Assembly: GCF_020400725.1 (NCBI RefSeq)
Contig: NZ_JAINVG010000012.1
Span: 62,001 to 126,000, forward strand
Reading direction: 5' to 3'
Length of the DNA: 64,000 nucleotides
Source: Streptomyces sp. NK15101
Lineage (GTDB): Bacteria > Actinomycetota > Actinomycetes > Streptomycetales > Streptomycetaceae
In this document: positions 1 through 64,000 of the stretch, piece after piece
How positions within the stretch are numbered: the stretch's first letter is position 1
Layout: each line of letters starts with the position of its first letter
Notes under the pieces: model-generated
Seen by the model: the letters and a program-made list of their open reading frames with translations, nothing else
Told to the model about the DNA's origin: nothing
Databases searched by the model: none
Program-made: the position numbers and the translations under genes

Positions 1-12
1 CCCACCCATGCC

Positions 13-90
13 ATGAGCACCCCGCTCGTGGCGCGCCTGCACGTCGATCTCTGCCGCTGTATGTCCGCGGTCTGTTGCCGCGCCTTCTGA
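13..90 (+). CDS. Cys-rich leader peptide (25 aa)
   Basis: This ATG-started ORF of 25 codons reads MSTPLVARLHVDLCRCMSAVCCRAF and ends at TGA. It is too short for ordinary gene finding. The RLHVDLxRxxSAxC pattern is the recurring signature of small 'putative leader peptide' ORFs in front of sulfur and amino-acid genes in Streptomyces. Four cysteines lie in eight residues (positions 14, 16, 21 and 22). The next gene is a TcyP-like symporter starting 88 bases downstream. I infer that ribosome stalling on the Cys codons reports cysteine shortage and controls the symporter, as shown for poly-Cys upstream ORFs in mycobacteria. No peptide function beyond attenuation is expected. The peptide motif is clear; the mechanism is inferred. 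Confidence 0.7.
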   Translation: MSTPLVARLHVDLCRCMSAVCCRAF

Positions 91-178
91 TCCGGCATCA
101 TGCAGCGGCCCGCGCCCAGCGCGTGTGTGCCGCACCCCCGTCCCCGTATTTCCCGATACGCACCTGTGGAGTGTGCCC

Positions 179-1510
179 GTGTCCGCGTCCGTGACGCCCG
201 AGACGAAGCCCCGGATACCCAAGATCCCCTTCTGGGTCCAGATCATCGCCGGTCTGGCCCTCGGCGCCCTGCTCGGCTGGGTCGCCCGCAGCCAGGACGT
301 CACCTGGCTGAAGGAGACCCTCGGCCAGATCGGCGACATCTTCGTCCAGCTGCTCAAGCTGGCCGTCGCACCGCTCGTCTTCTTCGCGATCCTGGTGTCG
401 ATCACCAACCTGCGGAAGGTGAACAACGCCGCCCGCCTCGCCACCCGCACGCTGCTCTGGTTCATGATCACCTCGCTCGTCGCGGTCGGCATCGGCCTCG
501 CGATCGGCCTGGTCACCGACCCGGGCGCCGGCACCGGCCTCACGCCGAAGGACGGCAAGCTCCCCAAGCACGAGGGCTCCTGGATCGACTTCCTCACCGG
601 CATCGTCCCCACGGACGTCATCACGCCCTTCACCGAGCTGAACGTCCTCCAGATCGTCTTCATGGCCGCCGTCGCCGGCATCGCCGCCCTCAAGCTCGGC
701 GACCGCGCCAAGCCGATCCTCACCCTCTCCGAGTCGGTCCTGGAACTCCTCCAGAAGGCCCTGTGGTGGGTCATCCGCCTCGCCCCGCTCGGCACCGTCG
801 GCCTCATCGGCTTCGCCATCGCCGACTACGGCTGGGACCTGATCGGCAAGTACGCGACCTTCACCGCCGACATCTACGTCGGCTGCGCCCTGGTCCTCTT
901 CGGCGTCTACCCGCTGCTGCTCGCCACGGTCGCCAAGGTCAACCCGCTCCGGTTCTACAAGGGCGCCTGGCCCGCCATCCAGCTGGCCTTCGTCTCCCGC
1001 TCCTCCGTCGGCACCATGCCGGTCACCCAGAAGGTCACCGAGCGCCTCGGCGTCCCGAAGGAGTACGCCTCCTTCGCCGTCCCGTTCGGCGCCACGACCA
1101 AGATGGACGGCTGCGCCGCGATCTACCCGGCGCTCGCCGCGATCTTCATCGCGCAGATCTTCGACGTGCAGCTGGGCGTCGGCGACTACCTGCTGATCGC
1201 CTTCGTCTCGGTCATCGGCTCGGCGGCCACCGCCGGCCTCACCGGCGCGACCGTCATGCTCACCCTGACCCTCTCCACCCTGGGCCTCCCCCTGGAGGGC
1301 GTCGGCCTCCTCATGGCGATCGACCCGATCCTGGACATGGTCAGGACGGCCACGAACGTGGCGGGCCAGGCCCTGATCCCGGTGATCGTCTCCGCCCGCG
1401 AGAAGATCCTCGACCTCGACAAGTACGACGCCGTGACGGCGTCCCCGGTCGACGACCCGGCCGAGGGCACCGGCACCGACCGGAAGGTCGCGGTCACGGC
1501 CGCCGCCTGA
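179..1510 (+). CDS. DAACS-family symporter, TcyP-like (L-cystine) type
   Basis: Membrane symporter of the dicarboxylate/amino acid:cation family, about 443 aa with the usual hydrophobic segments and re-entrant hairpins. The SRSS-VGTMP segment, RLGVPKEYASFAVPFGAT, the GCAAIYPA motif and the late DMVRTATNV motif are visible. The SRSS/GCA-YPA combination resembles the cystine carrier TcyP (YdjN) more than DctA, which carries an NLDGT motif here. I chose GTG at 179 because GGAG lies 7 bases upstream (168-171); an in-frame ATG at 125 has no such signal. The preceding Cys-rich leader peptide supports cystine uptake with cysteine-responsive control. A strong terminator follows. A general C4-dicarboxylate or glutamate carrier is the alternative. 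Confidence 0.8.
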   Translation: MSASVTPETKPRIPKIPFWVQIIAGLALGALLGWVARSQDVTWLKETLGQIGDIFVQLLKLAVAPLVFFAILVSITNLRKVNNAARLATRTLLWFMITSLVAVGIGLAIGLVTDPGAGTGLTPKDGKLPKHEGSWIDFLTGIVPTDVITPFTELNVLQIVFMAAVAGIAALKLGDRAKPILTLSESVLELLQKALWWVIRLAPLGTVGLIGFAIADYGWDLIGKYATFTADIYVGCALVLFGVYPLLLATVAKVNPLRFYKGAWPAIQLAFVSRSSVGTMPVTQKVTERLGVPKEYASFAVPFGATTKMDGCAAIYPALAAIFIAQIFDVQLGVGDYLLIAFVSVIGSAATAGLTGATVMLTLTLSTLGLPLEGVGLLMAIDPILDMVRTATNVAGQALIPVIVSAREKILDLDKYDAVTASPVDDPAEGTGTDRKVAVTAAA

Positions 1511-1526
1511 TCCCCGCCAAGCGCAC

Positions 1527-1561
1527 ACGTGCCCCCTGCCCGGACCGGGCAGGGGGCACGT
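1527..1561 (+). terminator. Intrinsic terminator after the symporter
   Basis: A perfect 15-bp GC-rich stem with a 5-base loop (GGACC) lies 16 bases after the symporter stop codon. It separates the symporter from the TetR gene at 1612. Confidence 0.85.
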
Positions 1562-1611
1562 ACGCTTTCGCGGGGCATCCAGCGGATCTTGGAAGCAGGG
1601 GTGGGGCCGCC

Positions 1612-2280
1612 ATGGCCGGTGGGGCGAAGGCGCGGCGGTTGCCGCGGGCGGTGCGGGAGCGGCAGATGGTGGACGCGGCCGTGCGGTGCTTCGCCCGGCA
1701 CGGGTACCAGGCGGCGTCCATGGACGAGATCGCCGAGCTCGCCGGGGTCTCCAAGCCCTTGGTCTATCTGTACCTGGGATCCAAGGAAGAGCTGTTCACC
1801 GCCTGCATCCGGCGTGAGGCGGGGGCGCTGCTCGCTGCCGTGGACGCCGGGGTCGGCGGACCGGAGGTGCCGCCGGACGAGCGGCTCTGGGCGGGGCTGC
1901 TCGCCTTCTTCACGCACGCGGCCGGGCATCCGGACTCGTGGGTGGTGCTCAGCCGGCAGGCGCGGACGCAGGGGGAGCCGTTCGCCGGCGAGGTGGCGCG
2001 GATGCGGAACGAGATCGTGGGCTTCGTGGCGGGGCTGATCGGGGAGGCCGCCCGGGAGGCGGACGTGGTCATCACCGGGCGGGACGTGGACGCGCTCGCG
2101 CAGGCGCTGACGGGATCCGCCGAGTCGCTGGCCGACTGGGCGAACGAGACCCCCGGGGTGACGGCGAAGGAGGCCGCCACCACGCTGATGAACTTCGCCT
2201 GGGCGGGGCTCGGAAACCTCGTGAAAAGCGAGCGCTGGTCTCCCCGTGAGCGCTTACCGGGCAGTAAGGTTACCGGCTAG
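1612..2280 (+). CDS. TetR/AcrR-family regulator
   Basis: A 222-residue one-component repressor. The N-terminal helix-turn-helix is plain (residues ~14-60: RQMVDAAVRCFARHGYQAAS, then MDEIAELAGVSKPLVYLYLGSKEEL). The remainder is the variable ligand-binding and dimerisation domain. It starts at ATG 1612; no near-perfect ribosome site is visible. The gene reads toward an acyl-CoA ligase 78 bases downstream, which suggests that it controls that ligase and responds to an acyl-CoA or fatty acid. This is inference from context. A repeat-bearing candidate operator overlaps its 3' end (2254-2276). Confidence 0.85.
   Translation: MAGGAKARRLPRAVRERQMVDAAVRCFARHGYQAASMDEIAELAGVSKPLVYLYLGSKEELFTACIRREAGALLAAVDAGVGGPEVPPDERLWAGLLAFFTHAAGHPDSWVVLSRQARTQGEPFAGEVARMRNEIVGFVAGLIGEAAREADVVITGRDVDALAQALTGSAESLADWANETPGVTAKEAATTLMNFAWAGLGNLVKSERWSPRERLPGSKVTG
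2254..2276 (+). promoter_or_regulatory. Candidate operator: TTACCGG direct repeats
   Basis: TTACCGG occurs at 2254-2260 and again at 2270-2276, with CAGTAAGG between. TTAC(cgggca)GTAA also forms a small inverted repeat. The site lies at the end of the TetR gene and about 83 bases before the acyl-CoA ligase. It could be a repressor site for that ligase; no promoter hexamers are obvious. Confidence 0.35.
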
Positions 2281-2358
2281 TCCGGGCAGTCAGGACAACT
2301 CAGGGCTCAACGTACCGACGCACGACCTCAGTTCATCGCGCAGACCGAGGAGCCGCAC

Positions 2359-4239
2359 GTGTCCGTCGTCACCGCCGCATCCGAGACAGAGCCGGTCGAA
2401 CCCCGGAAGGTGGTGGTGGAAGGGCGCGTGCGGGAGGTGTCCGTCCCCGCGCTCGTTCCCCGGGTGGCCCGCGGCTCGCTCGCCGACCTGCCCTACGACA
2501 ACGCCCGGCAGGAGCCCGAGGCCGTCCTCTTCTCCAGGAAGGACGCGGAGGGGAAGTGGTACGACGTCAGCGCCGCCCGCTTCGCCGCCGAGGTGCACTC
2601 CGTCGCCAAGGGCCTCATCGCCGCCGGCCTGCGACCCGGCGACCGGCTCGCGCTCATGGCCCGCACCACCTACGAGTGGACGCTGATCGACTTCGCCGCC
2701 TGGGCCGCCGGGCTCGTCACCGTCCCCGTCCACCCCACCTCCTCCGCCTTCCAGACCCGCTGGATCCTCCAGGACTCCGGCGCCGCCGCCTGTGTCGTCG
2801 AGGACGCCGAACAGGCGCGGCTCGTCTCCGCCGAACGACGGCAGCTGCCCGGCCTCGCCCACCTCTGGGTCCTCGGCACCGGCGCCGTCGACCACCTCCG
2901 CGCGGCAGGTGCGCGGGTCGCCGACGAGGCCGTCACCGCCCGCCGGGGGCTGCTCACCCCGGACGCCCTCGCCACCCTCGTCTACACCTCCGGCACCACC
3001 GGCCGGCCCAAGGGCTGCGCCCTCACCCACGCCAACTTCTTCGCCGAGGTCGACAACGCCGTCCGGCTCCTCCACCCCGTCTTCGTCTCGGAGAGCAAGG
3101 ATCCCCCCGCCACCCTGCTCTTCCTGCCGCTCTCCCACGTCTTCGGGCGGATGGTCGCCGTCGGCTGCGTCCGCGCCCGCGTCCGGGTCGGGCACGCGCC
3201 CTCCGTCGAGGGCGAGGAACTCCTCACCGACCTGGCCGGCTTCCGGCCCACGTTCCTCCTCGCCATCCCGTACGTCCTGCAGAAGGTCTTCGACCGGGCC
3301 CGCGCCACCGCCGAGCGCGGCGGGAAGGCGGCCGTCTTCGACCGGGCCGCCCGGATCGCCCGCCGGTACGGACGGGAGGCCTCGCCCTCGCTCTCCCTGC
3401 GCGCCGCGCGAGCGCTGTACGACCCGCTCGTCTACCGGCGGATCCGCAGCGCGCTCGGCGGCCGGGTGAAGTACGTGATCTGCGGCGGCTCCCCGCTGGG
3501 CGCCCGGCTCGCCGAGTTCTTCACCGGCGCCGGCGTCGAGGTCTTCGAGGGGTACGGCCTGACGGAGACCACCGCCGCCTCCACGGTCACCCCGCCGCGC
3601 CGGCCGCGCACCGGCACCGTCGGCTGGCCGCTGCCGGGCACGGCCGTCCGGATCGCCGACGACGGCGAGGTCTGGCTCAAGGGCGGTCACGTCTTCGCCG
3701 GCTACTGGGACGCCCAGCGCGGGACGGCCCTGCCGTACACCGAGGAGGGCTGGTTCCCCACCGGGGACCTGGGCTCGCTCGACGCGGACGGCTACCTCCG
3801 GATCACCGGCCGGAAGAAGGACCTCATCGTCACCTCGGCCGGCAAGAACGTGGCCCCCGCCCCGCTGGAGGACTGGCTGCGCGCCCACCCGCTGGTCGCC
3901 CAGTGCATGGTCCTCGGCGACGACCGCCCGTACGTCACGGCCCTGATCACCCTCGACCACGAGGGCCTGACGCACTGGCGGCGGATGCGGCACAAGGACC
4001 ACCTGGCGCTCTGGGAGCTGGTCCGGGACCCGGAGCTGCTCGCCGCGCTCCAGCGCGGGGTGGACGACGCCAACCGGCTGGTCTCGCGGGCCGAGTCGAT
4101 CCGCGCCTTCCGGGTCCTGACCACCGAGTTCTCGGAGTCCTCCGGCCACCTGACGCCGTCCCTGAAGCTCAAGCGACGGGCCGTGCTGCGGGACTTCGCG
4201 CGGGACATCGAGGAGATGTACGGCCCGGAGGTCCCCTAG
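2359..4239 (+). CDS. Long-chain acyl-CoA ligase (AMP-binding, FadD15-like)
   Basis: A 626-residue member of the ANL adenylating superfamily, predicted to activate long-chain fatty acids to acyl-CoA through an acyl-adenylate. The P-loop motif YTSGTTGRPKGC is at about 208-219. GYGLTETTAA is the A5 motif, the TGDLG aspartate is A7, and RKKDLIVTSAGKNVAP is the A8/A10 region. Length and the N-terminal DNARQEPEAVLF pattern fit the bacterial long-chain (FadD15-like) branch. It starts with GTG after CGAGGAG. The stop codon shares a CTAG with the stop of the convergent oxidase gene. It lacks the TCTGACG operator found before other catabolic genes here, so it is probably controlled separately, perhaps by the upstream TetR. 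Confidence 0.88.
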   Translation: MSVVTAASETEPVEPRKVVVEGRVREVSVPALVPRVARGSLADLPYDNARQEPEAVLFSRKDAEGKWYDVSAARFAAEVHSVAKGLIAAGLRPGDRLALMARTTYEWTLIDFAAWAAGLVTVPVHPTSSAFQTRWILQDSGAAACVVEDAEQARLVSAERRQLPGLAHLWVLGTGAVDHLRAAGARVADEAVTARRGLLTPDALATLVYTSGTTGRPKGCALTHANFFAEVDNAVRLLHPVFVSESKDPPATLLFLPLSHVFGRMVAVGCVRARVRVGHAPSVEGEELLTDLAGFRPTFLLAIPYVLQKVFDRARATAERGGKAAVFDRAARIARRYGREASPSLSLRAARALYDPLVYRRIRSALGGRVKYVICGGSPLGARLAEFFTGAGVEVFEGYGLTETTAASTVTPPRRPRTGTVGWPLPGTAVRIADDGEVWLKGGHVFAGYWDAQRGTALPYTEEGWFPTGDLGSLDADGYLRITGRKKDLIVTSAGKNVAPAPLEDWLRAHPLVAQCMVLGDDRPYVTALITLDHEGLTHWRRMRHKDHLALWELVRDPELLAALQRGVDDANRLVSRAESIRAFRVLTTEFSESSGHLTPSLKLKRRAVLRDFARDIEEMYGPEVP

Positions 4240-4889
4240 GGCCAGAGCAGTTCGCGGGTCCAGCCGTCCGCCGTGCGGCGGTAGCGGAGGCGGAGGTGGC
4301 GGCGGCGGGCGTCGCCCTGGAAGAACTCGACCTCGGCCGGTTCGACGACGTACAGGGTCCAGGTGGGGGCGGACGCGTCCGGTTCCGCCTCGGCCCGGTG
4401 CCAGGCCGCCTCGCTCGCCTCGGCGAGGGTCGCGGGGGAGTCGAGGACCTCGCTCTGCCGGCCGACGAGCGCCGCGGCCAGGGCGCCGGTGGTGCGGGCG
4501 TGGAGGTCCTCGTGCGCCTCCTCGGGGGTGCCGGTGACGACGTGGCCCCGGACGCGGACCTGGCGGCCCTGGACCGGCCAGTAGAAGCCGAGCGCGGCCT
4601 CGGGGCGGGCGGCGAGCTGGCGGCCCTTGGCGCTGGTGGCGTGCGAGGCGAAGTGCCAGCCGCGGGCGTCGGCGTCGTGCAGCATCACCGTACGGACGTC
4701 GGGCCTGCCGTCCTCGTCCACGGTGGCCAGGGAGAGGGTGTGCGGCTCGGTCTGGCCGGCCGCGGCCGCCGCCGTGAACCAGTCGTGGAAGAGGGGCAGC
4801 GGCTCGGGCGGGGCGCCCGCCGGGTCGAAGGACGGCAGTTCGGTGTCCCAGACCCTGAGGGAGCGGAGGGCGCGGTGGAAGTCGGTCAT
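4236..4889 (-). CDS. Pyridoxamine 5'-phosphate oxidase-family flavoprotein
   Basis: A 217-residue FMN-binding split-barrel protein of the PNPOx family. Visible family motifs are SLATVDEDGRPDVRTVMLH, FASHATSAKGRQLAARPEAAL, WPVQGRQVRVRG and the C-terminal RLRYRRTADGWTRELLWP. These include the usual FMN-phosphate and substrate arginines. It could oxidise pyridoxamine or pyridoxine 5'-phosphate to PLP, but PhzG-like enzymes share the fold. Its ATG overlaps the stop of the upstream FAD monooxygenase by ATGA (4886-4889), so the two are probably translationally coupled and may share a redox role. It converges on the acyl-CoA ligase and shares the palindromic stop CTAG. Confidence 0.8.
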   Translation of the reverse strand: MTDFHRALRSLRVWDTELPSFDPAGAPPEPLPLFHDWFTAAAAAGQTEPHTLSLATVDEDGRPDVRTVMLHDADARGWHFASHATSAKGRQLAARPEAALGFYWPVQGRQVRVRGHVVTGTPEEAHEDLHARTTGALAAALVGRQSEVLDSPATLAEASEAAWHRAEAEPDASAPTWTLYVVEPAEVEFFQGDARRRHLRLRYRRTADGWTRELLWP

Positions 4890-6148
4890 GCGGCCACGGT
4901 AGGGCGTGCGGCGGTGCGGCCGGCGGCCGGTGCCGCGTAGTCCTCGACCGGGACCGCGGCGGCCGCCGCCTGGATCTCGTCGCGGATCTTCTTCGCGATG
5001 AGGTTCTTCCAGGGGGTCTTCGGCAGGGTCCGGACCATGAACATGCGCAGGGCGATCTTCCACTTCCGGTCGACGACCATCTCCTTGACGAAGCCCTCGG
5101 CCATCTTCTGGTTGCGCTCCACGCCGGGCCGCATGTGCCGCTCGTAGCGGGCGAAGGCGACGGTGTGGTCGCCGCCCGCCCGGGCGAGTTCGCCCGCCAG
5201 GACGTAGGCGCCGACGAGGGCGAGGCCGGTGCCCTGGCCGGAGGCGGGGGAGGCGCAGTGGGCGGCGTCTCCGAGGAGGACGACGCGGCCCTTCGACCAG
5301 CGGTCCATCCTCACGAGGGACATGGAGTCGAGGTAGAAGTCGTCGGCCTCGGCGGCGTGGCCGAGGAGCCGGGGGACCTCCCAGCCGTCGCCCTCGAAGG
5401 CGCGGGTGAGGAAGCGCTTCTGGGCGGCGGTGTCGCGGTGGTCGGGCTGTGCCTCGGCGGAGGAGAAGACGAAGAGGTTCTTGGCGTCGGTCTCGCCGGC
5501 GGAGCTGTAGACGCAGACCAGCTTCCCGGGGAGCGCGTGGTACGTCTCCCAGCGGTCCAGGTCCAGGTGGTTGGGGGCCGTGAAGATGGAGATGTACGCG
5601 CCGAGGTGGTGCTTGAACCGCTCCTCCGGTCCGAAGGCGAGCCTCCGGGTGTTCGAGTGGAGTCCGTCGGCGCCGACGACCAGATCGAAGCGGCGGACGG
5701 TGCCGCTCTCGAAGGTGACGGTGACGCCGTCCGTGTCCGCGGGGTCGTCCGCGATCTCGGCGATCGAGTCGCCGAAGACGTACTCGACGTCCTCGCGGGT
5801 CCGGTCGTACAGGATGCGGGCGAGCTCGCCGCGCATGATCTCGTCATCCCCCTCGACGCGGCCGCCGAAGATGTCGGCGGGCAGTTCGCCGATGGTGCGG
5901 CCGGCGTCGTCGACGTACGAACCTCCGCGCATGTCCGTGGAGTTGGCGCGGATCTCGTCGAGGACGCCCATCCGGCGGCAGACCTCGATCGCGGTGCCGC
6001 GGATGTCGACCTTGTAGCCGCCGGTGCGGAGCTCGGGGGCGCGCTCGACGACGGTCGGGACGAAGCCGTAGCGGTGCAGCCAGAGGGCGAGGGCGGGGCC
6101 GGCGATCGAGGCGCCGGAGATCAGGACGGTCTTGGCGGTGCGCTGCAT
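4886..6148 (-). CDS. FAD-dependent monooxygenase (aromatic hydroxylase type)
   Basis: A 420-residue class A flavoprotein monooxygenase. The Rossmann motif is at the N-terminus (LISGASIAGPALALWLHRYG, residues ~9-28). The DG motif appears as VVGADGLHSNTRR, and the GD motif as VVLLGDAAHCASPASGQGTG (~290-305). Such enzymes hydroxylate aromatic or polyketide substrates with NAD(P)H and O2; TetX-like and rifampicin monooxygenase-like proteins are relatives. GAGGAG precedes the ATG. A good promoter lies just upstream (6200-6228). It heads a two-gene operon with the PNPOx-family gene. Substrate unknown. Confidence 0.85.
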   Translation of the reverse strand: MQRTAKTVLISGASIAGPALALWLHRYGFVPTVVERAPELRTGGYKVDIRGTAIEVCRRMGVLDEIRANSTDMRGGSYVDDAGRTIGELPADIFGGRVEGDDEIMRGELARILYDRTREDVEYVFGDSIAEIADDPADTDGVTVTFESGTVRRFDLVVGADGLHSNTRRLAFGPEERFKHHLGAYISIFTAPNHLDLDRWETYHALPGKLVCVYSSAGETDAKNLFVFSSAEAQPDHRDTAAQKRFLTRAFEGDGWEVPRLLGHAAEADDFYLDSMSLVRMDRWSKGRVVLLGDAAHCASPASGQGTGLALVGAYVLAGELARAGGDHTVAFARYERHMRPGVERNQKMAEGFVKEMVVDRKWKIALRMFMVRTLPKTPWKNLIAKKIRDEIQAAAAAVPVEDYAAPAAGRTAARPTVAA

Positions 6149-6199
6149 GTCGGACTCCTCGTCGGGTGTCTGCGGGCCGTTCCCCTGCCCGCGGACATG

Positions 6200-6228
6200 A
6201 ATATACGGATGTCCTACACGTTTGTCTA
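6200..6228 (-). promoter_or_regulatory. Promoter of the monooxygenase operon
   Basis: On the minus strand TAGACA (6223-6228) and TATATT (6200-6205) are separated by exactly 17 bases, a near-ideal sigma-HrdB-type promoter. The region is unusually AT-rich. A direct repeat (CGTTTGTCTA / CGCTTGTATA, about 6219-6240 on the plus strand) overlaps the -35 element and may be a repressor site. Confidence 0.6.
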
Positions 6229-6319
6229 TGACGCTTGTATAGATCCTTCGGGTGGTCGGTCCGGCGGCCGGTCCGGCGGGCCGCCCGGTGGCCGGTGCGG
6301 TGGTCGGTTCGGTGGTCGG

Positions 6320-7483
6320 TCAGTCGCGGGCGAGGACCACCGTCCCCGAGGAGCAGAACCAGCCCCCCGTCCCCGAGGCCACCGCCAGCTCCGGCAGTGA
6401 GCCGTCCGGCCGGCGCACCTGCAACCCCGGCGCCTCGCCGCGCAGTTGGCGCACCGCCTCCACCAGCAGGAACAGGCCTCGCATCCCCGGATGGCAGGCC
6501 GACAGCCCGCCGCCGTCCGTGTTCACCGGCATCCGGTCCTTCTCCTGGACGTACGCGCCGCCCTCGCCCTTCGCGCAGAAGCCCAGGTCCTCCAGGGTCA
6601 CCAAGGTCATGTAGGTGAAGGCGTCGTAGATCTCGGCTAGGTCGACGTCCGCGGGCCGGACGCCCGCCCGCTCGAAGGCCAGCCGGCCGCTGACGGCCGC
6701 CGGGGAGACCGTGAAGTCCTCCCACTCGGACATCGTGGTGTGCGAGACGTGCTCGCCCGTGCCGAGCACCCAGACCGGGGCCTTGCGGCAGTCCCGGACG
6801 TACTCCTCGGCCACGAGCAGCACCGCGCAGCCGCCGTCGCTGCGGATGCAGCAGTGCAGCTTGGTGAACGGGTCCGCGATCATCGGCCCGCCCAGGACGT
6901 CGTCGACGGTGATCGGCTCGCGGAACATCGCCTCCGGGTTGAGCGCCGCGTTCGCCCGTGCCCGGACGGCCACCTCCGCGAGCTGCTCCAGGGTCGTGCC
7001 GTACTCGTGCATGTGGCGGCGGGCGGCCATCGCGTACTTGGCGATCAGGGTGTGCCCGTACGGGACCTCGAACTGGAGCGGGCCGCGCGAGCCGAAGGAG
7101 AGGTTCGCGGTGCGGCGCCGGGCCCTGATATCGGCGCGGGCGGTGGAGCCGTACACCAGCAGGACCGCGTTCGCGCGACCGGCGGCGATGGCGTCGGCGG
7201 CGTGCGCGGCCATGACCTCCCAGGTGGCGCCGCCGACGGCGGTCGAGTCCACCCAGCGGGGGCGCAGGCCCAGGTACTCGGCGACCTCGACCGGGGCGAG
7301 CGTGCCGAGGCCCGCCGAGGCCAGGCCGTCGACCAGCGAGCGGTCGAGGCCGCTGTCCGCGAGGGCGCGGCGGGCGGCCTGGGCGTGCAGGGCGTAGGGG
7401 GTGGCCTCGTCGACCCGGCCGCAGTCGGAGAGGGAGACGCCGACGACGGCGACGCGGCGGGAGCTGCGTGTGGTGGTGGGCAT
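6320..7483 (-). CDS. Thiolase-fold protein (SCP-x/Ltp type) lacking the nucleophilic Cys
   Basis: A 387-residue thiolase-superfamily protein of the lipid-transfer (SCP-x/Ltp) branch. Family marks are RRHMHEYGTTLEQLAEVAVRAR, the EIYDAFT motif near 280 and LGFCAKGEGGAYV. The usual nucleophilic Cys near residue 85-90 is absent: the segment reads AVGGATWEVMAAHA, whereas the paralogue at 16967-18109 has GGGSCATVGH. Ltp2-type proteins that lack this Cys are retro-aldolases in sterol side-chain breakdown and pair with a DUF35 protein, so aldol cleavage is possible. A TCTGACG operator lies directly before the ATG. It is divergent from an acyl-CoA dehydrogenase. Confidence 0.8.
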   Translation of the reverse strand: MPTTTRSSRRVAVVGVSLSDCGRVDEATPYALHAQAARRALADSGLDRSLVDGLASAGLGTLAPVEVAEYLGLRPRWVDSTAVGGATWEVMAAHAADAIAAGRANAVLLVYGSTARADIRARRRTANLSFGSRGPLQFEVPYGHTLIAKYAMAARRHMHEYGTTLEQLAEVAVRARANAALNPEAMFREPITVDDVLGGPMIADPFTKLHCCIRSDGGCAVLLVAEEYVRDCRKAPVWVLGTGEHVSHTTMSEWEDFTVSPAAVSGRLAFERAGVRPADVDLAEIYDAFTYMTLVTLEDLGFCAKGEGGAYVQEKDRMPVNTDGGGLSACHPGMRGLFLLVEAVRQLRGEAPGLQVRRPDGSLPELAVASGTGGWFCSSGTVVLARD

Positions 7484-7486
7484 GAA

Positions 7487-7503
7487 TCTGACGGTACATC
7501 AGA
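7487..7503. promoter_or_regulatory. TCTGACG-family operator (thiolase side)
   Basis: TCTGACGGTACATCAGA matches TCTGACGnnnCGTCAGA at 13 of 14 defined positions. AA/TT flanks extend the palindrome. It begins 4 bases upstream of the thiolase ATG, in a position to block transcription or act on a near-leaderless transcript. Confidence 0.75.
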
Positions 7504-7557
7504 TTTCCTGAATCGGGACCGGCACTCCTCTGGGCAACAAGCCGCGTACGGGCCTAG

Positions 7558-7574
7558 CATGACGCACCGTCAGA
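7558..7574. promoter_or_regulatory. TCTGACG-family operator (acyl-CoA dehydrogenase side)
   Basis: CATGACGCACCGTCAGA matches 12 of 14 defined positions, with a perfect TGACGnnnCGTCA core. It lies just upstream of the ribosome site of the acyl-CoA dehydrogenase at 7590. Confidence 0.7.
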
Positions 7575-7589
7575 TACGGAGGGAGCTCC

Positions 7590-8852
7590 ATGGACGCCGA
7601 TTCCGCTGCGCTCGACGCCCCGAAGGCGGCACCGTCCGCGGGCCCGCCCCCGGCGGAACCGCCCGCCGCCCCGTCGACGGGACCGTCCGCCCGGCCGTCG
7701 GCGGGACCGCTCGCCGCCGCGCCCGTGCCGCCGCCCGCGCCGCCCGCCGGGGAGCAGCGGGAACTCCGCCGCGCCCTGCGGGAGCTGCTCGCCGCCGGGC
7801 GCGGCGGGGCGGACGGGGCCCCGGGCGTCGGCCCCGAGGGGTACGACACCGCGCTCTGGGCCCAGCTGTCCGGCACCCTCGGCCTCGCCGGACTCACCCT
7901 CCCCGAGGAGTACGGAGGCGCCGGCCGCGGCCCCGCCGAGCTCGCGCCCCTCTGCGAGGAGACCGGCCGCGCCCTCGCCCCCTCCCCGCTCCTCGCCACC
8001 ACCGTCCTCGCCGCCCCGCTCATCGCCGCCCTCGGCACCCCCGCCCAGCGCGCCGCACTCCTCCCGCGCGTCGCCGACGCCACCCTCACCTGCGCCCTCG
8101 CCGTCCCCGCCGGCCTCGCCCTCGCCCTCGGCCTCACCGGCGACAACGCCGGCGGGGACTGGTCGGGCGGCGGCCGGGCCGGCGGCATCCAGGCCGCGCG
8201 CACGGCGGACGGCGGCTGGCGCCTCTACGGCGAGGCCGACCGGGTCCTCGACGGCCACAGCGCCGGACTGCTCCTCGTCGCCGCCCACGCCGGCGGCTTC
8301 GCCCGCAGCCGTACGCTCCTCTTCCTCGTGCCCGCGGACGCTCCCGGACTCGTGCGGACCCGGCGGCCCGCCCTCGACCTCACCCGGCCCCAGGCCACCG
8401 TCCAGTTCCGGGACGCCGGCGCCGAACTCCTCGGCGAGGAACCGGCCGACGTCCTCGGCGCCCTCGCCGCCACCGGCCGCACCGCCGCCGTGATGCTGGC
8501 CGCCGAGGCCGTCGGCGCCGCCGGAGCCGCCCTCGACCGCGCGGTCGAGCACATCCGCTCCCGCGGACGGTATGGCTCCCGGCACCGCCTCGCCGACCTC
8601 CACGTCCAGGTCGACACGGCCCGCTCGCTGACCCACTGCGCGGCCCGGGAACCCGGCCCCGGACCCGACGGCGGGCCGCTCGCCCTCGCCCACGCCCTGG
8701 AGGCGCTGCGCGCCACCGCCGACGAGGCGCTCGCCTGGGAAGACCTCTGCTTCAAACGGGCCGCCTCCGACGAACTGCTCTTCGGTCCCGCCCGCCGGCT
8801 GCGCGCCCGGGCGGCGGAACGGACCGGACTCCTCGGAGAGGAGGCGGCGTAG
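7590..8852 (+). CDS. Acyl-CoA dehydrogenase-family protein
   Basis: A 420-residue acyl-CoA dehydrogenase-like flavoprotein. After an Ala/Pro-rich low-complexity arm (residues ~8-52), the N-terminal helical domain is clear (LAGLTLPEEYGGAGRGPAELAPLCEETGRALAPSP). The C-terminal domain (~300-420) carries HIRSRGRYGSRHRLADLHVQVD, a weakened form of the RxQFGxPI motif. I cannot point to the catalytic glutamate. In actinobacterial sterol pathways such shorter subunits act as alpha2beta2 heterotetramers with a second dehydrogenase, and no partner is adjacent. ATG follows GGAGGGAG. A TCTGACG operator precedes it. The stop codon abuts the start of the next gene. Confidence 0.8.
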   Translation: MDADSAALDAPKAAPSAGPPPAEPPAAPSTGPSARPSAGPLAAAPVPPPAPPAGEQRELRRALRELLAAGRGGADGAPGVGPEGYDTALWAQLSGTLGLAGLTLPEEYGGAGRGPAELAPLCEETGRALAPSPLLATTVLAAPLIAALGTPAQRAALLPRVADATLTCALAVPAGLALALGLTGDNAGGDWSGGGRAGGIQAARTADGGWRLYGEADRVLDGHSAGLLLVAAHAGGFARSRTLLFLVPADAPGLVRTRRPALDLTRPQATVQFRDAGAELLGEEPADVLGALAATGRTAAVMLAAEAVGAAGAALDRAVEHIRSRGRYGSRHRLADLHVQVDTARSLTHCAAREPGPGPDGGPLALAHALEALRATADEALAWEDLCFKRAASDELLFGPARRLRARAAERTGLLGEEAA

Positions 8853-9323
8853 ATGCCCGCCGGACGGAAGCTCGTGCAGAAGGTGTCCTCCACCCGGACC
8901 TTCGCCAAGGTCGCCCCGCACGTCATCCCGGCCATGGACCGGGCCGTGCACCGGCTGAGCAGGGGAAAAGTGCTGCTCAGCGCACGGATGCTGCCCGGGG
9001 TGATCCTCACCGCCCGGGGCGCGAGGAGCGGGCTGCCACGCGTCACCCCGCTCGCCTGCATGCCGGAGGGGGACGGCCGCTGGCTCCTCGTCGGCTCCAA
9101 CTTCGGCCGGCCGGGCCACCCGGCCTGGACAGCGAACCTGCTCGCCCATCCGGACGCCGAGGTCAACTGGCGGGGCGAGGACGTGCCCGTACGGGCGGAG
9201 CTGCTCACGGGCGAGGAACGGGCGGCGGCCTGGAAGGCGGCGCTGGAGTTCTGGCCGCCGTACGCCACGTACCAGGCACGGATCGAGCGCGAGATCCGGC
9301 TCTTCCGCCTCACGCGCAGATAG
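8853..9323 (+). CDS. Ddn-like nitroreductase-family (F420-dependent) protein
   Basis: A 156-residue split-barrel protein of the deazaflavin (F420)-dependent nitroreductase family. The signature GVILTARGARSGLPRVTPLACM, LLVGSNFGRPGHPAWTANLLAHPDAEV and the closing WPPYATYQARIEREI are all recognisable. Members use reduced F420 to reduce quinones or enones. It starts immediately after the acyl-CoA dehydrogenase stop (TAG-ATG), so it is in the same operon and presumably under the same operator. It is consistent with the LLM enzymes and the FO synthase elsewhere in the window. Confidence 0.85.
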   Translation: MPAGRKLVQKVSSTRTFAKVAPHVIPAMDRAVHRLSRGKVLLSARMLPGVILTARGARSGLPRVTPLACMPEGDGRWLLVGSNFGRPGHPAWTANLLAHPDAEVNWRGEDVPVRAELLTGEERAAAWKAALEFWPPYATYQARIEREIRLFRLTRR

Positions 9324-9503
9324 CGACCGGCCCGCGCCGGACCGGACCGCTCCTGGCCGCGCCGGGCACCAGCACGCCGCCGCGCCCGGGACGGGCGTCG
9401 ACGGGCCCGGACACGACGACGCCGACGGCGGTCCCGGCCCCTTGTCGCAGGGGCGGGTCGCCGTCGGCGTCGACGACAGGACGGATGAAGGAGGGGGCCG
9501 GCG

Positions 9504-10151
9504 CTACCTGGTCGGCTTCTTGCCCGTGATGCCCAGGTGCACCAACAGCGCCAGGTTCGGCTTGAGTTCGGCCTGTTTCACACCCCAGGTCTGGAAGCCC
9601 TTCTGGTGGCCGGCGACCGAGGCCAGCATCGCCACCAGGGAGCCGGCCATCGCGGCGGGACTGACGTCCTTGTCGACCTTGCCCTTGGCCTGGAGCTCCT
9701 TCACCGCGTCCGTGAGGGAGTTGGTGACCGAGTTCAGGATCTTCATGCGGATCTTGTAGAACCGCTTGTCGCCCTCGGCGGCGCCGAGGTCCACGACCCG
9801 CAGGATCGCGTCGTGCTTCCGCCAGAAGTCCAGGAAGCCCTCGACGAGTTCCTCCGAGGTCTGCCAGCCGGCCTTGCCGACCCAGGAGCGACCGCTGACC
9901 AGCTCGGTCAACGCGGCGCCCTCCTTGGCCATTTCCTCCGCGATCTCGAGGACCGCCCCCTCGACGTCCGGGAAGTACTGATAGAACGTCGCGGGTGAAG
10001 TACCCGCCTTCCGGGCCACATCGATGACCTTGACGTCCCGGTAGGGCGAGGAGCTGAGCATCTCACCGAGGCAGTCGAGCAGCTTCTGCCGCGTCGCCTG
10101 GCCGCGTCGTCCGGCCACGCGGCCGTCGACGGTGCGTACTTGTCCTGTCAT
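9504..10151 (-). CDS. TetR-family regulator (candidate regulator of the TCTGACG regulon)
   Basis: A 215-residue TetR-family protein with the helix-turn-helix near residues 20-66 (RQKLLDCLGEMLSSSPYRDV, then VIDVARKAGTSPATFYQYFPD). The C-terminal part is a helical ligand domain. It ends convergent with the Ddn-like gene. A degenerate TCTGACG-type palindrome overlaps its own start codon (10144-10160), and its neighbours on the left carry perfect-core sites. It is therefore the best candidate in this window for the dispersed catabolic regulon, acting as an autoregulated repressor relieved by a pathway acyl-CoA. That assignment is inference; the regulator could lie outside the window. Confidence 0.85.
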   Translation of the reverse strand: MTGQVRTVDGRVAGRRGQATRQKLLDCLGEMLSSSPYRDVKVIDVARKAGTSPATFYQYFPDVEGAVLEIAEEMAKEGAALTELVSGRSWVGKAGWQTSEELVEGFLDFWRKHDAILRVVDLGAAEGDKRFYKIRMKILNSVTNSLTDAVKELQAKGKVDKDVSPAAMAGSLVAMLASVAGHQKGFQTWGVKQAELKPNLALLVHLGITGKKPTR

Positions 10152-10160
10152 GCCGTCAGC
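10144..10160. promoter_or_regulatory. Degenerate TCTGACG-type site over the TetR start codon
   Basis: CCTGTCATGCCGTCAGC matches 10 of 14 defined positions of TCTGACGnnnCGTCAGA, with one intact half (CGTCAG). It covers the TetR start codon (10149-10151). Chance occurrence cannot be excluded. Confidence 0.35.
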
Positions 10161-10398
10161 TTACCGAGGGGGGATCAGCGCGCGATTCGGCCGACTGCAA
10201 ATGGGGTGCACCCCCGGCACGCCCCCGTTCTGCGAGGTCGGTGCGGGTGCGTGGGTCGAGGGGCAGGGGCGGTATCGAGCCAGTGCCGGCCGCGGTGCCG
10301 GCCGCGGTGCCGGACGTACCGACGGCGGCCGGGAGCGGCGGGGGCCGGCGCGGGAGCGGCGCGGGCAGTCCCCTACCCGAATAGGCTTATGGACAGGC

Positions 10399-10420
10399 TG
10401 TGGACAACGCCGGTGGACAA
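10399..10420. promoter_or_regulatory. Two DnaA-box-like sequences in the 10152-10513 gap
   Basis: TGTGGACAA (10399-10407) is the exact complement of the Streptomyces DnaA box TTGTCCACA. GGTGGACAA (10412-10420) differs by one base and lies in the same orientation 13 bases further on. They lie in a 361-bp gene-free stretch that otherwise shows only a 12-bp GGTGCCGGCCGC tandem repeat (about 10282-10313). Two boxes alone do not make an origin; DnaA-mediated control or titration is possible. Confidence 0.4.
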
Positions 10421-10513
10421 CTCAAGCGCCGCAAGGGCTCCGGCCCGACGAATCGCCCCTTTGTTCGCATCCCGGGGCGTGCGGGGCCGCCCCCGCCGTC
10501 CTAGCGTGGGGGC

Positions 10514-11302
10514 ATGGCCGTACGTACTGAGGGCACCCCGTGCTGGGTGGACGCACAGCTTCCCGACCTCGAGGCGGGCAAGCGTTTCTACGGCGAGCTC
10601 TTCGGTTGGACCTTCGACCCCGACCGCGACGAGGCCCTCCTCGACGGCCGCCGGGTCGCCGGGCTCGTCCCCAAGAGGGACGGACGCATGCCCACCACCT
10701 GGACCCTCTACCTCGCCACCGAGGACGCCGGCACCCTCGCCGCCCGGATCAAGGCCGCCGGCGGCCAGATGGTCATGGAGCCCTACCCCGTCGGCCCGTT
10801 CGGCGTCTACGCGCTCGCCGCCGACCCCGGCGGCGCGGTCTTCGGCCTCCGCCAGGAGGGCGACGACGACGGCTTCGAGGTCACGGGCGAGCCGGGATCC
10901 TTCTGCTGGATGGAGGTCTACACCCGCAGCCCCGACGCCGTCGACACCTTCTACGCCACCGTCTTCGGCTACCTCGGCCGCCAAGCCGACGCCCCCCGGG
11001 AGGGCGGGGACGCCGGCTTCGACTACCGCGTCTGGTCCCCGCCCGGCTCCCGGCCCGGCGGCGGAAGCGCCTTCGGCGGGCGGGCCGTCATCACCGACGA
11101 CTTCCCCGCCGAGATGCCCGGCCACGTCCTCGTGCACTTCGCCGTCGCCGACTGCGACGAGGCATGCGAGACCACCGTCCGGCTCGGCGGCCGGATCGCC
11201 ACCCCGGCCTCCGACACCCCGCACGGCCGCGTCGCCGTCCTCCACGACAACCAGGGCGCCCGCTTCGCCGTCCGCGAGGAGCCGAAACCGGCCGCTACCT
11301 AG
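10514..11302 (+). CDS. VOC-family protein, two glyoxalase-like domains
   Basis: A 262-residue protein made of two vicinal-oxygen-chelate domains. Domain 1 (~8-115) starts PCWVDAQLPDLEAGKRFYGELFGWTF and ends VYALAADPGGAVFGLRQ. Domain 2 (~127-255) starts GSFCWMEVYTRSPDAVDTFYATVFGY and ends RVAVLHDNQGARFAVRE. This is the layout of the widespread Streptomyces 'glyoxalase/hydroxylase' proteins, whose substrates are mostly unknown. ATG follows a G-rich ribosome site. It appears monocistronic. The two DnaA-box-like sequences lie about 95-115 bases upstream. Confidence 0.82.
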   Translation: MAVRTEGTPCWVDAQLPDLEAGKRFYGELFGWTFDPDRDEALLDGRRVAGLVPKRDGRMPTTWTLYLATEDAGTLAARIKAAGGQMVMEPYPVGPFGVYALAADPGGAVFGLRQEGDDDGFEVTGEPGSFCWMEVYTRSPDAVDTFYATVFGYLGRQADAPREGGDAGFDYRVWSPPGSRPGGGSAFGGRAVITDDFPAEMPGHVLVHFAVADCDEACETTVRLGGRIATPASDTPHGRVAVLHDNQGARFAVREEPKPAAT

Positions 11303-11346
11303 CTGTGCCGCCAGGACCCGTCATGACCTGTGACACCGTTCCTGAA

Positions 11347-11397
11347 GGCTGAGTGGGAGCGGGTCCTGTTGCCAGTTGCCAGGACTCGTGCTCAGCC
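11347..11397. repeat. Nested stem-loop at the transposase-remnant end
   Basis: An outer stem GGCTGAG (11347-11353) / CTCAGCC (11391-11397) encloses an inner stem GTCCTG (11363-11368) / CAGGAC (11380-11385). It lies at the 3' side of the transposase remnant, where IS200/IS605 elements carry a hairpin end. It could also serve as a terminator for the VOC gene. Confidence 0.4.
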
Positions 11398-11399
11398 GA

Positions 11400-11779
11400 A
11401 CGCCCGAACGGTGCTGGGCGTTCTGGTGGCCCGCGTTCTCTCCGCTTCCGGGCGGCACGCATCGGGTGTCCTTGGGCGCGTCTTCCGACGGCCACGGCGG
11501 CAGCGTCGTGACGGGTGGTCTCAAGGTTGTGCCGTGAGCGGGCGAGCCGTTTTCCGCCGCGCACCACACGGACGCGACCGGCAGCCGCGTCCGCCTGGGC
11601 GGCGGCCAGCGGATCTTGAGATCTCTCGACGCGAGCGATCCCAGATGCGCGCCCACCTGCCGCAGGACCTTCTCGTCCGTCGGCCCCAGGCCCTTGAGGC
11701 GCGTGCGGATCGCCACGCCCGACGGCCCGGGGACCAGGAACGCGGGCTCGATCGTCCGCAGGGTCGGGGTGGGCTTCAT
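11400..11779 (-). pseudogene. IS200/IS605-type OrfB transposase remnant
   Basis: On the minus strand, ATG at 11779 opens an N-terminal segment reading VAIRTRLKGLGPTDEKVLRQVGAHLGSLASRDL. This resembles the start of IS605 OrfB-like transposases of Streptomyces. It then runs into nonsense, while another frame reads RSRHNLETTRHDAAAVAVGRRAQGHPMR, which resembles the C-terminal tail of such proteins. The catalytic core and zinc ribbon are missing. I read it as an internally deleted, frameshifted element in the 690-bp gap between the VOC gene and afsK. Identification rests on remembered family patterns. Confidence 0.5.
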
Positions 11780-11992
11780 GGCGTCCACCATGCCGTTCCG
11801 AACCGCACGAATATGCAGGTACCGCACGCGTGCACCAGAACTGGCGACCCCTCGAACGCCTACTCGTATTCATGGAAAGCGAACCTGTGACACCCCGATC
11901 CGCCCCCGGGTTCGCAACCAGGGCCTCGGACAGGAAGAATCAGGGGCCACGGGGCCGTACCCTCATGGCCCGTACGGGGAGGTGGCAGGCAA

Positions 11993-14407
11993 GTGGAACA
12001 GCTGACGCAGCACGACCCGAGACGTATCGGGCCCTTCGAGGTGCTGGGCCGGCTCGGCGCGGGCGGAATGGGCCTGGTCTATCTCGCGCGCTCGGCCTCG
12101 GGCCGGCGCGTGGCGATCAAGACCGTGCGCACGGAGCTCGCGGAGGACCAGCTGTTCCGGGTCCGCTTCACCCGGGAGGTGGAGGCCGCCCGGGCGGTCT
12201 CCGGCTTCTACACGGCGGCCGTCGTCGACGCCGACCCGCGCGCCGCCGTGCCCTGGCTGGCCACCGCCTACGTGCCGGCGCCCTCCCTCGAAGAGATAGT
12301 GAACGAGTGCGGGCCGCTTCCGGCCCAGGCCGTCCGCTGGCTCGCCGCCGGTGTCGCCGAGGCCCTGCAGTCCATCCACGGCGCGGGGCTGGTCCACCGT
12401 GACCTCAAGCCGTCCAACGTCCTCGTCGTCGAGGACGGCCCCCGGGTGATCGACTTCGGCATCGCGTCGGGCGTCTCCAACACACGGCTGACGATGACCA
12501 ACGTCGCCGTGGGCACGCCCGCCTACATGTCGCCCGAGCAGGCCCGCGACTCGCGCAGCGTGACCGGCGCCAGCGACGTCTTCTCGCTGGGCTCGATGCT
12601 GGTCTTCGCCGCCACCGGCCACGCGCCCTTCCACGGCGCCAACCCGGTCGAGACCGTCTTCATGCTGCTCCGCGAGGGCCCCGACCTGGAGGGCCTGCCC
12701 GAGGAGCTGCGGCCCCTCATCGAGTCCTGCATGCAGATGGACGTCACCCGCCGGCCCACGCCGGCCGACCTCCAGGCGCAGCTCGCCCCGCACCTCTTCG
12801 GCCCCGGCAGCGACGACAGCGGCACGGCCTCCGCCTGGCTGCCGCAGAGCGCCACCGCCATGATCGAGCAGCGCCGCGGCGGCGGCCGTCAGCTGCCCGG
12901 CCCGGTGACGCCGCCGCGGCCCCCGGCGGACCCGCCGGGCCCCCGCCCCGACCCCCGCTTCCCGGAGCGCGCGCCGGAGCACGCGCCCGTCGGCGGCCGG
13001 CACGCCGGTCCCGCCGAGGGCGCGGGCGGTCCCGTGCGCCTCGGCGGCGCGACCGTGCCGATCGGCCCCGGCCCCCGGGTCGCCGACACCCGGGCGGCGC
13101 TCGCCGTCGGCCGGGGCGCCGACGCGGGCCCCGCGACCGGCTGGATCCGCCCGCCCGGCGGCGGCCCGAGCGGGGCCGAGCAGGCCCCGCAGCAGGGTTC
13201 CCGTCCCGTGTCGGTGCCCTCGCAGGGCACCGACCAGACGGCGGCCCCGCAGCCCCCGCCGGAGCCCGGTCACTGGCGGCCCTGGCGCTTCCGGATGTCG
13301 AACGACGTGTGGGGCACCCCGGTCGTCGACGGCGACCTGCTGTACGTGACCTCCTTCGAGGTGCACGCCCTGGACACGGGGAGCGGCCGGCGCCAGTTCA
13401 AGACCCGGGACGTGGCCTGGTCGATGGCCGTCGCCTCGGGCCGCATCCACGCCTCCGACGGCCCCACCCTGTACGCCCTCGACGCCACCGACGGCGGCGA
13501 GCGCTGGCGGCTGCACACGGACGCCTGGGTGTACTCGCTGCAGGTCGACCGGGGCACGGTCGTCACCGGCACGCGCGGCGGCGGGGTGCAGGGCTGGGAG
13601 GCCTCCAACGGCGCCAAGCTGTGGGAGCTCACCGGCGCGCAGACCGACTTCGAGACCCCGGAGGCGGGGCCCGCCGTGCACGGCGACACCGTGTACGTGT
13701 GGCGGGACGCCCGGCTCCAGGCCCTCGACGCCCGCACGGGCGTGGAGCGCTGGTCGTACCCGATCGGCGACGCCGCCTCCTGCGCGAACGTGCCGGTCCG
13801 GGTGGCCCCGGCCGAGGACGGCTGCGTGTACGTCTCCGCCGGGACCAGGGTCCTGTCGATCGACATCGCCGGCGGGCACGTCCGCTGGCACTTCGAGGCG
13901 CCGGCGGTCTTCCTCTCCCCGCCCGCTTTCGCGCCGGGGCCGGCCGTGACGGGCGGCGGGGTGTACCTCTCGGACCACCTCGGCACCGTGTACGCGCTCG
14001 ACGCCACCACCGGCCAGGACCGCTGGCGGATCGCGACCGAGCCGCGCCAGTCCGCCGAGCCGGTGCTCGTCGCCGACGGCAACGTCCACGTGGGCAGCGG
14101 CAGCGCGCTCTACACGCTCGACGCGGTCACCGGCACCCCCCGGTGGCGGTTCGCGGCGGGCGGCGAGCTGGTCGGCTCCCCGGTCGTCGCCGACGGCCGG
14201 GTGCACTTCGGCTCGGCCGACCACGTCCTGTACACCCTGGACGCGACCGGTGGGCAGCTCCGCTGGAAGCTCGCGACTGGCGGCGAGATCACCGGCTCGC
14301 CGGTGGCGAAGGGCGGGGTCGTGTACGCGTGCAGCAAGGACCGCTGCGTGTACGCGCTCGACGCGGCCAAGGGCACGGCGACGGGCAGGGGCGCCGCGGC
14401 GCGTTAA
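11993..14407 (+). CDS. afsK: AfsK-like Ser/Thr kinase with C-terminal PQQ-type propeller
   Basis: An 804-residue eukaryotic-type kinase. The glycine loop [15 protein letters not shown] starts at ~18. Lys43 (VAIK), HRDLKPSN with Asp137, DFG Asp154 and [10 protein letters not shown] (from 174) are all intact. Threonines in the activation segment (RLTMTN, 165-170) match the region whose threonine activates AfsK of S. coelicolor. A Pro-rich linker (~295-415) leads to a beta-propeller of PQQ-like repeats (VYALDATTG and similar, ~420-800). No transmembrane helix is seen. Known AfsK phosphorylates AfsR and also controls hyphal branching through DivIVA. An AfsR homologue (22504-25620) and an AfsS homologue (22071-22286) lie 8-11 kb away. 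GTG start after GGGGAGG. The stop overlaps the convergent membrane-protein stop (TTAA). Confidence 0.93.
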
Positions 14408-15051
14408 CGCCGCGGGGGCGGCGGGGGCGGCGGGCTGCCGTCGTCGCCCCGGTCCCGGTCCCAGGTCGGCATGTCGTAGGTCTGGGTCGGGGCCGCGTAG
14501 GGCGGCTGCGGCCGGTGCCCGTCCGCGAGGGTCCCGTCCGCCTGGGTTCCGTCCGCCGGGGCCCGGTCCGCCGGCGGGCCGTCCAGGGGCGGGTGCTTGT
14601 GCCGGGGCGCCCGGTCCACCCGGCTCGTCCTGCGGGCGTGGTGCCGGCCCGGCATGACGAGCGCGCCGAGGAGCAGCAGGACCCCGCCGCCGAAGGCGTT
14701 CGCGACCCCATCGCCGAGTCCCCTGCCGTCGGCGCCGATCGTGAGGCTTCCCTCCGCCTGGCCGAGCCGCACCATCCACAGGACGGTGAAGCCGAGGACG
14801 ACCAGCCCGGCGAGGGCGACGAGCAGGCGGGAGCGGAGCAGTACGCCGACGAGGGTGACGAGGGCGGCGAAGGCGAAGGGCAGCAGGATCGAGCCCAGGA
14901 CGTCGGCCTTCGCGTCGGTGATGCCGGTGAACAGGTCCCCGATGGCGTAGTCACGCCCGGGACGGCCGTCGTACCAGGCACGGAAGGGGCTCCAGACGGC
15001 GGCCGTCGCTCCGGCGAGAGCCAGGACGGAGCCGGCTATGTCGCGGATCAT
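14404..15051 (-). CDS. Small integral membrane protein with Pro-rich tail
   Basis: A 215-residue protein of unknown function. Four hydrophobic segments are visible ([68 protein letters not shown]). A basic, then Asp/Pro-rich cytoplasmic tail follows (~140-215), ending in eight prolines. AGGAGG lies about 9 bases before the ATG. It converges on afsK and shares a TTAA double stop with it. By memory a comparable membrane protein sits beside afsK in S. coelicolor; no role is known. Confidence 0.75.
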
Positions 15052-15178
15052 CGGTGCGGCCCTCCTAGACGGTCCGGCCCTCGTTCCCGACGCTACGCCG
15101 GGTGAGGGGGCCCCGCCACGCGGCGCGGGAGCGACGTTAGGGTGGCGCGGACACGACACGCAGAAGGAGACGGCGGCG

Positions 15179-15796
15179 ATGGTACGGACACGCCTGAAGC
15201 TCGCGGCGACGCTCACGGTGGTGGTCCTCGCGCTGACCGGTTTCCACACCGGCAAGGGCGGCCACGGCAGCAGCGGCGGTGGCGGCGGGAAGAGCAAGAG
15301 CGGCAAGAGCCGGAGCCACTCGGACTCCGACGACGATTCGGGCGGCGGCTGCTCCAGCGACGAGCAGGGAAACAACGACTACAGCGGCGCGAACGGCGAC
15401 ACCACCGCCTCCGGGGGCACCCCGACGGAGGCCCAGGCCGAGGTCGAGGTCGAGGTGATCGACTGCGTGGACCCCGCCGAGAAGAAGCGCAAGGGCAAGC
15501 CGGCCCGCAAGGCGGACACCGACGCGACGGTGCGGGTCACGCCGAGGAGCGGGGTGACGGGCACGTTCCGGATCCTGCTGGAGTTCGAGGGGGCGGGCGG
15601 CTCGCTCGTCGAGCTGGCCGAGGCCCGGGTCGACGTCGAGAGCGGGGGCGCCAGGATCCACGACATTCCGATGAAGACCCCCGGGCTGGTCGGCCAGGTG
15701 AAGAACTGCAGGGTGTACGCGGTGGACAGGGTCGACGTCACCGCCACGCCCACCGCCACCCCTACCGCGTCCGGTAGCCCTTCGCCCTCGTCGTGA
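15179..15796 (+). CDS. Secreted Gly/Ser-rich protein of unknown function
   Basis: A 205-residue protein with an N-terminal signal peptide (VRTRLKLAATLTVVVLALTGFHTG). A Gly/Ser/Lys/Asp-rich low-complexity stretch follows (~30-85), then a small beta-rich domain (~110-195: VRVTPRSGVTGTFRILLEFEG and onward) with two cysteines (IDCVD and KNCRV) that may pair. The C-terminus is Thr/Pro/Ser-rich. ATG follows AAGGAG. Its last 35 bases overlap the 3' end of the convergent crotonase gene. Confidence 0.65.
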   Translation: MVRTRLKLAATLTVVVLALTGFHTGKGGHGSSGGGGGKSKSGKSRSHSDSDDDSGGGCSSDEQGNNDYSGANGDTTASGGTPTEAQAEVEVEVIDCVDPAEKKRKGKPARKADTDATVRVTPRSGVTGTFRILLEFEGAGGSLVELAEARVDVESGGARIHDIPMKTPGLVGQVKNCRVYAVDRVDVTATPTATPTASGSPSPSS

Positions 15797-16538
15797 ACAG
15801 GCCGGCCTGCCGTTCCGGCGGCAGGTTCCCGAGCGCCACCAGGTGCGGGGCGTGGGCGAGGGCCCGGGCGCGGGCGGCCTCGTCGACCGACCACAGCGCC
15901 CGTACGGTTCCCTGGACGGCCTCGGTCGGGTGGGAGGCGATGACGGCGGCGGCCGACCGCGCGGCGTCGAGCGCGCCGCCCGGCGCGGTCAGCTCGGAGA
16001 CGAGTCCCGTCTCGTACGCGCGCCGGGCGGAGACCCGTTCGGCGGTGCCCATGAGGGCCATCCGGGCGACTTCTCCGTACGGCATCTTCCGCGCCATGTG
16101 GACGGTCTCGAAGGCGGAGACCATGCCGTAGGTGGTGTGCGGGTCGAAGAAGGTGGCACCCTCGCCCGCGATGACGAACTCCGCCTCGCCGAGCAGGTAG
16201 AAGGCCCCGCCGCAGGCCATGCCCTCGACGGCGGCGATCACCGGTTTCCACAGGTCGTTGGCCTTGGGGCCGAGGGTGAGGAGGGGGTCGTCGATCGTGT
16301 ACGGGGAGGAGGGCTGCGGGATCCTTCCGGCGTCCTCGCGGTCGATCCCGGTGCAGAAGGCCCGGTCGCCGGCCCCGGTGACGACGATCGCCCGGACCTC
16401 GTCCTCGTACCGGAACCCCCGCCAGACGGAGCCCAGTTCGCGGGCCATGTCGAGGGTGACGGCATTGTGCTTCTCCGGCCGGTCGAGGGTGACGACCGCG
16501 ACCCCGGTCTCCTCGTCGCGCTCGACCCGGACGCTCAT
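15762..16538 (-). CDS. Enoyl-CoA hydratase/isomerase (crotonase) family
   Basis: A 258-residue crotonase-fold protein that hydrates, isomerises or cleaves CoA thioesters. VAVVTLDRPEKHNAVTLDMARELG and FCTGIDREDA lead to the oxyanion-hole region AVEGMACGGAFYLLGEAEFVIAGEGATF (~100-127) and to YGMVSAFETVHMARKMPYGEV. It is the last gene of a three-gene operon, thiolase-DUF35-crotonase, and its ATG overlaps the DUF35 stop by 4 bases (ATGA). Transcription presumably starts at the operators upstream of 18109. The 3' end overlaps a convergent secreted-protein gene. Exact reaction unknown. Confidence 0.88.
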   Translation of the reverse strand: MSVRVERDEETGVAVVTLDRPEKHNAVTLDMARELGSVWRGFRYEDEVRAIVVTGAGDRAFCTGIDREDAGRIPQPSSPYTIDDPLLTLGPKANDLWKPVIAAVEGMACGGAFYLLGEAEFVIAGEGATFFDPHTTYGMVSAFETVHMARKMPYGEVARMALMGTAERVSARRAYETGLVSELTAPGGALDAARSAAAVIASHPTEAVQGTVRALWSVDEAARARALAHAPHLVALGNLPPERQAGLFTTRAKGYRTR

Positions 16539-16960
16539 GTCCGCTCCAGGAGCCAGCGGGGGACGGTGACGCCGTCGACCTCGGTGAAGGCGACCCGCAC
16601 GGGGGCGCCGATGCGCAGCCGGGCCGGGTCGACGGAGTTCAGGGGGGCGTCGGGGGCGGCGACGACGTTGCCGGCGAGGCGGATGCGGGGGGCGTCGGCG
16701 AGTTCGACGAGCACCGCGTTGTACGGCGCCTGGGCGGCGTACTCGGGCAGGAGCGGCGGGTGGGGGAGGACGTACGACCAGATCCGGCCGCGTCCGGACA
16801 TGAGCCGCCATTCGCTGTCGAAGGACCGGCAGTGCGGGCAGCAGGGGCGGGGCGGGAAGCGGAGCTCGCCGCAGGAGGCGCAGGCCTGGATCCGCAGTTC
16901 TCCCCGGGCGGCGTACTCCCAGAAGGGCGCGCCGTCCTCGTCGATGACCGGTGTCAGCAT
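16535..16960 (-). CDS. DUF35 OB-fold / zinc-ribbon acyl-CoA protein
   Basis: A 141-residue protein with an N-terminal rubredoxin-like zinc ribbon (CASCGELRFPPRPCCPHC, residues ~27-44, two CxxC pairs) and a C-terminal OB-fold (~55-135: GRIWSYVLPHPPLLPEY ... VRVAFTEVDGVTVPRWLLE). DUF35 proteins pair with thiolase-fold enzymes, as ChsH2 does with Ltp2 in sterol side-chain cleavage, and hold the CoA substrate. Here it lies 6 bases after the thiolase gene and overlaps the crotonase start, which implies a stable complex with the thiolase. Its partner could also be the Cys-less thiolase at 6320-7483. Confidence 0.88.
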   Translation of the reverse strand: MLTPVIDEDGAPFWEYAARGELRIQACASCGELRFPPRPCCPHCRSFDSEWRLMSGRGRIWSYVLPHPPLLPEYAAQAPYNAVLVELADAPRIRLAGNVVAAPDAPLNSVDPARLRIGAPVRVAFTEVDGVTVPRWLLERT

Positions 16961-16966
16961 TCGGGT

Positions 16967-18109
16967 TCAGCTCCTCAGCAGGACGGCCGATGTGGGGACG
17001 CCCTCGCCCGCCGTGACCAGGCAGGTGGCCGCGTCGGGGACCTGGGCGGTGGAGGTGCCGCGCAGCTGCTTGACGCCCTCGTTGATGAGGTTGAAGCCGT
17101 GCACGTACGCCTCGGAGAGCCCGCCGCCGCCAGTGTTGAGCGGCAGCCGGCCGCCGATCTCCAGGGCGCCGCCCTCGGTGAAGGCGCCGCCCTCGCCGCG
17201 TCCGCAGAAGCCGTAGCCCTCCAGGGAGAGCGGGACGAGGGGGGTGAAGGCGTCGTAGATCTGGGCGACGTCCACGTCGGCGGGGCCGAAGTCGGCCTGC
17301 TTCCAGAGGTGGCGGGCGGCGGTCCAGGCGGGGCCGGAGAGCGGGTCGTCGTTCCAGTAGTTGACCATGCCGTGGTGCTGGGCGGGCAGGCCCTGGGCGA
17401 CGGCGTGCACGTAGACGGGTCTCTGTCGGCAGTCGCGGGCGCGTTCGGCGGAGACGATCACGCAGGCGAGGGCGCCGTCGGTCTCCAGGCAGTTGTCGAA
17501 GAGGCAGAGAGGTTCGCTGATCCAGCGGGCGGTCATGTACATCTCGCGGGTCAGCGGCCGCTCGTACATGATCGCGGCGGGGTTCTGGTTGGCGCGGTTG
17601 CGGCAGGCCAGGGCGACGTTGAAGAGGTGGTCGCGGGTGGCGCCGTACTCGTGCATGTAGCGGCGGGCGAGCATGCCGATCTCGTCGGCGGGGCGGAGCA
17701 GCCCGAAGGGGCGGGTCCACTGGCCGGGGGTGGGCAGCTGGACGGCGGTGTTCTTCCAGGGGCGGGGGCCGGAGCCCCGCTTCCTGGACCGCCAGGCGAC
17801 GCCGACGCTCGCCTGCCCGGTGGCGACGGCGGCGGCGAGGTGGCCGACGGTGGCGCAGGAGCCGCCGCCGCCGTATCCGACCTTGCTGAAGAAGGTGACG
17901 TCGCCGGCCCCGATGGCCTTCGCCACCTCGACCTCGTCGGTCTCCTCCATCGTGTACGAGGCGAAGGCGTCGACCTCGCCGGGGGTGATCCCGGCGTCGT
18001 CGAGAGCGGCGAGGATCGCCCGGCAGGCGAGGGTCTTCTCGGTCTCGTGGAGCTGTTTCGCGAAGGCGGTCTGTCCTATCCCGACGATGGCCGTGGCGTC
18101 CTTGAGCAC
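16967..18109 (-). CDS. Thiolase-fold acyl-CoA acyltransferase (SCP-x/Ltp type)
   Basis: A 380-residue thiolase-superfamily protein. A candidate nucleophilic Cys85 lies in GGGGSCATVGHL. Later motifs are RRYMHEYGATRDHLFNVALACRNRANQNP, QIYDAFTPL and YGFCGRGEGGAF. Such enzymes cleave or form beta-keto thioesters, and some work with a DUF35 subunit, which follows directly here. It heads the operon thiolase-DUF35-crotonase. Two TCTGACG-type operators lie in the 84-bp gap to the divergent FadD3-like ligase gene. The Cys distinguishes it from the paralogue at 6320-7483. Confidence 0.88.
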   Translation of the reverse strand: MLKDATAIVGIGQTAFAKQLHETEKTLACRAILAALDDAGITPGEVDAFASYTMEETDEVEVAKAIGAGDVTFFSKVGYGGGGSCATVGHLAAAVATGQASVGVAWRSRKRGSGPRPWKNTAVQLPTPGQWTRPFGLLRPADEIGMLARRYMHEYGATRDHLFNVALACRNRANQNPAAIMYERPLTREMYMTARWISEPLCLFDNCLETDGALACVIVSAERARDCRQRPVYVHAVAQGLPAQHHGMVNYWNDDPLSGPAWTAARHLWKQADFGPADVDVAQIYDAFTPLVPLSLEGYGFCGRGEGGAFTEGGALEIGGRLPLNTGGGGLSEAYVHGFNLINEGVKQLRGTSTAQVPDAATCLVTAGEGVPTSAVLLRS

Positions 18110-18133
18110 CGAACCTCCTCATGGGGCAGCACT

Positions 18134-18150
18134 GCTGACAGCGCGTCAGG
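18134..18150. promoter_or_regulatory. TCTGACG-family operator (thiolase-operon side)
   Basis: GCTGACAGCGCGTCAGG matches 11 of 14 defined positions. It lies 25 bases upstream of the thiolase start and 27 bases (centre to centre) from the second site in this divergent promoter. Confidence 0.6.
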
Positions 18151-18160
18151 CTACAACTAA

Positions 18161-18177
18161 TCTGACGGATAGTCAGC
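18161..18177. promoter_or_regulatory. TCTGACG-family operator (FadD3-like ligase side)
   Basis: TCTGACGGATAGTCAGC matches 12 of 14 defined positions. It ends 3 bases before the AGGGAGG ribosome site of the ligase gene. Confidence 0.7.
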
Positions 18178-18193
18178 TACAGGGAGGTTGGGC

Positions 18194-19780
18194 ATGGACG
18201 TGGACACGCACCCGGACGGGGACGTGCGCGGTGACCTGGAGTGGGGCACGATCCCCGGACTCGTCCGGGCGGCGGCCGAGCGCCACGGACCGCGCGAGGC
18301 CGTCGTCGACGGCCGCGTCCGCGTCACGTACGCCGAACTCGGCGAGCGCGTCGAACGGGCCGCCGCCGCCTGCCTCGCCGCCGGGATACGCGGCGGGGAC
18401 CGGGTCGCGATCTGGGCCCCCAACACCCTCGACTGGATCGTCTCCGCCCTCGGCGCCGTCACCGCCGGCGCCGTCCTCGTCCCCCTGAACACCCGCTTCA
18501 AGGGCGCCGAGGCCGCCTACGTCCTCCAGCGCTCCCGCGCCCGGCTGCTCTTCGTCACCGGCACCTTCCTCGGCACCTCGTACGTCGCCTCCCTGCGCCG
18601 CTCGGGCGCCGAACTACCCGACCTGGAGCGGGTGGTGGTCCTCGGCGACACCGCCCCCGACGACGAGGGCTGGACGACCCTGAAGGCCTTCCTCGCGGAG
18701 GGCGACACCGTCCCGGCCGCCCGCGTCCGCGCCCGCGCCGACGGCATCGACCCCGCGTCCCCCTCCGACGTCGTCTACACCTCCGGCACCACCGGCCGCC
18801 CCAAGGGCGCCGTCATCAGCCACGCCCAGACCCTGCGCTGCTACGCGATCTGGTCCGAGCTCGCCGGCCTGAGGGAGGGCGACCGCTACCTCGTGGTCAA
18901 CCCCTTCTTCCACACCTTCGGCTACAAGGCCGGCATCCTCGCCTGCCTCATGCGGGGCGCGGTGATCGTCCCGCAGTCCGTCTTCACCGTGGACACCGTC
19001 CTCGCCAACATCGCCGCCGAGCGCATCACCGTCCTCCCCGGCCCGCCCACCCTCCACCAGTCCCTCCTGGACCACCCGGCCCGCACCGCGCACGACCTCT
19101 CCACCCTCCGCCTCGTCGTGACGGGCGCGGCCGTGGTCCCGCTGCGGCTCGTCGAACGCCTCCGCGCCGAACTGGGCGTGGGCACGGTCCTCACCGCGTA
19201 CGGCCTCTCCGAGGCGAGCGGCATCGTCACCATGTGCCGGCGCGACGACCCGGACGAGACGATCGCCACGACGTCGGGCCGCCCGATCCCGGGCACGGAA
19301 CTGCGGCTCTCCGACTCCGGCGAGGTCCTGGTCCGGGGCCACCACGTGATGAAGGGCTACTCCGAGGACGAGGAGGCGACGGCGGCGGCGATCGACGCGG
19401 ACGGCTGGCTGCACACGGGAGACGTCGGCGTCCTGGACGGGGCCGGCAACCTCCGCATCACCGACCGCCTGAAGGACATGTTCATCGTCGGCGGCTTCAA
19501 CGCCTACCCGGCCGAGATCGAACAGCTCCTCGGCCTCCACCCCGACATCGCGGACGTCGCCGTCATCGGCATCCCGGACCCCCGCCTCGGCGAGGTCGGC
19601 AAGGCCTTCGCGGTCCGGCGGCCGGGCTCGACCCTGACGGCCGACGACGTCATCGCCTGGTCGCGCAGGGAGATGGCGAACTACAAGGTCCCGAGGGAGG
19701 TCGAGTTCGTAGCGGAGCTCCCGCGGAACGCGAGCGGGAAGGTGGTGAAGGGGGAGCTGAGGGCGCGGTCGGGCAGCTGA
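18194..19780 (+). CDS. FadD3-like acyl-CoA ligase
   Basis: A 528-residue ANL-superfamily ligase. Motifs: YTSGTTGRPKGAV (~196-208), the FFHTFGYKAG loop, TAYGLSEASG, HTGDVG, and DRLKDMFIVGGFNAYPAEIEQ near the C-terminus, with the A10 lysine in NASGKVVKG. Overall pattern (AIWAPNTLDWIVSALGAVTAGAVLVPLNTRFKGAEAAY) resembles FadD3, which activates the indane propionate of sterol rings C/D. Start chosen at ATG 18194, six bases after AGGGAGG; a TTG at 18188 would sit inside the ribosome site. It is divergent from the thiolase operon, with shared operators. Substrate not determinable. Confidence 0.88.
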   Translation: MDVDTHPDGDVRGDLEWGTIPGLVRAAAERHGPREAVVDGRVRVTYAELGERVERAAAACLAAGIRGGDRVAIWAPNTLDWIVSALGAVTAGAVLVPLNTRFKGAEAAYVLQRSRARLLFVTGTFLGTSYVASLRRSGAELPDLERVVVLGDTAPDDEGWTTLKAFLAEGDTVPAARVRARADGIDPASPSDVVYTSGTTGRPKGAVISHAQTLRCYAIWSELAGLREGDRYLVVNPFFHTFGYKAGILACLMRGAVIVPQSVFTVDTVLANIAAERITVLPGPPTLHQSLLDHPARTAHDLSTLRLVVTGAAVVPLRLVERLRAELGVGTVLTAYGLSEASGIVTMCRRDDPDETIATTSGRPIPGTELRLSDSGEVLVRGHHVMKGYSEDEEATAAAIDADGWLHTGDVGVLDGAGNLRITDRLKDMFIVGGFNAYPAEIEQLLGLHPDIADVAVIGIPDPRLGEVGKAFAVRRPGSTLTADDVIAWSRREMANYKVPREVEFVAELPRNASGKVVKGELRARSGS

Positions 19781-19785
19781 CGGCG

Positions 19786-19865
19786 GGATCCGGCAGCAGG
19801 ATCCGGCAACGGGATCCGGCAACGGGGAACTGGCAACGGGGAACCGGCAACAGGGATCCGACAGC
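19786..19865. repeat. Six tandem 13-14-bp repeats
   Basis: The unit GGATCCGGCAACG is repeated about six times with drift (GGATCCGGCAGCA, twice GGATCCGGCAACG, then GGGAACTGGCAACG-like copies). It starts 5 bases after the ligase stop codon. No gene or clear terminator is seen before 19942. Confidence 0.8.
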
Positions 19866-19941
19866 GGCGACTGCAACCAACTCCCTTCGCACACACGTCA
19901 TATGAGCAGCCCTTCGCCTCTCCCCGTCCCAGGAGCAGCCG

Positions 19942-20601
19942 GTGCCGACGCAAGAGATTCCCCTCACGCTCACTCCGCAGCAGGCCGCACAGGGCGTGAT
20001 CCTCACCGTCCAGCTGCCGTCCGGTCCCGCGCACCTCACCGTCCGTCCCTGCCGCCACGGCGAACTCGTCGCGGCGAGGCTCGGCGAGGGCACGGTGTAC
20101 CTGCGCATCACGGTCGCCGGGGCCGCGGCGGCCCCCAAGAAGTCCGGCGGCCTCGGCTGCCTGGTCGTGCTCCTGGTCATCGGGGCACTCGTCGGCGGCT
20201 CGTACCTCCTGAACGACGAGGACGAAAGCCGCGGCAGCGCGGGCCCCGCCCCCTCGTCGACCTACACGTACGAGCCCGAGCCCACCAGCGACCCCGTCCT
20301 CACCCCCGCCCCCACACCCACCGAGGAGGAGCCCGACCCGTACGAGAAGGGCACCTGCCTCAACGGCACCCTCCCGAACTCGGAGACCGCACAGAGCGTC
20401 AGCGGCGTCGAGGAGGTGCCGTGCTCGGCGTCCGACGCCCACTACAAGGTCATCCAGACCTTCCCGTTCACCTCCGACATGAACCGGTGCAACTCCAACC
20501 CCAGGACGGAGTACGCCTTCTCCCACCGGTACACCATGAACGGCACCACCATCAGCGAGTACGTCTACTGCCTCGTCGGCCTCGGCTCCTACGCCCGCTG
20601 A
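19942..20601 (+). CDS. Membrane-anchored extracellular protein
   Basis: A 219-residue protein that I do not recognise by name. The first ~65 residues form a small beta-rich cytoplasmic domain (ILTVQLPSGPAHLTVRPC). One transmembrane segment follows (GGLGCLVVLLVIGALVGGSYLL, ~73-94). Outside is a Thr/Pro/Glu-rich stalk (~100-135) and a C-terminal domain with four cysteines (GTCLNG, VPCSAS, NRCNSN, VYCLVG) that can form two disulfides. GTG follows AGGAGCA. It appears to be transcribed alone. Confidence 0.7.
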   Translation: MPTQEIPLTLTPQQAAQGVILTVQLPSGPAHLTVRPCRHGELVAARLGEGTVYLRITVAGAAAAPKKSGGLGCLVVLLVIGALVGGSYLLNDEDESRGSAGPAPSSTYTYEPEPTSDPVLTPAPTPTEEEPDPYEKGTCLNGTLPNSETAQSVSGVEEVPCSASDAHYKVIQTFPFTSDMNRCNSNPRTEYAFSHRYTMNGTTISEYVYCLVGLGSYAR

Positions 20602-20780
20602 CGCACGAGCACGACGACCCCGCCCGCCGATCGCTGACTCGGCGCGCGGGGCGCGTCCGGTCGCGTGCCTCCCGGCGGGCGCTCGCCCGTCCGGATGACG
20701 CGCGGTGCATCCACCACTCCGGACCCGGGACCTGCGGATACGCTCCGAACCCCGGTCCCGGATCGCGCGAGGAGCCCCCG

Positions 20781-21320
20781 ATGCAGGCAGCCGGTCCCGT
20801 CACGGCCGCCGCCGTCCTGGCCGCGGCCCTCCTGCTCAGCCCCCACGCCGCCGGGGCCGCCGTCGGCCCCGCGCCGTGCGTCTCCGGGGAGTCCGAGACC
20901 CGAGGGGACTCCAGCGTGGACGGCAAGGAGCTCCGCTGGGAGGACGACAGCAAGTACAACGATCCGCTGACCTGGGCCCACCGGGCCTGGTCCCTCGGTC
21001 TGGTGAAGATCGCCCCCGACGACGCCGGAAGCGTCAACGACCTGGAGTGGCGCGACTACTCCAAGGCCGACGGCCACGGGGGCTACTGGCAGGGCAAACC
21101 GGGGGTCGACTACATCTACCTGAACTCCTACTACCTGGACGGCCGCTACAAGGACCGGAACTCCCGCCGGCACGTGGCCGTCCACGAGCTCGGCCACGCC
21201 CTCGGCCTGTGCCACAAGCCGGACACCTGGGCCTCCGTGATGTGGACGAAGGTCCCCGACAACCCGCCGACCGAGCCCACGGACCGCGACGAGGCGAACT
21301 ACCGCAAGCTCTGGAAGTGA
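20781..21320 (+). CDS. Small secreted metzincin-type metalloprotease
   Basis: A 179-residue exported protein with a signal peptide (AAGPVTAAAVLAAALLLSPHAAGA). The zinc motif HELGHALGLCHK (His135, Glu136, His139, His145) fits HExxHxxGxxH. VMW about 10 residues later suits the Met-turn of metzincins. Length and layout recall snapalysin- and matrixin-like mini-proteases of Streptomyces. ATG follows GAGGAG. It is followed after 2 bases by a second exported protein, which may be an accessory or inhibitor. Confidence 0.8.
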   Translation: MQAAGPVTAAAVLAAALLLSPHAAGAAVGPAPCVSGESETRGDSSVDGKELRWEDDSKYNDPLTWAHRAWSLGLVKIAPDDAGSVNDLEWRDYSKADGHGGYWQGKPGVDYIYLNSYYLDGRYKDRNSRRHVAVHELGHALGLCHKPDTWASVMWTKVPDNPPTEPTDRDEANYRKLWK

Positions 21321-21322
21321 CC

Positions 21323-21853
21323 ATGAACCGACACCGGACCGCCGGCCTCGTCCTCGCCGGGACGCTCGTCCTCGGCGCCACAGGGTGGGCCGCGACGGAG
21401 GCCTTCACCGCCCGCACGGGCCCCGTGCACGCCCTCTGCCTCCCCGACCTCTCCCACGACGAGTACGTGCCGGCCGCCATGAGCCACCTCGCCTACGCCG
21501 CCGTCGAATCGTCCGTCGGCTACGAACCCGACACCGACGGCGGCCCCGGCGGCATCCAGCGCGTCCGCCTCCGGGTCCTCCACCCCCTCAAGGGCGAGGT
21601 CCCCACCACCCTCACCCTCGGCCAGGGCGTCGGCCGAGACCCCCAGGGCCGCTACACGAGCCACGACCCCCTGTACCCCGTCCTCCTCCCCGGCCGCACC
21701 TACGTCGTCGGCTACGCCCAGGACCCCGCCTACGGCGACGGCTACACCCGCTACGCCAAACAGGAACCCGACTCCGCCGTGGCCCGCTGGACCGCCTACG
21801 TCTCCCGCGGCGCGGTCGCCCCGGCGGGGGAGGGCTGCGCCGAGGGGGCGTGA
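21323..21853 (+). CDS. Exported protein of unknown function
   Basis: A 176-residue product with an N-terminal signal or anchor (RTAGLVLAGTLVLGATGWAATEAF). Two cysteines (ALCLPD and EGCAEG) lie near the two ends of the mature part. The central part is beta-rich (VRLRVLHPLKGEVPTTLTLGQG, and RTYVVGYAQDP). It starts 2 bases after the metalloprotease stop, so the two are cotranscribed and may work together. A terminator follows. I do not recognise the family. Confidence 0.65.
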   Translation: MNRHRTAGLVLAGTLVLGATGWAATEAFTARTGPVHALCLPDLSHDEYVPAAMSHLAYAAVESSVGYEPDTDGGPGGIQRVRLRVLHPLKGEVPTTLTLGQGVGRDPQGRYTSHDPLYPVLLPGRTYVVGYAQDPAYGDGYTRYAKQEPDSAVARWTAYVSRGAVAPAGEGCAEGA

Positions 21854-21869
21854 GCCGCGACGGAAAGGG

Positions 21870-21901
21870 CGGAGGGGCCGGGCAGATGCCCGGCCCCTCC
21901 G
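21870..21901 (+). terminator. Intrinsic terminator
   Basis: A perfect 14-bp stem (CGGAGGGGCCGGGC and its complement) with loop AGAT lies 16 bases after the stop of the exported-protein gene. Confidence 0.85.
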
Positions 21902-22070
21902 TGGTGCGGTGGTCCGATCGCGTTGCGCACGGGCTCTCCCCGGACGGATCCCCCCTGGTTCCGTCGGGTGTCCCCCGAGCCCGTGTGCTCCCCCGTCGAC
22001 CGGACCTCCCTGTTCGGCCCCGGCAGCTCCCCCGAAGTCGCCGCCGGTGCCGTTCCCCGTCGGGAGTGGC

Positions 22071-22286
22071 TTAGTTGGCCGGCTCGGACGTGACGTGGAT
22101 GTCGTCGGTGGTGGCTCCGTCACCGAGGACCTTGTCCGCGATGGCGTCGGCCGGCCCGGAGGTGGCGTGCATGTCCTTGGTGGCGATGGTCTCGTCGTGA
22201 CCGCCCGTGATCTTTTCGGTGATCGCGTCGACAGCCGGCTCCGAGGTCGCGTGCATGTCCATGGGCTTGATGATCGGGTCCGTCAT
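22071..22286 (-). CDS. afsS: AfsS-like small regulator (71 aa)
   Basis: A small protein with three copies of a degenerate motif: PMDMHATSEP, TKDMHATSGP and TDDIHVTSEP (about residues 8-17, 36-45 and 60-69). AfsS of S. coelicolor is likewise a ~63-residue protein built on threonine/aspartate/histidine repeats, encoded directly downstream of afsR. Here too it lies downstream of an AfsR homologue, on the same strand. I chose ATG 22286, 9 bases after AGGAG, over an upstream ATG at 22340. AfsS links AfsR to pathway regulators of antibiotic production; its biochemical function is unknown. Assignment rests on repeats and context. Confidence 0.8.
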   Translation of the reverse strand: MTDPIIKPMDMHATSEPAVDAITEKITGGHDETIATKDMHATSGPADAIADKVLGDGATTDDIHVTSEPAN

Positions 22287-22468
22287 GCTCGTCAACTCCT
22301 GCGTGTGATGTCCGAGATGTGAGGAGATTCGCCCAGCCATTCCCCCGTGGACAGCCGGACGAATCTCCGGGGCCGATCACCCTAGTACTCAGGGGCTGCG
22401 GCCCTCATCGGCGACCCGTCTGCCCCCCGACGCGGCGGATCGTCATGCAGAGAAGCATGCCGGGGGGC

Positions 22469-22490
22469 GATAAACGAACGATGAACGCAC
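22469..22490 (-). promoter_or_regulatory. Candidate AfsR/PhoP direct repeats in the afsS promoter
   Basis: On the minus strand GTTCATC (22480-22486) and GTTTATC (22469-22475) are spaced 11 bases apart. This is the period and sequence of PHO-box direct repeats and of the AfsR site in the S. coelicolor afsS promoter, where both proteins compete. The repeats start 18 bases beyond the afsR stop codon and about 180 bases before the afsS ATG. Confidence 0.5.
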
Positions 22491-22503
22491 TGGCCGCGCG
22501 GCT

Positions 22504-25500
22504 CTATGCGGCGGTCGCGGGGATCAGCAGCGCACGGACCTCTTCGGCTTCCGGGGCGTCGAGTTCGTCGAAGATTCCGAGTGCCTCCTGCCAGCAGACG
22601 AGCGCACGACCGGTCTGTCCGATGCCGAACAGGGCTCGCCCCAGGACGGTGAGGACGTTGCCCCGCCGCCACTCCCCTCCGATGCCCCGCAGCACCGTGA
22701 GGGCCATCTCGGCGTTCGACGCCGCCTGGGCGTGCCGGCGGGCGGCGATGTCCACTTCGGACAGCCGGAAGAGCGTCATGCCCTCCCACAGCCGCTGCCG
22801 GCTGTCGGCGAAGACCGCCAGCGCTTCACGGAGCTGTTCGCTCGCGGCGGTGAGCTGGTTGTCCTGGGTGAGGGCGAGACCGAGGGCGTACCGCCCGTTG
22901 GCGCCCCGGAGCGCGTGCCCCATCGCGTCGTATATGTCCGTGCCCTGCCGGGCGAGCGCTATGGCGCTCGATGTACGGCCCGTCGCCAGGTGGATGCGCG
23001 AGAGGTTGCAGAGCGCGCTGGCTTCCCCGGGCTCGTCTCCGATGCCGCGGAACCGCTCGATCGCCTCGGTGAGGTACTGCTCGCCCTCCACGAACCGGTT
23101 CTGGTACAGCGCGATGATGCCCCGGGCGTTGGCGGACCAGCAGGCCGGTACCGGATCGCCGGCCCGGTCCGCGTGCGGCAGTGCGAGTTCGGCGTCGCGG
23201 TCCGCCTCCTTGAAGCGGCCCGCCGTGTGGTGGACGCCCGCGAGGACCATGAGCGCACGGCCCTCGGCCCTGGCGTCCGCGTGGGCTCGGGCCGCATCGC
23301 GCACGACGACGCCCGTCGCCTCGAACTCCTTGGAGTTCGCCCCGGACTCGCCCAGGTCCAGGGACGCCCACAGGAGGTCCACCCCCCGCCGCAGGGTCGT
23401 CGGGGACGACGCGGACTGGCGGACGCAGGCGAGGAGGCAGTTGGCCTCCGCGTAGAGCCAGTCCTGGGCCTCGTGGCGGTCCGTGAAGGTCAGGCCCTCG
23501 TAGGACGTGGGTTCCAGGTGGTCCACCAGGCGGTCGCCCGGGCGCTCGATCGCGTACACCCGCGCCGCCGTCGAGAGGTAGAAGTCCAGGAGGCGCGAGA
23601 GCGCCGCCTCCTTCTCCGACGGGGGCTGTTCGTCGCGGTCCGCGCACGCGCGCGCGTAGAGCCGGACCAGGTCGTGGTAGCGGTAGCGGCCGGGGGCCGC
23701 CGATTCGACGAGGGACGTGTCGACGAGGGCTTCGAGGAGGTCCTCGGTGTCCCAGAGGGGGAGGTCGAGGACCGCCGCCGCTGCCGCCAGGGAGATGTCC
23801 GGGCCGTCCGCCAGGCCCAGGAGGCGGAAGGCCCTCGCCTGGGCCGGCTCCAGCTGGCCGTAGCCGAGTTCGAAGGTGGCCTTGACCGCGAGGTCGCCCG
23901 CCTGGAGCTCGTCGAGGCGGCGCCGCTCGTCGGCGAGCTTGGCCGCCAGGACCGAGACCGTCCACGTCCGGCGCGCCGCCAGACGGGACGCCGCGATGCG
24001 GATCGCCAGGGGGAGGAAGCCGCAGGCCGCGACCACGTCCAGGGCCGCCTCGCGCTCCGACTGCACCCGCTCCTCGCCCACGATCCTCGTGAACAGCTGG
24101 AGTGCCTCCTCCGGGGACATCACGTCCAGGTCGACCAGGTGCGCGCCCGCCAGGTCGACCATGCGGATGCGGCTCGTGACCAGGGCGGCGCAGCCCGCCG
24201 TACCGGGGAGCAGGGGCCGGATCTGGGCCGCGTCGCGGGCGTTGTCCAGCAGCACCAGGACCCGGCGGCCGTCCAGCGTCGAGCGGTACAGCGCCGCCCG
24301 GTCGTCGAGCGAGTCCGGGATGGCCGAATCCGGTGTGCCGAGGGCTCGGAGGAACGAGCCGAGGACCGTTTCGGGCGCGGCGGCGCGGCTGCCCGCGCCC
24401 TGGAGGTCCACGTACAGCTGGCCGTCCGGGAAGTGCGGCCGGGCCTCGTGGGCGACGTGCACGGCGAGCGTGGTCTTGCCGACGCCGCCGATGCCCGCGA
24501 GCGCCGAGACCGCCATGACGTGGCCCTCGGCGGTGGCGAGCCGGGCGCCGAGTTCCCGTACGAAGGCGGCGCGGCCCGTGAAGTCGGGGACGGTCGCGGG
24601 GAGCTGGGCGGGGCGGGCCGTGGGCGCGGCTGCGGGCGCCGGCTCCTCCACCGGGCGGGCGAGTTCCGCGTCGGCCTGGAGGATGCGCTGCTGGAGCCGG
24701 GAGAGCTCGGGGGTCGGGTCGACGCCCAGTTCGTCGGCGAGGAGCCGGCGGGTGTCCGCGTACACGGCGAGGGCCTCCGCCTGCCGGCCGCTGCGGTAGA
24801 GCGCCAGCATGAGGAGCTCGCGCAGGCGCTCCCGCAGGGGGTGCGCCGCGGTGAGCGCGGTCAGCTCGGAGACGGCCTCCGCGTGCGCCCCGACCTCCAG
24901 GTCGATGTCCAGGCGGGTTTCGAGGAGGGTGAGCCGCCACTCCTCCAGGCGGGCCCGCTGGGTCTCGGCGTACGGACCGGGTACGGACGCCAGCACCTCG
25001 CCGTCCCACAGGTCGAGCGCCTCGGCGAGCCGCGCCCGGGCGGCCGTCCGGTCCCCGGCCGCGCGGAGCTTCTCGGCCTCCGCGGCGAGCTCCTGGGCGG
25101 CGGTCACGTCGAGCGCGTCGGCGGAGGTGCGGAGCGCGTAGCCGCCGGACTCGCTGACCAGGACCTTCGGGTCGAGGACCTTGCGGAGCCGGGAGGCGTA
25201 GGTGCGGACCGCGGCGAGCGCCTGGGAGGGGGGCTCCTCGCCCCAGAGCGCGTCGATCAGCTCGTGCGCGGTGGCGGTGCGGCCGCCGCGCAGGAGCAGC
25301 GCGGCGAGCAGGGCGCGCTGCTGCGGGGAGCCGGTGGGGACGGGTTCGCCGTCGCGCCAGGCGCGGACGGGGCCGAGCACCCCGAAGCGGAGCGAGCCGG
25401 GGGAGTCCCCGCTCGTGCCGGTGCCGGTGCCGGTGCCTGTGCCGGTACCTGTACCTGTGTCATGGCCGGCAACTGTGCCGGTACCGGTGCCGGTGCCCGC

Positions 25501-25620
25501 GGCCGGGCGCACGTCGGCGCCCGCGGTCCCCTCGGCAGCCGTCACTTCGCCCACCGGGGCCGCCGGTCCCGGCTTCGGAGCCCGCTGCGCCGGAACTCGC
25601 GGCCCGTTCTCACGGTCCAT
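22504..25620 (-). CDS. afsR: AfsR-type SARP regulator (SARP / NB-ARC / TPR)
   Basis: A 1038-residue global regulator of secondary metabolism. A Gly/Thr-rich simple-sequence arm (~1-75) precedes an OmpR-like winged helix (~77-165, RFGVLGPVRAWRDGEPVPTG onward). A BTAD helical domain follows (~170-320). The NB-ARC ATPase has its P-loop GIGGVGKTTLAVH near 378, LVLLDNARD as Walker B and GCAALVTSR after it. A TPR-like C-terminus covers ~740-1038. AfsR is phosphorylated by AfsK and binds the afsS promoter. Both partners are encoded in this window, and afsS is directly downstream. ATG follows GGGGGAG. Confidence 0.93.
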   Translation of the reverse strand: MDRENGPRVPAQRAPKPGPAAPVGEVTAAEGTAGADVRPAAGTGTGTGTVAGHDTGTGTGTGTGTGTGTSGDSPGSLRFGVLGPVRAWRDGEPVPTGSPQQRALLAALLLRGGRTATAHELIDALWGEEPPSQALAAVRTYASRLRKVLDPKVLVSESGGYALRTSADALDVTAAQELAAEAEKLRAAGDRTAARARLAEALDLWDGEVLASVPGPYAETQRARLEEWRLTLLETRLDIDLEVGAHAEAVSELTALTAAHPLRERLRELLMLALYRSGRQAEALAVYADTRRLLADELGVDPTPELSRLQQRILQADAELARPVEEPAPAAAPTARPAQLPATVPDFTGRAAFVRELGARLATAEGHVMAVSALAGIGGVGKTTLAVHVAHEARPHFPDGQLYVDLQGAGSRAAAPETVLGSFLRALGTPDSAIPDSLDDRAALYRSTLDGRRVLVLLDNARDAAQIRPLLPGTAGCAALVTSRIRMVDLAGAHLVDLDVMSPEEALQLFTRIVGEERVQSEREAALDVVAACGFLPLAIRIAASRLAARRTWTVSVLAAKLADERRRLDELQAGDLAVKATFELGYGQLEPAQARAFRLLGLADGPDISLAAAAAVLDLPLWDTEDLLEALVDTSLVESAAPGRYRYHDLVRLYARACADRDEQPPSEKEAALSRLLDFYLSTAARVYAIERPGDRLVDHLEPTSYEGLTFTDRHEAQDWLYAEANCLLACVRQSASSPTTLRRGVDLLWASLDLGESGANSKEFEATGVVVRDAARAHADARAEGRALMVLAGVHHTAGRFKEADRDAELALPHADRAGDPVPACWSANARGIIALYQNRFVEGEQYLTEAIERFRGIGDEPGEASALCNLSRIHLATGRTSSAIALARQGTDIYDAMGHALRGANGRYALGLALTQDNQLTAASEQLREALAVFADSRQRLWEGMTLFRLSEVDIAARRHAQAASNAEMALTVLRGIGGEWRRGNVLTVLGRALFGIGQTGRALVCWQEALGIFDELDAPEAEEVRALLIPATAA
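25415..25497. repeat. GTGCCG-type simple repeat inside afsR
   Basis: A run of GTGCCG/GTACCG/GTACCT hexamers encodes alternating Gly-Thr in the N-terminal arm of AfsR. All units are in frame. Such tracts vary in length by slippage, here in whole-dipeptide steps. Confidence 0.8.
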
Positions 25621-25749
25621 CGCTCCCCCTGCTCCTGCCGATGGTTTCGCCCAGGACAGTCTGCCTTGTCCGGAGGGGGTCCGTCAGCATCGGGTCGGTC
25701 GTTGTGAAGCCGTTGTGAGCCGGTAACCCGGTCGTTCCGGCCCCCACTA

Positions 25750-25766
25750 GCTGACGGGTCGTCAGA
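25750..25766. promoter_or_regulatory. TCTGACG-family operator (amidohydrolase)
   Basis: GCTGACGGGTCGTCAGA matches 13 of 14 defined positions. It lies 20 bases before the amidohydrolase ATG. Confidence 0.75.
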
Positions 25767-25786
25767 TCAGCGCTACCGTGAAAGCC

Positions 25787-27004
25787 ATGGAGACCTTCCC
25801 GAAGATCATCTCGGTGGACGACCACACCGTGGAGCCCCCGCACGTCTGGCGGGACCGGCTCCCGTCCCGGTACCACGACACCGGGCCCCGGATCGTCCGC
25901 GCCCCCCTCAAGGAAATGACCTTCCTCGGCGGCAAGTTCGCCCCGGTCATGGGCGCCGAGGGGGACGACGGCCCGATCGGCGACTGGTGGGTGTACGAGG
26001 ATCTGCACAGACCCCTCACCCGGCTGGACACCGCCGTCGGCTACGACCGGGACGAGATACGCCTCGAAGTCATCACGTACGAGCAGATGCGGCCCGGCTC
26101 CCACTCCGTGCCCGACCGCCTCGCCGACATGGACGTCAACCACGTCCAGTCCGCGCTCTGCTTCCCCACCTTCCCCCGCTTCTGCGGGCAGACCTTCACC
26201 GAGGCGAGCGACCGCGAGCTCGGCCTGCTCTGCGTCCGCGCCTACAACGACTGGATGGTCGAGGAGTGGTGCGGGCCCGAGGCGCAGGGGCGGCTGATCC
26301 CGCTCACCCTCATCCCGCTCTGGGACCCGGCCCTCGCCGCCGCCGAGGTCCGCCGCAACGCCGCACGCGGCGTCCGCGCCGTCGCCTTCTCGGAGATCCC
26401 GCCACACCTCGGGCTCCCCTCGGTCCACACGGACCACTGGGACCCCTTCTTCCGGGCGTGCGACGAGACCGGCACGGTCATCGCGATGCACATCGGCTCC
26501 TCCAGCCGGATGCCGTCGACCTCCGCCGACGCGCCGCCGGCCGTCGGCTCCACCATCACCTTCGCGAACTGCTGCTTCTCGATGGTCGACTGGCTGATGA
26601 GCGGCAAGTTCGAGCGCTTCCCGAACCTGCGGATCATGTACGCGGAGGGGCAGATCGGCTGGATCCCGTACATCCTGGAGCGCGCCGACGTCGTCTGGGA
26701 GGAGAACCGCGCCTGGGGCGGCGTCGCCGACAAGGTCACCCGCCCGCCGTCCGAGCTCTTCGCGGACCACGTCTTCGGCTGCTTCTTCGACGACGCCTTC
26801 GGGCTCCTCAACCTCGACGCGATCGGGGCGGGGAACGTCCTGTACGAGACCGACTACCCGCACTCGGACTCCACCTGGCCCAAGTCGAAGGAGGTCGGCG
26901 AGGCACAGATGGGCCATCTGCCGGCGGACGTCGTCGAGCGGATCGTCCGCGGCAACGCGATCGGGCTCCTCGGCCTGACCCCGGACGGTCTCTGGCGGCC
27001 GTAG
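25787..27004 (+). CDS. Amidohydrolase family 2 (ACMSD-like) protein
   Basis: A 405-residue TIM-barrel metal-dependent hydrolase or decarboxylase of the amidohydrolase-2 (ACMSD-like) group. ISVDDHTVEPPHVW replaces the usual HxH start (only one His). MHIGSS supplies the barrel His, IMYAEGQIGWIPYILERAD is a strong family motif, and YETDYPHSDSTWP holds the late Asp. A TCTGACG operator is just upstream. I prefer ATG 25787 to GTG 25778; neither has a clear ribosome site, so a leaderless mRNA is possible. Related enzymes occur in ring-degradation clusters. Reaction unknown. Confidence 0.82.
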   Translation: METFPKIISVDDHTVEPPHVWRDRLPSRYHDTGPRIVRAPLKEMTFLGGKFAPVMGAEGDDGPIGDWWVYEDLHRPLTRLDTAVGYDRDEIRLEVITYEQMRPGSHSVPDRLADMDVNHVQSALCFPTFPRFCGQTFTEASDRELGLLCVRAYNDWMVEEWCGPEAQGRLIPLTLIPLWDPALAAAEVRRNAARGVRAVAFSEIPPHLGLPSVHTDHWDPFFRACDETGTVIAMHIGSSSRMPSTSADAPPAVGSTITFANCCFSMVDWLMSGKFERFPNLRIMYAEGQIGWIPYILERADVVWEENRAWGGVADKVTRPPSELFADHVFGCFFDDAFGLLNLDAIGAGNVLYETDYPHSDSTWPKSKEVGEAQMGHLPADVVERIVRGNAIGLLGLTPDGLWRP

Positions 27005-27038
27005 GACGTCTCCTTCGGCGCGGACCGGGCCCTCCTCG

Positions 27039-27066
27039 GGGGCCCGGCCGCACCCGTGCGGGCCCC
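27039..27066 (+). terminator. Possible terminator after the amidohydrolase
   Basis: GGGGCCCG (27039-27046) and CGGGCCCC (27059-27066) can form an 8-bp stem with a 12-base loop, 35 bases after the stop codon. Confidence 0.45.
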
Positions 27067-27238
27067 GTTCCGTACCCCGGCCCGGGCCGCTTGTCGCCCC
27101 ATCGGCCCAACAAGGCTCTTCCCTGATGGCGATGCGTCATGGACTGCGGGCAAATAGTAGTCAAGTGTGCGTTTCTTGCACATCACGAGACAGCCATGGT
27201 GGACGTCCCTCCGGATGTTCACGAACGGAGCCTGTGAC

Positions 27239-28687
27239 ATGACCCCCGACCTCCCGCACATCCCACCGGCGGACGACGACATAGAGCCGACCACAGAGCC
27301 TCGCCCGGGTCCGTCCCGCCAGCCGCTTGTCTCCTCCTCCCCGGCGCTCGGCGCGCCTCCGTTCCCCGATCGGCCGACGGCGTCCCTCGCCGTACCGCCG
27401 GTTCCGCTCGCGCCGCCGACGCAGCCGGTTCCGCTCGCACCGGAGGTTCCGGTGACACCGGCGGTTCCGGTCACGACGGCGCTCCCGGCCGAACCGGAGG
27501 CCTCGGCCGAACCGGAGGCCTCGGCCGAACCGGAGTCCTCGGTCGAACCGGAGGCCTCGACCGGCCGGGAGTCCCCGGCCACCGCGAAGCCGCCGGCCGG
27601 CCCGGAGGCGCGGACCGCTGCGGAGTCCCCGGCCGGCGAGGAGACGCGGACCGCCTCTGAGCTGTCGGCCGATCCGGAGTCCCCGGCCGAGCCTGACGGT
27701 TCGGTCGAGCCCGAGTCCCCGGCCGCCTCCGAGGCCCTGACCGACCCGCAGCCGCACACCGCTCCCGAGCCCGCGGCGGCCCATGACGAGGCCCACGACG
27801 AGTCCGGTGACGAAGCGGTCCACACGCTCCTGCGGACGGCGGCGACCGAGCGGCCGGTGGAGGAGGTGGCCGCGCTGGTGGCCCGCCTCCAGGCGACCGG
27901 CGCACTCTCCAGTCCCGCGGACGTGGCGCTCCGCGCGGCGGCCGTCACCCGCCCGCTGGAGGAGGTGCGCCAGCTGCTCGCGCTCCTGAACGCGTCCGGA
28001 TACGACCTCCACCAGGCCGAGACCACGCTGCGTGCCGCGGCGGTGGGCCGGCCGGTCGAGGACGTGGTGCAGCTCGTCGGCATCCTCGGCGCCGACAGCA
28101 GCGACTGGCAGTCCGCCGGGAACGGGGACGGCGGGACGCGGCAGGCCGAACCCGGCGGGGATGACCACGCGCGCCCCGGCGGGGAAGCCGCACCGGCCGC
28201 CACCGCGCCGAAGCGCGTCCGGGGCGCCAAGGGGCGGAAGTCCGCCCTGGACGGCGCACTGGCCTCGGGTCCCGGCAGCCACACCGCCTCGCCAGCGCTG
28301 CGCTCGGCACTGCGCTGGCCCGCGGCGCTCGCGCTCTTCGCCTGCGGCCTCCTCCATCTGCCGGTGGACCTCGCGGGCCTGCGCTCGGGCGGCGACCCGG
28401 AGGCGGTGTCCGCGGTCGTCACCGTGCTCTGCCTGGCGTGCGCGGTATGGCTCGCGGCCCGGGACACCCTGATCGTCTGGGCCGCCGCCGCGGGCCTCGC
28501 CATCCTCGTCATCGCGCTCCACGGAGTCGCGAGCGCACGCGGCGGCGACCTGCTGGGCAGCAGTCTCGGCACCACCTTCGCCTGGGCGAAGGCGCTGGCG
28601 CTCCTGAGCGCCGTGGGCATCGTCTGTCTGGCCGGCTCGGCCCTGGTGCGCCACGTGAGGGCGACCGGCGCGGCGGACAGCACCTGA
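27239..28687 (+). CDS. Membrane protein with three RPxEE helical repeats
   Basis: A 482-residue protein in three parts. Residues ~1-185 are Pro/Glu/Ala-rich and include in-frame EPEAS repeats. Residues ~190-290 hold three copies of a ~35-residue helical repeat (RTAATERPVEEVAALVARLQ, RAAAVTRPLEEVRQLLALLN, RAAAVGRPVEDVVQLVGIL). The last ~130 residues contain four hydrophobic segments. Orientation suggests the repeats are cytoplasmic. I chose ATG 27239, 8 bases after GGAG, rather than GTG 27167. Function unknown; the repeats suggest a protein-binding scaffold. A terminator follows. Confidence 0.7.
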   Translation: MTPDLPHIPPADDDIEPTTEPRPGPSRQPLVSSSPALGAPPFPDRPTASLAVPPVPLAPPTQPVPLAPEVPVTPAVPVTTALPAEPEASAEPEASAEPESSVEPEASTGRESPATAKPPAGPEARTAAESPAGEETRTASELSADPESPAEPDGSVEPESPAASEALTDPQPHTAPEPAAAHDEAHDESGDEAVHTLLRTAATERPVEEVAALVARLQATGALSSPADVALRAAAVTRPLEEVRQLLALLNASGYDLHQAETTLRAAAVGRPVEDVVQLVGILGADSSDWQSAGNGDGGTRQAEPGGDDHARPGGEAAPAATAPKRVRGAKGRKSALDGALASGPGSHTASPALRSALRWPAALALFACGLLHLPVDLAGLRSGGDPEAVSAVVTVLCLACAVWLAARDTLIVWAAAAGLAILVIALHGVASARGGDLLGSSLGTTFAWAKALALLSAVGIVCLAGSALVRHVRATGAADST

Positions 28688-28719
28688 CCCACCGGAGCGC
28701 GAAGAAGAAGGCCGTTCCC

Positions 28720-28750
28720 CCCGCTCGGGCAGCTCAGCTGCCCGAGCGGG
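28720..28750 (+). terminator. Intrinsic terminator
   Basis: A perfect 15-base inverted repeat around one base (CCCGCTCGGGCAGCT and its complement) lies 33 bases after the stop codon of the membrane-protein gene. Confidence 0.85.
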
Positions 28751-28886
28751 CGCGTTTCGGGCCGACCGGCCGGACGACGCGCTTCACGGCCGGGCCGGGC
28801 CGGGCCTGACTCGGCCGGGCCCACTCGGCCCGGCCCCCCACCCGACCCGCCCCGCCCTGCCCGGAGTCCCACCCCCCTACCCCTTG

Positions 28887-28903
28887 CCTGATGAACCGTC
28901 AGG
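28887..28903. promoter_or_regulatory. TCTGACG-family operator (LLM/SDR operon, distal)
   Basis: CCTGATGAACCGTCAGG matches 11 of 14 defined positions. It is the upstream member of a pair spaced 41 bases centre to centre. Confidence 0.6.
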
Positions 28904-28927
28904 TACGAGCATGGGCCTGCTCACTTA

Positions 28928-28944
28928 AGTGACGGTCCGTCAGA
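28928..28944. promoter_or_regulatory. TCTGACG-family operator (LLM/SDR operon, proximal)
   Basis: AGTGACGGTCCGTCAGA matches 12 of 14 defined positions and has a perfect TGACGnnnCGTCA core. It ends 14 bases before the chosen LLM start. Confidence 0.7.
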
Positions 28945-28958
28945 TGCGGGGGTTTCCC

Positions 28959-29876
28959 ATGGTGGTCTACGGCATGCAGCTGCCGGTCCAGTCGCAGAGC
29001 ACCCTCTACGCCGAGGCCTGGGAGGCGGCCGCGGGTCCGGCGGACCTGCTCGCCGTCGCCCGCGCCGCCGAGGCACACGGCTTCGACTACCTCGCGAGCT
29101 GCGACCACGTCGCCGTCCCCCGCCGCCTCGCCGGGCCGATGAGCACCGTCTGGTACGACCCGGTGGCCACGCTCTCCTTCCTCGCCGCCGCCACCGAGCG
29201 CGTCCGGCTCCTCTCGCACGTCGCCGTCGTCGGCCTGCGCCATCCGCTCGTCACGGCCAAGGCGTACGCGACGCTCGACCACCTCTCCGGTGGCCGCCTG
29301 GTCCTCGGGGTCGGCGCCGGGCACGTCCAGGAGGAGTTCGAGGCGCTCGGCGTGGACTTCGCCCGCCGGGGCGCCGTCCTCGACGAGACGGTCGACGCGC
29401 TGCGGGCGGCCCTCGGCCCCGAGGAGTACCCGGAGCACCTGGGGGAGCGGTTCGCCTTCAAGGACCTGGGGCAGCTGCCCCGGCCCGCGCAGGAGCGGGT
29501 CCCGCTCTGGGTGGGCGGCTCCTCCCCGGCCGCCGTGCGCCGGGCCGCGCTCAAGGGTGACGGCTGGCTGCCACAGGGCGACCCGCGCGAGAAGCTCGCC
29601 GGGCAGATCCGGAAGCTGCTGCGGCTGCGCGCGGAGGCCGGGATCGCGGAGCCGATCACGGTCGGCGCGATCACCGAGGCGCTGTACGTCGGCACGCCCG
29701 GCTGGGAGGTCGGCCGGCGCACCCTGAGCGGCCGGCCGGAGGAGCTCGCCGCCTCCCTGCGCGCGTACGGGGAGATGGGCGCGCACCAGATACAGGTCCG
29801 GTTCCGCTCCCGGAGCCGGGCCGAACTCGTCGACCAGATCGCGGCCTTCGGCACGGAGGTCGCTCCCCACCTCTAG
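28959..29876 (+). CDS. LLM-family F420-dependent oxidoreductase (TIGR03619-like)
   Basis: A 305-residue luciferase-like TIM-barrel enzyme. VYGMQLPVQSQSTLY, LASCDHVAVP, LLSHVAVVGLRHPLVTAKAYATLDHLSGGRLVLGVGAGHVQEEFEALG and WVGGSSPAAVRRAALKGDGWLP are hallmark segments; the DHLSGGR motif is diagnostic. Such enzymes use F420 (or FMN) to reduce or oxidise small substrates. I chose ATG 28959 after a G-run; GTG 28929 and ATG 28944 fall in the operator. The SDR at 30075 follows in the same direction after 200 bases. F420 can be supplied through the FO synthase at 41876. Confidence 0.85.
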   Translation: MVVYGMQLPVQSQSTLYAEAWEAAAGPADLLAVARAAEAHGFDYLASCDHVAVPRRLAGPMSTVWYDPVATLSFLAAATERVRLLSHVAVVGLRHPLVTAKAYATLDHLSGGRLVLGVGAGHVQEEFEALGVDFARRGAVLDETVDALRAALGPEEYPEHLGERFAFKDLGQLPRPAQERVPLWVGGSSPAAVRRAALKGDGWLPQGDPREKLAGQIRKLLRLRAEAGIAEPITVGAITEALYVGTPGWEVGRRTLSGRPEELAASLRAYGEMGAHQIQVRFRSRSRAELVDQIAAFGTEVAPHL

Positions 29877-29892
29877 GGCCTGCTTTTCGGCC

Positions 29893-29937
29893 GGGCGGAC
29901 CGGGCGGATCAGGCAGATCAGGCGGACCGGGCGGACC
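29893..29937. repeat. Five tandem 9-bp repeats
   Basis: The unit GGGCGGACC (with variants GGGCGGATC and AGGCAGATC) is repeated five times, starting 17 bases after the LLM stop codon. Confidence 0.75.
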
Positions 29938-30074
29938 GGGCCCGGGCCGTGCGATCGCACGGCGGAGGGGGAGTCGACGCGGAGCGTTGCCGGCTGACGG
30001 CGACGCGGCTAACCGGAGTGCCGGGCCCCGTGGGCCCGGCACGGGCCGAAAGACGGAACCCAGGGAGTGCGGAC

Positions 30075-30836
30075 ATGGGAAAGCTCGACGGGAGGGTCGT
30101 CCTCGTCACCGGGGCGGCGCGCGGGCAGGGCGAGCAGGAGGCGCGGCTGTTCGCCGCCGAGGGCGCGAAGGTGGTCCTCGGGGACGTCCTGGACGATGCC
30201 GGCGAGGCGCTGGCCAAGGAGCTGGGGGAGGACCGGGCCGCGTACGTCCACCTGGACGTGACGGGCGAGGACGACTGGGCGGCGGCCGTGACGGCGGCCA
30301 AGGAGCGCTTCGGGAAGATCGACGGTCTCGTCAACAACGCGGGCATCCTCCGCTTCAACGAGCTGGTGTCGACCCCGCTCGACGAGTTCCTGGCGATCGT
30401 CTCGGTCAACCAGACCGGCTGCTTCCTGGGCATCCGCACGGTCGCGCCGGAGATCGCCGCGGCCGGCGGCGGGACGATCGTCAACACCGCCTCGTACACG
30501 GGACTCACCGGCATGGCCGGGGTGGGCGCCTACGCGGCGACGAAGCACGCGGTCCTGGGGCTCACCAGGGTCGCGGCCCTGGAGCTGGCCGCGAAGGGCG
30601 TCCGGGTGAACGCCGTCTGCCCGGGCGCGATCGACACCCCGATGAGCAACCCGGAGGGCGTGGACCCGGCGACCACGGCCGGGCTGTACCGCAAGCTCGT
30701 GCCGCTCGGGCGGATCGGCCGGCCGGAGGAGGTGGCGGCCCTGGCGCTCTTCCTGACCGGGGAGGACTCGGCGTACATCACGGGCCAGCCGTTCGTGATC
30801 GACGGCGGCTGGCTGGCGGGCGTCAGCCTTTTCTGA
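30075..30836 (+). CDS. SDR oxidoreductase (hydroxysteroid-dehydrogenase-like)
   Basis: A 253-residue classical short-chain dehydrogenase. The cofactor motif is TGAARGQG (12-19), followed by NNAG. The catalytic residues are Ser140 (TASYTG), Tyr153 and Lys157 (YAATK, a variant of YxASK). PGAIDTPMS and FVIDGGW complete the pattern. It resembles 3alpha/20beta-hydroxysteroid dehydrogenases, but SDR specificity cannot be read from such motifs. ATG after GGGAG. A TCTGACG operator overlaps its stop codon. It probably oxidises an alcohol in the co-regulated pathway. Confidence 0.88.
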   Translation: MGKLDGRVVLVTGAARGQGEQEARLFAAEGAKVVLGDVLDDAGEALAKELGEDRAAYVHLDVTGEDDWAAAVTAAKERFGKIDGLVNNAGILRFNELVSTPLDEFLAIVSVNQTGCFLGIRTVAPEIAAAGGGTIVNTASYTGLTGMAGVGAYAATKHAVLGLTRVAALELAAKGVRVNAVCPGAIDTPMSNPEGVDPATTAGLYRKLVPLGRIGRPEEVAALALFLTGEDSAYITGQPFVIDGGWLAGVSLF

Positions 30837-30848
30837 CGACACGTCAGG
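30832..30848. promoter_or_regulatory. TCTGACG-family operator over the SDR stop codon
   Basis: TCTGACGACACGTCAGG matches 13 of 14 defined positions. It is the distal member of a pair whose centres are 64 bases apart, upstream of the next LLM gene. The stop codon TGA (30834-30836) is inside it. Confidence 0.7.
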
Positions 30849-30895
30849 TATTGACGCACCTGCGCCCCGGTGCGAGAGTCGGGCACATCAAGGAA

Positions 30896-30912
30896 TCTGA
30901 CGGATCGTCAGA
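30896..30912. promoter_or_regulatory. TCTGACG operator, perfect (LLM-deacylase-ALDH operon)
   Basis: TCTGACGGATCGTCAGA is a perfect 7-3-7 palindrome (14 of 14). It lies 24 bases before the TTG start of the LLM gene. Confidence 0.8.
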
Positions 30913-30935
30913 AACGACGAGGACGGTGAACCCCC

Positions 30936-32060
30936 TTGGAATTCGGGATCTTCGTACAGGGATACGTCGGCAAGCGCGCCGAGGCCGATCCCGAAGCCGA
31001 GCACAAGGCCCTCATGGAGGAGACCGAGTACGTCATCCAGGCCGACAGGTCCGGCTTCAAGTACGCCTGGGCCTCCGAGCACCACTTCCTGGAGGAGTAC
31101 TCGCACCTCTCCGCCAACGACGTCTACCTGGGCTACCTCGCCCACGCGACCGAACGGATCCACCTCGGCTCGGGCATCTTCAACCCCCTCGCCCCCGTCA
31201 ACCACCCGGTCAAGGTCGCCGAGAAGGTCGCGATGCTCGACCACCTCTCCGGGGGGCGCTTCGAGTTCGGCTCCGGGCGCGGGGCGGGCTCCCACGAGAT
31301 CCTCGGGTTCATGCCGGGCATCACCGACATGAACCACACGAAGGAGATCTGGGAGGAGACCATCGCCGAGTTCCCCAAGATGTGGCTCCAGGACGAGTAC
31401 GCCGGTTTCCAGGGCAAGCACTGGTCGCTGCCGCCCCGCAAGGTCCTCCCCAAGCCGTACGGGAGGTCCCACCCCGCCATGTGGTACGCGGCCGGCTCCC
31501 CCTCCTCGTACGCCATGGCCGGGAAGATGGGCCTCGGCGTCCTCGGCTTCAGCGTCCAGAAGGTCTCCGACATGGAGTGGGTCGTCGAGTCCTACAAGAA
31601 CGCGATCAAGGAGGCCAAGGCGGTCGGCGACTTCGTCAACGACAACGTCATGGTCACCTCGACCGCGATCTGCGCCGAGACGCACGAGAAGGCGGTCGAG
31701 ATCGCGGTCGGCGGTGGGCTGAACTACCTCCAGTCCCTGTTGTTCCGCTACCACGACACGTTCCCGCGGCCCGAGGGCATCCCCGAGTGGCCCGAACTCC
31801 TCCCCGAGTACTCCGCCGAGATCATCGAACTCCTCATCCAGGAGGAGCTGATGATCTGCGGCGACCCGTCGGAGGTCCTCGCGCAGTGCAAGCGGTGGGA
31901 GCAGGCGGGCGCCGACCAGCTGTCCTTCGGGCTGCCGATCGGGATCTCGTACGAGGACACGATGAACTCGATCAAGCTGATCGGGGAGCACGTGATTCCG
32001 AAGATCGACACGGATCCGGTGCACCGCACGACCCGCATGCGCCAGTCCGCGGGCAGCTGA
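30936..32060 (+). CDS. LLM-family flavin/F420-dependent oxidoreductase
   Basis: A 374-residue luciferase-like protein of the longer, monooxygenase-resembling type. MEFGIFVQGYVGKRAEADPEAEH starts the barrel. WASEHHFLEEYSHLS, LGSGIFNPLAPVNHPVKVAEKVAMLDHLSGGRFEFGSGRG and WYAAGSPSSYAMAGKMGLGVL follow. It starts with TTG at 30936, 13 bases after GAGGA, so translation may be modest. A perfect operator stands upstream. Two amide/aldehyde-processing genes lie downstream on the same strand. It may perform a ring-opening or C-N/C-C oxidation. Substrate unknown. Confidence 0.83.
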   Translation: MEFGIFVQGYVGKRAEADPEAEHKALMEETEYVIQADRSGFKYAWASEHHFLEEYSHLSANDVYLGYLAHATERIHLGSGIFNPLAPVNHPVKVAEKVAMLDHLSGGRFEFGSGRGAGSHEILGFMPGITDMNHTKEIWEETIAEFPKMWLQDEYAGFQGKHWSLPPRKVLPKPYGRSHPAMWYAAGSPSSYAMAGKMGLGVLGFSVQKVSDMEWVVESYKNAIKEAKAVGDFVNDNVMVTSTAICAETHEKAVEIAVGGGLNYLQSLLFRYHDTFPRPEGIPEWPELLPEYSAEIIELLIQEELMICGDPSEVLAQCKRWEQAGADQLSFGLPIGISYEDTMNSIKLIGEHVIPKIDTDPVHRTTRMRQSAGS

Positions 32061-32084
32061 CCCGCTCCCCACACGCACCTACTG

Positions 32085-32440
32085 GCCGGCGCCCCCGGCC
32101 GTGCGGGCGCCGCGCCCGGCGGGGCGGTGCCCCCCCGCCACCTCCGTGTGGGCAATCGTCCCGCAGGGCGGGACGGGTGGGCACACGGGACGGCGCCCTC
32201 CAGCGGCGCCTCCGCGTCCCGCGCCTGGACCCGCACCCGAGCGGCGGCGCACACGGGTGCGGGTTCAGGCCCATGAGCCTCGGGCGCCGGCAAGGGCGCC
32301 GTCCGTTGTGCCCACCCGTTCCGCCCCTTGCGGAACGACTGCCCACAACGGACGACGAGGCGCGGAACGACCGCCCGCACCAGGGGCGGCACTGAAGCGC
32401 GGGGTGGCGTCTTCCCGGACCGTCGCCCCGTACCTGCCCC
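32085..32440. repeat. Intergenic palindromic repeat region, copy 1
   Basis: The 495-bp gap 32061-32555 holds no gene. It contains two long imperfect hairpins of one repeat family: about 32144-32188 (CCGTGTGGGCAATCGTCCCGC ... GGGCACACGG) and about 32300-32354 (CGTCCGTTGTGCCCACCC ... GCCCACAACGGACG). Related copies lie at 41705-41850 and 44465-44945. AGAGGAC triplets occur near 32505-32535. Confidence 0.75.
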
Positions 32441-32555
32441 GGCCGGAGGCCGTTCCGCGGCGGCCCCGGTCCGGGGCACATCCACGCCCGCGCCCGCACC
32501 CACGTACAGAGGACACGCACAGAGGACAGAGGACAGCGCACGGAGAGGGATCGTC

Positions 32556-34283
32556 ATGCTCGACCACCTGATCAAGGGCGCCACCGTCGTGGACGGCACC
32601 GGCGCCCCCGCCCGCGTCGCCGACGTCGGGATACGCGACGGCCGGATCGTCTTCCCCGGGGAAGGGGCCACGGCGCGTACCACCGAGGACGCCACCGGCC
32701 TCGTCCTCGCCCCAGGCTTCGTCGACCCGCACACCCACTACGACGCCCAGCTCTTCTGGGACCCGTACGCCACCCCGTCCATGAACCACGGCGTCACCAC
32801 CGTCGCCGGCGGCAACTGCGGCTTCACGCTCGCGCCGCTCCACCCCGACCGGCCCGAGGACGCCGACTACACGCGCCGGATGATGTCGAAGGTCGAGGGC
32901 ATGGCGCTCAAGGCCCTCGAAGAGGGTGTCGACTGGAGCTGGTCGTCCTTCGCCGAGTACCTGGACGCCCTCGACGGCCGGATCGCCGTCAACGCCGGTT
33001 TCATGGTCGGCCACTGCGCCCTGCGCCGGTACGTGATGGGCCCGGACGCGGTCGGCGGGCAGCCCGCTCCCGAACAGCTCGCGCAGATGGTGGCCCTCCT
33101 CAAGGAGGCCATGGACGCCGGCGCCTGGGGGCTCTCCACCACCCAGTCCTCGACGCACTCCGACGGCGACGGCGCCCCCGTCGCCTCCCGCCACGCGAGC
33201 CCCGCCGAGCTGATCGCCCTGTCGAAGGCCGTCGGCGAGCACGAGGGGACGCAGATCGAGGCCATCCTCGCGGGGTGCCTCGACCAGTTCTCCGACGAGG
33301 AGATCGAGCTGTTCGTCGAGATGACCGCCGCGGCCGGGCGGCCCCTCAACTGGAACGTCCTGACCATCGACGCCGCCGTCCCCGAGCGCGTCCCGCGCCA
33401 GCTCACCGCCTCCGAGCGGGCCCGGAAGTCCGGCGGCCGGATCGTGGCGCTCACGATGCCGATCCTCACCCCCATGAACATGTCCCTCGGCACCTTCTGC
33501 GCGCTCAACCTCATCCCGGGGTGGGGGGAGGTCCTCGGCCTTCCCGTGCCCGAGCGGATCGCCAGGCTCCGCGACCCGGAGGTACGCGCCGAGATGCTGC
33601 GGCGCGCGGACTCGAAGGAGGCCGGGGTCTTCCGGCGGCTCGCGCACTTCGGCAGGTACGTCATCGGGGACACGTACAGCAGGGAGAACGACGGTCTCAC
33701 CGGACGCGTCGTCGGCGACATCGCGGCCGAGCGCGGCCAGGACCCCTTCCAGGCCCTCGTCGAGATCTGCGCCAACGACGACCTGAGGACCGTGCTGTGG
33801 CCGATGCCCAGCGACAACGACCCGGCCTCCTGGGCGCTGCGCCGGGAGACCTGGGACCACGAGGACGTCATGCTCGGCGGCTCGGACGCGGGCGCGCACC
33901 TGGACCGGATGTGCGGCGCCCCGTACACGACCCGCTTCCTCGGCGACTGTCTGCGCGGCCGGAAGCTGGTTCCCCTGGAGCGGGCGGTGAAGATGCTGAG
34001 CGACGACCCGGCCCGGCTCTTCGGGCTCCGGGAGCGCGGCCGGATCGCGGAGGGCTTCCACGCCGACCTGGTCCTCTTCGACCCGGAGCGGATCGACGCG
34101 GGCCCGGCGACCCTGGTGCACGACCTGCCGGGGGACAGCCCGCGCCTGGACTCGCGGGCGGTCGGGATCGTGTCGGTGCGGGTCAACGGCGTGGAGACGG
34201 TACGGGACGACCAGGTGACCGGCGCGATCCCGGGGCGCGTCCTGCGCTCGGGCCGTGACACGAGGACGGTGAGCACGCGGTGA
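32556..34283 (+). CDS. N-acyl-D-amino-acid deacylase-like amidohydrolase
   Basis: A 575-residue metal-dependent amidohydrolase of the D-aminoacylase/dihydroorotase type. The start domain ILIKGATVVDGTG-like segment leads to GFVDPHTHYDAQLFWDP (HxH), then GVTTVAGGNCGF with the bridging Cys, and GGSDAGAHLDRMCGAPYTTRF with the late catalytic Asp. The C-terminal beta-domain ends at VRVNGVETV. Related enzymes hydrolyse N-acyl amino acids or cyclic amides. Its TGA overlaps the GTG of the aldehyde dehydrogenase (34280-34283). CGGAGAGGGA precedes the ATG. It is 495 bp downstream of the LLM gene, with repeats between, so cotranscription is uncertain. Confidence 0.85.
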   Translation: MLDHLIKGATVVDGTGAPARVADVGIRDGRIVFPGEGATARTTEDATGLVLAPGFVDPHTHYDAQLFWDPYATPSMNHGVTTVAGGNCGFTLAPLHPDRPEDADYTRRMMSKVEGMALKALEEGVDWSWSSFAEYLDALDGRIAVNAGFMVGHCALRRYVMGPDAVGGQPAPEQLAQMVALLKEAMDAGAWGLSTTQSSTHSDGDGAPVASRHASPAELIALSKAVGEHEGTQIEAILAGCLDQFSDEEIELFVEMTAAAGRPLNWNVLTIDAAVPERVPRQLTASERARKSGGRIVALTMPILTPMNMSLGTFCALNLIPGWGEVLGLPVPERIARLRDPEVRAEMLRRADSKEAGVFRRLAHFGRYVIGDTYSRENDGLTGRVVGDIAAERGQDPFQALVEICANDDLRTVLWPMPSDNDPASWALRRETWDHEDVMLGGSDAGAHLDRMCGAPYTTRFLGDCLRGRKLVPLERAVKMLSDDPARLFGLRERGRIAEGFHADLVLFDPERIDAGPATLVHDLPGDSPRLDSRAVGIVSVRVNGVETVRDDQVTGAIPGRVLRSGRDTRTVSTR

Positions 34284-35764
34284 CGACCGAGAACGTGAGG
34301 ACCGGGAACGTGAGGACCGAGAAGCTCTTCATCGGCGGGCAGTGGGTCGAGCCCGACGGCGGGCACTACGAGGTGATCGACCCCGCCTCCGAGGAGGTCG
34401 TCGGGCTCGCGCCCGAGGCCTCCCGGGCCCAGGTGCACGAGGCGGCCGCCGCCGCCCGCGAGGCCTTCGCGACATGGTCCCGCACGCGGCCCGAGGAGCG
34501 GGCGGCGATCCTCGACCGGGCCGCGGACCTGATGGCCCGGGACGCCGAGGCGAACACGCTCCTCGCCCGGGCCGAGACCGGCGCCACCACCGGCACCGCG
34601 CGCGGGATGCAGGTCGCCGTCGGCGCCTCCCGGTTCCGCCGGTACGCGCGCGGGGCGATGGAGCCGGTCGAGCAGGCGCTGCCCCCGCAGATCAACGAGG
34701 CCGGTCCGATGGGGAAGGCCGGGGTGTTCGGCGCGGTGGCGGTGCGGCGCCCGGTCGGTGTCGTCACCTGCATCACCTCGTACAACAACCCCTGGGCCAA
34801 CCCGGCCGGCAAGATCGCCCCGGCGCTCGCGATGGGCAACACGGTGCTCGTGAAGCCGGCCCCGCAGGACCCGCTCTCCGTGTACGCGATGACCCGGGCC
34901 CTGGAGGAGGCCGGGGTCCCGGCGGGCGTGGTGAACGTCGTCACCGGCTCCGCGCAGGCGGTCGGCGAGGCCGCCGTCGACTCCCCGGACGTCGACATGG
35001 TCTCCTTCACCGGCTCCACGGCCGTCGGGCAGGCGATCGGCGAGGTCTGCGGCCGCTCGCTCAAGCGGCAGCTGATGGAGCTGGGCGGGAAGGGGGCCGC
35101 GCTCGTCTTCGACGACGCCGACCTGGACTCGGCGGTGATGGGGATCGGCACGACCTTCGCCTTCTACAGCGGGCAGATCTGCACCGCCCCGACCCGGGTG
35201 CTGGCCCAGCGCGGGATCCACGATCGCCTGATCGAGAAGCTCACCGGCTGTCTGGCCTTCATGAAGGTGGGGGATCCGGCGGAGAAGGGGACGGTGGTCG
35301 GCCCGGTGATCTCGGCGGCCCACCGCGACCGGGTGGAGTCGTACGTGGAGCTGGGCAGGAAGGAAGGGGCGCGGGTCGTGGCGGGCGGCGAGCGTCCGGA
35401 CTTCGCGAAGGGCTTCTACGTGGCCCCGACGCTGCTCGCCGACTGCACCAACGAGATGCGGGTGGTGCGGGAGGAGATCTTCGGCCCGGTCGTGGTGGTC
35501 GTCCCCTTCGACGACGAGGAGGAGGGGATCGCGCTCGCCAACGACAGCGACTACGGGCTGATCGACTACGTCTGGTCGGGCGACGTGGCCCGCGCGTTCC
35601 GTGTCGCGGCCCGGCTGCGGGCCGGCGGGGTGGGCGTGAACACGATCGGCCGGAACATGGAGGCGCCGTTCGGCGGCTTCAAGAAGAGCGGTGTCGGGCG
35701 GGACGTGGGCTCGTACGCGCTGCACGCGTACAGCGAGCTGCAGGCGGTCGTCTGGCCGGGGTGA
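34280..35764 (+). CDS. NAD(P)-dependent aldehyde dehydrogenase
   Basis: A 494-residue ALDH-superfamily enzyme oxidising an aldehyde to an acid. SYNNPWANPAGKIAPALAMGNT, FTGSTAVGQAIG, Glu267 in MELGGKGAAL and the nucleophile Cys301 in GQICTAPTRVL are present. YGLIDYVWSGD and NTIGRNMEAPFGGFKKSGVGRD close the fold. GTG start overlaps the deacylase stop (GTGA), which implies translational coupling. It likely removes an aldehyde made by the LLM or deacylase step. Substrate unknown. Confidence 0.9.
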   Translation: MTTENVRTGNVRTEKLFIGGQWVEPDGGHYEVIDPASEEVVGLAPEASRAQVHEAAAAAREAFATWSRTRPEERAAILDRAADLMARDAEANTLLARAETGATTGTARGMQVAVGASRFRRYARGAMEPVEQALPPQINEAGPMGKAGVFGAVAVRRPVGVVTCITSYNNPWANPAGKIAPALAMGNTVLVKPAPQDPLSVYAMTRALEEAGVPAGVVNVVTGSAQAVGEAAVDSPDVDMVSFTGSTAVGQAIGEVCGRSLKRQLMELGGKGAALVFDDADLDSAVMGIGTTFAFYSGQICTAPTRVLAQRGIHDRLIEKLTGCLAFMKVGDPAEKGTVVGPVISAAHRDRVESYVELGRKEGARVVAGGERPDFAKGFYVAPTLLADCTNEMRVVREEIFGPVVVVVPFDDEEEGIALANDSDYGLIDYVWSGDVARAFRVAARLRAGGVGVNTIGRNMEAPFGGFKKSGVGRDVGSYALHAYSELQAVVWPG

Positions 35765-35887
35765 GGGCCGGGAGAACCGGAGCGAGGGCCGGGAGATGGC
35801 CCGGAAGAACCGGGGTGAGGACCGGCCCGAAAATTTCTCGGGAAAATTTTGAAACGGACATTTAGGGCGCTGCTGCGGTTCCCGCAT

Positions 35888-35967
35888 ATCGGACACTCGC
35901 CGCCGGACCTACCGGTTGGTCGGCCGGTGAGGTTGGTCGATCTTTCAATCATTGGCGAGTGTCCGAT
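35888..35967. promoter_or_regulatory. 14-bp inverted repeat spaced by 52 bases (permease upstream region)
   Basis: ATCGGACACTCGCC (35888-35901) and its exact complement (35954-35967) flank 52 bases, ending about 90 bases before the permease start. Such spacing suits two operator sites for a looping regulator rather than a terminator. An AT-rich AAAATTT pair (35830-35850), also able to pair as CCCGA/TCGGG, lies just upstream. Confidence 0.55.
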
Positions 35968-36056
35968 TCGACCCCCGCAATGCAAGGCGATGATCGATCA
36001 ATTGAGCGGAGTCTGTCCCTCCGGATATGGAAACCGCAGCATTTAACGTCGAGTTC

Positions 36057-37628
36057 ATGACTCAGGTGGACGTGCGGCCGCGGGCCGGAGACACGGTAGG
36101 GGGCGCCGACGCCCCGGGCGACGCCCATGGCGTGCGCACCAAGGGCCTCGGCGGGAATTCCGTCGGCCTCATGGGCAGCGCGGTCATCGGCATCTCCACC
36201 GTCGCCCCCGTCTACTGCCTGACCTCCACCCTCGGCTCCACCGCCGGCGAGGTCGGCCTGCAGATGCCCGCGGTCTTCCTCGCGGGCTTCCTGCCGATGC
36301 TGCTCGTCGCGTTCGCGTACCGCGAGCTCAACAAGCGCATGCCGGACTGCGGCACGTCCTTCACCTGGACCGTGAAGGCCTTCGGCCCCAAGGTCGGCTG
36401 GATGTGCGGCTGGGGCCTGGTGATCGCGACGATCATCGTGCTGTCCAACCTGGCGGGCGTCGCGACCTCGTACTTCTGGCTGCTCGCCGGGGAGGTCACC
36501 GGCAACCCCTCGATCGCCGCCCTGGACGACAACAAGGCCGTCCACATCCTCACCTGCCTCACCCTGATCGCCGCCGCGACCGCGATCAGCTACCGCGGCA
36601 TGACCGCCACGAAGGGCGTGCAGTACACCCTCGTCGGCCTCCAGCTGGCCGTCCTCGCGGTCTTCGTCGTGATGGCCTTCCAGAAGGCCGGCTCGGTCGA
36701 CTTCCCGACCGGCGCCTCCTTCTCCTGGTCCTGGCTGAACCCCTTCTCCGTCGGCTCCTTCGCGGCCTTCACCGCCGGCCTCTCGCTGTCGATCTTCATG
36801 TACTGGGGCTGGGACACCTGTCTCACGGCCAACGAGGAGACCACCGACAGCGACAAGACCCCGGGTCGCGCCGCGCTCATCTCGATGGTCGTCCTGGTCG
36901 GCTCCTACCTGGCCACCGGCATCGCCGCCCAGATGGTCGTCGGCTCCGGGGACAAGGGCCTCGGCCTCGCCAACCCGGAGACCTCCGACAACGTCTTCGC
37001 CGCCCTCGCGGGCCCGGTCATGGGCCCCGTCCTCGGCATCGCGCTCTTCGTCGCCGTCCTCGCCTCCGCCGCCGCGAGCCTGCAGACCACCTTCATCCCG
37101 GTCGCCCGCACGGTCCTCGCCATGTCCAGCTACGAGGCGCTGCCGCCGTCCTTCGCCCGGGTCCACCCCGTCTTCAAGGTCCCCGGCAAGGCCACGATCG
37201 TGGCCGGCGTCGCCACCGGCGTCTTCTACACCGTGATGACCCTGGTCAGCGAGAACGTCCTGGTCGACACCATCTACGCGCTCGGCCTGATGATCTGCTT
37301 CTACTACGCGCTGACGGCCTTCGCCTGCGTCTGGTTCTTCCGCAAGGAGCTCTTCGGCTCCGCCCGCGACCTCGCCTTCAAGGGCGTGATCCCGCTCCTC
37401 GGCGGCCTGATGCTCACCGCCGTCTTCGGCAAGACGCTCTACGACATGTGGGACCCGGCCTACGGCTCCGGCTCCGCGGTCTTCGGCGTCGGCTCGGTCT
37501 TCGTGATCGGCGTCGGCCTGCTGCTCCTCGGCGTGGTGATCATGCTGGTCATGCAGCGCAGGAGCCCCGCGTTCTTCCGCGGCGAGGTCCTGACCAAGGA
37601 GACCCCGTCGCTGGTGGTCGCGGACTGA
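36057..37628 (+). CDS. APC-family amino acid permease
   Basis: A 523-residue amino acid-polyamine-organocation transporter with about 12 hydrophobic segments. The N-terminal GLGGNSVGLMGSAVIGISTVAPVY holds the unwound helix-1 motif. The helix-6 region reads SLSIFMYWGWDTCLTANEET. It ends QRRSPAFFRGEVLTKETPSLVV. The start is uncertain: ATG 36057 and ATG 36027 both lack a strong ribosome site. The 14-bp inverted repeat upstream suggests regulation of its own. Substrate not predictable. A strong terminator follows. Confidence 0.87.
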   Translation: MTQVDVRPRAGDTVGGADAPGDAHGVRTKGLGGNSVGLMGSAVIGISTVAPVYCLTSTLGSTAGEVGLQMPAVFLAGFLPMLLVAFAYRELNKRMPDCGTSFTWTVKAFGPKVGWMCGWGLVIATIIVLSNLAGVATSYFWLLAGEVTGNPSIAALDDNKAVHILTCLTLIAAATAISYRGMTATKGVQYTLVGLQLAVLAVFVVMAFQKAGSVDFPTGASFSWSWLNPFSVGSFAAFTAGLSLSIFMYWGWDTCLTANEETTDSDKTPGRAALISMVVLVGSYLATGIAAQMVVGSGDKGLGLANPETSDNVFAALAGPVMGPVLGIALFVAVLASAAASLQTTFIPVARTVLAMSSYEALPPSFARVHPVFKVPGKATIVAGVATGVFYTVMTLVSENVLVDTIYALGLMICFYYALTAFACVWFFRKELFGSARDLAFKGVIPLLGGLMLTAVFGKTLYDMWDPAYGSGSAVFGVGSVFVIGVGLLLLGVVIMLVMQRRSPAFFRGEVLTKETPSLVVAD

Positions 37629-37654
37629 CGCCTTCCTGAGGCGTCCCGGAAACG

Positions 37655-37692
37655 CGAGGGTGGCGGGCCCGTGGGGGGTCCCGCCACCCTCG
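37655..37692 (+). terminator. Intrinsic terminator after the permease
   Basis: A perfect 13-bp stem (CGAGGGTGGCGGG and its complement) with a 12-base loop follows the permease stop by 26 bases. It probably also serves the convergent small gene at 37708-37926. Confidence 0.8.
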
Positions 37693-37707
37693 TTACGTTC
37701 GTACGGC

Positions 37708-37926
37708 TCAGTGGTGCCCGGGGAGCAGGCGCTCCACCGCCGCGTTGGCGGGCGGCAGGTCGGGGGTGCCGGCCGGCTTGGCCTTGGGGGTCAGGACGCC
37801 GCTGAGCGGGACGACCGAGGGAAGGTTCATGCCGCCGGTGTCGGCGGCCGCGGTCCCGGCGGCCGCGCCGGCGGCACCGGCGGCGGCGAAGACGGTCAGG
37901 GCGGCTGCGGTGAGGATCCTCTTCAT
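37708..37926 (-). CDS. Small secreted protein (72 aa)
   Basis: A signal peptide ([27 protein letters not shown]) is followed by a ~43-residue mature part, DTGGMNLPSVVPLSGVLTPK and a Pro/Ala-rich end. ATG 37926 is chosen because the upstream frame reads through a minisatellite. No cysteines, so it is not a short chaplin. Function unknown. Confidence 0.6.
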   Translation of the reverse strand: MKRILTAAALTVFAAAGAAGAAAGTAAADTGGMNLPSVVPLSGVLTPKAKPAGTPDLPPANAAVERLLPGHH

Positions 37927-37980
37927 GCCCGCTCCAACGCGGACGGCGCGGATCCGGTTACGACCGCGGGCCGCCCGCCG

Positions 37981-38076
37981 TGACGGCCACCGGGTCATCC
38001 GTGGTGACGGCCACCGGGTCACCCGTCGCGACGGCCACCGGGTCACCCGGCCCGACGGCTACCAGGTCGCGCCGGC
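37981..38076. repeat. Four 24-bp tandem repeats at a gene 3' end
   Basis: Units begin TGACGGCCACCGGGTCA (37981, 38005), CGACGGCCACCGGGTCA (38029) and CGACGGCTACCAGGTCG (38053). The last unit contains the stop codon of the convergent AhpD-like gene (CTA at 38059-38061), so the array seems to have grown from that gene end. Confidence 0.8.
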
Positions 38077-38517
38077 CGGCTGCCGGGTCGTCGCGTTGAT
38101 CCGGTTGAAGAGGTTGGTGACCCCGATCCACAGCACGATCTGGGACAGCTGCCTCTCGTCGTAGTGCCGGGCCGCCTCCTCCCACACCGCGTCAGGCACG
38201 GCGTCCGGGCGGTCCGCGAGCCGGGTCGCGTACTCGGCGAGGGCCAGCGCCGCCCGCTCCTCCTCCGTGAAGTACGGGGTCTCCCGCCAGGCCGCGACGG
38301 CGTGCAGCCGCTCGTCCGTCTCGCCCTCTTTCTGCGACTTCAGGGCCCCGCCGACCACGCAGTACCCGCAGCCGTTGATCTGGCTCGCCCGCAGGTGGAC
38401 CAGGTCGAGGGTGGTGGCGGGCACGTCGCCGCCCGACTGGACCGCCTTGACGAGCTGGAGGATCGCGGGCACGGCCTCGGGCAGGACGAGGGCGGGGTTG
38501 GTCATGCGTGCGGACAC
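38059..38517 (-). CDS. AhpD/carboxymuconolactone decarboxylase-like protein (copy 1)
   Basis: A 152-residue helical CMD-family protein. LVHLRASQINGCGYCVVGGALKSQ carries the redox CxxC. The downstream His of true AhpD (CxxCxxxH) is replaced by Gly. WRETPYFTEEERAALALAEYATRLAD and VLWIGVTNLFNRINATTRQP are typical of the actinobacterial branch annotated as peroxidase-related. GTG 38517 or ATG 38505 could start it; AAGGAG is close to the former. A paralogue lies at 38980-39447, on the far side of a divergent GNAT gene. Confidence 0.8.
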   Translation of the reverse strand: MSARMTNPALVLPEAVPAILQLVKAVQSGGDVPATTLDLVHLRASQINGCGYCVVGGALKSQKEGETDERLHAVAAWRETPYFTEEERAALALAEYATRLADRPDAVPDAVWEEAARHYDERQLSQIVLWIGVTNLFNRINATTRQPAGATW

Positions 38518-38540
38518 GGAGGACTCCTTAGGATGCGTGC

Positions 38541-39014
38541 ATGTATCGGGAGACGAACTGGGTGCTGCGCCCCGGCCGCGCCGAGGACGTCGAGGCGATG
38601 GCCGAGCTGCGGGCCGAGGCCATGCGCGACGACCTGGTGCGCCTCGGCCGCTACGACGAGCACCGGGTGCGACAGCGGCTCCGGGACGGCTTCTCGCCCG
38701 CGCACGCCTCGGTGATCGAACTGGACGGCGCCCTCGCCGGGTGCGTCACGGTGCGCCCGTACGAGAACGGCGAAGGGCTCTACCTGGAGCACTTCTACCT
38801 GGCCCCCGAGACCCGGGGCCTGGGCCTCGGGACGGCGGTGCTGCGCGAACTGCTCGCCCGGGCCGACGAGGCGGGCGTGCCCGTCCGCCTCGTGGTCCTG
38901 CAGGGCAGCGCGGCCCGCCGCCTCTACGAGCGGGAGGGATTCGGGCTGGAGTCCGAGGACCCGGTGGACGTGCTGATGGTCAGAACCCCACGCCCGCGGG
39001 CTGCCGCACGGTGA
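38541..39014 (+). CDS. GNAT-family N-acetyltransferase
   Basis: A 157-residue acetyltransferase. Motif A is LEHFYLAPETRGLGLGTAVLRELLARA (Q/RxxGxG/A region ~93-103), and the final strand is RRLYEREGFGLESEDPVDVLMV. The RAEDVEAMAELRAEAM start is also typical. Acceptor unknown. It lies head-to-head with AhpD-like copy 1 and its last 35 bases overlap the end of convergent copy 2. Confidence 0.85.
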   Translation: MYRETNWVLRPGRAEDVEAMAELRAEAMRDDLVRLGRYDEHRVRQRLRDGFSPAHASVIELDGALAGCVTVRPYENGEGLYLEHFYLAPETRGLGLGTAVLRELLARADEAGVPVRLVVLQGSAARRLYEREGFGLESEDPVDVLMVRTPRPRAAAR

Positions 39015-39447
39015 CGTTGAGCCGGTTGAACAGGTTGGTGACGGCGACCATCAGCACGATCGCGGCGAGCTGCTTCTCGTCGAAGTGGTCGGCGGCGGCG
39101 TCCCACACCTCGTCCGGCACCGCGTCCGAGACGTCGGCGAGCCGGGTCGCGGCCTCGGCGAGGGCGAGGGCCGCCCGCTCCTCGTCGGAGAAGTACGGCG
39201 CCTCGCGCCAGGCCGCGACCGCGAACAGCTTCTCGTCGCCGACCCCGTTCTTCTTGGCGCTCTTGGCGCCGTAGTCGACGCAGAAGCCGCAGTTGTTGAT
39301 CTGGCTGGCCCGCAGGTGCACCAGCTCCAGGATCGACTCGTCGACCCCGCCCTGACGGGTGGCCTTGAGCAGGTTCTGGATCGCCGGACCGGCGTCGGCC
39401 AGGACGTACGCGGGGTTGGTCATGCGGGCCTGGGGCGTGTGCGCCAT
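38980..39447 (-). CDS. AhpD/carboxymuconolactone decarboxylase-like protein (copy 2)
   Basis: A 155-residue paralogue of 38059-38517. It shares LVHLRASQIN-CGFCVDYGAKSAKK, WREAPYFSDEERAALALAEAATRLAD and VTNLFNRLNVTVRQPAG. CxxC is conserved and the AhpD His is again missing. ATG 39447 lies 8 bases after GAGGAG. Products likely act in peroxide or disulfide redox reactions; no partner is adjacent. Confidence 0.82.
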   Translation of the reverse strand: MAHTPQARMTNPAYVLADAGPAIQNLLKATRQGGVDESILELVHLRASQINNCGFCVDYGAKSAKKNGVGDEKLFAVAAWREAPYFSDEERAALALAEAATRLADVSDAVPDEVWDAAADHFDEKQLAAIVLMVAVTNLFNRLNVTVRQPAGVGF

Positions 39448-39556
39448 GGTGAGCACTCCTCGTTCTCCGTCGTTCGTGCGTCGCTTTCACTGCACTGACG
39501 GACCGCGCGCCGAGGATGTGACACGACCGGAGAACTTTTTCGACATTTTCTTCCGG

Positions 39557-39598
39557 GCCTCCGTGATCAGCCCTCCGTGATCAGGACTCCGCGATCAG
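39557..39598. repeat. Three 14-bp tandem repeats at the GNAT gene end
   Basis: GCCTCCGTGATCAG, CCCTCCGTGATCAG and GACTCCGCGATCAG follow one another. The last unit is coding (the Leu-Ile-Ala-Glu end of the GNAT on the minus strand), and the stop codon lies in the second. Confidence 0.75.
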
Positions 39599-40321
39599 AG
39601 CGGTCGCGATCGTGCGGAAGCCGAGCCGGCCGTAGAGCCGGGCCACGTCCGCGTCCGAGGCCGTGAGGAACACGAGCTCCACACCCCGGGCACGGGCGTC
39701 CGCCACCAGCGCGGCCGTGACCGCGAGCCCGAGGCCCCGGCGCCGCGCCGCCGGGACGGTGCCGACGCCGACCACCTCGGTGACGGGCCCGACGGGCTGG
39801 TGCTGGCCGGCCGCGAGGGCGCTCCCGTCGGCGTCCAGGGCCGCCGCGAGCCGCGTCCAGCCGGCCGTGATCCGGTCGGCGATCCGCGCGGCGGTGCCGG
39901 GCTGCGGCTCCGCCTCGAAGGCGGCGTACGGGGCGGCGACGGCGCTCTCCAGGGCGGGGTCGTCCGCGCCCACCATCCGTACGGTGAAGCCCTCGGGCTC
40001 CGGCACGGGGAGCGGCTCGCCCTCCAGGACCATCAGCGGGTGCTCGTGCACGGTGAGGCCGGTCGCCTCCACGGCGGCCCGCAGCCCCGGCGTCGTCTCC
40101 GCGACCCACTCGAAGGCCTCGGGCACCCCCAGTTCCCGCTGCCGGGCCCGCACCTTCTCCACGGCCTCCGGGGAGACCTCGCCCTCGTGCCCGAGCGCCG
40201 GGCGGGCGTAGTAGGGCCAGCCCCGCCCCTCCTGCACGAAGAGGGTCAGCGGTCCGAAGTCCTCGGCGCGGGCGGAGGAACGGGGGACGGTGTCGTAGTA
40301 CGTCTCGATTCGGTTCAGCAC
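39581..40321 (-). CDS. GNAT-family N-acetyltransferase (two-part)
   Basis: A 246-residue protein whose C-terminal ~115 residues are a GNAT domain (VVGVGTVPAARRRGLGLAVTAALVADA, ending ASDADVARLYGRLGFRTI). The N-terminal part (EDFGPLTLFVQEGRGWPYYARPALG) is a degenerate GNAT-like region common in Streptomyces. GTG 40321 is the likely start (VLNRIETYYDTVPR); the ribosome site is weak. Acceptor unknown. Confidence 0.8.
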   Translation of the reverse strand: MLNRIETYYDTVPRSSARAEDFGPLTLFVQEGRGWPYYARPALGHEGEVSPEAVEKVRARQRELGVPEAFEWVAETTPGLRAAVEATGLTVHEHPLMVLEGEPLPVPEPEGFTVRMVGADDPALESAVAAPYAAFEAEPQPGTAARIADRITAGWTRLAAALDADGSALAAGQHQPVGPVTEVVGVGTVPAARRRGLGLAVTAALVADARARGVELVFLTASDADVARLYGRLGFRTIATALIAES

Positions 40322-40434
40322 CCGGCAACGGTAGGGGGCGGAGGAGGAGGCCGCAGGCGGTTTTCGAACGGGTCGGAGGGAACCCGGGACGGCATGATCC
40401 GTCCCACGGCGCGCCCGTGGAACGAGGGGGAGCC

Positions 40435-40815
40435 ATGAGCCGCACCACGTACGCCTGCCCGGGCCGTCGTCGTACGCGATCGGCTGCCTCGGCGTCCCCG
40501 CCGAGCCGCCGCCGGCCCACGAGGTCCTGGGACGGATCTCGGCGCTCGCGCCGCTCGTGGCCGTCCTCGTCCTCGTGCGGCGGCGCAAGGCCGCCTTCAC
40601 GCGCCTGACGCGCGGACGGCACCGCGCCGAGGAGCTCTGGTCGCACGGCTGGTACCGCCACCGCTGCGGCACGGTCCACTTCGAGGGCGTCCCCGGTGAG
40701 GACCGGACCCCGCTCACGCTCCAGCGCTTCCGCGAGCGGGTCTCGGGTCTGGGAGCACGGCGGGTGCGGGGACCTGGCGGCGGAGCAGCGGGCGGTGGAC
40801 CCGGCCCGTTCCTGA
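40435..40815 (+). pseudogene. Frameshifted small gene of unknown function
   Basis: ATG 40435 after GAGGGGGAG starts MSRTTYACP. The coding frame then continues one base off as PSSYAIGCLGVPAEPPPAHE and RRRKAAFTRLTRGRHRAEELWSHGWYRHRCG, and again in another frame as RVWEHGGCGDLAAEQRAVDP to TGA 40813. Two lesions are needed. The second is plain: CGGGTCT is duplicated in tandem (40737-40743 and 40744-40750), adding 7 bases. The first is a one-base loss near 40463. Protein (~127 aa if repaired) is not recognised. Confidence 0.6.
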
Positions 40816-40870
40816 GAGCCGGCCCCCCGCACCCCTCGGAAATCCGCGTCCCACCCCCTACCGTGCCGCT

Positions 40871-41701
40871 ATGCGGATCTCGACCACGATCTTCCTGACC
40901 GACGAGACCATCGGCCCCGTACGGCTCGCGCGCGAGCTGGAGCAGCGCGGCTTCGCGGGGCTCTACCTCCCCGAGCACACCCACATCCCCGTCGAGCGGG
41001 CCACGCCCCACCCGGCGGGCGGGGAGCTGCCCCGGGAGTACGCCCGGACGCTCGACCCGCTCGTGGCCCTGGGACAGGCCGCGGCCGTCACCGAACGCCT
41101 CGGCCTCGGCACCGGCATCACCCTGGTCACCCAGCACGACCCGATCGTGCTCGCCAAGCAGGTCGCCACCCTCGACCACCTCTCCGGGGGCCGGTTCACC
41201 CTCGGCGTCGGCTTCGGCTGGAACCGGGAGGAGGCCGCCGACCACGGCGTCGACTGGTCCACCCGCCGCGAGCTCGGCCGCGAACGCCTGGACCTGATGC
41301 GGGCCCTGTGGGCGCCCGAACCGACGGCGTACGCGGGGGAGCACGGCGACTCCGTAAGCGCCTCGGAGGTCTGGCCCAAGCCGGCCGGCGGCGCCCCGCG
41401 CGTCCTCCTGGGCGGCGCGGCGGGACCGAAGCTCTTCGCGCAGATCGCCGCGCAGGCCGACGGCTGGATGCCGATCGGCGGCCGGGGCCTGACGGAGTCC
41501 CTCCCCGTCCTCCGCGAGGCCTGGGAGAAGGCCGGCCGCGCCCCGGAGGCCCTCCAGCTCGTCCCGTACGCGGTCCTCCCGAACCCCGGCAAACTCGCCC
41601 ACTACGAGGAACTGGGCTGCGAGGAGGTCGTCCTGCAGCTGCCGCCGGGTGACGAGGGGGAGGTGCTGGGCGTCCTGGACGAGTACGCGCGGTACCTCTG
41701 A
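40871..41701 (+). CDS. LLM-family F420-dependent oxidoreductase (TIGR03619-like)
   Basis: A 276-residue luciferase-like enzyme. ISTTIFLTDETIGPVRLARELEQRGFAGLYLPEHTHIP, LGTGITLVTQHDPIVLAKQVATLDHLSGGRFTLGVGFGWNREE and VLLGGAAGPKLFAQIAAQADGWMPIGG are full-length hallmarks. The cofactor is probably F420, for which the FO synthase gene lies directly downstream on the same strand after a 174-bp repeat-filled gap. No TCTGACG operator is seen. Substrate unknown. Confidence 0.85.
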   Translation: MRISTTIFLTDETIGPVRLARELEQRGFAGLYLPEHTHIPVERATPHPAGGELPREYARTLDPLVALGQAAAVTERLGLGTGITLVTQHDPIVLAKQVATLDHLSGGRFTLGVGFGWNREEAADHGVDWSTRRELGRERLDLMRALWAPEPTAYAGEHGDSVSASEVWPKPAGGAPRVLLGGAAGPKLFAQIAAQADGWMPIGGRGLTESLPVLREAWEKAGRAPEALQLVPYAVLPNPGKLAHYEELGCEEVVLQLPPGDEGEVLGVLDEYARYL

Positions 41702-41704
41702 ACA

Positions 41705-41850
41705 CCCGCCCCCACCCGTACGGGCGCCGCGCCCTGCTGGGCGGCGCCCCTCGCCACCCGCCGTGTGCCCACCCGTCCCGCCCAGCGGGACGACTGCCCA
41801 CAACAGGGGCGGGGCGCGGAACGATCGCCCGCAACGGAGGAGCTTCGCCC
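41705..41850. repeat. Intergenic palindromic repeat, copy 2
   Basis: The gap before the FO synthase contains CGTGTGCCCACCCGTCCCGC ... GCGGGACGACTGCCCACAAC, followed by a GGGCGCGGAACGATCGCCCGCAACGG partial. It is the same family as at 32085-32440 and 44465-44945. Confidence 0.75.
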
Positions 41851-41875
41851 CCCAGCTCGCTCGTATGCTCGGTCC

Positions 41876-44461
41876 ATGACGGATCACCAGGCAGGACGAC
41901 CCACCGGGAACGCCATGCGCCGCGCCCTCAAACGGGCCCGGGACGGCGTCGCGCTCGACGTCGCCGAAGCCGCCGTGCTGCTGCGGGCGCGGGGAGAGGA
42001 CCTGGCGGACCTGGTGGCGTCCGCGGGGCGCGTGCGGGACGCCGGTCTGGAGGCGGCCGGGCGGCCGGGGGTCGTCACGTACTCGAAGAGCGTGTTCATA
42101 CCGCTCACCCGGCTCTGCCGGGACAAGTGCCACTACTGCACGTTCGTCACCGTCCCCGGCAAGCTGCGCCGGGACGGGCACGGGATGTTCATGTCGCCGG
42201 ACGAGGTCCTCGACATCGCCCGGCGCGGCGCCGAGGCGGGCTGCAAGGAGGCCCTGATCACCCTCGGCGACAAGCCCGAGGACCGCTGGCCCGAGGCCCG
42301 CGAGTGGCTCGACTCCCACGGGTACGACGACACCATCGCGTACGTACGGGCCATGGCGATCCGCATCCTGGAGGAGACGGGGCTCCTGCCCCACCTCAAC
42401 CCCGGCGTCCTGTCCTGGACCGACTTCCAGCGCCTCAAGCCCGTCGCGCCCTCCATGGGCATGATGCTGGAGACGACCGCGACCCGTCTCTGGTCCGAGC
42501 CCGGCGGTCCCCACTACGGGTCCCCCGACAAGGAACCGGCCGTGCGGCTGCGGGTGCTGGAGGACGCCGGACGCTCCTCCGTCCCCTTCACCTCGGGGCT
42601 GCTGCTCGGCATAGGGGAGACCCTGGAGGAGCGGGCCGAGTCCCTCTTCGCGCTGCGCCGCGTCGCACGCGCGTACCACTCGATCCAAGAGCTGATCATC
42701 CAGAACTTCCGCGCCAAGCCGGACACGGCGATGCGCGGGATGCCGGACGCCGAACTCGACGACCTCGTCGCCACCGTCGCCGTCGCCCGGCTCATCATGG
42801 GTCCCTCCGCCTGCCTCCAGGCCCCGCCGAACCTCGTCGACTCCGAGTACGAACGGCTGATCGCCGCCGGCATCGACGACTGGGGCGGGGTCTCCCCGCT
42901 CACCATCGACCACGTCAACCCCGAGCGCCCCTGGCCGCGGATCGAGGAGCTCGCCGCCCGCTCCGCCGCCGCCGGCTTCGAACTGCGCGAACGGCTCTGC
43001 GTCTACCCAGAGTTCGTCACCCGGGGCGAACCCTGGCTCGACCCCCGGCTCCTCCCGCACGTCCGCGCCCTCGCCGACCCCGAGACCGGCCTCGCGAATC
43101 CCGACGCGCCCGTTCGCGGCCTGCCCTGGCAGGAGCCCGACGAGGCCTTCACCGCCACCGGCCGCACCGACCTGCACGCCACCATCGACACCGAGGGCCG
43201 CACGTCCGACCGGCGCGAGGACTTCGGCGACGTGTACGGCGACTGGGAGGCCCTCCGCGAGGCCGCCGCCCCCGGCATGGTCCCCGAGCGCGTCGACGCC
43301 GACGTCCGCGAGGCGCTCTCCGTCGCCGCCGACGACCCGACGAGGCTCACCGACGCCCAGGCGCTCGCCCTGCTGCACGCCGACGGCCCGGCGCTCGACG
43401 CCCTCACGCGGATCGCGGACGACGTCCGCAGGTCCGTGGTCGGCGACGAGGTCACGTACATCGTCACGCGGAACATCAACTTCACCAACGTCTGCTACAC
43501 CGGCTGCCGCTTCTGCGCCTTCGCCCAGCGGCGCACCGACGCCGACGCGTACACGCTCTCCCTCGACCAGGTCGCGGACCGCGCCCGGCAGGCCTGGGAC
43601 GTCGGCGCCGTCGAGGTCTGCATGCAGGGCGGCATCCACCCCGACCTGCCCGGCACGGCCTACTTCGACATCGCGCGCGCGGTGAAGGAACGGGTTCCCG
43701 GGATGCACGTGCACGCCTTCTCGCCGATGGAGGTGGTCAACGGCGCGACCCGCACGGGCCTGTCCATACGGGAGTGGCTGACGGCGGCGAAGGAGGCCGG
43801 CCTCGACTCGATCCCCGGTACGGCGGCGGAGATCCTGGACGACGAGGTCCGCTGGGTGCTGACGAAGGGCAAACTGCCGGCGGCGACGTGGATCGAGGTC
43901 GTCAGGACGGCCCACGAGCTGGGCATCCGCTCCAGCTCCACCATGATGTACGGACACGTGGACCAGCCCCGGCACTGGCTCGGCCACTTCCGCACGCTCT
44001 CCCGCATCCAGCAGGAGACCGGTGGCTTCACCGAGTTCGTGACCCTCCCCTTCATCCACACCAACGCGCCCGTCTACCTCGCGGGCATCGCCCGCCCCGG
44101 CCCGACCGCCCGCGACAACCGCGCGGTGACGGCCATGGCCCGCCTGCTGCTGCACCCCTGGATCCCCAACATCCAGACCAGTTGGGTGAAGCTGGGCACG
44201 GAGGGCGCGGCGGAGATGCTCCGCTCGGGCGCGAACGACCTGGGCGGCACGCTGATGGAGGAGACCATCTCGCGCATGGCGGGCTCGAGCTACGGCTCGT
44301 ACCGCTCGATCCGCGACCTGGAGGCGATCGCGGAGGCGGCGGGGCGGCCGTCCCGGCCCCGGACGACGCTGTACGGGGAGGTCCCGGAGGAGCGCCGGCG
44401 CACGGCCCGGGCCTCGGACGGCCACCTCCCGGAACTCCTCCCGCTCCTGCCCCAGGAGTAA
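41876..44461 (+). CDS. fbiC: FO synthase (bifunctional FbiC, CofG-CofH fusion)
   Basis: An 861-residue radical-SAM enzyme making 7,8-didemethyl-8-hydroxy-5-deazariboflavin (FO), the F420 chromophore, from tyrosine and a pyrimidine precursor of riboflavin. The N-terminal CofG half holds CRDKCHYC (Cys81, 85, 88). The C-terminal CofH half holds CYTGCRFC (Cys540, 544, 547), each binding a 4Fe-4S cluster. Length fits actinobacterial FbiC (about 856). It starts at ATG 41876; the only purine-rich ribosome site (CGGAGGAG) is about 35 bases upstream, so a leaderless mRNA is possible. It supports the F420-type enzymes in the window (three LLM proteins, one Ddn-like). Confidence 0.96.
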
Positions 44462-44464
44462 CCC

Positions 44465-44945
44465 CACTCCACACGGGCCACGCCCACCGGTCCGACGCCG
44501 CGCCGTGTGGGGCCCGCGCCGTGTGGGGCCCGCGCCGTGTGGGGCCCACGGGCCCTGCTGGGCGGCGCCCCGGCCCACCCGCCCTGCGGGCGATCGTCCC
44601 GCCGGGGCAGGGGGGTCCCCCTGCTCGAGCGAAGCCGAGAGCTTGGGGGAGGGTGGGCACACGGGACGGCGCCCTTCGCGGCGCCCCCGCGTTCCGCGCC
44701 CGGACCCGCACCACATGTGCGCCGCACGGCCCGGTGCGGGTTCAGGCGCGGGAGCCTAGGCCCGGCAAGGGGCGCCGTCCCGTTGTGCCCACCCGTTCCG
44801 CCCTGCGGAACGATTGCCCACAACGGGGGCGCGAGGGGTGGGCGCCGCCCCAGCGGAACGACTGCCCACAACGGGGGGCGCCGCCCCGGCCGAACGATTG
44901 CCCGCAGCGGGCGGGGGCGCGGGACGACTGCCCGCACCGGGCGGT
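44465..44945. repeat. Intergenic palindromic repeat region, copy 3 (with nested insertion)
   Basis: The 602-bp gap 44462-45063 holds no gene. It contains three tandem GTGTGGGGCCCGCGCC units (about 44500-44550), a CGATCGTCCCGCC ... GTGGGCACACGG hairpin interrupted at about 44608-44651 by a second hairpin repeat (GGGGGTCCCCCTGCTCGAGC onward), and another hairpin at about 44777-44826 (CCGTTGTGCCCACCCGTTCC onward). Degenerate CGGAACGACTGCCCACAACGG copies run on to 44940. Confidence 0.75.
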
Positions 44946-45063
44946 GCAACGTGGTCAAAAGTGGCCTGAAGGGCGTCCGATCACATAACGTTCCGCGCCC
45001 CGAACGCGCGAACCCGGTCGATTACAGTGCTGCGCAGACCGGTCTACGGGGGGAGGGCACGTC

Positions 45064-46182
45064 GTGGTCACGACAGCCGCAGCCGTGTGGGGCCGCACCG
45101 AACAGCAGGACTTCCGGGCCCGCGTACGGGGCTGTCTGCTCGGTGGGGCCCTCGGCGACGCCCTGGGCGCGCCCGCCGACGGCCGCACGCTCGCGGAGCT
45201 GCGCGAGGCCCACGGCCCCGACGGACTCACGGACCCCGTGCCCGTCTTCGGCCGCCGCGGCGCCGTCACCGCCGCGACCCAGATGGCCCTGTTCACCGTG
45301 GACGGCCTCATCAGGGCCCAGGTCCGCCGGGACACGGGCGCCTGGCATCCGCCCACCGACGTCCACCGGGCGCATCTGCGCTGGGCCGCCACCCAGCGCG
45401 ACTGGGGCCCGGACGAGCGGCGCAAGGACAACGGCTGGCTGGCCCGCGAGGAGTGGCTCTACGCCCGCCGCAATCCGCCCCGCGCCTGCCTCACCGGCCT
45501 CGGCGACGACGTCCTCGGCACGCTCGACAGGCCGAAGAACCCGGACGCCGCCGACTCCGGCGCGCTCGCCCGCTCCGCCCCCTTCGGGCTGCTCGTCGGC
45601 TGGGAGCCGCAGCTCGTCTGCCAGCTCGCCGTGGAGTGCGCGGCGCAGACGCACGGCGCCCCGGAGGCCGGCCTCGCGGCGGGCGCCTTCGCGGTCACCG
45701 TCCACGGGCTCGCGCGCGGCGGCTCCGTGGAGGCGGCGGTGGCCCGCGCCCTGGAGCAGCTCGCGGTGCGCCCCGGTCACGAGCCGGTGACCGAGGCGCT
45801 GAAGGCCGCGCTGACCGCCGTACGGGAGGGGGCGCCGGACGCGGACCGGGTGACGGCTCTCGGGGCCGGTGAGGACCGGGCCGAGGGGCAACTGGCGGCG
45901 GCGGTCTACTGCGCCCTGGTCGGCGAGGACGTACGGCACGGGCTGCGGCTCGCGGTGAACCACGACGGGCCCTCGCCGGTGACGGGCGCGCTCACGGGCG
46001 CGCTGCTCGGCGCCCTGCACGGCGAGACGGCCCTCCCGCCGGCCTGGCTGGCCGAGCTGGAGGGCCGCCCGACGGTCCTGGAGCTCGCGGACGACTTCGC
46101 GATGGAGATGACCCAGGGCGCGGCCCTGCACGGCGCGGCGGAGTCCTCCCCGGGCTGGCTGGCGCGTTACCCGAGGGGCTGA
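45064..46182 (+). CDS. ADP-ribosylglycohydrolase (DraG)-fold protein, probably inactive
   Basis: A 372-residue DraG-family protein. RGCLLGGALGDALGAP (~21-36) and the C-terminal NHDGPSPVTGALTGALLGA align with DraG motifs. In active enzymes the first acidic site reads TDDTQM and the late one GDSDSTG; here they are TAATQM and GPSPVTG. Both sets of Mg/Mn-binding Asp residues are thus lost. It may bind ADP-ribose or an ADP-ribosylated protein without hydrolysing it. GTG follows a strong GGGGGGAGGG. The last 16 bases overlap the convergent symporter gene. Confidence 0.83.
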   Translation: MVTTAAAVWGRTEQQDFRARVRGCLLGGALGDALGAPADGRTLAELREAHGPDGLTDPVPVFGRRGAVTAATQMALFTVDGLIRAQVRRDTGAWHPPTDVHRAHLRWAATQRDWGPDERRKDNGWLAREEWLYARRNPPRACLTGLGDDVLGTLDRPKNPDAADSGALARSAPFGLLVGWEPQLVCQLAVECAAQTHGAPEAGLAAGAFAVTVHGLARGGSVEAAVARALEQLAVRPGHEPVTEALKAALTAVREGAPDADRVTALGAGEDRAEGQLAAAVYCALVGEDVRHGLRLAVNHDGPSPVTGALTGALLGALHGETALPPAWLAELEGRPTVLELADDFAMEMTQGAALHGAAESSPGWLARYPRG

Positions 46183-47696
46183 TCCGCCCGCGCGCCCTCC
46201 TGCGCGGGGACCGGTCCGCCGTCCGACCCGAGCCGGGCGAGCAGCGCGTCCCGCTCCGGGGTGTCCTCCGGCTTCACGTACCCGATGAGGACGTACAGGA
46301 CGAGCGAGGTCGCGAGCGGCGAGACGATCTGGATCTGCAGCTCGATGCCGTCGAGGCCGTAGTTGGTGAGCCAGAAGGCGAACAGCCCGGCCGCCCAGGA
46401 GACGAGCGCGGCCGTGGGGCCCGACTTCCGGAAGGGGCGCAGCAGGCCGAGCATGAAGGGGATCGCGATCGGCCCCATGAGTCCGGCGACCCACTTGATG
46501 ACGACGGTGATGATGTCCTTGAAGGTGGGGGAGTCGACCTGGGTGGCGACGGCCATCGACAGGCCGAGGAAGGCGATCGTCGACCAGCGGGCGGCGAGCA
46601 GTCCGGCCCGTTGGGTCCAGCTCCGCGCGGCCTTGCTGAGGACGGGCGCGATGTCCCGGGTGAAGACGGCCGCGATGGCGTTGGCGTCGGAGGAGCACAT
46701 GGCCATGGTGTGCGAGAAGAAGCCGACGACGACGAGCCCGAGGAGGCCGTGCGGCAGCAGCTGTTCGGTCATGAGGGCGTACGCGTCGGAGCCGTCGGGC
46801 TTCTCCGGGTGGACGAGCAGCGGCGCGCACCACATGGGGAAGAAGAGGACGAGCGGCCAGACGAACCAGAGGACGGCGGAGAGGCGCCCGGAGCGGGTGG
46901 CCTCGCGGGCGGACGGGGTGGCCATGTAGCGCTGGGCCTGGTTCCACATGCCGCCGCTGTACTCGAAGGTCTTGATGAAGAGGTACGCGAGGAGGAACGT
47001 CAGCGTGTACGGGCCGGCCGTGGGGGCGGTGTGGCCCTGGAGCTCGGGCCGGTCCCACACGGTCCACAGGGCGCTGAGGCCGCCGAGTTCGCCGAGGACC
47101 GCGACGAGCATCGCGACGCCGGCGAGGAGCTGGATGACGAACTGGCCGAGTTCGGTGAGGGCGTCGGCCCAGAGTCCGCCGACGGTGCAGTAGATCCCGG
47201 TGACGACGCCGGTGATGAGGATGCCCTGGTTGAGGGAGATGCCGGTGAAGACGGAGAGCAGGGTCGCGATGGCGGCCCACTTGGCTCCGACGTCGACGAT
47301 CTTCAGGAGGACGCCGGACCAGGCGAGGGCCTGCTGGGTGGGGAGGTCGTAGCGGTCCTTGAGGTATTCGAGCGGGGAGGCGACGCGGAGGCGGGAGCGG
47401 AGCCGGTTGAGACGGGGTGCGAAGAGGTGGGCGCCGATGGCGATGCCGATGGCGATGGGGAAGGACCAGGTGACGTAGGAGGTGACGCCGTAGGTGTAGG
47501 CGATGCCGGCGTATCCGGTGAACATCACCGCGCTGTAGCCCGACATGTGGTGGGAGATGCCGGAGAGCCACCAGGGCATCCGGCCGCCGGCGGTGAAGAA
47601 GTCGGAGACGGTGTCCACGCGCTTGTGGGACCAGACGCCGATCGCGACCATGACGCCGAAGTAGCCGATGAGCACGGCCCAGTCGAGACTGTTCAT
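46167..47696 (-). CDS. Sodium:solute symporter (SSS family)
   Basis: A 509-residue transporter with about 13 hydrophobic segments. DWAVLIGYFGVMVAIGVWSHKRV with DFFTAGGRMPWWLSGISHHMSGYSAVMFTGYAG at the start and FFSHTMAMCSSDANAIAAVFTRDI late are SSS signatures. ASPLEYLKDRY is typical too. Family members carry sugars, vitamins, amino acids or organic acids with Na+; the substrate here is unknown. ATG follows GGAGGGG. A GTTCA-N6-TGAAC palindrome at 47820-47835 may be its operator. Confidence 0.88.
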   Translation of the reverse strand: MNSLDWAVLIGYFGVMVAIGVWSHKRVDTVSDFFTAGGRMPWWLSGISHHMSGYSAVMFTGYAGIAYTYGVTSYVTWSFPIAIGIAIGAHLFAPRLNRLRSRLRVASPLEYLKDRYDLPTQQALAWSGVLLKIVDVGAKWAAIATLLSVFTGISLNQGILITGVVTGIYCTVGGLWADALTELGQFVIQLLAGVAMLVAVLGELGGLSALWTVWDRPELQGHTAPTAGPYTLTFLLAYLFIKTFEYSGGMWNQAQRYMATPSAREATRSGRLSAVLWFVWPLVLFFPMWCAPLLVHPEKPDGSDAYALMTEQLLPHGLLGLVVVGFFSHTMAMCSSDANAIAAVFTRDIAPVLSKAARSWTQRAGLLAARWSTIAFLGLSMAVATQVDSPTFKDIITVVIKWVAGLMGPIAIPFMLGLLRPFRKSGPTAALVSWAAGLFAFWLTNYGLDGIELQIQIVSPLATSLVLYVLIGYVKPEDTPERDALLARLGSDGGPVPAQEGARADQPLG

Positions 47697-47819
47697 TGCG
47701 TCCCCTCCATGGGATCCGGTCCGCCTTGTGAACGGGGTTCATGGTGTGGGGAGTTGCAAGGCCCGGACAATGCAAAGGAGGGTCAAGGGCCAGTAAAATC
47801 GTTCGCTTCACTGACCCTT

Positions 47820-47835
47820 GTTCACATCTATGAAC
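47820..47835. promoter_or_regulatory. GTTCA-N6-TGAAC palindrome
   Basis: GTTCACATCTATGAAC lies in the AT-richer gap between the symporter start (47696) and the SDR end (47861). A CAAGGG/CCCTTG pair (about 47784-47820) flanks it. Candidate operator for the symporter. Confidence 0.4.
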
Positions 47836-47860
47836 TTGTGGCGTGGCCTGGGGAAGCGGC

Positions 47861-48643
47861 TCAGCGCATCAGCTCCCCGGCGTTGACCAGCAGCGACTGC
47901 CCCGTGATGGCCCGCGCCCGGTCCGAGGCGAGGAAGACCGCCGCCTCCGCCACGTCCCCGTCCGTCGCGAGCTCGGGCAGTGCCATCCGCTCGGTGAGCC
48001 GGGCCAGCACCTCGGCCTCCGGCACCCCCTCGGTGTGTGCGGCGAACCGGACGTACGCCTGGACCGGCGGTCCCCACATCCAGCCCGGCAGCACGGTGTT
48101 GACCCGGATCCGGTACGGCCCCAGCTCGTGCGCGAGCGAGTACATGGCCGAGGTCAGCGCCCCCTTCGAGGCCGCGTACGCCGCCTGCCGCACCTGCGAG
48201 GGCGCCGCCACCGCCGACTGCGTCCCGATGAGGACGACCGAACCGCCGCGCTCCTTCAGTGCCGGCAGGCAGGCCCGGGTCATCCGCAGCGTGCCGAGCA
48301 GGTTGACGTCCAGCACCCCCTGCCAGGTCTCGAAGTCCGCGTCCTCCAGGCCTCCGAAGTAGGAGTCCCAGGCGGCGACGTGGACGACCGCGTCGATACC
48401 GCCGAAGCGCTCGACGGCGAGCGCGGCGAGGGCCTCGCACCGCACCTCGTCGGTGATGTCCGTGACCCGGTACGCGGTGCGGCGGCCCTCCGGGTCGATC
48501 TCCGCCGCGGACTTGGCGAGACTGGCCTCGGTGCGGGCGCCGAGCACCGCGTTGCCCCCGTCCCGCACCACAGTCTCCGCGATCCGGTGCCCGAGCCCCG
48601 CCCCGACCCCCGACACGACGACCGTCTTCCCCCGGAGCAGCAT
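47861..48643 (-). CDS. SDR-family oxidoreductase
   Basis: A 260-residue short-chain dehydrogenase. SGVGAGLGHRIAE is the cofactor motif, then VVHVAAWDS in place of NNAG, and a catalytic Ser (IGTQSAV) with YAASK. The C-terminus is ITGQSLLVNAGELM. GAGGAGGG precedes ATG 48643. A perfect TCTGACG operator in the 82-bp gap to the divergent gene puts it in the catabolic regulon. Natural partner is unknown; it may oxidise a CoA-linked hydroxyl. Confidence 0.87.
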   Translation of the reverse strand: MLLRGKTVVVSGVGAGLGHRIAETVVRDGGNAVLGARTEASLAKSAAEIDPEGRRTAYRVTDITDEVRCEALAALAVERFGGIDAVVHVAAWDSYFGGLEDADFETWQGVLDVNLLGTLRMTRACLPALKERGGSVVLIGTQSAVAAPSQVRQAAYAASKGALTSAMYSLAHELGPYRIRVNTVLPGWMWGPPVQAYVRFAAHTEGVPEAEVLARLTERMALPELATDGDVAEAAVFLASDRARAITGQSLLVNAGELMR

Positions 48644-48671
48644 CCGGACCCTCCTCGACCCTGGCCAAGTA

Positions 48672-48688
48672 TCTGACGGTCCGTCAGA
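48672..48688. promoter_or_regulatory. TCTGACG operator, perfect (SDR / divergent gene)
   Basis: TCTGACGGTCCGTCAGA matches all 14 defined positions. It lies between the divergent SDR (start 48643) and the gene at 48726 and can control both. Confidence 0.8.
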
Positions 48689-48725
48689 GTAGGAGCCCGG
48701 AACCGACATGGGAAGGGGTACGAGA

Positions 48726-49559
48726 GTGAGCGAGGAGACCCGCAGCGAGACGTACGCGGAACTGGCGGCCGTCGGCCCGTACGGGGTCCGCCCCGGCCAC
48801 GCGCTGATCACCATGGTCGAACCGCACCCGGGCCAGGAGCACGCGTACAACCGCTGGTACGAGGACGACCACTACTACGCGGGCGCCATGGCCATGCCCT
48901 GGATGTACGCCGGCCGCCGCTGGGTCGCCACCCGCGAACTCCAGCTCCTGCGCGGCCCGGAGAAGTCCGCTGTCGCCCGGCCGGTCACCACCGGCTGCTA
49001 CCTCTCCACGTACTGGATCACCGAGGGCCGTTACGACGACCACATGAAGTGGACCGTCGGCATCAACAAGCGGCTCAACCGCGACGCCCGCGTCCACCAC
49101 GCCCGCACCCACGTCTTCACCTCGTTCCAGGACCACGAGGCGACCGTCTACCGCGACGGGGCGGCGGGCCCCCGCGACTTCCACGCCCTCGACCACCCCT
49201 ACGCCGGGCTGGTCCTCCAGGTGATCGACGCGGCGGGCCCGGAGGAGCGGGCGGCCCTGCTCGACCGCCTCCGCACCCGCGACCTGCCCCGCCGCCTCGC
49301 CGGCTCACCGGCGGCGATGGTGACGGTCTTCCGCCCGACCCCGCTGCCCGGCGACCGCATGACGTACGTGAAGCAGGTCGAGGGCGTCGACACCCGGCTG
49401 ACCCTGCTCTGGTTCCTGGAGGAGGACCCCCGCACGTGCTGGACGGAGCACTTCGCGGACCTGGAGGCCCTCGGAGCCGGCGACGGCCGGGTCGAACTGG
49501 TGGCGCCCTTCATCCCGACGGTCCCGGGCACGGACCGCTACGTGGACGAGCTGCGCTGA
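48726..49559 (+). CDS. Dimeric alpha-beta-barrel-like protein of the catabolic regulon
   Basis: A 277-residue protein I cannot name. HALITMVEPHPGQEHAYNRWYEDDHYYAGAMAMPWMYAGRRWVA looks like an EthD/ferredoxin-like barrel, with the NxWYxxxH pattern common to such proteins. A second similar segment may run from ~150 (HPYAGLVLQVIDAAGPEERAALL). GTG 48726 follows GGAAGGGG by 7 bases; ATG 48708 is the alternative. It is divergent from an SDR with a perfect operator between, so it likely serves the same pathway, perhaps as a cyclase, isomerase or hydrolase. Confidence 0.7.
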   Translation: MSEETRSETYAELAAVGPYGVRPGHALITMVEPHPGQEHAYNRWYEDDHYYAGAMAMPWMYAGRRWVATRELQLLRGPEKSAVARPVTTGCYLSTYWITEGRYDDHMKWTVGINKRLNRDARVHHARTHVFTSFQDHEATVYRDGAAGPRDFHALDHPYAGLVLQVIDAAGPEERAALLDRLRTRDLPRRLAGSPAAMVTVFRPTPLPGDRMTYVKQVEGVDTRLTLLWFLEEDPRTCWTEHFADLEALGAGDGRVELVAPFIPTVPGTDRYVDELR

Positions 49560-49656
49560 CTTCGCACGGGCAGAAGCCGAGCCCCCTCGGCCAGGACGGC
49601 GGACCGGTCGAGAGGGCTCATTCGTACTGCTGGTGACGGCGCGCACGCCCCGGGGC

Positions 49657-49857
49657 TCAGAGGGCCCCGTTGCTCACCTCGCCGACGAAGGCGTTCCACG
49701 ATCCCGGACCGAAAGAGAGGGACGGGCCCTCGGGAGCCTTCGAGTCCCGCACCGCGATCGCGGACATGACCGGGGACTTCACTTCGACGCAGGCCCCGTT
49801 CCCGCCCGAGTACGAGGACTTCGTCCAGGTGTCCGTACCGCCCTGGATAATCGCCAT
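49657..49857 (-). CDS. DUF397 protein (66 aa)
   Basis: A small protein with the DUF397 core: TWTKSSYSGGNGACVEVKSP ... IAVRDSKAPEGPSLSFGPGSWNAFVGEV. DUF397 proteins are encoded beside XRE-family regulators in Streptomyces and act with them in development and antibiotic production, often like a toxin-antitoxin pair. The XRE gene lies 179 bases upstream on the same strand. ATG 49857 is placed 8 bases after CGGAG. Confidence 0.9.
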   Translation of the reverse strand: MAIIQGGTDTWTKSSYSGGNGACVEVKSPVMSAIAVRDSKAPEGPSLSFGPGSWNAFVGEVSNGAL

Positions 49858-50036
49858 GCTGCTCACTCCGGTTCTGCCGAGTAGTGTGTCGCGCCAACGT
49901 TCTCGATGGCGTGATCGACGCTACTCGCCGGCCCCGTCCGGTGGGACCGGCGTTCACACGTCCGGGTGGCATATTCCAACCGTGCTTCCGTGGGAGCGAT
50001 CACGGGGTGTACGGTGCCTGCCCCGCCCGCCGGAGC

Positions 50037-50897
50037 TCAGCCCTGGGCGTGCTTCTTCGCCATCTTCGAGATGAACTCCCGCGTCTGGTCGACGTTCAGC
50101 GCCTGCGCCCTGAGGTGCTCGTACATGACGGAGTACTTGCCGACGTCCTGCGCCTTCTCCAGGTACAGATCGCTCGTCACGCCCTCGATGTAGACGACGC
50201 TGGAGTCCGAGGTGTCCGGGAACTCCAGGATCGAGTACTGCCCGCTGATCCCCGGATGCGCGCCCATCTCGAACGGGATCACCTGCACGGTGACGTGCGG
50301 CAGGTGCGACTGCTCGATCAGGTGCTCCAGCTGCTCCACCATCAGCTGCCGGCTGCCCACGATCCGGTGCAGCGCGCCCTCGTCGATCACCGCCCACAGC
50401 CGCAGCGGACGCTCCTCGTCCCGGATCCGCTCCTGGCGGCGGGTCCGCACCGTGACCCGCTTCTCGATCTCCACCGGAGTCGACTCCGGCATCGCGCCGG
50501 AGATCACGGCCTCCGCGTACGCGGGAGTCTGGAGCAGGCCCGGGATGATCTGCGACTCGTACATCCGCAGACTCTCCGCGTCCGTCTCCAGACCGATGTA
50601 GACGCTGTACGGGATGTCGCCGAAGGCGTGCCACCAGCCCTGCTGCCGCGAGTCCTTGGCCATCTGCATGAGGGAGTCGACCATGCGCTCGTCCTCGACC
50701 TCGTACACGCCGCACAGGTCGCGGACGTCACGCTGGCTGATGGAGCGACGGCCGTTCTCCAGCCGGCTGATCTTGGACTGGGAGACGAGGAGACGCTCGG
50801 CGACCTGTTCGGCCGTCATGTTCTTCGCCTCGCGGAGCTTGCGCAGCTCCTGGCCCAATCGGCGTCGCCTGACGGTGGGGTTGACGTTGGACGCCAC
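50037..50897 (-). CDS. XRE-family regulator with DUF5753 domain
   Basis: A 286-residue regulator. The helix-turn-helix is RLGQELRKLREAKNMTAEQVAERLLVSQSKISRLENGRRSIS (~13-55). The DUF5753 ligand/peptide domain follows (~95-275: YESQIIPGLLQTPAYAEAVI, VIDEGALHRIVGSRQLMVEQLEHL, QYSILEFPDTSDSSVVYIEG). It is the partner of the downstream DUF397 protein. GTG start, 10 bases after GGAGG. A candidate promoter lies about 40-65 bases upstream. Confidence 0.92.
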   Translation of the reverse strand: MASNVNPTVRRRRLGQELRKLREAKNMTAEQVAERLLVSQSKISRLENGRRSISQRDVRDLCGVYEVEDERMVDSLMQMAKDSRQQGWWHAFGDIPYSVYIGLETDAESLRMYESQIIPGLLQTPAYAEAVISGAMPESTPVEIEKRVTVRTRRQERIRDEERPLRLWAVIDEGALHRIVGSRQLMVEQLEHLIEQSHLPHVTVQVIPFEMGAHPGISGQYSILEFPDTSDSSVVYIEGVTSDLYLEKAQDVGKYSVMYEHLRAQALNVDQTREFISKMAKKHAQG

Positions 50898-50936
50898 GGA
50901 AACTGCACCTCCGGCTGTCTGCTGCGTAGCTGTGAG

Positions 50937-50964
50937 TACCTACCGCTTGGCAGACTGCCACCAA
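50937..50964 (-). promoter_or_regulatory. Candidate promoter of the XRE gene
   Basis: On the minus strand TTGGTG (50959-50964) and TAGGTA (50937-50942) are 16 bases apart, upstream of the XRE start at 50897. The -10 element lacks the last consensus T. Confidence 0.35.
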
Positions 50965-51134
50965 TGGCCGGGTGCGCGCTGGGAAAACAGGACAACGCAC
51001 ATGTGCGGGACGGCCGTCCGGACCGTCCCGCACAGCTGTGCGGCTCCCGGTGGTTCATGGTGCGTGGTGCGTGGTGCCGGTTCGTGTCGCCGGCTCGTGG
51101 TGCGGGCACGGGTGCTGCCCGTCGCGCGGTCGGG

Positions 51135-51833
51135 TCAGTGCGCGACCGCGCGGGCCATGCTGCCGCGAGGCTGCGCCGGGACGCCCGCGGCGCTCCGGCG
51201 CGGCTGTGCCGCCGCGCCGTTCTGGACGTCCATCACGGCGTGCGCCACGAGTCCGCCCATGGGGTCGTGCCGGATCAGGTCGCGCAGCCGGGACCGCGAC
51301 GACCGTCCTTCGTTGCCGGGGTACAGGTGCTTCCCGAGACCGACCGCGTGGGCCAGCGCGGCAAGCGCCGCGGTCCGCGGGTCCGGCGGTACGCCGGTGC
51401 GGATCGCACTGTCCAGCCGGGCACGGATCTCCCGACTGATCGCCGTGTCCGTCGCCTGGTAGCGAGTCGTCGGCAACACCCCGCACATCTGGCCCTCCAC
51501 GGCATGCACCATGCCGCATCGCTCCAGATGCGAGAGATACGTCTGACGGAGCCCCAGCCGGGGCCCGCCGATCCAGTGGACGGCCCGAACCGGGCTGCCG
51601 CGCCTGCGCAGCAGCTCCAGTGCGGAGTCCAGTGTCGGATCTCCGGTCGGCCGTGGCATCACCACGGCGATACGATCCCCGTCAGGGGCTATCCGGCCTG
51701 CCAGAGCCAGCTCCACTAGCTGTGCTCCGGCCAGACCGAGGTCGAGCGACTGCGGCTGCGCTGTGGTACCCGTGGTCGGGTCCAGAGCGAGCAGTAGAAG
51801 CTCTTCCGGAATAGTTCTGCGGCTCCTGCCCAT
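51135..51833 (-). CDS. GPP34 (GOLPH3/Vps74-like) family protein
   Basis: A 232-residue member of the GPP34 phosphoprotein family. PEELLLLALDPTTGT, LGLAGAQLVELALAGRI, LDSALELLRRRG and ERCGMVHAVEGQMCGVLPTTRYQATD match its sequence pattern. Eukaryotic homologues bind phosphatidylinositol-4-phosphate at the Golgi; streptomycetes have several of unknown role. It lies upstream of the XRE-DUF397 pair on the same strand. The C-terminus (~205-232) is low-complexity. Confidence 0.85.
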   Translation of the reverse strand: MGRSRRTIPEELLLLALDPTTGTTAQPQSLDLGLAGAQLVELALAGRIAPDGDRIAVVMPRPTGDPTLDSALELLRRRGSPVRAVHWIGGPRLGLRQTYLSHLERCGMVHAVEGQMCGVLPTTRYQATDTAISREIRARLDSAIRTGVPPDPRTAALAALAHAVGLGKHLYPGNEGRSSRSRLRDLIRHDPMGGLVAHAVMDVQNGAAAQPRRSAAGVPAQPRGSMARAVAH

Positions 51834-52016
51834 CCATGCCTCCCCGCGTGGATGAATGACAGGGTGACCCCTCTCACATTCATCTGTCGAGAGTGCCTGG
51901 GTGGTTCATCCGGGAACCGGCAGGTATGTCGTTCTCGTCTAGCACGGGAGCCAAGGGGTTCACACAGGACACTGGTAGACGGTTCGGACGTACGCATGAC
52001 GCATGGAGGAGGCACG

Positions 52017-54347
52017 GTGGCGGGCGAGTCCCCCGACAAGGCGGAGCAGCAGGGGTCGTCTCAGGAGACGGCGGCCTCGGGCGGCGGCGGCCGGGATCCT
52101 CGGCTTTCCGTGCTCCGCGGGTCAGAGTCCGCGCCGTCCTCGGCGGTTCAGGTCGACCAGCCGACGGCCGTGTTCAAGACCCTGACGCCGCGCGCGCCCG
52201 AGGACGACGAGACGGAGACGGAGTCGAAGCCGGCGTCCGGGGCCGGGGCCGGGGGCGACCGTCTGAAGACGGCCGTGGCGGCCTGGGTGGCGTCGGCCGA
52301 GGAGCCGGAGGCGGAGGCCCGGCCCGAGCCCGAGGATGACGACGAGTCCGAGCCGGAGGGCGAGACCGAGGCCGACGATTCCGAGGCCGAGGACGGACCG
52401 GGGGACGACGAGTCGGACGACGACGACGCGGACGAGGACGTCGAGGACGTCGAGGACAAGGCGTCGGTCGAGGCCTCGGTCGAGGGCGCCGGGGACAAGG
52501 CGCCCTCCTCGTCCTGGTTCGCCGCGCGGAAGCCGGCCGTCGACGAGAAGCCGGCGAAGCCGGAGGCGTCCACCGAGCCGTCGAAGCCGGAGGCGTCCAC
52601 CGAGCCGTCGAAGCCGGCGAAGCCGTCGGACTCGGACTCCCCGGACACGACCGGCTCTTCGGACGCGACGACCGACTCCTCGGACTCTTCCGACTCTTCG
52701 GACTCCTCCGAGGACGAGGCGCCCGTCGACCAGCCGACGACCATGTTCAAGATGGTCCGTCCGCCCGTCGTGGACCAGCCGACGACCGCCCTGAAGCTCC
52801 CGTCCGGCCTGACCGCGGACTCCGACAGCGAGCGCACCAGTGTCTTCCGCGCGCTGCGTCCCGACATCCCGGCCGACCAGAAGGCCGAGAAGGCCGAGAA
52901 GGCGGCCCAGGAGGCCGCCAGGGCCGCCGCGGCCCCGGCGGCCGCCCCCAAGGCTCCCCAGGCCCCCAAGGCCCCCGCGGCCAAGGAGCCCGCGCCCGCC
53001 CGGGTGCCGTCGCCGGCGGCGCTCGCCGAGCCGGAGCGGACCCGGCAGCAGCCGCTGCCCCCGCTGCCCCCGCTCGACCTGCTCGCGGAGCTGACGAACA
53101 CGCCGCCCCCGCCGCCGAGCGCGCTGCGGACGACCCTGCGCCGGGTGCGGATCTGGACCCCGCTGGTCCTGCTCCTCCTGATCGTCTTTGCGATCGTGCA
53201 GATGGTCCGCCCGCTGCCCGCGCCCGCGTTGACGCTGTCGGCCGAGCCGACGTTCACCTTCGAGGGCGGTGAGCTGAAGATGCCGTGGCCCACCGAGGGG
53301 CAGGGCGCCGTCGAGGTCGAGGGCGTCGGTTCCATGGGCCTGTACGGAGCGCAGAAGCCGGCTCCGATCGCGTCCGTGACGAAGACGATGACGGCGTACG
53401 TGATCCTCCGCGACCACCCCATCAAGGGGAGCCAGAAGGGTCCCGAGATCACGATCGACAAGAAGGCCGCCGAGCAGGCCAAGTCGGAGCACGAGTCGAC
53501 GGCGGCGGTCCAGGAGGGCCAGACCTACACGGAGAAGGAGCTCCTGGAGCTCCTGATGATCCCCTCCGCGAACAACGTGGCCCGGCTGCTCGCCCGCTGG
53601 GACGCCGGCTCGGAGGCCGCGTTCGTCGAGAAGATGAACGCCGCCGCGAAGGAGCTGGGCATGACCCAGTCCACGTACACGGACCCGTCCGGTCTCCTCG
53701 ACAGCACCATGTCGACCCCGCAGGACCAGCTGAAGCTGGCGAAGGCGGTCATGCAGTACGACGTGTTCCGCGAGATCGTGAACATGCCGAACGTGACGGT
53801 CGACGGCATCCCGGGCCGGATCGAGAACAACAACAACATCCTGCTCCACGACGGCGTGAACGGCATCAAGACCGGCTCCTCCACCCCGGCCGGCGGCAAT
53901 CTGCTCTGGTCGGCGAACACCATCGTCGACGGTCAGAACCGCCGGATCCTCGGCATCGTCATGGGGGCGAAGAACGCCAAGCTGCTCAACGACAAGCTGC
54001 AGCTGGCCATCGACAACAGCCTCAAGCTGATCCAGCAGGCCCAGAAGGACGTCACCTCGGCCGCCGTGGTCAAGAAGGGCGAGGTCCTCGGCTACGTGGA
54101 CGACGGTCTCGGCGGCCGGACCCCGGTCGTGGCCACCAAGGAGCTCAAGGCGGTCGGCTGGCCGGGCCTGAAGGTGAAGCTTGAGCTCACGGATGGCGGA
54201 AAGGTCCTCCCGCACTCCGGCAAGGCGGGCGACGTCGTCGGCCAGGTGTCCATCGGCACCGGCGCCGGCAAGGTCAGCTCCCCGGTCGCCCTGCAGACCG
54301 ACCTGGTGGAGCCCGGCTTCGACAAGAAGCTGACCCGCCTGGGCTGA
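52017..54347 (+). CDS. D-alanyl-D-alanine carboxypeptidase (S11) with long acidic cytoplasmic arm
   Basis: A 776-residue penicillin-binding-type carboxypeptidase. Residues 1-380 are an acidic, Ser/Pro/Glu-rich arm; one transmembrane helix follows (PLVLLLLIVFAIVQMV, ~381-400). The S11 domain carries SVTK (Ser453, Lys456), SAN (517-519) and KTG (618-620). It trims stem-peptide D-Ala in the wall. The arm contains repeats VDQPTAVFK (46-54), VDQPTTMFK (237-245), VDQPTTALK (252-260) and a related ERTSVFR (~272), which look like sites for a kinase or FHA reader. GTG 52017 follows GGAGGA by 7 bases; ATG 51996 is possible. Duplicated KPEASTEPS also occurs. Confidence 0.9.
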   Translation: MAGESPDKAEQQGSSQETAASGGGGRDPRLSVLRGSESAPSSAVQVDQPTAVFKTLTPRAPEDDETETESKPASGAGAGGDRLKTAVAAWVASAEEPEAEARPEPEDDDESEPEGETEADDSEAEDGPGDDESDDDDADEDVEDVEDKASVEASVEGAGDKAPSSSWFAARKPAVDEKPAKPEASTEPSKPEASTEPSKPAKPSDSDSPDTTGSSDATTDSSDSSDSSDSSEDEAPVDQPTTMFKMVRPPVVDQPTTALKLPSGLTADSDSERTSVFRALRPDIPADQKAEKAEKAAQEAARAAAAPAAAPKAPQAPKAPAAKEPAPARVPSPAALAEPERTRQQPLPPLPPLDLLAELTNTPPPPPSALRTTLRRVRIWTPLVLLLLIVFAIVQMVRPLPAPALTLSAEPTFTFEGGELKMPWPTEGQGAVEVEGVGSMGLYGAQKPAPIASVTKTMTAYVILRDHPIKGSQKGPEITIDKKAAEQAKSEHESTAAVQEGQTYTEKELLELLMIPSANNVARLLARWDAGSEAAFVEKMNAAAKELGMTQSTYTDPSGLLDSTMSTPQDQLKLAKAVMQYDVFREIVNMPNVTVDGIPGRIENNNNILLHDGVNGIKTGSSTPAGGNLLWSANTIVDGQNRRILGIVMGAKNAKLLNDKLQLAIDNSLKLIQQAQKDVTSAAVVKKGEVLGYVDDGLGGRTPVVATKELKAVGWPGLKVKLELTDGGKVLPHSGKAGDVVGQVSIGTGAGKVSSPVALQTDLVEPGFDKKLTRLG

Positions 54348-54479
54348 GGCCACCCGCTCGGCCGGGCGTCCCGGGTTCTCCGGGACGCCCGGCTGTTAGC
54401 GTTTCCGGGGGACGAGAAGCACGCGCGACCACGCGAGAAGTGAGAAGCGAGACGGGCAGCAGCACGGGAAAGGGCCGCA

Positions 54480-56405
54480 GTGACCACCGCCGAGCCGACA
54501 CGCGCCGACCGCGCGGACTCCGACCCCGACATTTACCGTGATGCGCATGAAGTTCGTGACACCGACGACGACCCGCCCACGGATATCGGCCCCTCTTCGC
54601 CCCCGCGAATAGTGCTTCCGACGCAGCGGCCCGCCCCGGCCCCGGCCCCGGCCCCGGCACCGTCCGCCCCCGCCCTCACCCCCGCCCGTGCCCCGCGGCG
54701 GAAGCGCCGCTACACGGTCATGGCGGCCACCGGGCTCGCCGCCCTCACCCACGTCCTGTGGTTCTTCCTCTTCGCGAACAGCGGCGGGGACCTGGCCGCG
54801 CAGGACGCCTGGGCCGAGTTCGTCGGGCGGCACCCGGACTCCGCGTACAACCTGGCCTGGTACGGCGGGATGCACCCCGTCTCGTACAGCGTGGTCTCGC
54901 CCTACCTGATGTCGGTGCTCGGCGTCCGCAGCACGATGATGGTCGCGGGGACGTTGTCGGCCGGTCTGACCGCGCTGATCCTGGTGCGGGTGCGGGCGGT
55001 CCGCAACCCGCTGGTCTGCTCGGTCGCGGGCGTCTTCGCCTTCCTCTGCAACGCGCTCTCGGGCCGGGTGACCTTCGGCCTCGGCATGATGTTCGCGCTC
55101 GGCGCGGTCGCCGCCGTCTTCTGCTGGCCGTACCGCTGGCGGCGCAAACGCTGGGCGAAGGCGGCGGTCGCCGCCCCGCTGGCCGGTCTGGCGACGGCGT
55201 GCAGCCCGGTCGCGGGCCTGTTCCTCGGCATCGCGGCGGCGGCACTGTTCCTGAACAAGCGGCGCCCCGGCGCGTACGCCCTGGGCCTCGCCCCGGTGGC
55301 CGTGGTGGCCCTCTCCTCCTGGCTCTTCCCGTTCTCGGGCACGCAGCCGATGGCCTTCGGCTCGACGGCACTCCCGCTCCTCTTCGGCGTCCTGACGTTC
55401 GCGCTCGTCCCGAAGACCTGGCGGACGGTCCGCACGGCAGCGGCCGTCTACACCATCGGCACCCTCCTGACCTGGCTGATCGACTCCCAGATCGGCTCGA
55501 ACATCTCCCGCCTGCCGATGCTCTTCGCGGGCGTCGTGCTGCTCGCGGCCCTGCCGTACACGAGGCCGCGCTCGCGCCGCTGGTACGCGCTGCTGCTCGC
55601 CGTCGCGGGACTGAACTTCTGGATCGGCTTCAAGGGCGTCGACGACGTCATCCGCACCGCCCCGGACGCGTCCTGGGCGCGCGAACTCGCACCGCTCGTC
55701 AACCAGCTCCAGGTCCGGGACGCGGGCAAGGCGCGGGTCGAGGTCGTGCCGGCGTCCAGCCACCGCGAGTCCTCCGCGCTCAGCCCGTACATCAACCTGG
55801 CGCGCGGCTGGAACCGCCAGGCGGACATGGAGCGCAACCCCCTCTTCTACGACGACACCCTGAACGCCGCGAACTACCGGGACTGGCTCGCCCGCTGGGC
55901 CGTCCACTACGTCGTCCTGCCCACCGGAGCCCCCGACTCGGGCGCCGAGCAGGAGGCGGAACTGGTCGGCGAGGGCCTGCCGTACCTGAAGCAGGTGTGG
56001 TCGGACGAGAACTGGCGGCTGTACGAGGTGCAGAACCCGACTCCCCTCGCCGACCCGCCGGCCGAGGTGCAGAGCGCGGAGGAGAACGAGGTCGTGATCC
56101 GGGTCGGCAGCCCCGGCCGGGTCCTGATCCGCGTCCCGTACTCGCCCTGGCTCGCCCTCATGGACGAGAACGGCGGCAAGATCGAACCGCCGCAGGAGAC
56201 GGAGGCCTCGAAGCTGGCCCGTGAGGCCTCGGAGACCGAGCTCCCCAAGGTCTTCGCCAACGAGGAGGGCTGCCTCTTCAAGGCGGAGGCGGACTCCGAG
56301 GGCGACGAATGGACGGAACTCGTCGCCCCGAAGGCGGGCGTCTACCGCCTGGGCGCCCCCTACAAACTCTCGCGCGGCACGGCCTGCCCCGAAGAACTGC
56401 GCTGA
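54480..56405 (+). CDS. Polytopic membrane protein (GT-C-like)
   Basis: A 641-residue protein. A cytoplasmic arm with a Pro-Ala run (~1-80) leads to about 10 hydrophobic segments (~85-395). A large extracytoplasmic C-terminal domain follows (~400-641, rich in charged residues, with Cys near 595 and 636). The first loop reads ANSGGDLAAQDAWAEFV, which recalls the acidic loop of GT-C glycosyltransferases. A sugar-transferring role in the envelope is possible; databases often call such proteins MFS transporters. It is 132 bases downstream of the carboxypeptidase and may share its transcript. GTG start. Confidence 0.7.
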   Translation: MTTAEPTRADRADSDPDIYRDAHEVRDTDDDPPTDIGPSSPPRIVLPTQRPAPAPAPAPAPSAPALTPARAPRRKRRYTVMAATGLAALTHVLWFFLFANSGGDLAAQDAWAEFVGRHPDSAYNLAWYGGMHPVSYSVVSPYLMSVLGVRSTMMVAGTLSAGLTALILVRVRAVRNPLVCSVAGVFAFLCNALSGRVTFGLGMMFALGAVAAVFCWPYRWRRKRWAKAAVAAPLAGLATACSPVAGLFLGIAAAALFLNKRRPGAYALGLAPVAVVALSSWLFPFSGTQPMAFGSTALPLLFGVLTFALVPKTWRTVRTAAAVYTIGTLLTWLIDSQIGSNISRLPMLFAGVVLLAALPYTRPRSRRWYALLLAVAGLNFWIGFKGVDDVIRTAPDASWARELAPLVNQLQVRDAGKARVEVVPASSHRESSALSPYINLARGWNRQADMERNPLFYDDTLNAANYRDWLARWAVHYVVLPTGAPDSGAEQEAELVGEGLPYLKQVWSDENWRLYEVQNPTPLADPPAEVQSAEENEVVIRVGSPGRVLIRVPYSPWLALMDENGGKIEPPQETEASKLAREASETELPKVFANEEGCLFKAEADSEGDEWTELVAPKAGVYRLGAPYKLSRGTACPEELR

Positions 56406-56535
56406 CGGCCCTCCACTGACGGAGAGTAACCCTACGGGTGAACTCCCCATCACTCTGCGCACCCGCACGATCACCTGGCGCTAGTCTCGCGGACGCTGCC
56501 GCAGCCGTGCGGCGAACCGAGATAGGGGCACCCGA

Positions 56536-56829
56536 ATGGCCATCATCGTCACCTTCGACCTCCCCGGCGCCGGCCCGGAGCTCTACGACACGGTCATCGC
56601 ACGCGTGACCGAGGGGCGGGGCTTCACGCAGTTCGCGGACGTGGGCGATCCGGGCCTCGTCTCCCACGCGGCGGGACCGGTCGAGGGAGGCTTCCGCGTG
56701 ACCGAGGTCTGGGAGAGCCAGGAGGCCCTCGAAACCCACGCGAAGACCTTCGGCCCGATCCTGGCGGACCTCGGCCACGCCGACGTGCAGCCCACGATCA
56801 TCCCGGCGCACAACGTCGTCGTCCGATAG
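56536..56829 (+). CDS. ABM-like dimeric ferredoxin-fold protein (97 aa)
   Basis: A small protein with the antibiotic-biosynthesis-monooxygenase fold pattern. AIIVTFDLPGAGPELYDTVIARV, GLVSHAAGPVEGGFRVTEVWESQEALETHAKTFGPILADLG and a final strand are visible. Such stand-alone proteins act as dimers, sometimes without a known reaction. ATG start; transcribed alone. A long hairpin follows at 56867-56902. Confidence 0.8.
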   Translation: MAIIVTFDLPGAGPELYDTVIARVTEGRGFTQFADVGDPGLVSHAAGPVEGGFRVTEVWESQEALETHAKTFGPILADLGHADVQPTIIPAHNVVVR

Positions 56830-56866
56830 GACGGCCCGCTCCCGCTCCCACGAGCGCCCTCACGAG

Positions 56867-56902
56867 GAAGGGGCGGGTACTGACACCAGTACCCGCCCCT
56901 TC
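56867..56902. terminator. Long hairpin at the island left end
   Basis: A perfect 16-bp stem (GAAGGGGCGGGTACTG and its complement) with loop ACAC. It terminates the gene at 56536-56829. It also lies 6 bases beyond the partial tRNA copy, so it was probably the original terminator of the tRNA-Arg gene before the island inserted. Confidence 0.8.
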
Positions 56903-56907
56903 TCCCT

Positions 56908-56940
56908 GTGCCCCCGGCAGGATTCGAACCCGCGACACCC
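56908..56940. other. Partial tRNA-Arg copy, candidate att site (left)
   Basis: 33 bases starting GTGCCCCCGGCAGGATTCG are identical to 58421-58453 except for one base (C at 56931, T at 58444). They correspond to the 3' end of tRNA-Arg up to the variable loop. The rest of a tRNA is missing, so this is the displaced 3' end left by an insertion. The following 330 bases (to 57271) hold no gene. Confidence 0.75.
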
Positions 56941-57271
56941 TCTTCGGAAGAGTCGACGCTCCTCGTTCCCCGTTGCTCCCCGCGAGATCCGGCACGGATG
57001 TGGCACGGTCTCCTGCTGCCGCCGACCGGCACTGCCCTGGTTCGCAGTTCGGCCGGGCGACCGATGGAGCGCTTTCCGCCCGAGGCTGGGCGCACTGTGC
57101 GCGGGGCATGCGCCCCGCTCACTTCCTGTCGCACCGGCCGATGGAGTGGTGGCGCGAAACCGTTTCCGTGGCGACGGCGAGGATCGATCGCCCTCGGCCC
57201 GAGTCGCATCAAGATCGGGCAGCGGACGACCCGACATCCCGGGTCCTCGAATCCGAGAGAAGGATGCGCTG

Positions 57272-57667
57272 ATGAAGACGCCCGTCTCCACGTACGTCAC
57301 CACGGTCCCTGAGACCACGTGGGTGCGCTGGCTGCCCAACGCCCTGCCTGCCGCCGGCTACACCACTCTCAAGAACTCCGCCGACGAGCCCATCGACGTC
57401 ACCAAGATCAAGAGCCCGGACTACCAGAACATCACGATCTACCAGACCGTCGTGGACTCCGAGTCCTCGAAGATGGTGAAGCTCGACAAGGTCACCATCC
57501 CCGCCAAGGGCAGGTTCGAGCTTGTGCCCGGCAAGTACCACCTCATGTTCGAGAAGCCGACCCACCTGATCACCCCCGGCGACAACGCCCGGGTGATCTT
57601 CTTCCTGTCGACCGGCAAGGTCTTCAAGCTGAAGATGCCCGTCCGCACCTCTCCCGAACTCTACTGA
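57272..57667 (+). CDS. PCuAC (DUF461)-like protein without export signal
   Basis: A 131-residue protein resembling the copper chaperone PCu(A)C fold. GYTTLKNSADEPIDVTKIKSP, VTIPAKGRFELVPGKYHLMF and ITPGDNARVIFFLSTGKVF fit it well. True PCuAC is exported and binds Cu(I) through an H(M)-X10-M-X21-H-X-M site. Here there is no signal peptide, and the first ligand region reads TIYQT, so its His and Met are lost. His90 and Met92 remain. AGAAGGA precedes ATG 57272. It lies on the tRNA-flanked island in an operon with the next gene. Cargo function unknown. Confidence 0.6.
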   Translation: MKTPVSTYVTTVPETTWVRWLPNALPAAGYTTLKNSADEPIDVTKIKSPDYQNITIYQTVVDSESSKMVKLDKVTIPAKGRFELVPGKYHLMFEKPTHLITPGDNARVIFFLSTGKVFKLKMPVRTSPELY

Positions 57668-57695
57668 TCCGTCCCACACCACCCGGAGCATCCGC

Positions 57696-58070
57696 ATGGG
57701 CACCTACCACCTCGACCTCGGCGACAGCCAGACCGAGGAACTCGACGACGTCATCCACCTGCTCGTCGGCGACACCGAACTCGACATCGACACCTTCGTC
57801 GCCTCCGACGGCGGCTCGGACGAGCCGCGCCGCGGCAGCCTGGTCATCGTCCGCAACGACGAGCGCAACGCCGCCGCCACCCGTTGGGTCCAGGCGGTCG
57901 AGGACCTCACCACCGAGCAGGACGTCATCATCATCGCCGGCGACCCCGCCTCCCCCGAAGCCCGCCGCCTCCACCTCACCAAGGCATGGGCGGCCACCAG
58001 CTTCCACGAGGACGAGGACGAGGACCCCGAGGCCATCGCCCTCGCCTTCGCCGACATCGCGGTCAAGTAG
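57696..58070 (+). CDS. Island-encoded small acidic protein
   Basis: A 124-residue acidic protein (GTYHLDLGDSQTEELDDVIH to FADIAVK) of unrecognised family. The segment AATRWVQAVEDLTTEQDVIIIAGDPASPEARRLHLTKAWAATSFH faintly recalls tail-tube/Hcp-like proteins, but not strongly enough to assign. It begins 28 bases after the PCuAC-like gene, so it is cotranscribed with it. GGAG lies 10 bases before ATG. No gene is seen from 58071 to the tRNA (350 bp). Confidence 0.6.
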   Translation: MGTYHLDLGDSQTEELDDVIHLLVGDTELDIDTFVASDGGSDEPRRGSLVIVRNDERNAAATRWVQAVEDLTTEQDVIIIAGDPASPEARRLHLTKAWAATSFHEDEDEDPEAIALAFADIAVK

Positions 58071-58370
58071 GCGAACGGGCGTCCGACTCGCGCCTCCAAG
58101 GCGCCGAGCAGACCCAGCCGAAGGACCGGGCTCCGCCCCGCGCCCCTGACTCCCGTTCCGTCTGCCGTCGACCCGCAACACCATGGAGCAGGCCCGGTGC
58201 CGTGTCTGCTCGGCTCTGGCTGGGCCGGCGGCGGACGGGACGGGAGCCCCCGCTGCAACCCACCGGCCGGCACCCGCGTACGGCCCCTCCGTCCCGGAGC
58301 CTGAGCGCCCCCGCCGGAGGCATTGCCTTGAGCCGTCCCTGACCGTCGCCGTTGATGTCAGACGTGGATG

Positions 58371-58416
58371 TCAGAAGGGGCCCACCTCCGAAAATTCGGA
58401 GGTGGGCCCCTTCTGA
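58371..58416. terminator. 22-bp perfect hairpin between island genes and tRNA-Arg
   Basis: Both arms are 22 bp and perfectly complementary (TCAGAAGGGGCCCACC onward) with a 2-base loop AA. It ends 5 bases beyond the tRNA 3' end and can terminate transcription from both sides. Confidence 0.85.
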
Positions 58417-58420
58417 ACCG

Positions 58421-58453
58421 GTGCCCCCGGCAGGATTCGAACCTGCGACACCC
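58421..58453. other. Candidate att site (right), 3' part of intact tRNA-Arg
   Basis: These 33 bases repeat 56908-56940 with one mismatch and restore the tRNA 3' end, as expected when an element integrates into a tRNA gene and brings its own copy. Confidence 0.75.
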
Positions 58454-58494
58454 GCTTTAGGAGAGCGGTGCTCTATCCCCTGAGCTACGAAGGC
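58422..58494 (-). tRNA. tRNA-Arg (anticodon CCU)
   Basis: On the minus strand the 73-base sequence folds as a cloverleaf. The acceptor GCCTTCG pairs with CGGGGGC (with G-U pairs). The D arm is GCTCAGGGGATAGAGC, and the anticodon arm CCGCT-CTCCTAA-AGCGG has anticodon CCU. The T arm is GCAGG-TTCGAAT-CCTGC and the discriminator is A. CCA is not encoded. It reads AGG, rare in this genome type. It is the insertion target of the mini-island. Confidence 0.95.
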
Positions 58495-58858
58495 GTTGAC
58501 CGCTGACAGCCTAGCGGATGGGGGTGACGCAGGTCGCCCCAGTTCCCGTCGAGTGCCCGTGGAGGTCGGCGGGTGGGCTCGGAGGTGCCTCTGACCTGGG
58601 TTGTTCCTGCGGTCGAGTGGAGGGCGGTCTGGGTTTTCGTGTCGTCCGCCGTTCGGGGCGGGTGGTGGGCGGGGCGTGCGACCACGCCTGCGTCGACGAG
58701 GTCCGCACCGGCTGCGACCGCGGGGTGTTCTCTCCGGGGAGGGGTCGTTGCCCGCCGTCGAGGCCGCCCGTTCCGCGTCCAGCGAGTGCGCGACCCCGGG
58801 TGGTGAGCCCGCGACGACGTCTTCACGCCGACCCGTCCGCAAGCCTGAATCGGCTGGA
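58495..58858. other. Gene-free stretch
   Basis: 364 bases upstream of the tRNA gene show no ORF with convincing codon usage, no repeat and no structured element that I can identify. The tRNA promoter should lie in its first 60 bases. Confidence 0.5.
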
Positions 58859-59253
58859 ATGCGCCTTTTGTTGAGTAGTGGGGGAGGTCACGACGCCTAC
58901 GGCCGGGTCGTCATCGACCTCGGCGCCGGCGCCGTTTCCGGGGGGATCGCCGGCGAGCAGACCACGCCGCGTCATCGGGGCGAGGAGGGCTCGCGGATCC
59001 AGGTGCCGATCCAGGGCGACCCGTACCTGAAGGTCGGTCACCCCCTGCCGGCCGAGACTTTCGACGTGAACTGCCGGTCCACGTACACGAGCCCGCGCCC
59101 GCAGGCCTTCTTCTGCCCCAGCCCCAGGGGGCGGGCGCTCGGCTACGGCTTCGAGGGCGGCAACGCCTTCGGTTCGCCCTCCGGGCGCACTCCTCGTGCG
59201 AGGTCTTCGAGCCGACCGCTCCCCACCGGATCGTCATGGACATCGATCACTGA
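58859..59253 (+). pseudogene. Truncated or frameshifted gene of unknown function
   Basis: Codon usage is coding-like from about 58905 to 59170 (VIDLGAGAVSGGIAGEQTTP, GSRIQVPIQGDPYLKVGHPL, ALGYGFEGGNAF). It then shifts by one base to a frame ending RAHSSCEVFEPTAPHRIVMD to TGA 59251. Inserting one C near 59170 would give one continuous protein. The N-terminus is also unclear: ATG 58859 is followed by Gly-rich nonsense, and a strong GGGGGAGG (~58881-58888) has no standard start after it. Family not recognised. Confidence 0.45.
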
Positions 59254-59266
59254 TCCGGGAAGGATG

Positions 59267-59301
59267 ACGACCGGCCGTCGGCTCAGCCGGCGGCCGGTCG
59301 T
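59267..59301 (+). terminator. Intrinsic terminator
   Basis: An 11-bp perfect stem (ACGACCGGCCG and its complement) with a 13-base loop lies between the degenerate gene and the next ligase. Confidence 0.7.
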
Positions 59302-59330
59302 GTTCTCTGGTCCCGGACAAGGAGGTCCTC

Positions 59331-61007
59331 GTGACGACGATCGGTGGGATCGAGCGGCTCTGCGCGCCCGGGGCGCCCTTCGCCGTCGAGGACGGGGCGT
59401 ACGCGGGCGGGCCGCGGACGCTGAGGGAGTTCGCCGAGGTGACCTGGGCCCACGGGGACCGGGTCTTCCTCGTGTCCGAGGACACGCGGATGACCTACCG
59501 GGAGTTCTTCGACGCGGCCTGCGGGCTCGCGCGCCGGCTCGTCGGCGAGTACGGGCTGCGGCCGGGGGACCGGGCCGTCGTGGCCATGCGGAACCTGCCC
59601 GAGTGGCACGTCGCCTTCTGGGCCGCGCAGCTCGCCGGGCTCGTCGCCGTGCCCCTCAACGCCTGGTGGACCGAGGACGAGCTCGCGTACGCGCTCGACG
59701 ACTGCTCGCCCGGGGTGCTGCTCGTCGACGGGGAGCGGGTCGGGCGGGTGCGGAAGTGGGCCGTGCGGAACGGGGTGCCCGGGATCGTCTTCCGCGGGGA
59801 GACCGGGGAGACCGGGGAGACCGGGGAGGGCTCCGCTGTCGGGGAGCCCGAGGAGGGGTTCGTCGCGTACGTCCCGGACACCGATCCGGTGCTCGGGCCG
59901 CCGCCCGTCGACGTCCTGCCCGAGCACGACGCCACCATCATCTACACCTCCGGCACCACCGGGCGGCCCAAGGGGGCCGTCGCCACGCACCGCGCGCAGG
60001 CCGGGGCCGCCATGAACCCGCGGTACTTCGCCGCCGCCGCGGCCCTCGCGCGCGGGGAGGTGCCGGGGACGGGGCCGGCGATCGTGTCCCTGACCGTGTT
60101 CCCGTTCTTCCACGTGGCCGCGTTCACGTCGTTCTACGCCGTCATGGCGGCCGGCGGGGCCCTGGTGATGATGCGGAAGTGGGACGCCGGGCGCGCACTC
60201 GAACTGATCCGGGACGAGGGCGTCACCCACTTCGCCGGAGTCCCCACCACCGCGCTCCAGCTGCTCGATCTCGCCCGGAGCACCGGCGACCCGCTGACGA
60301 GCCTCACGCTGCTCAGCACCGGGGGCGCCGCCGCCCCGCCCGGGATCGTCGCGGGGATCACCGAGGCGTACGGGGACCGGATCGTGCCCCGGAACGGGTA
60401 CGGGCTGACCGAGACCTGCGGCGGGGTCCTGGCGAACGTCGGCGCCGAGTACCGGGCCCACCCCGGGAGCGTCGGCCGGCCCTCGCCCGTCACCGAGGTG
60501 CGCGTCGAGCGGCCCGACGCCGAGGGCGTGGGGGAGCTGTGGCTGCGCGGGCAGTGCCTGGTCCGCGGGTACTGGGGGAACGAGGCCGCCACCCGTGCCG
60601 CCTTCACCGAGGACGGCTGGTTCCGGACCGGCGACCTCGCCCGCGTCGACGGGGAGGGGCGGGTCAGCGTCGTGGACCGGCTCACCGACATGGTGGTCCG
60701 CGGCGGCGAGAACGTGTACTGCGTCGAGGTCGAGGGAGTGCTGCAGGGGCACCCGGACGTCGTCGACGCCGCCGTGCTCGGGGTGCCGCACCCGCTGCTC
60801 GGGGAGGAGGTCGTGGCCGTCGTGCGGCTGCGGCCCGGCGCGGACGCGGGCGCCGGGGCGACCGAGGCGCTGCGGGCGCACGCGGGGAAGCGCCTCGCCG
60901 CCTTCAAGGTGCCCGCCCGGATCCTCGTACGGGCGGAGGAGCTGCCCCGGAACCCGACCGGGAAGATCCTCAAGCGGGAGCTGCGGGAGCTCATCGAGGC
61001 CGGGTGA
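59331..61007 (+). CDS. AMP-dependent acyl-CoA synthetase (class I adenylating)
   Basis: A 558-residue ANL-superfamily ligase. YTSGTTGRPKGAV (~205-217), FFHVAAFTSFYAVM, GYGLTETCGG, RTGDLA and DRLTDMVVRGGENVYCVEVE are present, with the A10 lysine in NPTGKILKRE. A GETGETGETG run (in-frame 9-bp repeats) is in the N-terminal half. Medium- or branched-chain acid activation is likely; specificity cannot be read. GTG follows AAGGAGG. No TCTGACG operator upstream, so it is probably outside that regulon. Confidence 0.88.
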   Translation: MTTIGGIERLCAPGAPFAVEDGAYAGGPRTLREFAEVTWAHGDRVFLVSEDTRMTYREFFDAACGLARRLVGEYGLRPGDRAVVAMRNLPEWHVAFWAAQLAGLVAVPLNAWWTEDELAYALDDCSPGVLLVDGERVGRVRKWAVRNGVPGIVFRGETGETGETGEGSAVGEPEEGFVAYVPDTDPVLGPPPVDVLPEHDATIIYTSGTTGRPKGAVATHRAQAGAAMNPRYFAAAAALARGEVPGTGPAIVSLTVFPFFHVAAFTSFYAVMAAGGALVMMRKWDAGRALELIRDEGVTHFAGVPTTALQLLDLARSTGDPLTSLTLLSTGGAAAPPGIVAGITEAYGDRIVPRNGYGLTETCGGVLANVGAEYRAHPGSVGRPSPVTEVRVERPDAEGVGELWLRGQCLVRGYWGNEAATRAAFTEDGWFRTGDLARVDGEGRVSVVDRLTDMVVRGGENVYCVEVEGVLQGHPDVVDAAVLGVPHPLLGEEVVAVVRLRPGADAGAGATEALRAHAGKRLAAFKVPARILVRAEELPRNPTGKILKRELRELIEAG

Positions 61008-61037
61008 CCCGGTGCCGTGCCGAGTCTGCCGGAGGCC

Positions 61038-62309
61038 TCACCGCCGGGTGATCCGGACCCGGTACGTTCCCGCCCCGTCCTCGTCGAGGACGGTGATGCG
61101 GATGCCGTTGGCGTGGTCCGTGAAGGTCTCGCCGGGGCCGTACGGGGCGTCCGACAGTTCCGCGTGGACGTTGGCCCGGCGGGTGCAGCCGCCGCTGGCC
61201 CGGTCGCTGTCGGCCACGGTCACCGGGCCGTGGCCGGTGTCCACGTCGGACTCCACCCGGTAGACGAGGACGCCCTGCTCGCAGACGGCCTCGTCGTTGC
61301 CGTCCTTGCTGCGGACCTCGACGGCGTATCCGGAGGTGCCGGAGAGCGGGACGAAGGCGAGCTTGGGGCCTCCGGAGACCGCGAGCGGGGTGAGGCTGTA
61401 GTCCCCGGTCCCGGGCGTCGAGGCGCAGCTGACCTGGTCGTTGTCCAGCCAGCCCAGCTTCCACTTGTGCCAGCCGAGGAGGTCGTTGTTGGCGCCCCAG
61501 TCCTCGGACATGATGTCCCAGTGGCCGACGGCCCCGCCGCCGTCGGAGGTGTAGAGGTCGGGCAGACCGAAGACGTGGCCGTTCTCGTGGGGCAGGACGC
61601 GGTAGCCGGTCTCGGCGAAGCTGCCGGAGCCGTCGTCCTGGCGGCTGTAGACGAACGACGTGTTGGCGAGCGGCACGCCGTCGGCGTAGGGGGCGTCGTC
61701 GTTGCCGGAGAAGGTCACGGACAGGACGGTGTCGAGGGCGGAGGGCCCGGCGTTCGGCGTGACCAGGACGTTGACCAGGTCGTAGGTGCTGAAGTCCACC
61801 CGCGGGTCGGCGGTCTTCACGATGTCCTCGACGAGGGAGCGGTAGCCCGGCTCGTACGGTGAGCCGCGCTCTATGCCGTACGAGGAGAACGGCCGGGGCA
61901 TCCGCAGCCAGTCGGGTATCGGAGCCTCGGCCTGGTAGTGCAGGCGCCCGTACGAGCTGGTGCGGAACCAGTCGGCGGTCTGCGGGAAGAACTCCCGGAA
62001 GCGACCCATCGCCGTGCCGTCCCCGGGTGCGTCCGAGAAGTCGATCATCAGGTTGAGGGCCCTGACGCGGCCCGTGGAGCGCACGTACCCGGGGGCGGTG
62101 GGCAGCCCCTCCGACATCTGCACGCCCATCGTGGTGGTGATGCGGCACGGTCCCAGCTGGGCGCCGGTCGGCGCGGCGGCGACGGGGCCGGCCGAGGCCG
62201 GGGCGGGCCCGGGGAGGGTGGTGCTCGCCGAGGCGAGCAGGGTGAGGGAGAGCGCCGTGGCCGCCGCCAGGGCGACGGGTCTGCGTATCCGTCGGCGGGG
62301 GTGCTGCAT
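61038..62309 (-). CDS. Secreted M6-family metalloprotease
   Basis: A 423-residue exported protease. The signal peptide is VALAAATALSLTLLASASTTLPGPAPASA. The M6 domain has LMIDFSDAP, the zinc motif HENGHVFGLPDLY (His241, Glu242, His245), and HWDIMSEDWGANNDLLGWHKWKLGW with a Met-turn-like DIM. The C-terminal beta-domain (~330-423) binds surfaces or completes the fold. Relatives include immune inhibitor A. Convergent with the ligase gene. The role may be nutrient release or development. Confidence 0.88.
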   Translation of the reverse strand: MQHPRRRIRRPVALAAATALSLTLLASASTTLPGPAPASAGPVAAAPTGAQLGPCRITTTMGVQMSEGLPTAPGYVRSTGRVRALNLMIDFSDAPGDGTAMGRFREFFPQTADWFRTSSYGRLHYQAEAPIPDWLRMPRPFSSYGIERGSPYEPGYRSLVEDIVKTADPRVDFSTYDLVNVLVTPNAGPSALDTVLSVTFSGNDDAPYADGVPLANTSFVYSRQDDGSGSFAETGYRVLPHENGHVFGLPDLYTSDGGGAVGHWDIMSEDWGANNDLLGWHKWKLGWLDNDQVSCASTPGTGDYSLTPLAVSGGPKLAFVPLSGTSGYAVEVRSKDGNDEAVCEQGVLVYRVESDVDTGHGPVTVADSDRASGGCTRRANVHAELSDAPYGPGETFTDHANGIRITVLDEDGAGTYRVRITRR

Positions 62310-62571
62310 ACGTCGCCTCTCCGGTGGGGGCAGGTCGGCGCCGCGTTCCCTTCCGCGGGTCCGCGCCGTGCGATCAGCCTGGGTCGCGGGGGCCGGATGC
62401 GCGCGCCGGGTGGCCCGATCGTGGGTATTCCGCCGGACCGGGGATTTGTGAGCCAGGTCACATGGAGGCCGGGAAATAACCGGGGGCTCGCTCCCCGTTT
62501 ACGCCTGTGTCGAAGCAAGTGGGGATTCTTTCCCCGGATGAACCCCCAGATGACCGTGAGGAGGTCGTGGC

Positions 62572-63234
62572 GTGACCAGCGCCCCCGACACCGCGCCCGC
62601 CCGCCGTGTACCCCGCCCGCGGGCCGACGCCCTGCGCAACCGCGAGCGGATCGTGACGGCGGCCCGCGAGATGTTCGTAGAGTTCGGCTCCCAGGTGCCG
62701 TACGACGAGATCGCGCGCCGGGCCGGCGTCGGAAACGCCACCCTCTACCGGAACTTCCCCGAGCGCGCCGACCTCGTCCACGAGGTCGTCCTCTCGCTCA
62801 TGGGCCGCGTCATCGAGGTCGCCGAGCGGGCCGCCGAGGCGGAGGGCGACACCTTCGCCGCCCTCCGCAGCTTCGTCCACGGCGCCGCCGACGAGCGCGT
62901 CGGGGCCCTGTGTCCGATGCTCGAGGGCACCTTCGACAAGGACCACCCCGACCTGATCGCCGAGCGCGACCGTCTGGGGGAGGTCGTCGAGGGCCTCATC
63001 GAGCGGGCCCAGCGGGCCGGCCGCCTCCGCGCCGACGTGGGCCTCGGGGACCTGATGGTGGCGCTCTCCCAGCTCACCCGCCCGCTGCCCGGATCGGGCT
63101 GCGCCTCCTTCGACCGGTTCGTCCACCGCCATCTGCAGATCTTCCTCGACGGCCTGGAGATGCCCGCCCGCTCCGAGCTGCCCGGAAAGGCCGCGACCCT
63201 GGAGGACCTGCGACGAGACTCCTGCTCGTCGTGA
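62572..63234 (+). CDS. TetR-family regulator (SbtR-like C-terminal domain)
   Basis: A 220-residue TetR protein. Helix-turn-helix at ~20-68 (RERIVTAAREMFVEFGSQVP, then YDEIARRAGVGNATLYRNFPERADL). The C-terminal domain (ADERVGALCPMLEGTFDKDHP onward) is of the SbtR type. GTG follows GAGGAGG. It reads into an MFS exporter gene 88 bases downstream, so it likely represses that exporter in response to a drug. Drug unknown. Confidence 0.87.
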   Translation: MTSAPDTAPARRVPRPRADALRNRERIVTAAREMFVEFGSQVPYDEIARRAGVGNATLYRNFPERADLVHEVVLSLMGRVIEVAERAAEAEGDTFAALRSFVHGAADERVGALCPMLEGTFDKDHPDLIAERDRLGEVVEGLIERAQRAGRLRADVGLGDLMVALSQLTRPLPGSGCASFDRFVHRHLQIFLDGLEMPARSELPGKAATLEDLRRDSCSS

Positions 63235-63322
63235 CCTGACCCGACCCACGCCCCCGTCCTTACGCAACCCGCGCTTCTTTACGTCCTTTTTCACCAGTAC
63301 GCGCCAAGAGGTGGCTACCCCC

Positions 63323-64000
63323 ATGCCGAAAATCCCCGAGACGACCGCGGTCCAGGCCGACCCCGGCCGCTGGAAAGCCCTGATCTTCATCGCCCTCGCC
63401 CAGCTGATGGTCGTGCTCGACGCGACGATCGTGAACATCGCCCTGCCCTCCGCCCAGCAGGACCTGGGGATCTCGGACGGCAACCGGCAGTGGGTCATCA
63501 CCGCCTATGCCCTCGCCTTCGGCGGTCTGCTCCTCTTCGGCGGCCGCATCGCCGACCTGTGGGGCCGCAAGCGGACCTTCGTCACCGGTCTGATCGGCTT
63601 CGCCGCCGCCTCCGCCCTCGGCGGGGCCGCGACCGGCGAGGCGATGATGCTCGGTGCCCGCGCGCTCCAGGGCGCCTTCGGCGCGCTCCTCGCGCCCGCC
63701 GCGCTCTCGCTGCTCGCCGTGACCTTCACCGACGCCAAGGAGCGCGCGAAGGCCTTCGGCATCTACGGCGCGATCGCCGGCGGCGGCGGCGCCGTGGGCC
63801 TGATCCTCGGCGGCTTCCTCACCGAGTACCTGAACTGGCGCTGGACCTTCTTCGTCAACATCCCGTTCGCCGTGGTCGCCGCCGTCGGCGCGTACCTCGT
63901 CGTCCGTGAGCCCGCGGGCGGCCGCAACCGCTCGCCGCTCGACATCCCCGGCGTGATCCTCTCCACCCTCGGCCTGGTCGCGCTCGTCTACGGCTTCACG
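63323..64000 (+). CDS. DHA2-type MFS drug exporter (partial, cut by window end)
   Basis: The first 226 residues of a 14-helix EmrB/QacA-type antiporter. LMVVLDATIVNIALPSAQQDL in helix 1, WVITAYALAFGGLLLFGGRIADLWGRKR (motif A) and GARALQGAFGALLAPAALSLL are typical. GGGAVGLILGGFLTEYLNWRWTFFVNIP (motif C region) follows. No stop codon is reached before the window end. ATG 63323 with MPKIPETTAVQADPGRWK as its cytoplasmic start. The TetR gene just upstream is the likely regulator. Confidence 0.88.
   Translation, partial: MPKIPETTAVQADPGRWKALIFIALAQLMVVLDATIVNIALPSAQQDLGISDGNRQWVITAYALAFGGLLLFGGRIADLWGRKRTFVTGLIGFAAASALGGAATGEAMMLGARALQGAFGALLAPAALSLLAVTFTDAKERAKAFGIYGAIAGGGGAVGLILGGFLTEYLNWRWTFFVNIPFAVVAAVGAYLVVREPAGGRNRSPLDIPGVILSTLGLVALVYGFT

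Follow-up and report, generated by a model that had tools for sequence, protein, structure and literature searches.

A tRNA-Arg-flanked island with two intact genes

The window (the whole 64-kb stretch of DNA that was analyzed) belongs to a Streptomyces draft genome of 229 contigs (G000). It contains a single tRNA gene, a tRNA-Arg(CCT), whose 3' part is repeated, with a single mismatch over 33 bp, at 56908-56940. The displaced copy is 88% identical to the intact gene over 48 nt and differs from it at 5 of 44 bp, with the mismatches grouped at the far end. When both strands of the whole window were scanned with up to nine mismatches allowed, a tRNA-Arg 34-mer was present at these two sites only. 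For a given 33-mer with at most one mismatch in 64 kb, the chance expectation is around 2e-13 if equal base frequencies are assumed. Each copy is accompanied by a perfect hairpin: the left one lies outside the left tRNA copy and has 16-bp arms and a 4-nt loop, the right one lies inside the right tRNA copy and has 22-bp arms and a 2-nt loop. Two intact open reading frames, gene 1 (131 aa) and gene 2 (124 aa), are located between the tRNA copies (Table 1). An earlier note on this DNA had described the two 33-bp copies, the hairpins and the two small genes as they are reported here, and had seen no integrase. In the window stretch 54401-61100, tblastn likewise gave no match, either with the integrases of AICEs found at the same site in other genomes (E up to 0.05) or with the Tra and Rep proteins of the AICEs of genomes G004 and G100; the last codons are all that survives of an integrase. 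A scan for promoter and terminator consensus sequences found nothing. At 58898-59254, to the right of the tRNA, what looks like a gene relic matches G004 DNA of the same locus at 78%, in inverted orientation.

Table 1. Features of the island and of its flanks, in window coordinates
Feature	Position	Strand	Remarks
Left flanking gene	56536..56829	+	Weak, sub-threshold ABM-domain similarity; conserved beside tRNA-Arg in relatives
Left hairpin	56867..56902	-	Probably the original tRNA-Arg terminator
Displaced tRNA-Arg 3'-end copy (attL-like), decayed	56908..56950	-	Mismatches: 1 in the first 33 bp, 5 in 44 bp
End repeat X, GGCACG-N3-GTGGCAC	56991..57006	+	Taken as arm-type site of one AICE type
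Gene 1, PCuAC-domain protein, 131 aa	57272..57667	+	No evident signal peptide
Gene 2, compact 124-aa protein; predicted fold tail-tube/Hcp-like	57696..58070	+	
Segment common, in part or whole, to AICEs or AICE remnants of G100, G262 and G315	58133..58335	.	
Integrase scar, last two sense codons and stop (CGT CCC TGA)	58334..58342	+	Identical letters at the integrase end in G315, G004 and G100
End repeat Y, GATGTCA-N6-GATGTCA	58354..58373	+	Taken as arm-type site of the tRNA-Arg AICE type
Right hairpin, element-derived	58371..58416	-	Now adjoins the tRNA 3' end
Intact tRNA-Arg(CCT)	58420..58494	-	3' part corresponds to attR
Right flanking gene, AMP-binding enzyme	59331..61007	+	Also adjoins the tRNA in G248 and G315

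Occupancy of the same tRNA-Arg site in related genomes

We searched for the left flanking gene in 295 genomes of the genus and, among the 19 other genomes with a listed match, resolved five relatives at the tRNA (G248, G004, G100, G262 and G315). The remaining 14 loci, of about 3.3 kb each, contained no tRNA-Arg 3' copy with up to seven mismatches in 33. The site is empty in G248, where the flank and a hairpin are followed by an intact tRNA-Arg(CCT) and then by the same AMP-binding gene as in the window. The other four relatives carry elements at this tRNA. G004 and G100 host elements of 11,142 and 11,607 bp, respectively, each bounded by two tRNA 3' copies, G262 has stretches of 2,835 and 2,763 bp, and G315 has stretches of 1,342 and 1,258 bp between flanks that are 91% identical to those of the window. 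Because one relative has an empty site and four have other elements at the same tRNA, the comparison supports an insertion at the tRNA-Arg 3' end, as had been proposed from the window.

The relatives also bear on the two hairpins. In sequence and position, the left hairpin corresponds to the one next to the leftmost copy in G315, and the empty site of G248 also has a hairpin there, in agreement with its earlier assignment as the old tRNA terminator. The right hairpin, which had been attributed to the element, has the same position as in the right ends of the elements of G004, G100, G262 and G315 that bear the Y repeats described below. On the other hand, the remnants of G315 at this very tRNA argue against the view that the size of the island is unusually small. 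The cargo stretch of the window has no DNA match at this site in the five resolved relatives; they therefore do not all share the same genes and flanks, the pattern that the earlier note had associated with an old tRNA duplication. Across the entire genomes of these five relatives, the best matches to gene 1 are weak (E 6e-4 to 8e-7).

Two of the loci show further structure. The tandem remnants of G315 (L074, C11:221500-229900) consist of a first one with an integrase fragment and Y repeats, and a second one with X repeats and a 194-aa gene. In G100 (L077), a hairpin like those of the right ends with X repeats precedes the left att copy, left of position 2960, which suggests that one more decayed element lies between the AICE and the flanking gene.

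Complete-looking AICEs, integrase traces and end repeats

The elements of G004 and G100 contain a tyrosine-type integrase adjoining the tRNA, an FtsK-like Tra, a Rep-like protein and GntR-like regulators, all named by eye from the translations rather than by a family scan. This is the layout of AICEs, and both elements look like complete AICEs of about 11 kb. Their integrases are 92% identical, and in G004 Tra and Rep appear to share a single 828-aa frame. Parts of the integrase are retained in the left remnant of G315 (C-terminal part, 77-81% identity) and in the right remnant of G262 (residues 285-380, 88-93%). In the window, the integrase 3' end is reduced to the scar and is followed by the GATGTCA-N6-GATGTCA repeat and by the hairpin, the order also found past the integrase stop in G315, G004 and G100.

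Pairs of Y repeats occur close to each end of the G004 element, the left remnant of G315 and the composites in G100 and G262. The X repeat lies near both ends of the right remnant of G315, twice inside the G262 composite and once in G100; in both G100 and G262 it is found approximately 500 bp inside a Y left end. It is also located close to integrase-like sequences: about 20 bp past a second integrase match (26-27% identical) in G262, and between an integrase-like frame and a tRNA-Gly in G030. The exact 18-base left-end motif was detected in 2 of the 61 genomes searched, namely the window's own genome and G030. The window itself has X only at its left end and Y only at its right end. In a control of 85,668 bases we counted one match to Y (up to three mismatches) and four to X (up to two mismatches), with the reservation that both patterns were derived from the same sequences in which they were counted; five weaker matches to X or Y, with two to three mismatches, lie elsewhere within the same loci. 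From their position and spacing, X and Y would be the arm-type sites of the integrases.

Gene 1 encodes a PCuAC-like protein with no evident signal peptide

The protein encoded by gene 1 matches the PCuAC family (PF04314, E 7e-20, 71.3 bits compared to a gathering cut-off of 29.4) and the solved PCuAC proteins TTHA1943 and SCO3965. The usual members of this family are extracytoplasmic and bear an export signal, and copper chaperones among them share the motif H(M)X10MX21HXM. Gene 1 departs from them in three respects. First, it has no evident signal peptide: a start at the in-frame GTG of position 57146 would lengthen it by 42 residues, which do not resemble one. Second, the full copper motif is absent from all eight sequences of the gene 1 family, where three of the four ligands are kept (Met68 and His90 in all eight, Met92 in seven) and the first one, His, is replaced by Tyr57 in all eight. 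Third, the family forms a clade apart from four ordinary Streptomyces PCuAC sequences (100/100), inside which the order is not resolved. The dN/dS values range between 0.34 and 0.62 in the 21 of 28 pairs with computable dS, and are rough since third positions of the actinobacterial copies are nearly all G or C.

Close relatives of gene 1 are rare. Of 392 genomes of the genus, four have one, namely the window's own and three others with 83, 74 and 66% identity, and the further matches among those listed do not exceed 34%. A scan of genome contigs, which used two peptide patterns only, returned four loci, in Mycetohabitans endofungorum, in Actinomadura rupiterrae and on two contigs of Streptomyces sp. 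CBMA156. When 65 genomes around A. rupiterrae were searched, A. rupiterrae itself was the only one with a close copy. One more copy resides on an IMG/VR contig. The relative in the betaproteobacterium M. endofungorum (L038:5825-6283) has a signal-like start and is 82-84% identical to the window protein, with a GC3 of 0.39 compared to 0.95. Judged by these values, it looks like an ameliorated cross-phylum transfer.

Gene 2 is predicted to have a tail-tube fold

Gene 2 has no Pfam match and only weak matches in sequence libraries. The gp19 family (PF06841) does not match the window protein, and the best of six members of the gene 2 family reaches 13.4 bits compared to a cut-off of 28.2. Profile comparison with three Streptomyces CIS tubes returned 96.4% over the full length (residues 2-124), while the unrelated gene 1 returned 0.4%. 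The three tubes do match PF06841, and in one of their loci a neighboring gene matches the sheath families PF04984 and PF17482. When two more CIS tubes, taken from viral contigs, were included in the alignment, a structural model of gene 2 had a pLDDT of 77.3 and a pTM of 0.69, compared to a pLDDT of 39.7 for the model built from three sequences without CIS tubes; the fold is thus supported, but depends on the addition of these two tubes. Nearly all of the 50 listed PDB matches of the model are Hcp, tail-tube, other tail, neck or baseplate proteins, with Z up to 10.5 and Foldseek E-values no lower than 4e-4; among the viral matches with a name, many are tail tubes. A tail-tube/Hcp-like fold is therefore predicted for gene 2.

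HMMER searches against the PDB gave similar scores to a phage tail protein (8bl4, E 0.025) and to IspH (E 0.031). We rejected the latter identity because profile comparison returned 36.5% over 62 columns, compared to 96.4% over the full length for the tube. Weak matches to gene 2 in other genomes were also discarded: those in G035 and G018 are CIS tubes, and those in G390, G417 and G499 are, by eye, a broken CIS tube and two IspH-type proteins. The broken CIS tail-tube gene of G390 (contig 12, L079) lies beside a transposase-like frame. Between-clade dN/dS values of gene 2 (1.17-1.62 in eight pairs) were not used as evidence because its third positions are approximately 92-97% G+C.

The two genes occur together in different settings

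The earlier note had rightly recognized the PCuAC-like gene among the cargo, but had overlooked the tail-tube-like nature of gene 2 and the fact that the two genes travel together. We found the pair in a fixed order in four other Streptomyces and on one phage contig. Gene 2 follows gene 1 by 28-35 bp in the window, in G342, G393, G256 and CBMA156, and on the viral contig; neither the M. endofungorum nor the A. rupiterrae genome yielded a gene 2. This distribution parallels the N-termini of the gene 1 proteins, as judged by eye. All six paired proteins start at about the signal cleavage position of the signal-bearing ones, with a ribosome-binding-like stretch ahead, and both unpaired proteins have a signal-like N-terminus.

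The surroundings of the pair vary. The window and G342 share 90% DNA similarity over 811 bp, a stretch that begins 12 bp ahead of gene 1 and ends with the stop codon of gene 2, and in G342 the pair lies 12 kb from the end of a large contig, beside a transposase-like frame. Transposase-like frames are present on both sides in G256, and ordinary chromosomal genes, identified by eye, surround the pair in G393 and CBMA156. On the viral contig, the pair is hosted between an AAA-ATPase gene and a tail-type gene, both related to genes of phage Gilgamesh and the latter also to ZL12; other genes occupy the corresponding interval in Gilgamesh. Two contigs of CBMA156 (L040 and L041) are identical over 12,393 bp around the pair, owing to a duplication, a terminal repeat or an assembly effect. 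Collections of plasmids and phages gave no match to gene 2 and only distant PCuAC matches, two further scans of viral contigs gave no new carrier of the pair, and a literature search returned no paper with both PCuAC and prophage. A CIS sheath (PF17482) and a gp19 tube (PF06841) are present in G342, G393 and G256; neither the sheath nor another gp19 tube was found in the window genome.

Origin and state of the island

With a probability of around 0.85, we interpret the island as a deletion remnant of AICEs that were once integrated at the tRNA-Arg(CCT) 3' end. The earlier note had regarded it as a minimal cargo island in its own right; the integrase scar and the differing end repeats point instead to a remnant. 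Comparison with the relatives supports a scenario in which the insertion of an element would have pushed the old tRNA 3' end and its terminator leftwards and brought a new tRNA 3' end and hairpin on the right. In the same comparison, various elements occupy the site in relatives, at times in tandem, and the window has lost the mobility genes and retains the last integrase codons and the end repeats. We further infer that elements of two integrase types, with X and Y end repeats, accreted at the site and that deletions joined an X left end to a Y right end; both cargo genes are still intact. Accretion of two AICE types followed by deletion is the simplest reading of the X-left and Y-right ends. 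One internal deletion within a composite like those of G100 and G262, which have X inside a Y left end, would also do.

Decayed AICE remnants and accretion at tRNA-Arg have already been reported in Streptomyces (PMC9513070), as have AICE remnants and tandem AICEs at tRNA-Arg (PMC3218068), and the island therefore adds one more example to a known kind. It resembles the remnants described in PMC9513070 in the direct repeats, the leftover cargo, the lost or partial integrase, the empty site elsewhere and the presence of several elements per tRNA-Arg. It differs from those presented there in that only the last codons of the integrase are left and the repeats at the two ends are not alike; the example with partial integrases that is treated in detail in that source concerns another site, a glycosyltransferase gene. 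With the AICEs of G004 and G100, the island shares the att core, the right-end repeats, the hairpin and the integrase end, whereas those elements retain int, tra and rep and have other cargo. No int, tra or rep lies between its att sites, so it does not have the att-tra-rep-int-att organization that defines an AICE. Nor is it a DAICE, for which PMC9513070 gives the presence of traB with int and/or rep missing, as Tra has no match around the island. It does have what characterizes an AICE remnant, namely direct repeats to which those of a complete AICE at this tRNA are related, and residual AICE sequence in addition to them.

The cargo pair may instead have entered an already decayed remnant by illegitimate recombination, in which case it was never AICE cargo. 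The similarity to G342 is confined to the two genes and the ribosome-binding site, the matches to other copies stop within the same limits, and the pair is also found in non-AICE settings. However, the pair sits between the left X repeat and the segment shared with other AICEs of this site, an interval where the complete-looking G100 AICE has a different cargo gene, and we consider late entry unlikely.

As a deletion remnant, the island is probably immobile, because the integrase is gone and attL and attR differ at 5 of 44 positions. Since the ends are mismatched and attL has decayed, it would hardly be excisable even by a helper integrase. CIMEs are elements mobilizable in cis that have att sites without recombination or conjugation genes; the island is like them in its gene content, but its mismatched ends make mobilization unlikely. 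A minimal unit that is still mobile, for which an AICE integrase with matching att specificity would provide excision in trans in a CIME-like or satellite-like manner, would be in line with the retention of both att copies and end repeats, with the tandem arrays in G315 and G262, and with the helper mobilization of defective AICEs discussed in PMC9513070. We regard it as very improbable given the mismatched att copies, the different repeats at the two ends, and the occurrence of the pair elsewhere without these ends, as in the 811 bp shared with G342. Finally, an old tRNA duplication followed by divergence without any insertion, suggested by the repeat being part of a tRNA, is contradicted by the empty site, the AICE-type right end and the integrase scar, and its probability is close to nil.

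Possible function of the gene pair

We tentatively favor a model in which the gene 2 product would assemble into a tail-tube/Hcp-like ring and, in the cytoplasm, bind or carry the PCuAC-like protein that lacks a signal. A somewhat bolder and rather doubtful proposal is that of an undescribed mobile module, in which a stand-alone miniature tail-tube ring would have captured a formerly secreted PCuAC protein and would keep it cytoplasmic as a client or weapon; the module would move among AICE remnants, phages and chromosomes, with a gene 1 that is shared across phyla. The auxiliary Hcp modules of T6SS, as described in PMC9765294, are similar in being mobile and in combining a tube protein with an adjacent protein; here, unlike there, no injection machine was found in the window genome and gene 1 has no recognized toxin domain. 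Gene 2 also differs from the gp19/Hcp tubes of Streptomyces CIS, which it resembles in the full-length profile match and the predicted fold, in being shorter, below the Pfam threshold and, in the window, outside a tail gene cluster.

It is unlikely, although conceivable, that gene 2 mimics a tube and thereby poisons the assembly of incoming phage tails or injection-system tubes, with gene 1 as its partner. The predicted fold and the position of the pair between an AAA-ATPase and a tail-type gene on the phage contig are consistent with such tail interference, and tail-assembly blocking, as in the Tab and Tai defenses, is known to be borne by mobile elements (PMC10884400, PMC11364771). Against it, a PADLOC 2023 scan gave one weak match (DrmC, E 0.03), CIS sheath and tube genes are also present in three genomes with the pair, and the role of the PCuAC fold is left unexplained. 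The idea of an effector of the host's own injection system is weakened because no CIS sheath or other gp19 tube was found in the window genome, which also speaks against a delivery role of gene 2 there.

The island illustrates the degree to which AICEs can decay at a tRNA hot spot with two cargo genes still intact, and small tRNA-flanked units are not necessarily mobile. The cargo is the less ordinary part of it, as the pair is rare, intact and found in several unrelated places. The association between the absence of a signal in gene 1 and an adjacent tail-tube-like gene (six paired proteins without a signal and two unpaired with one, among the eight distinct relatives found) suggests a new use of the tube fold.
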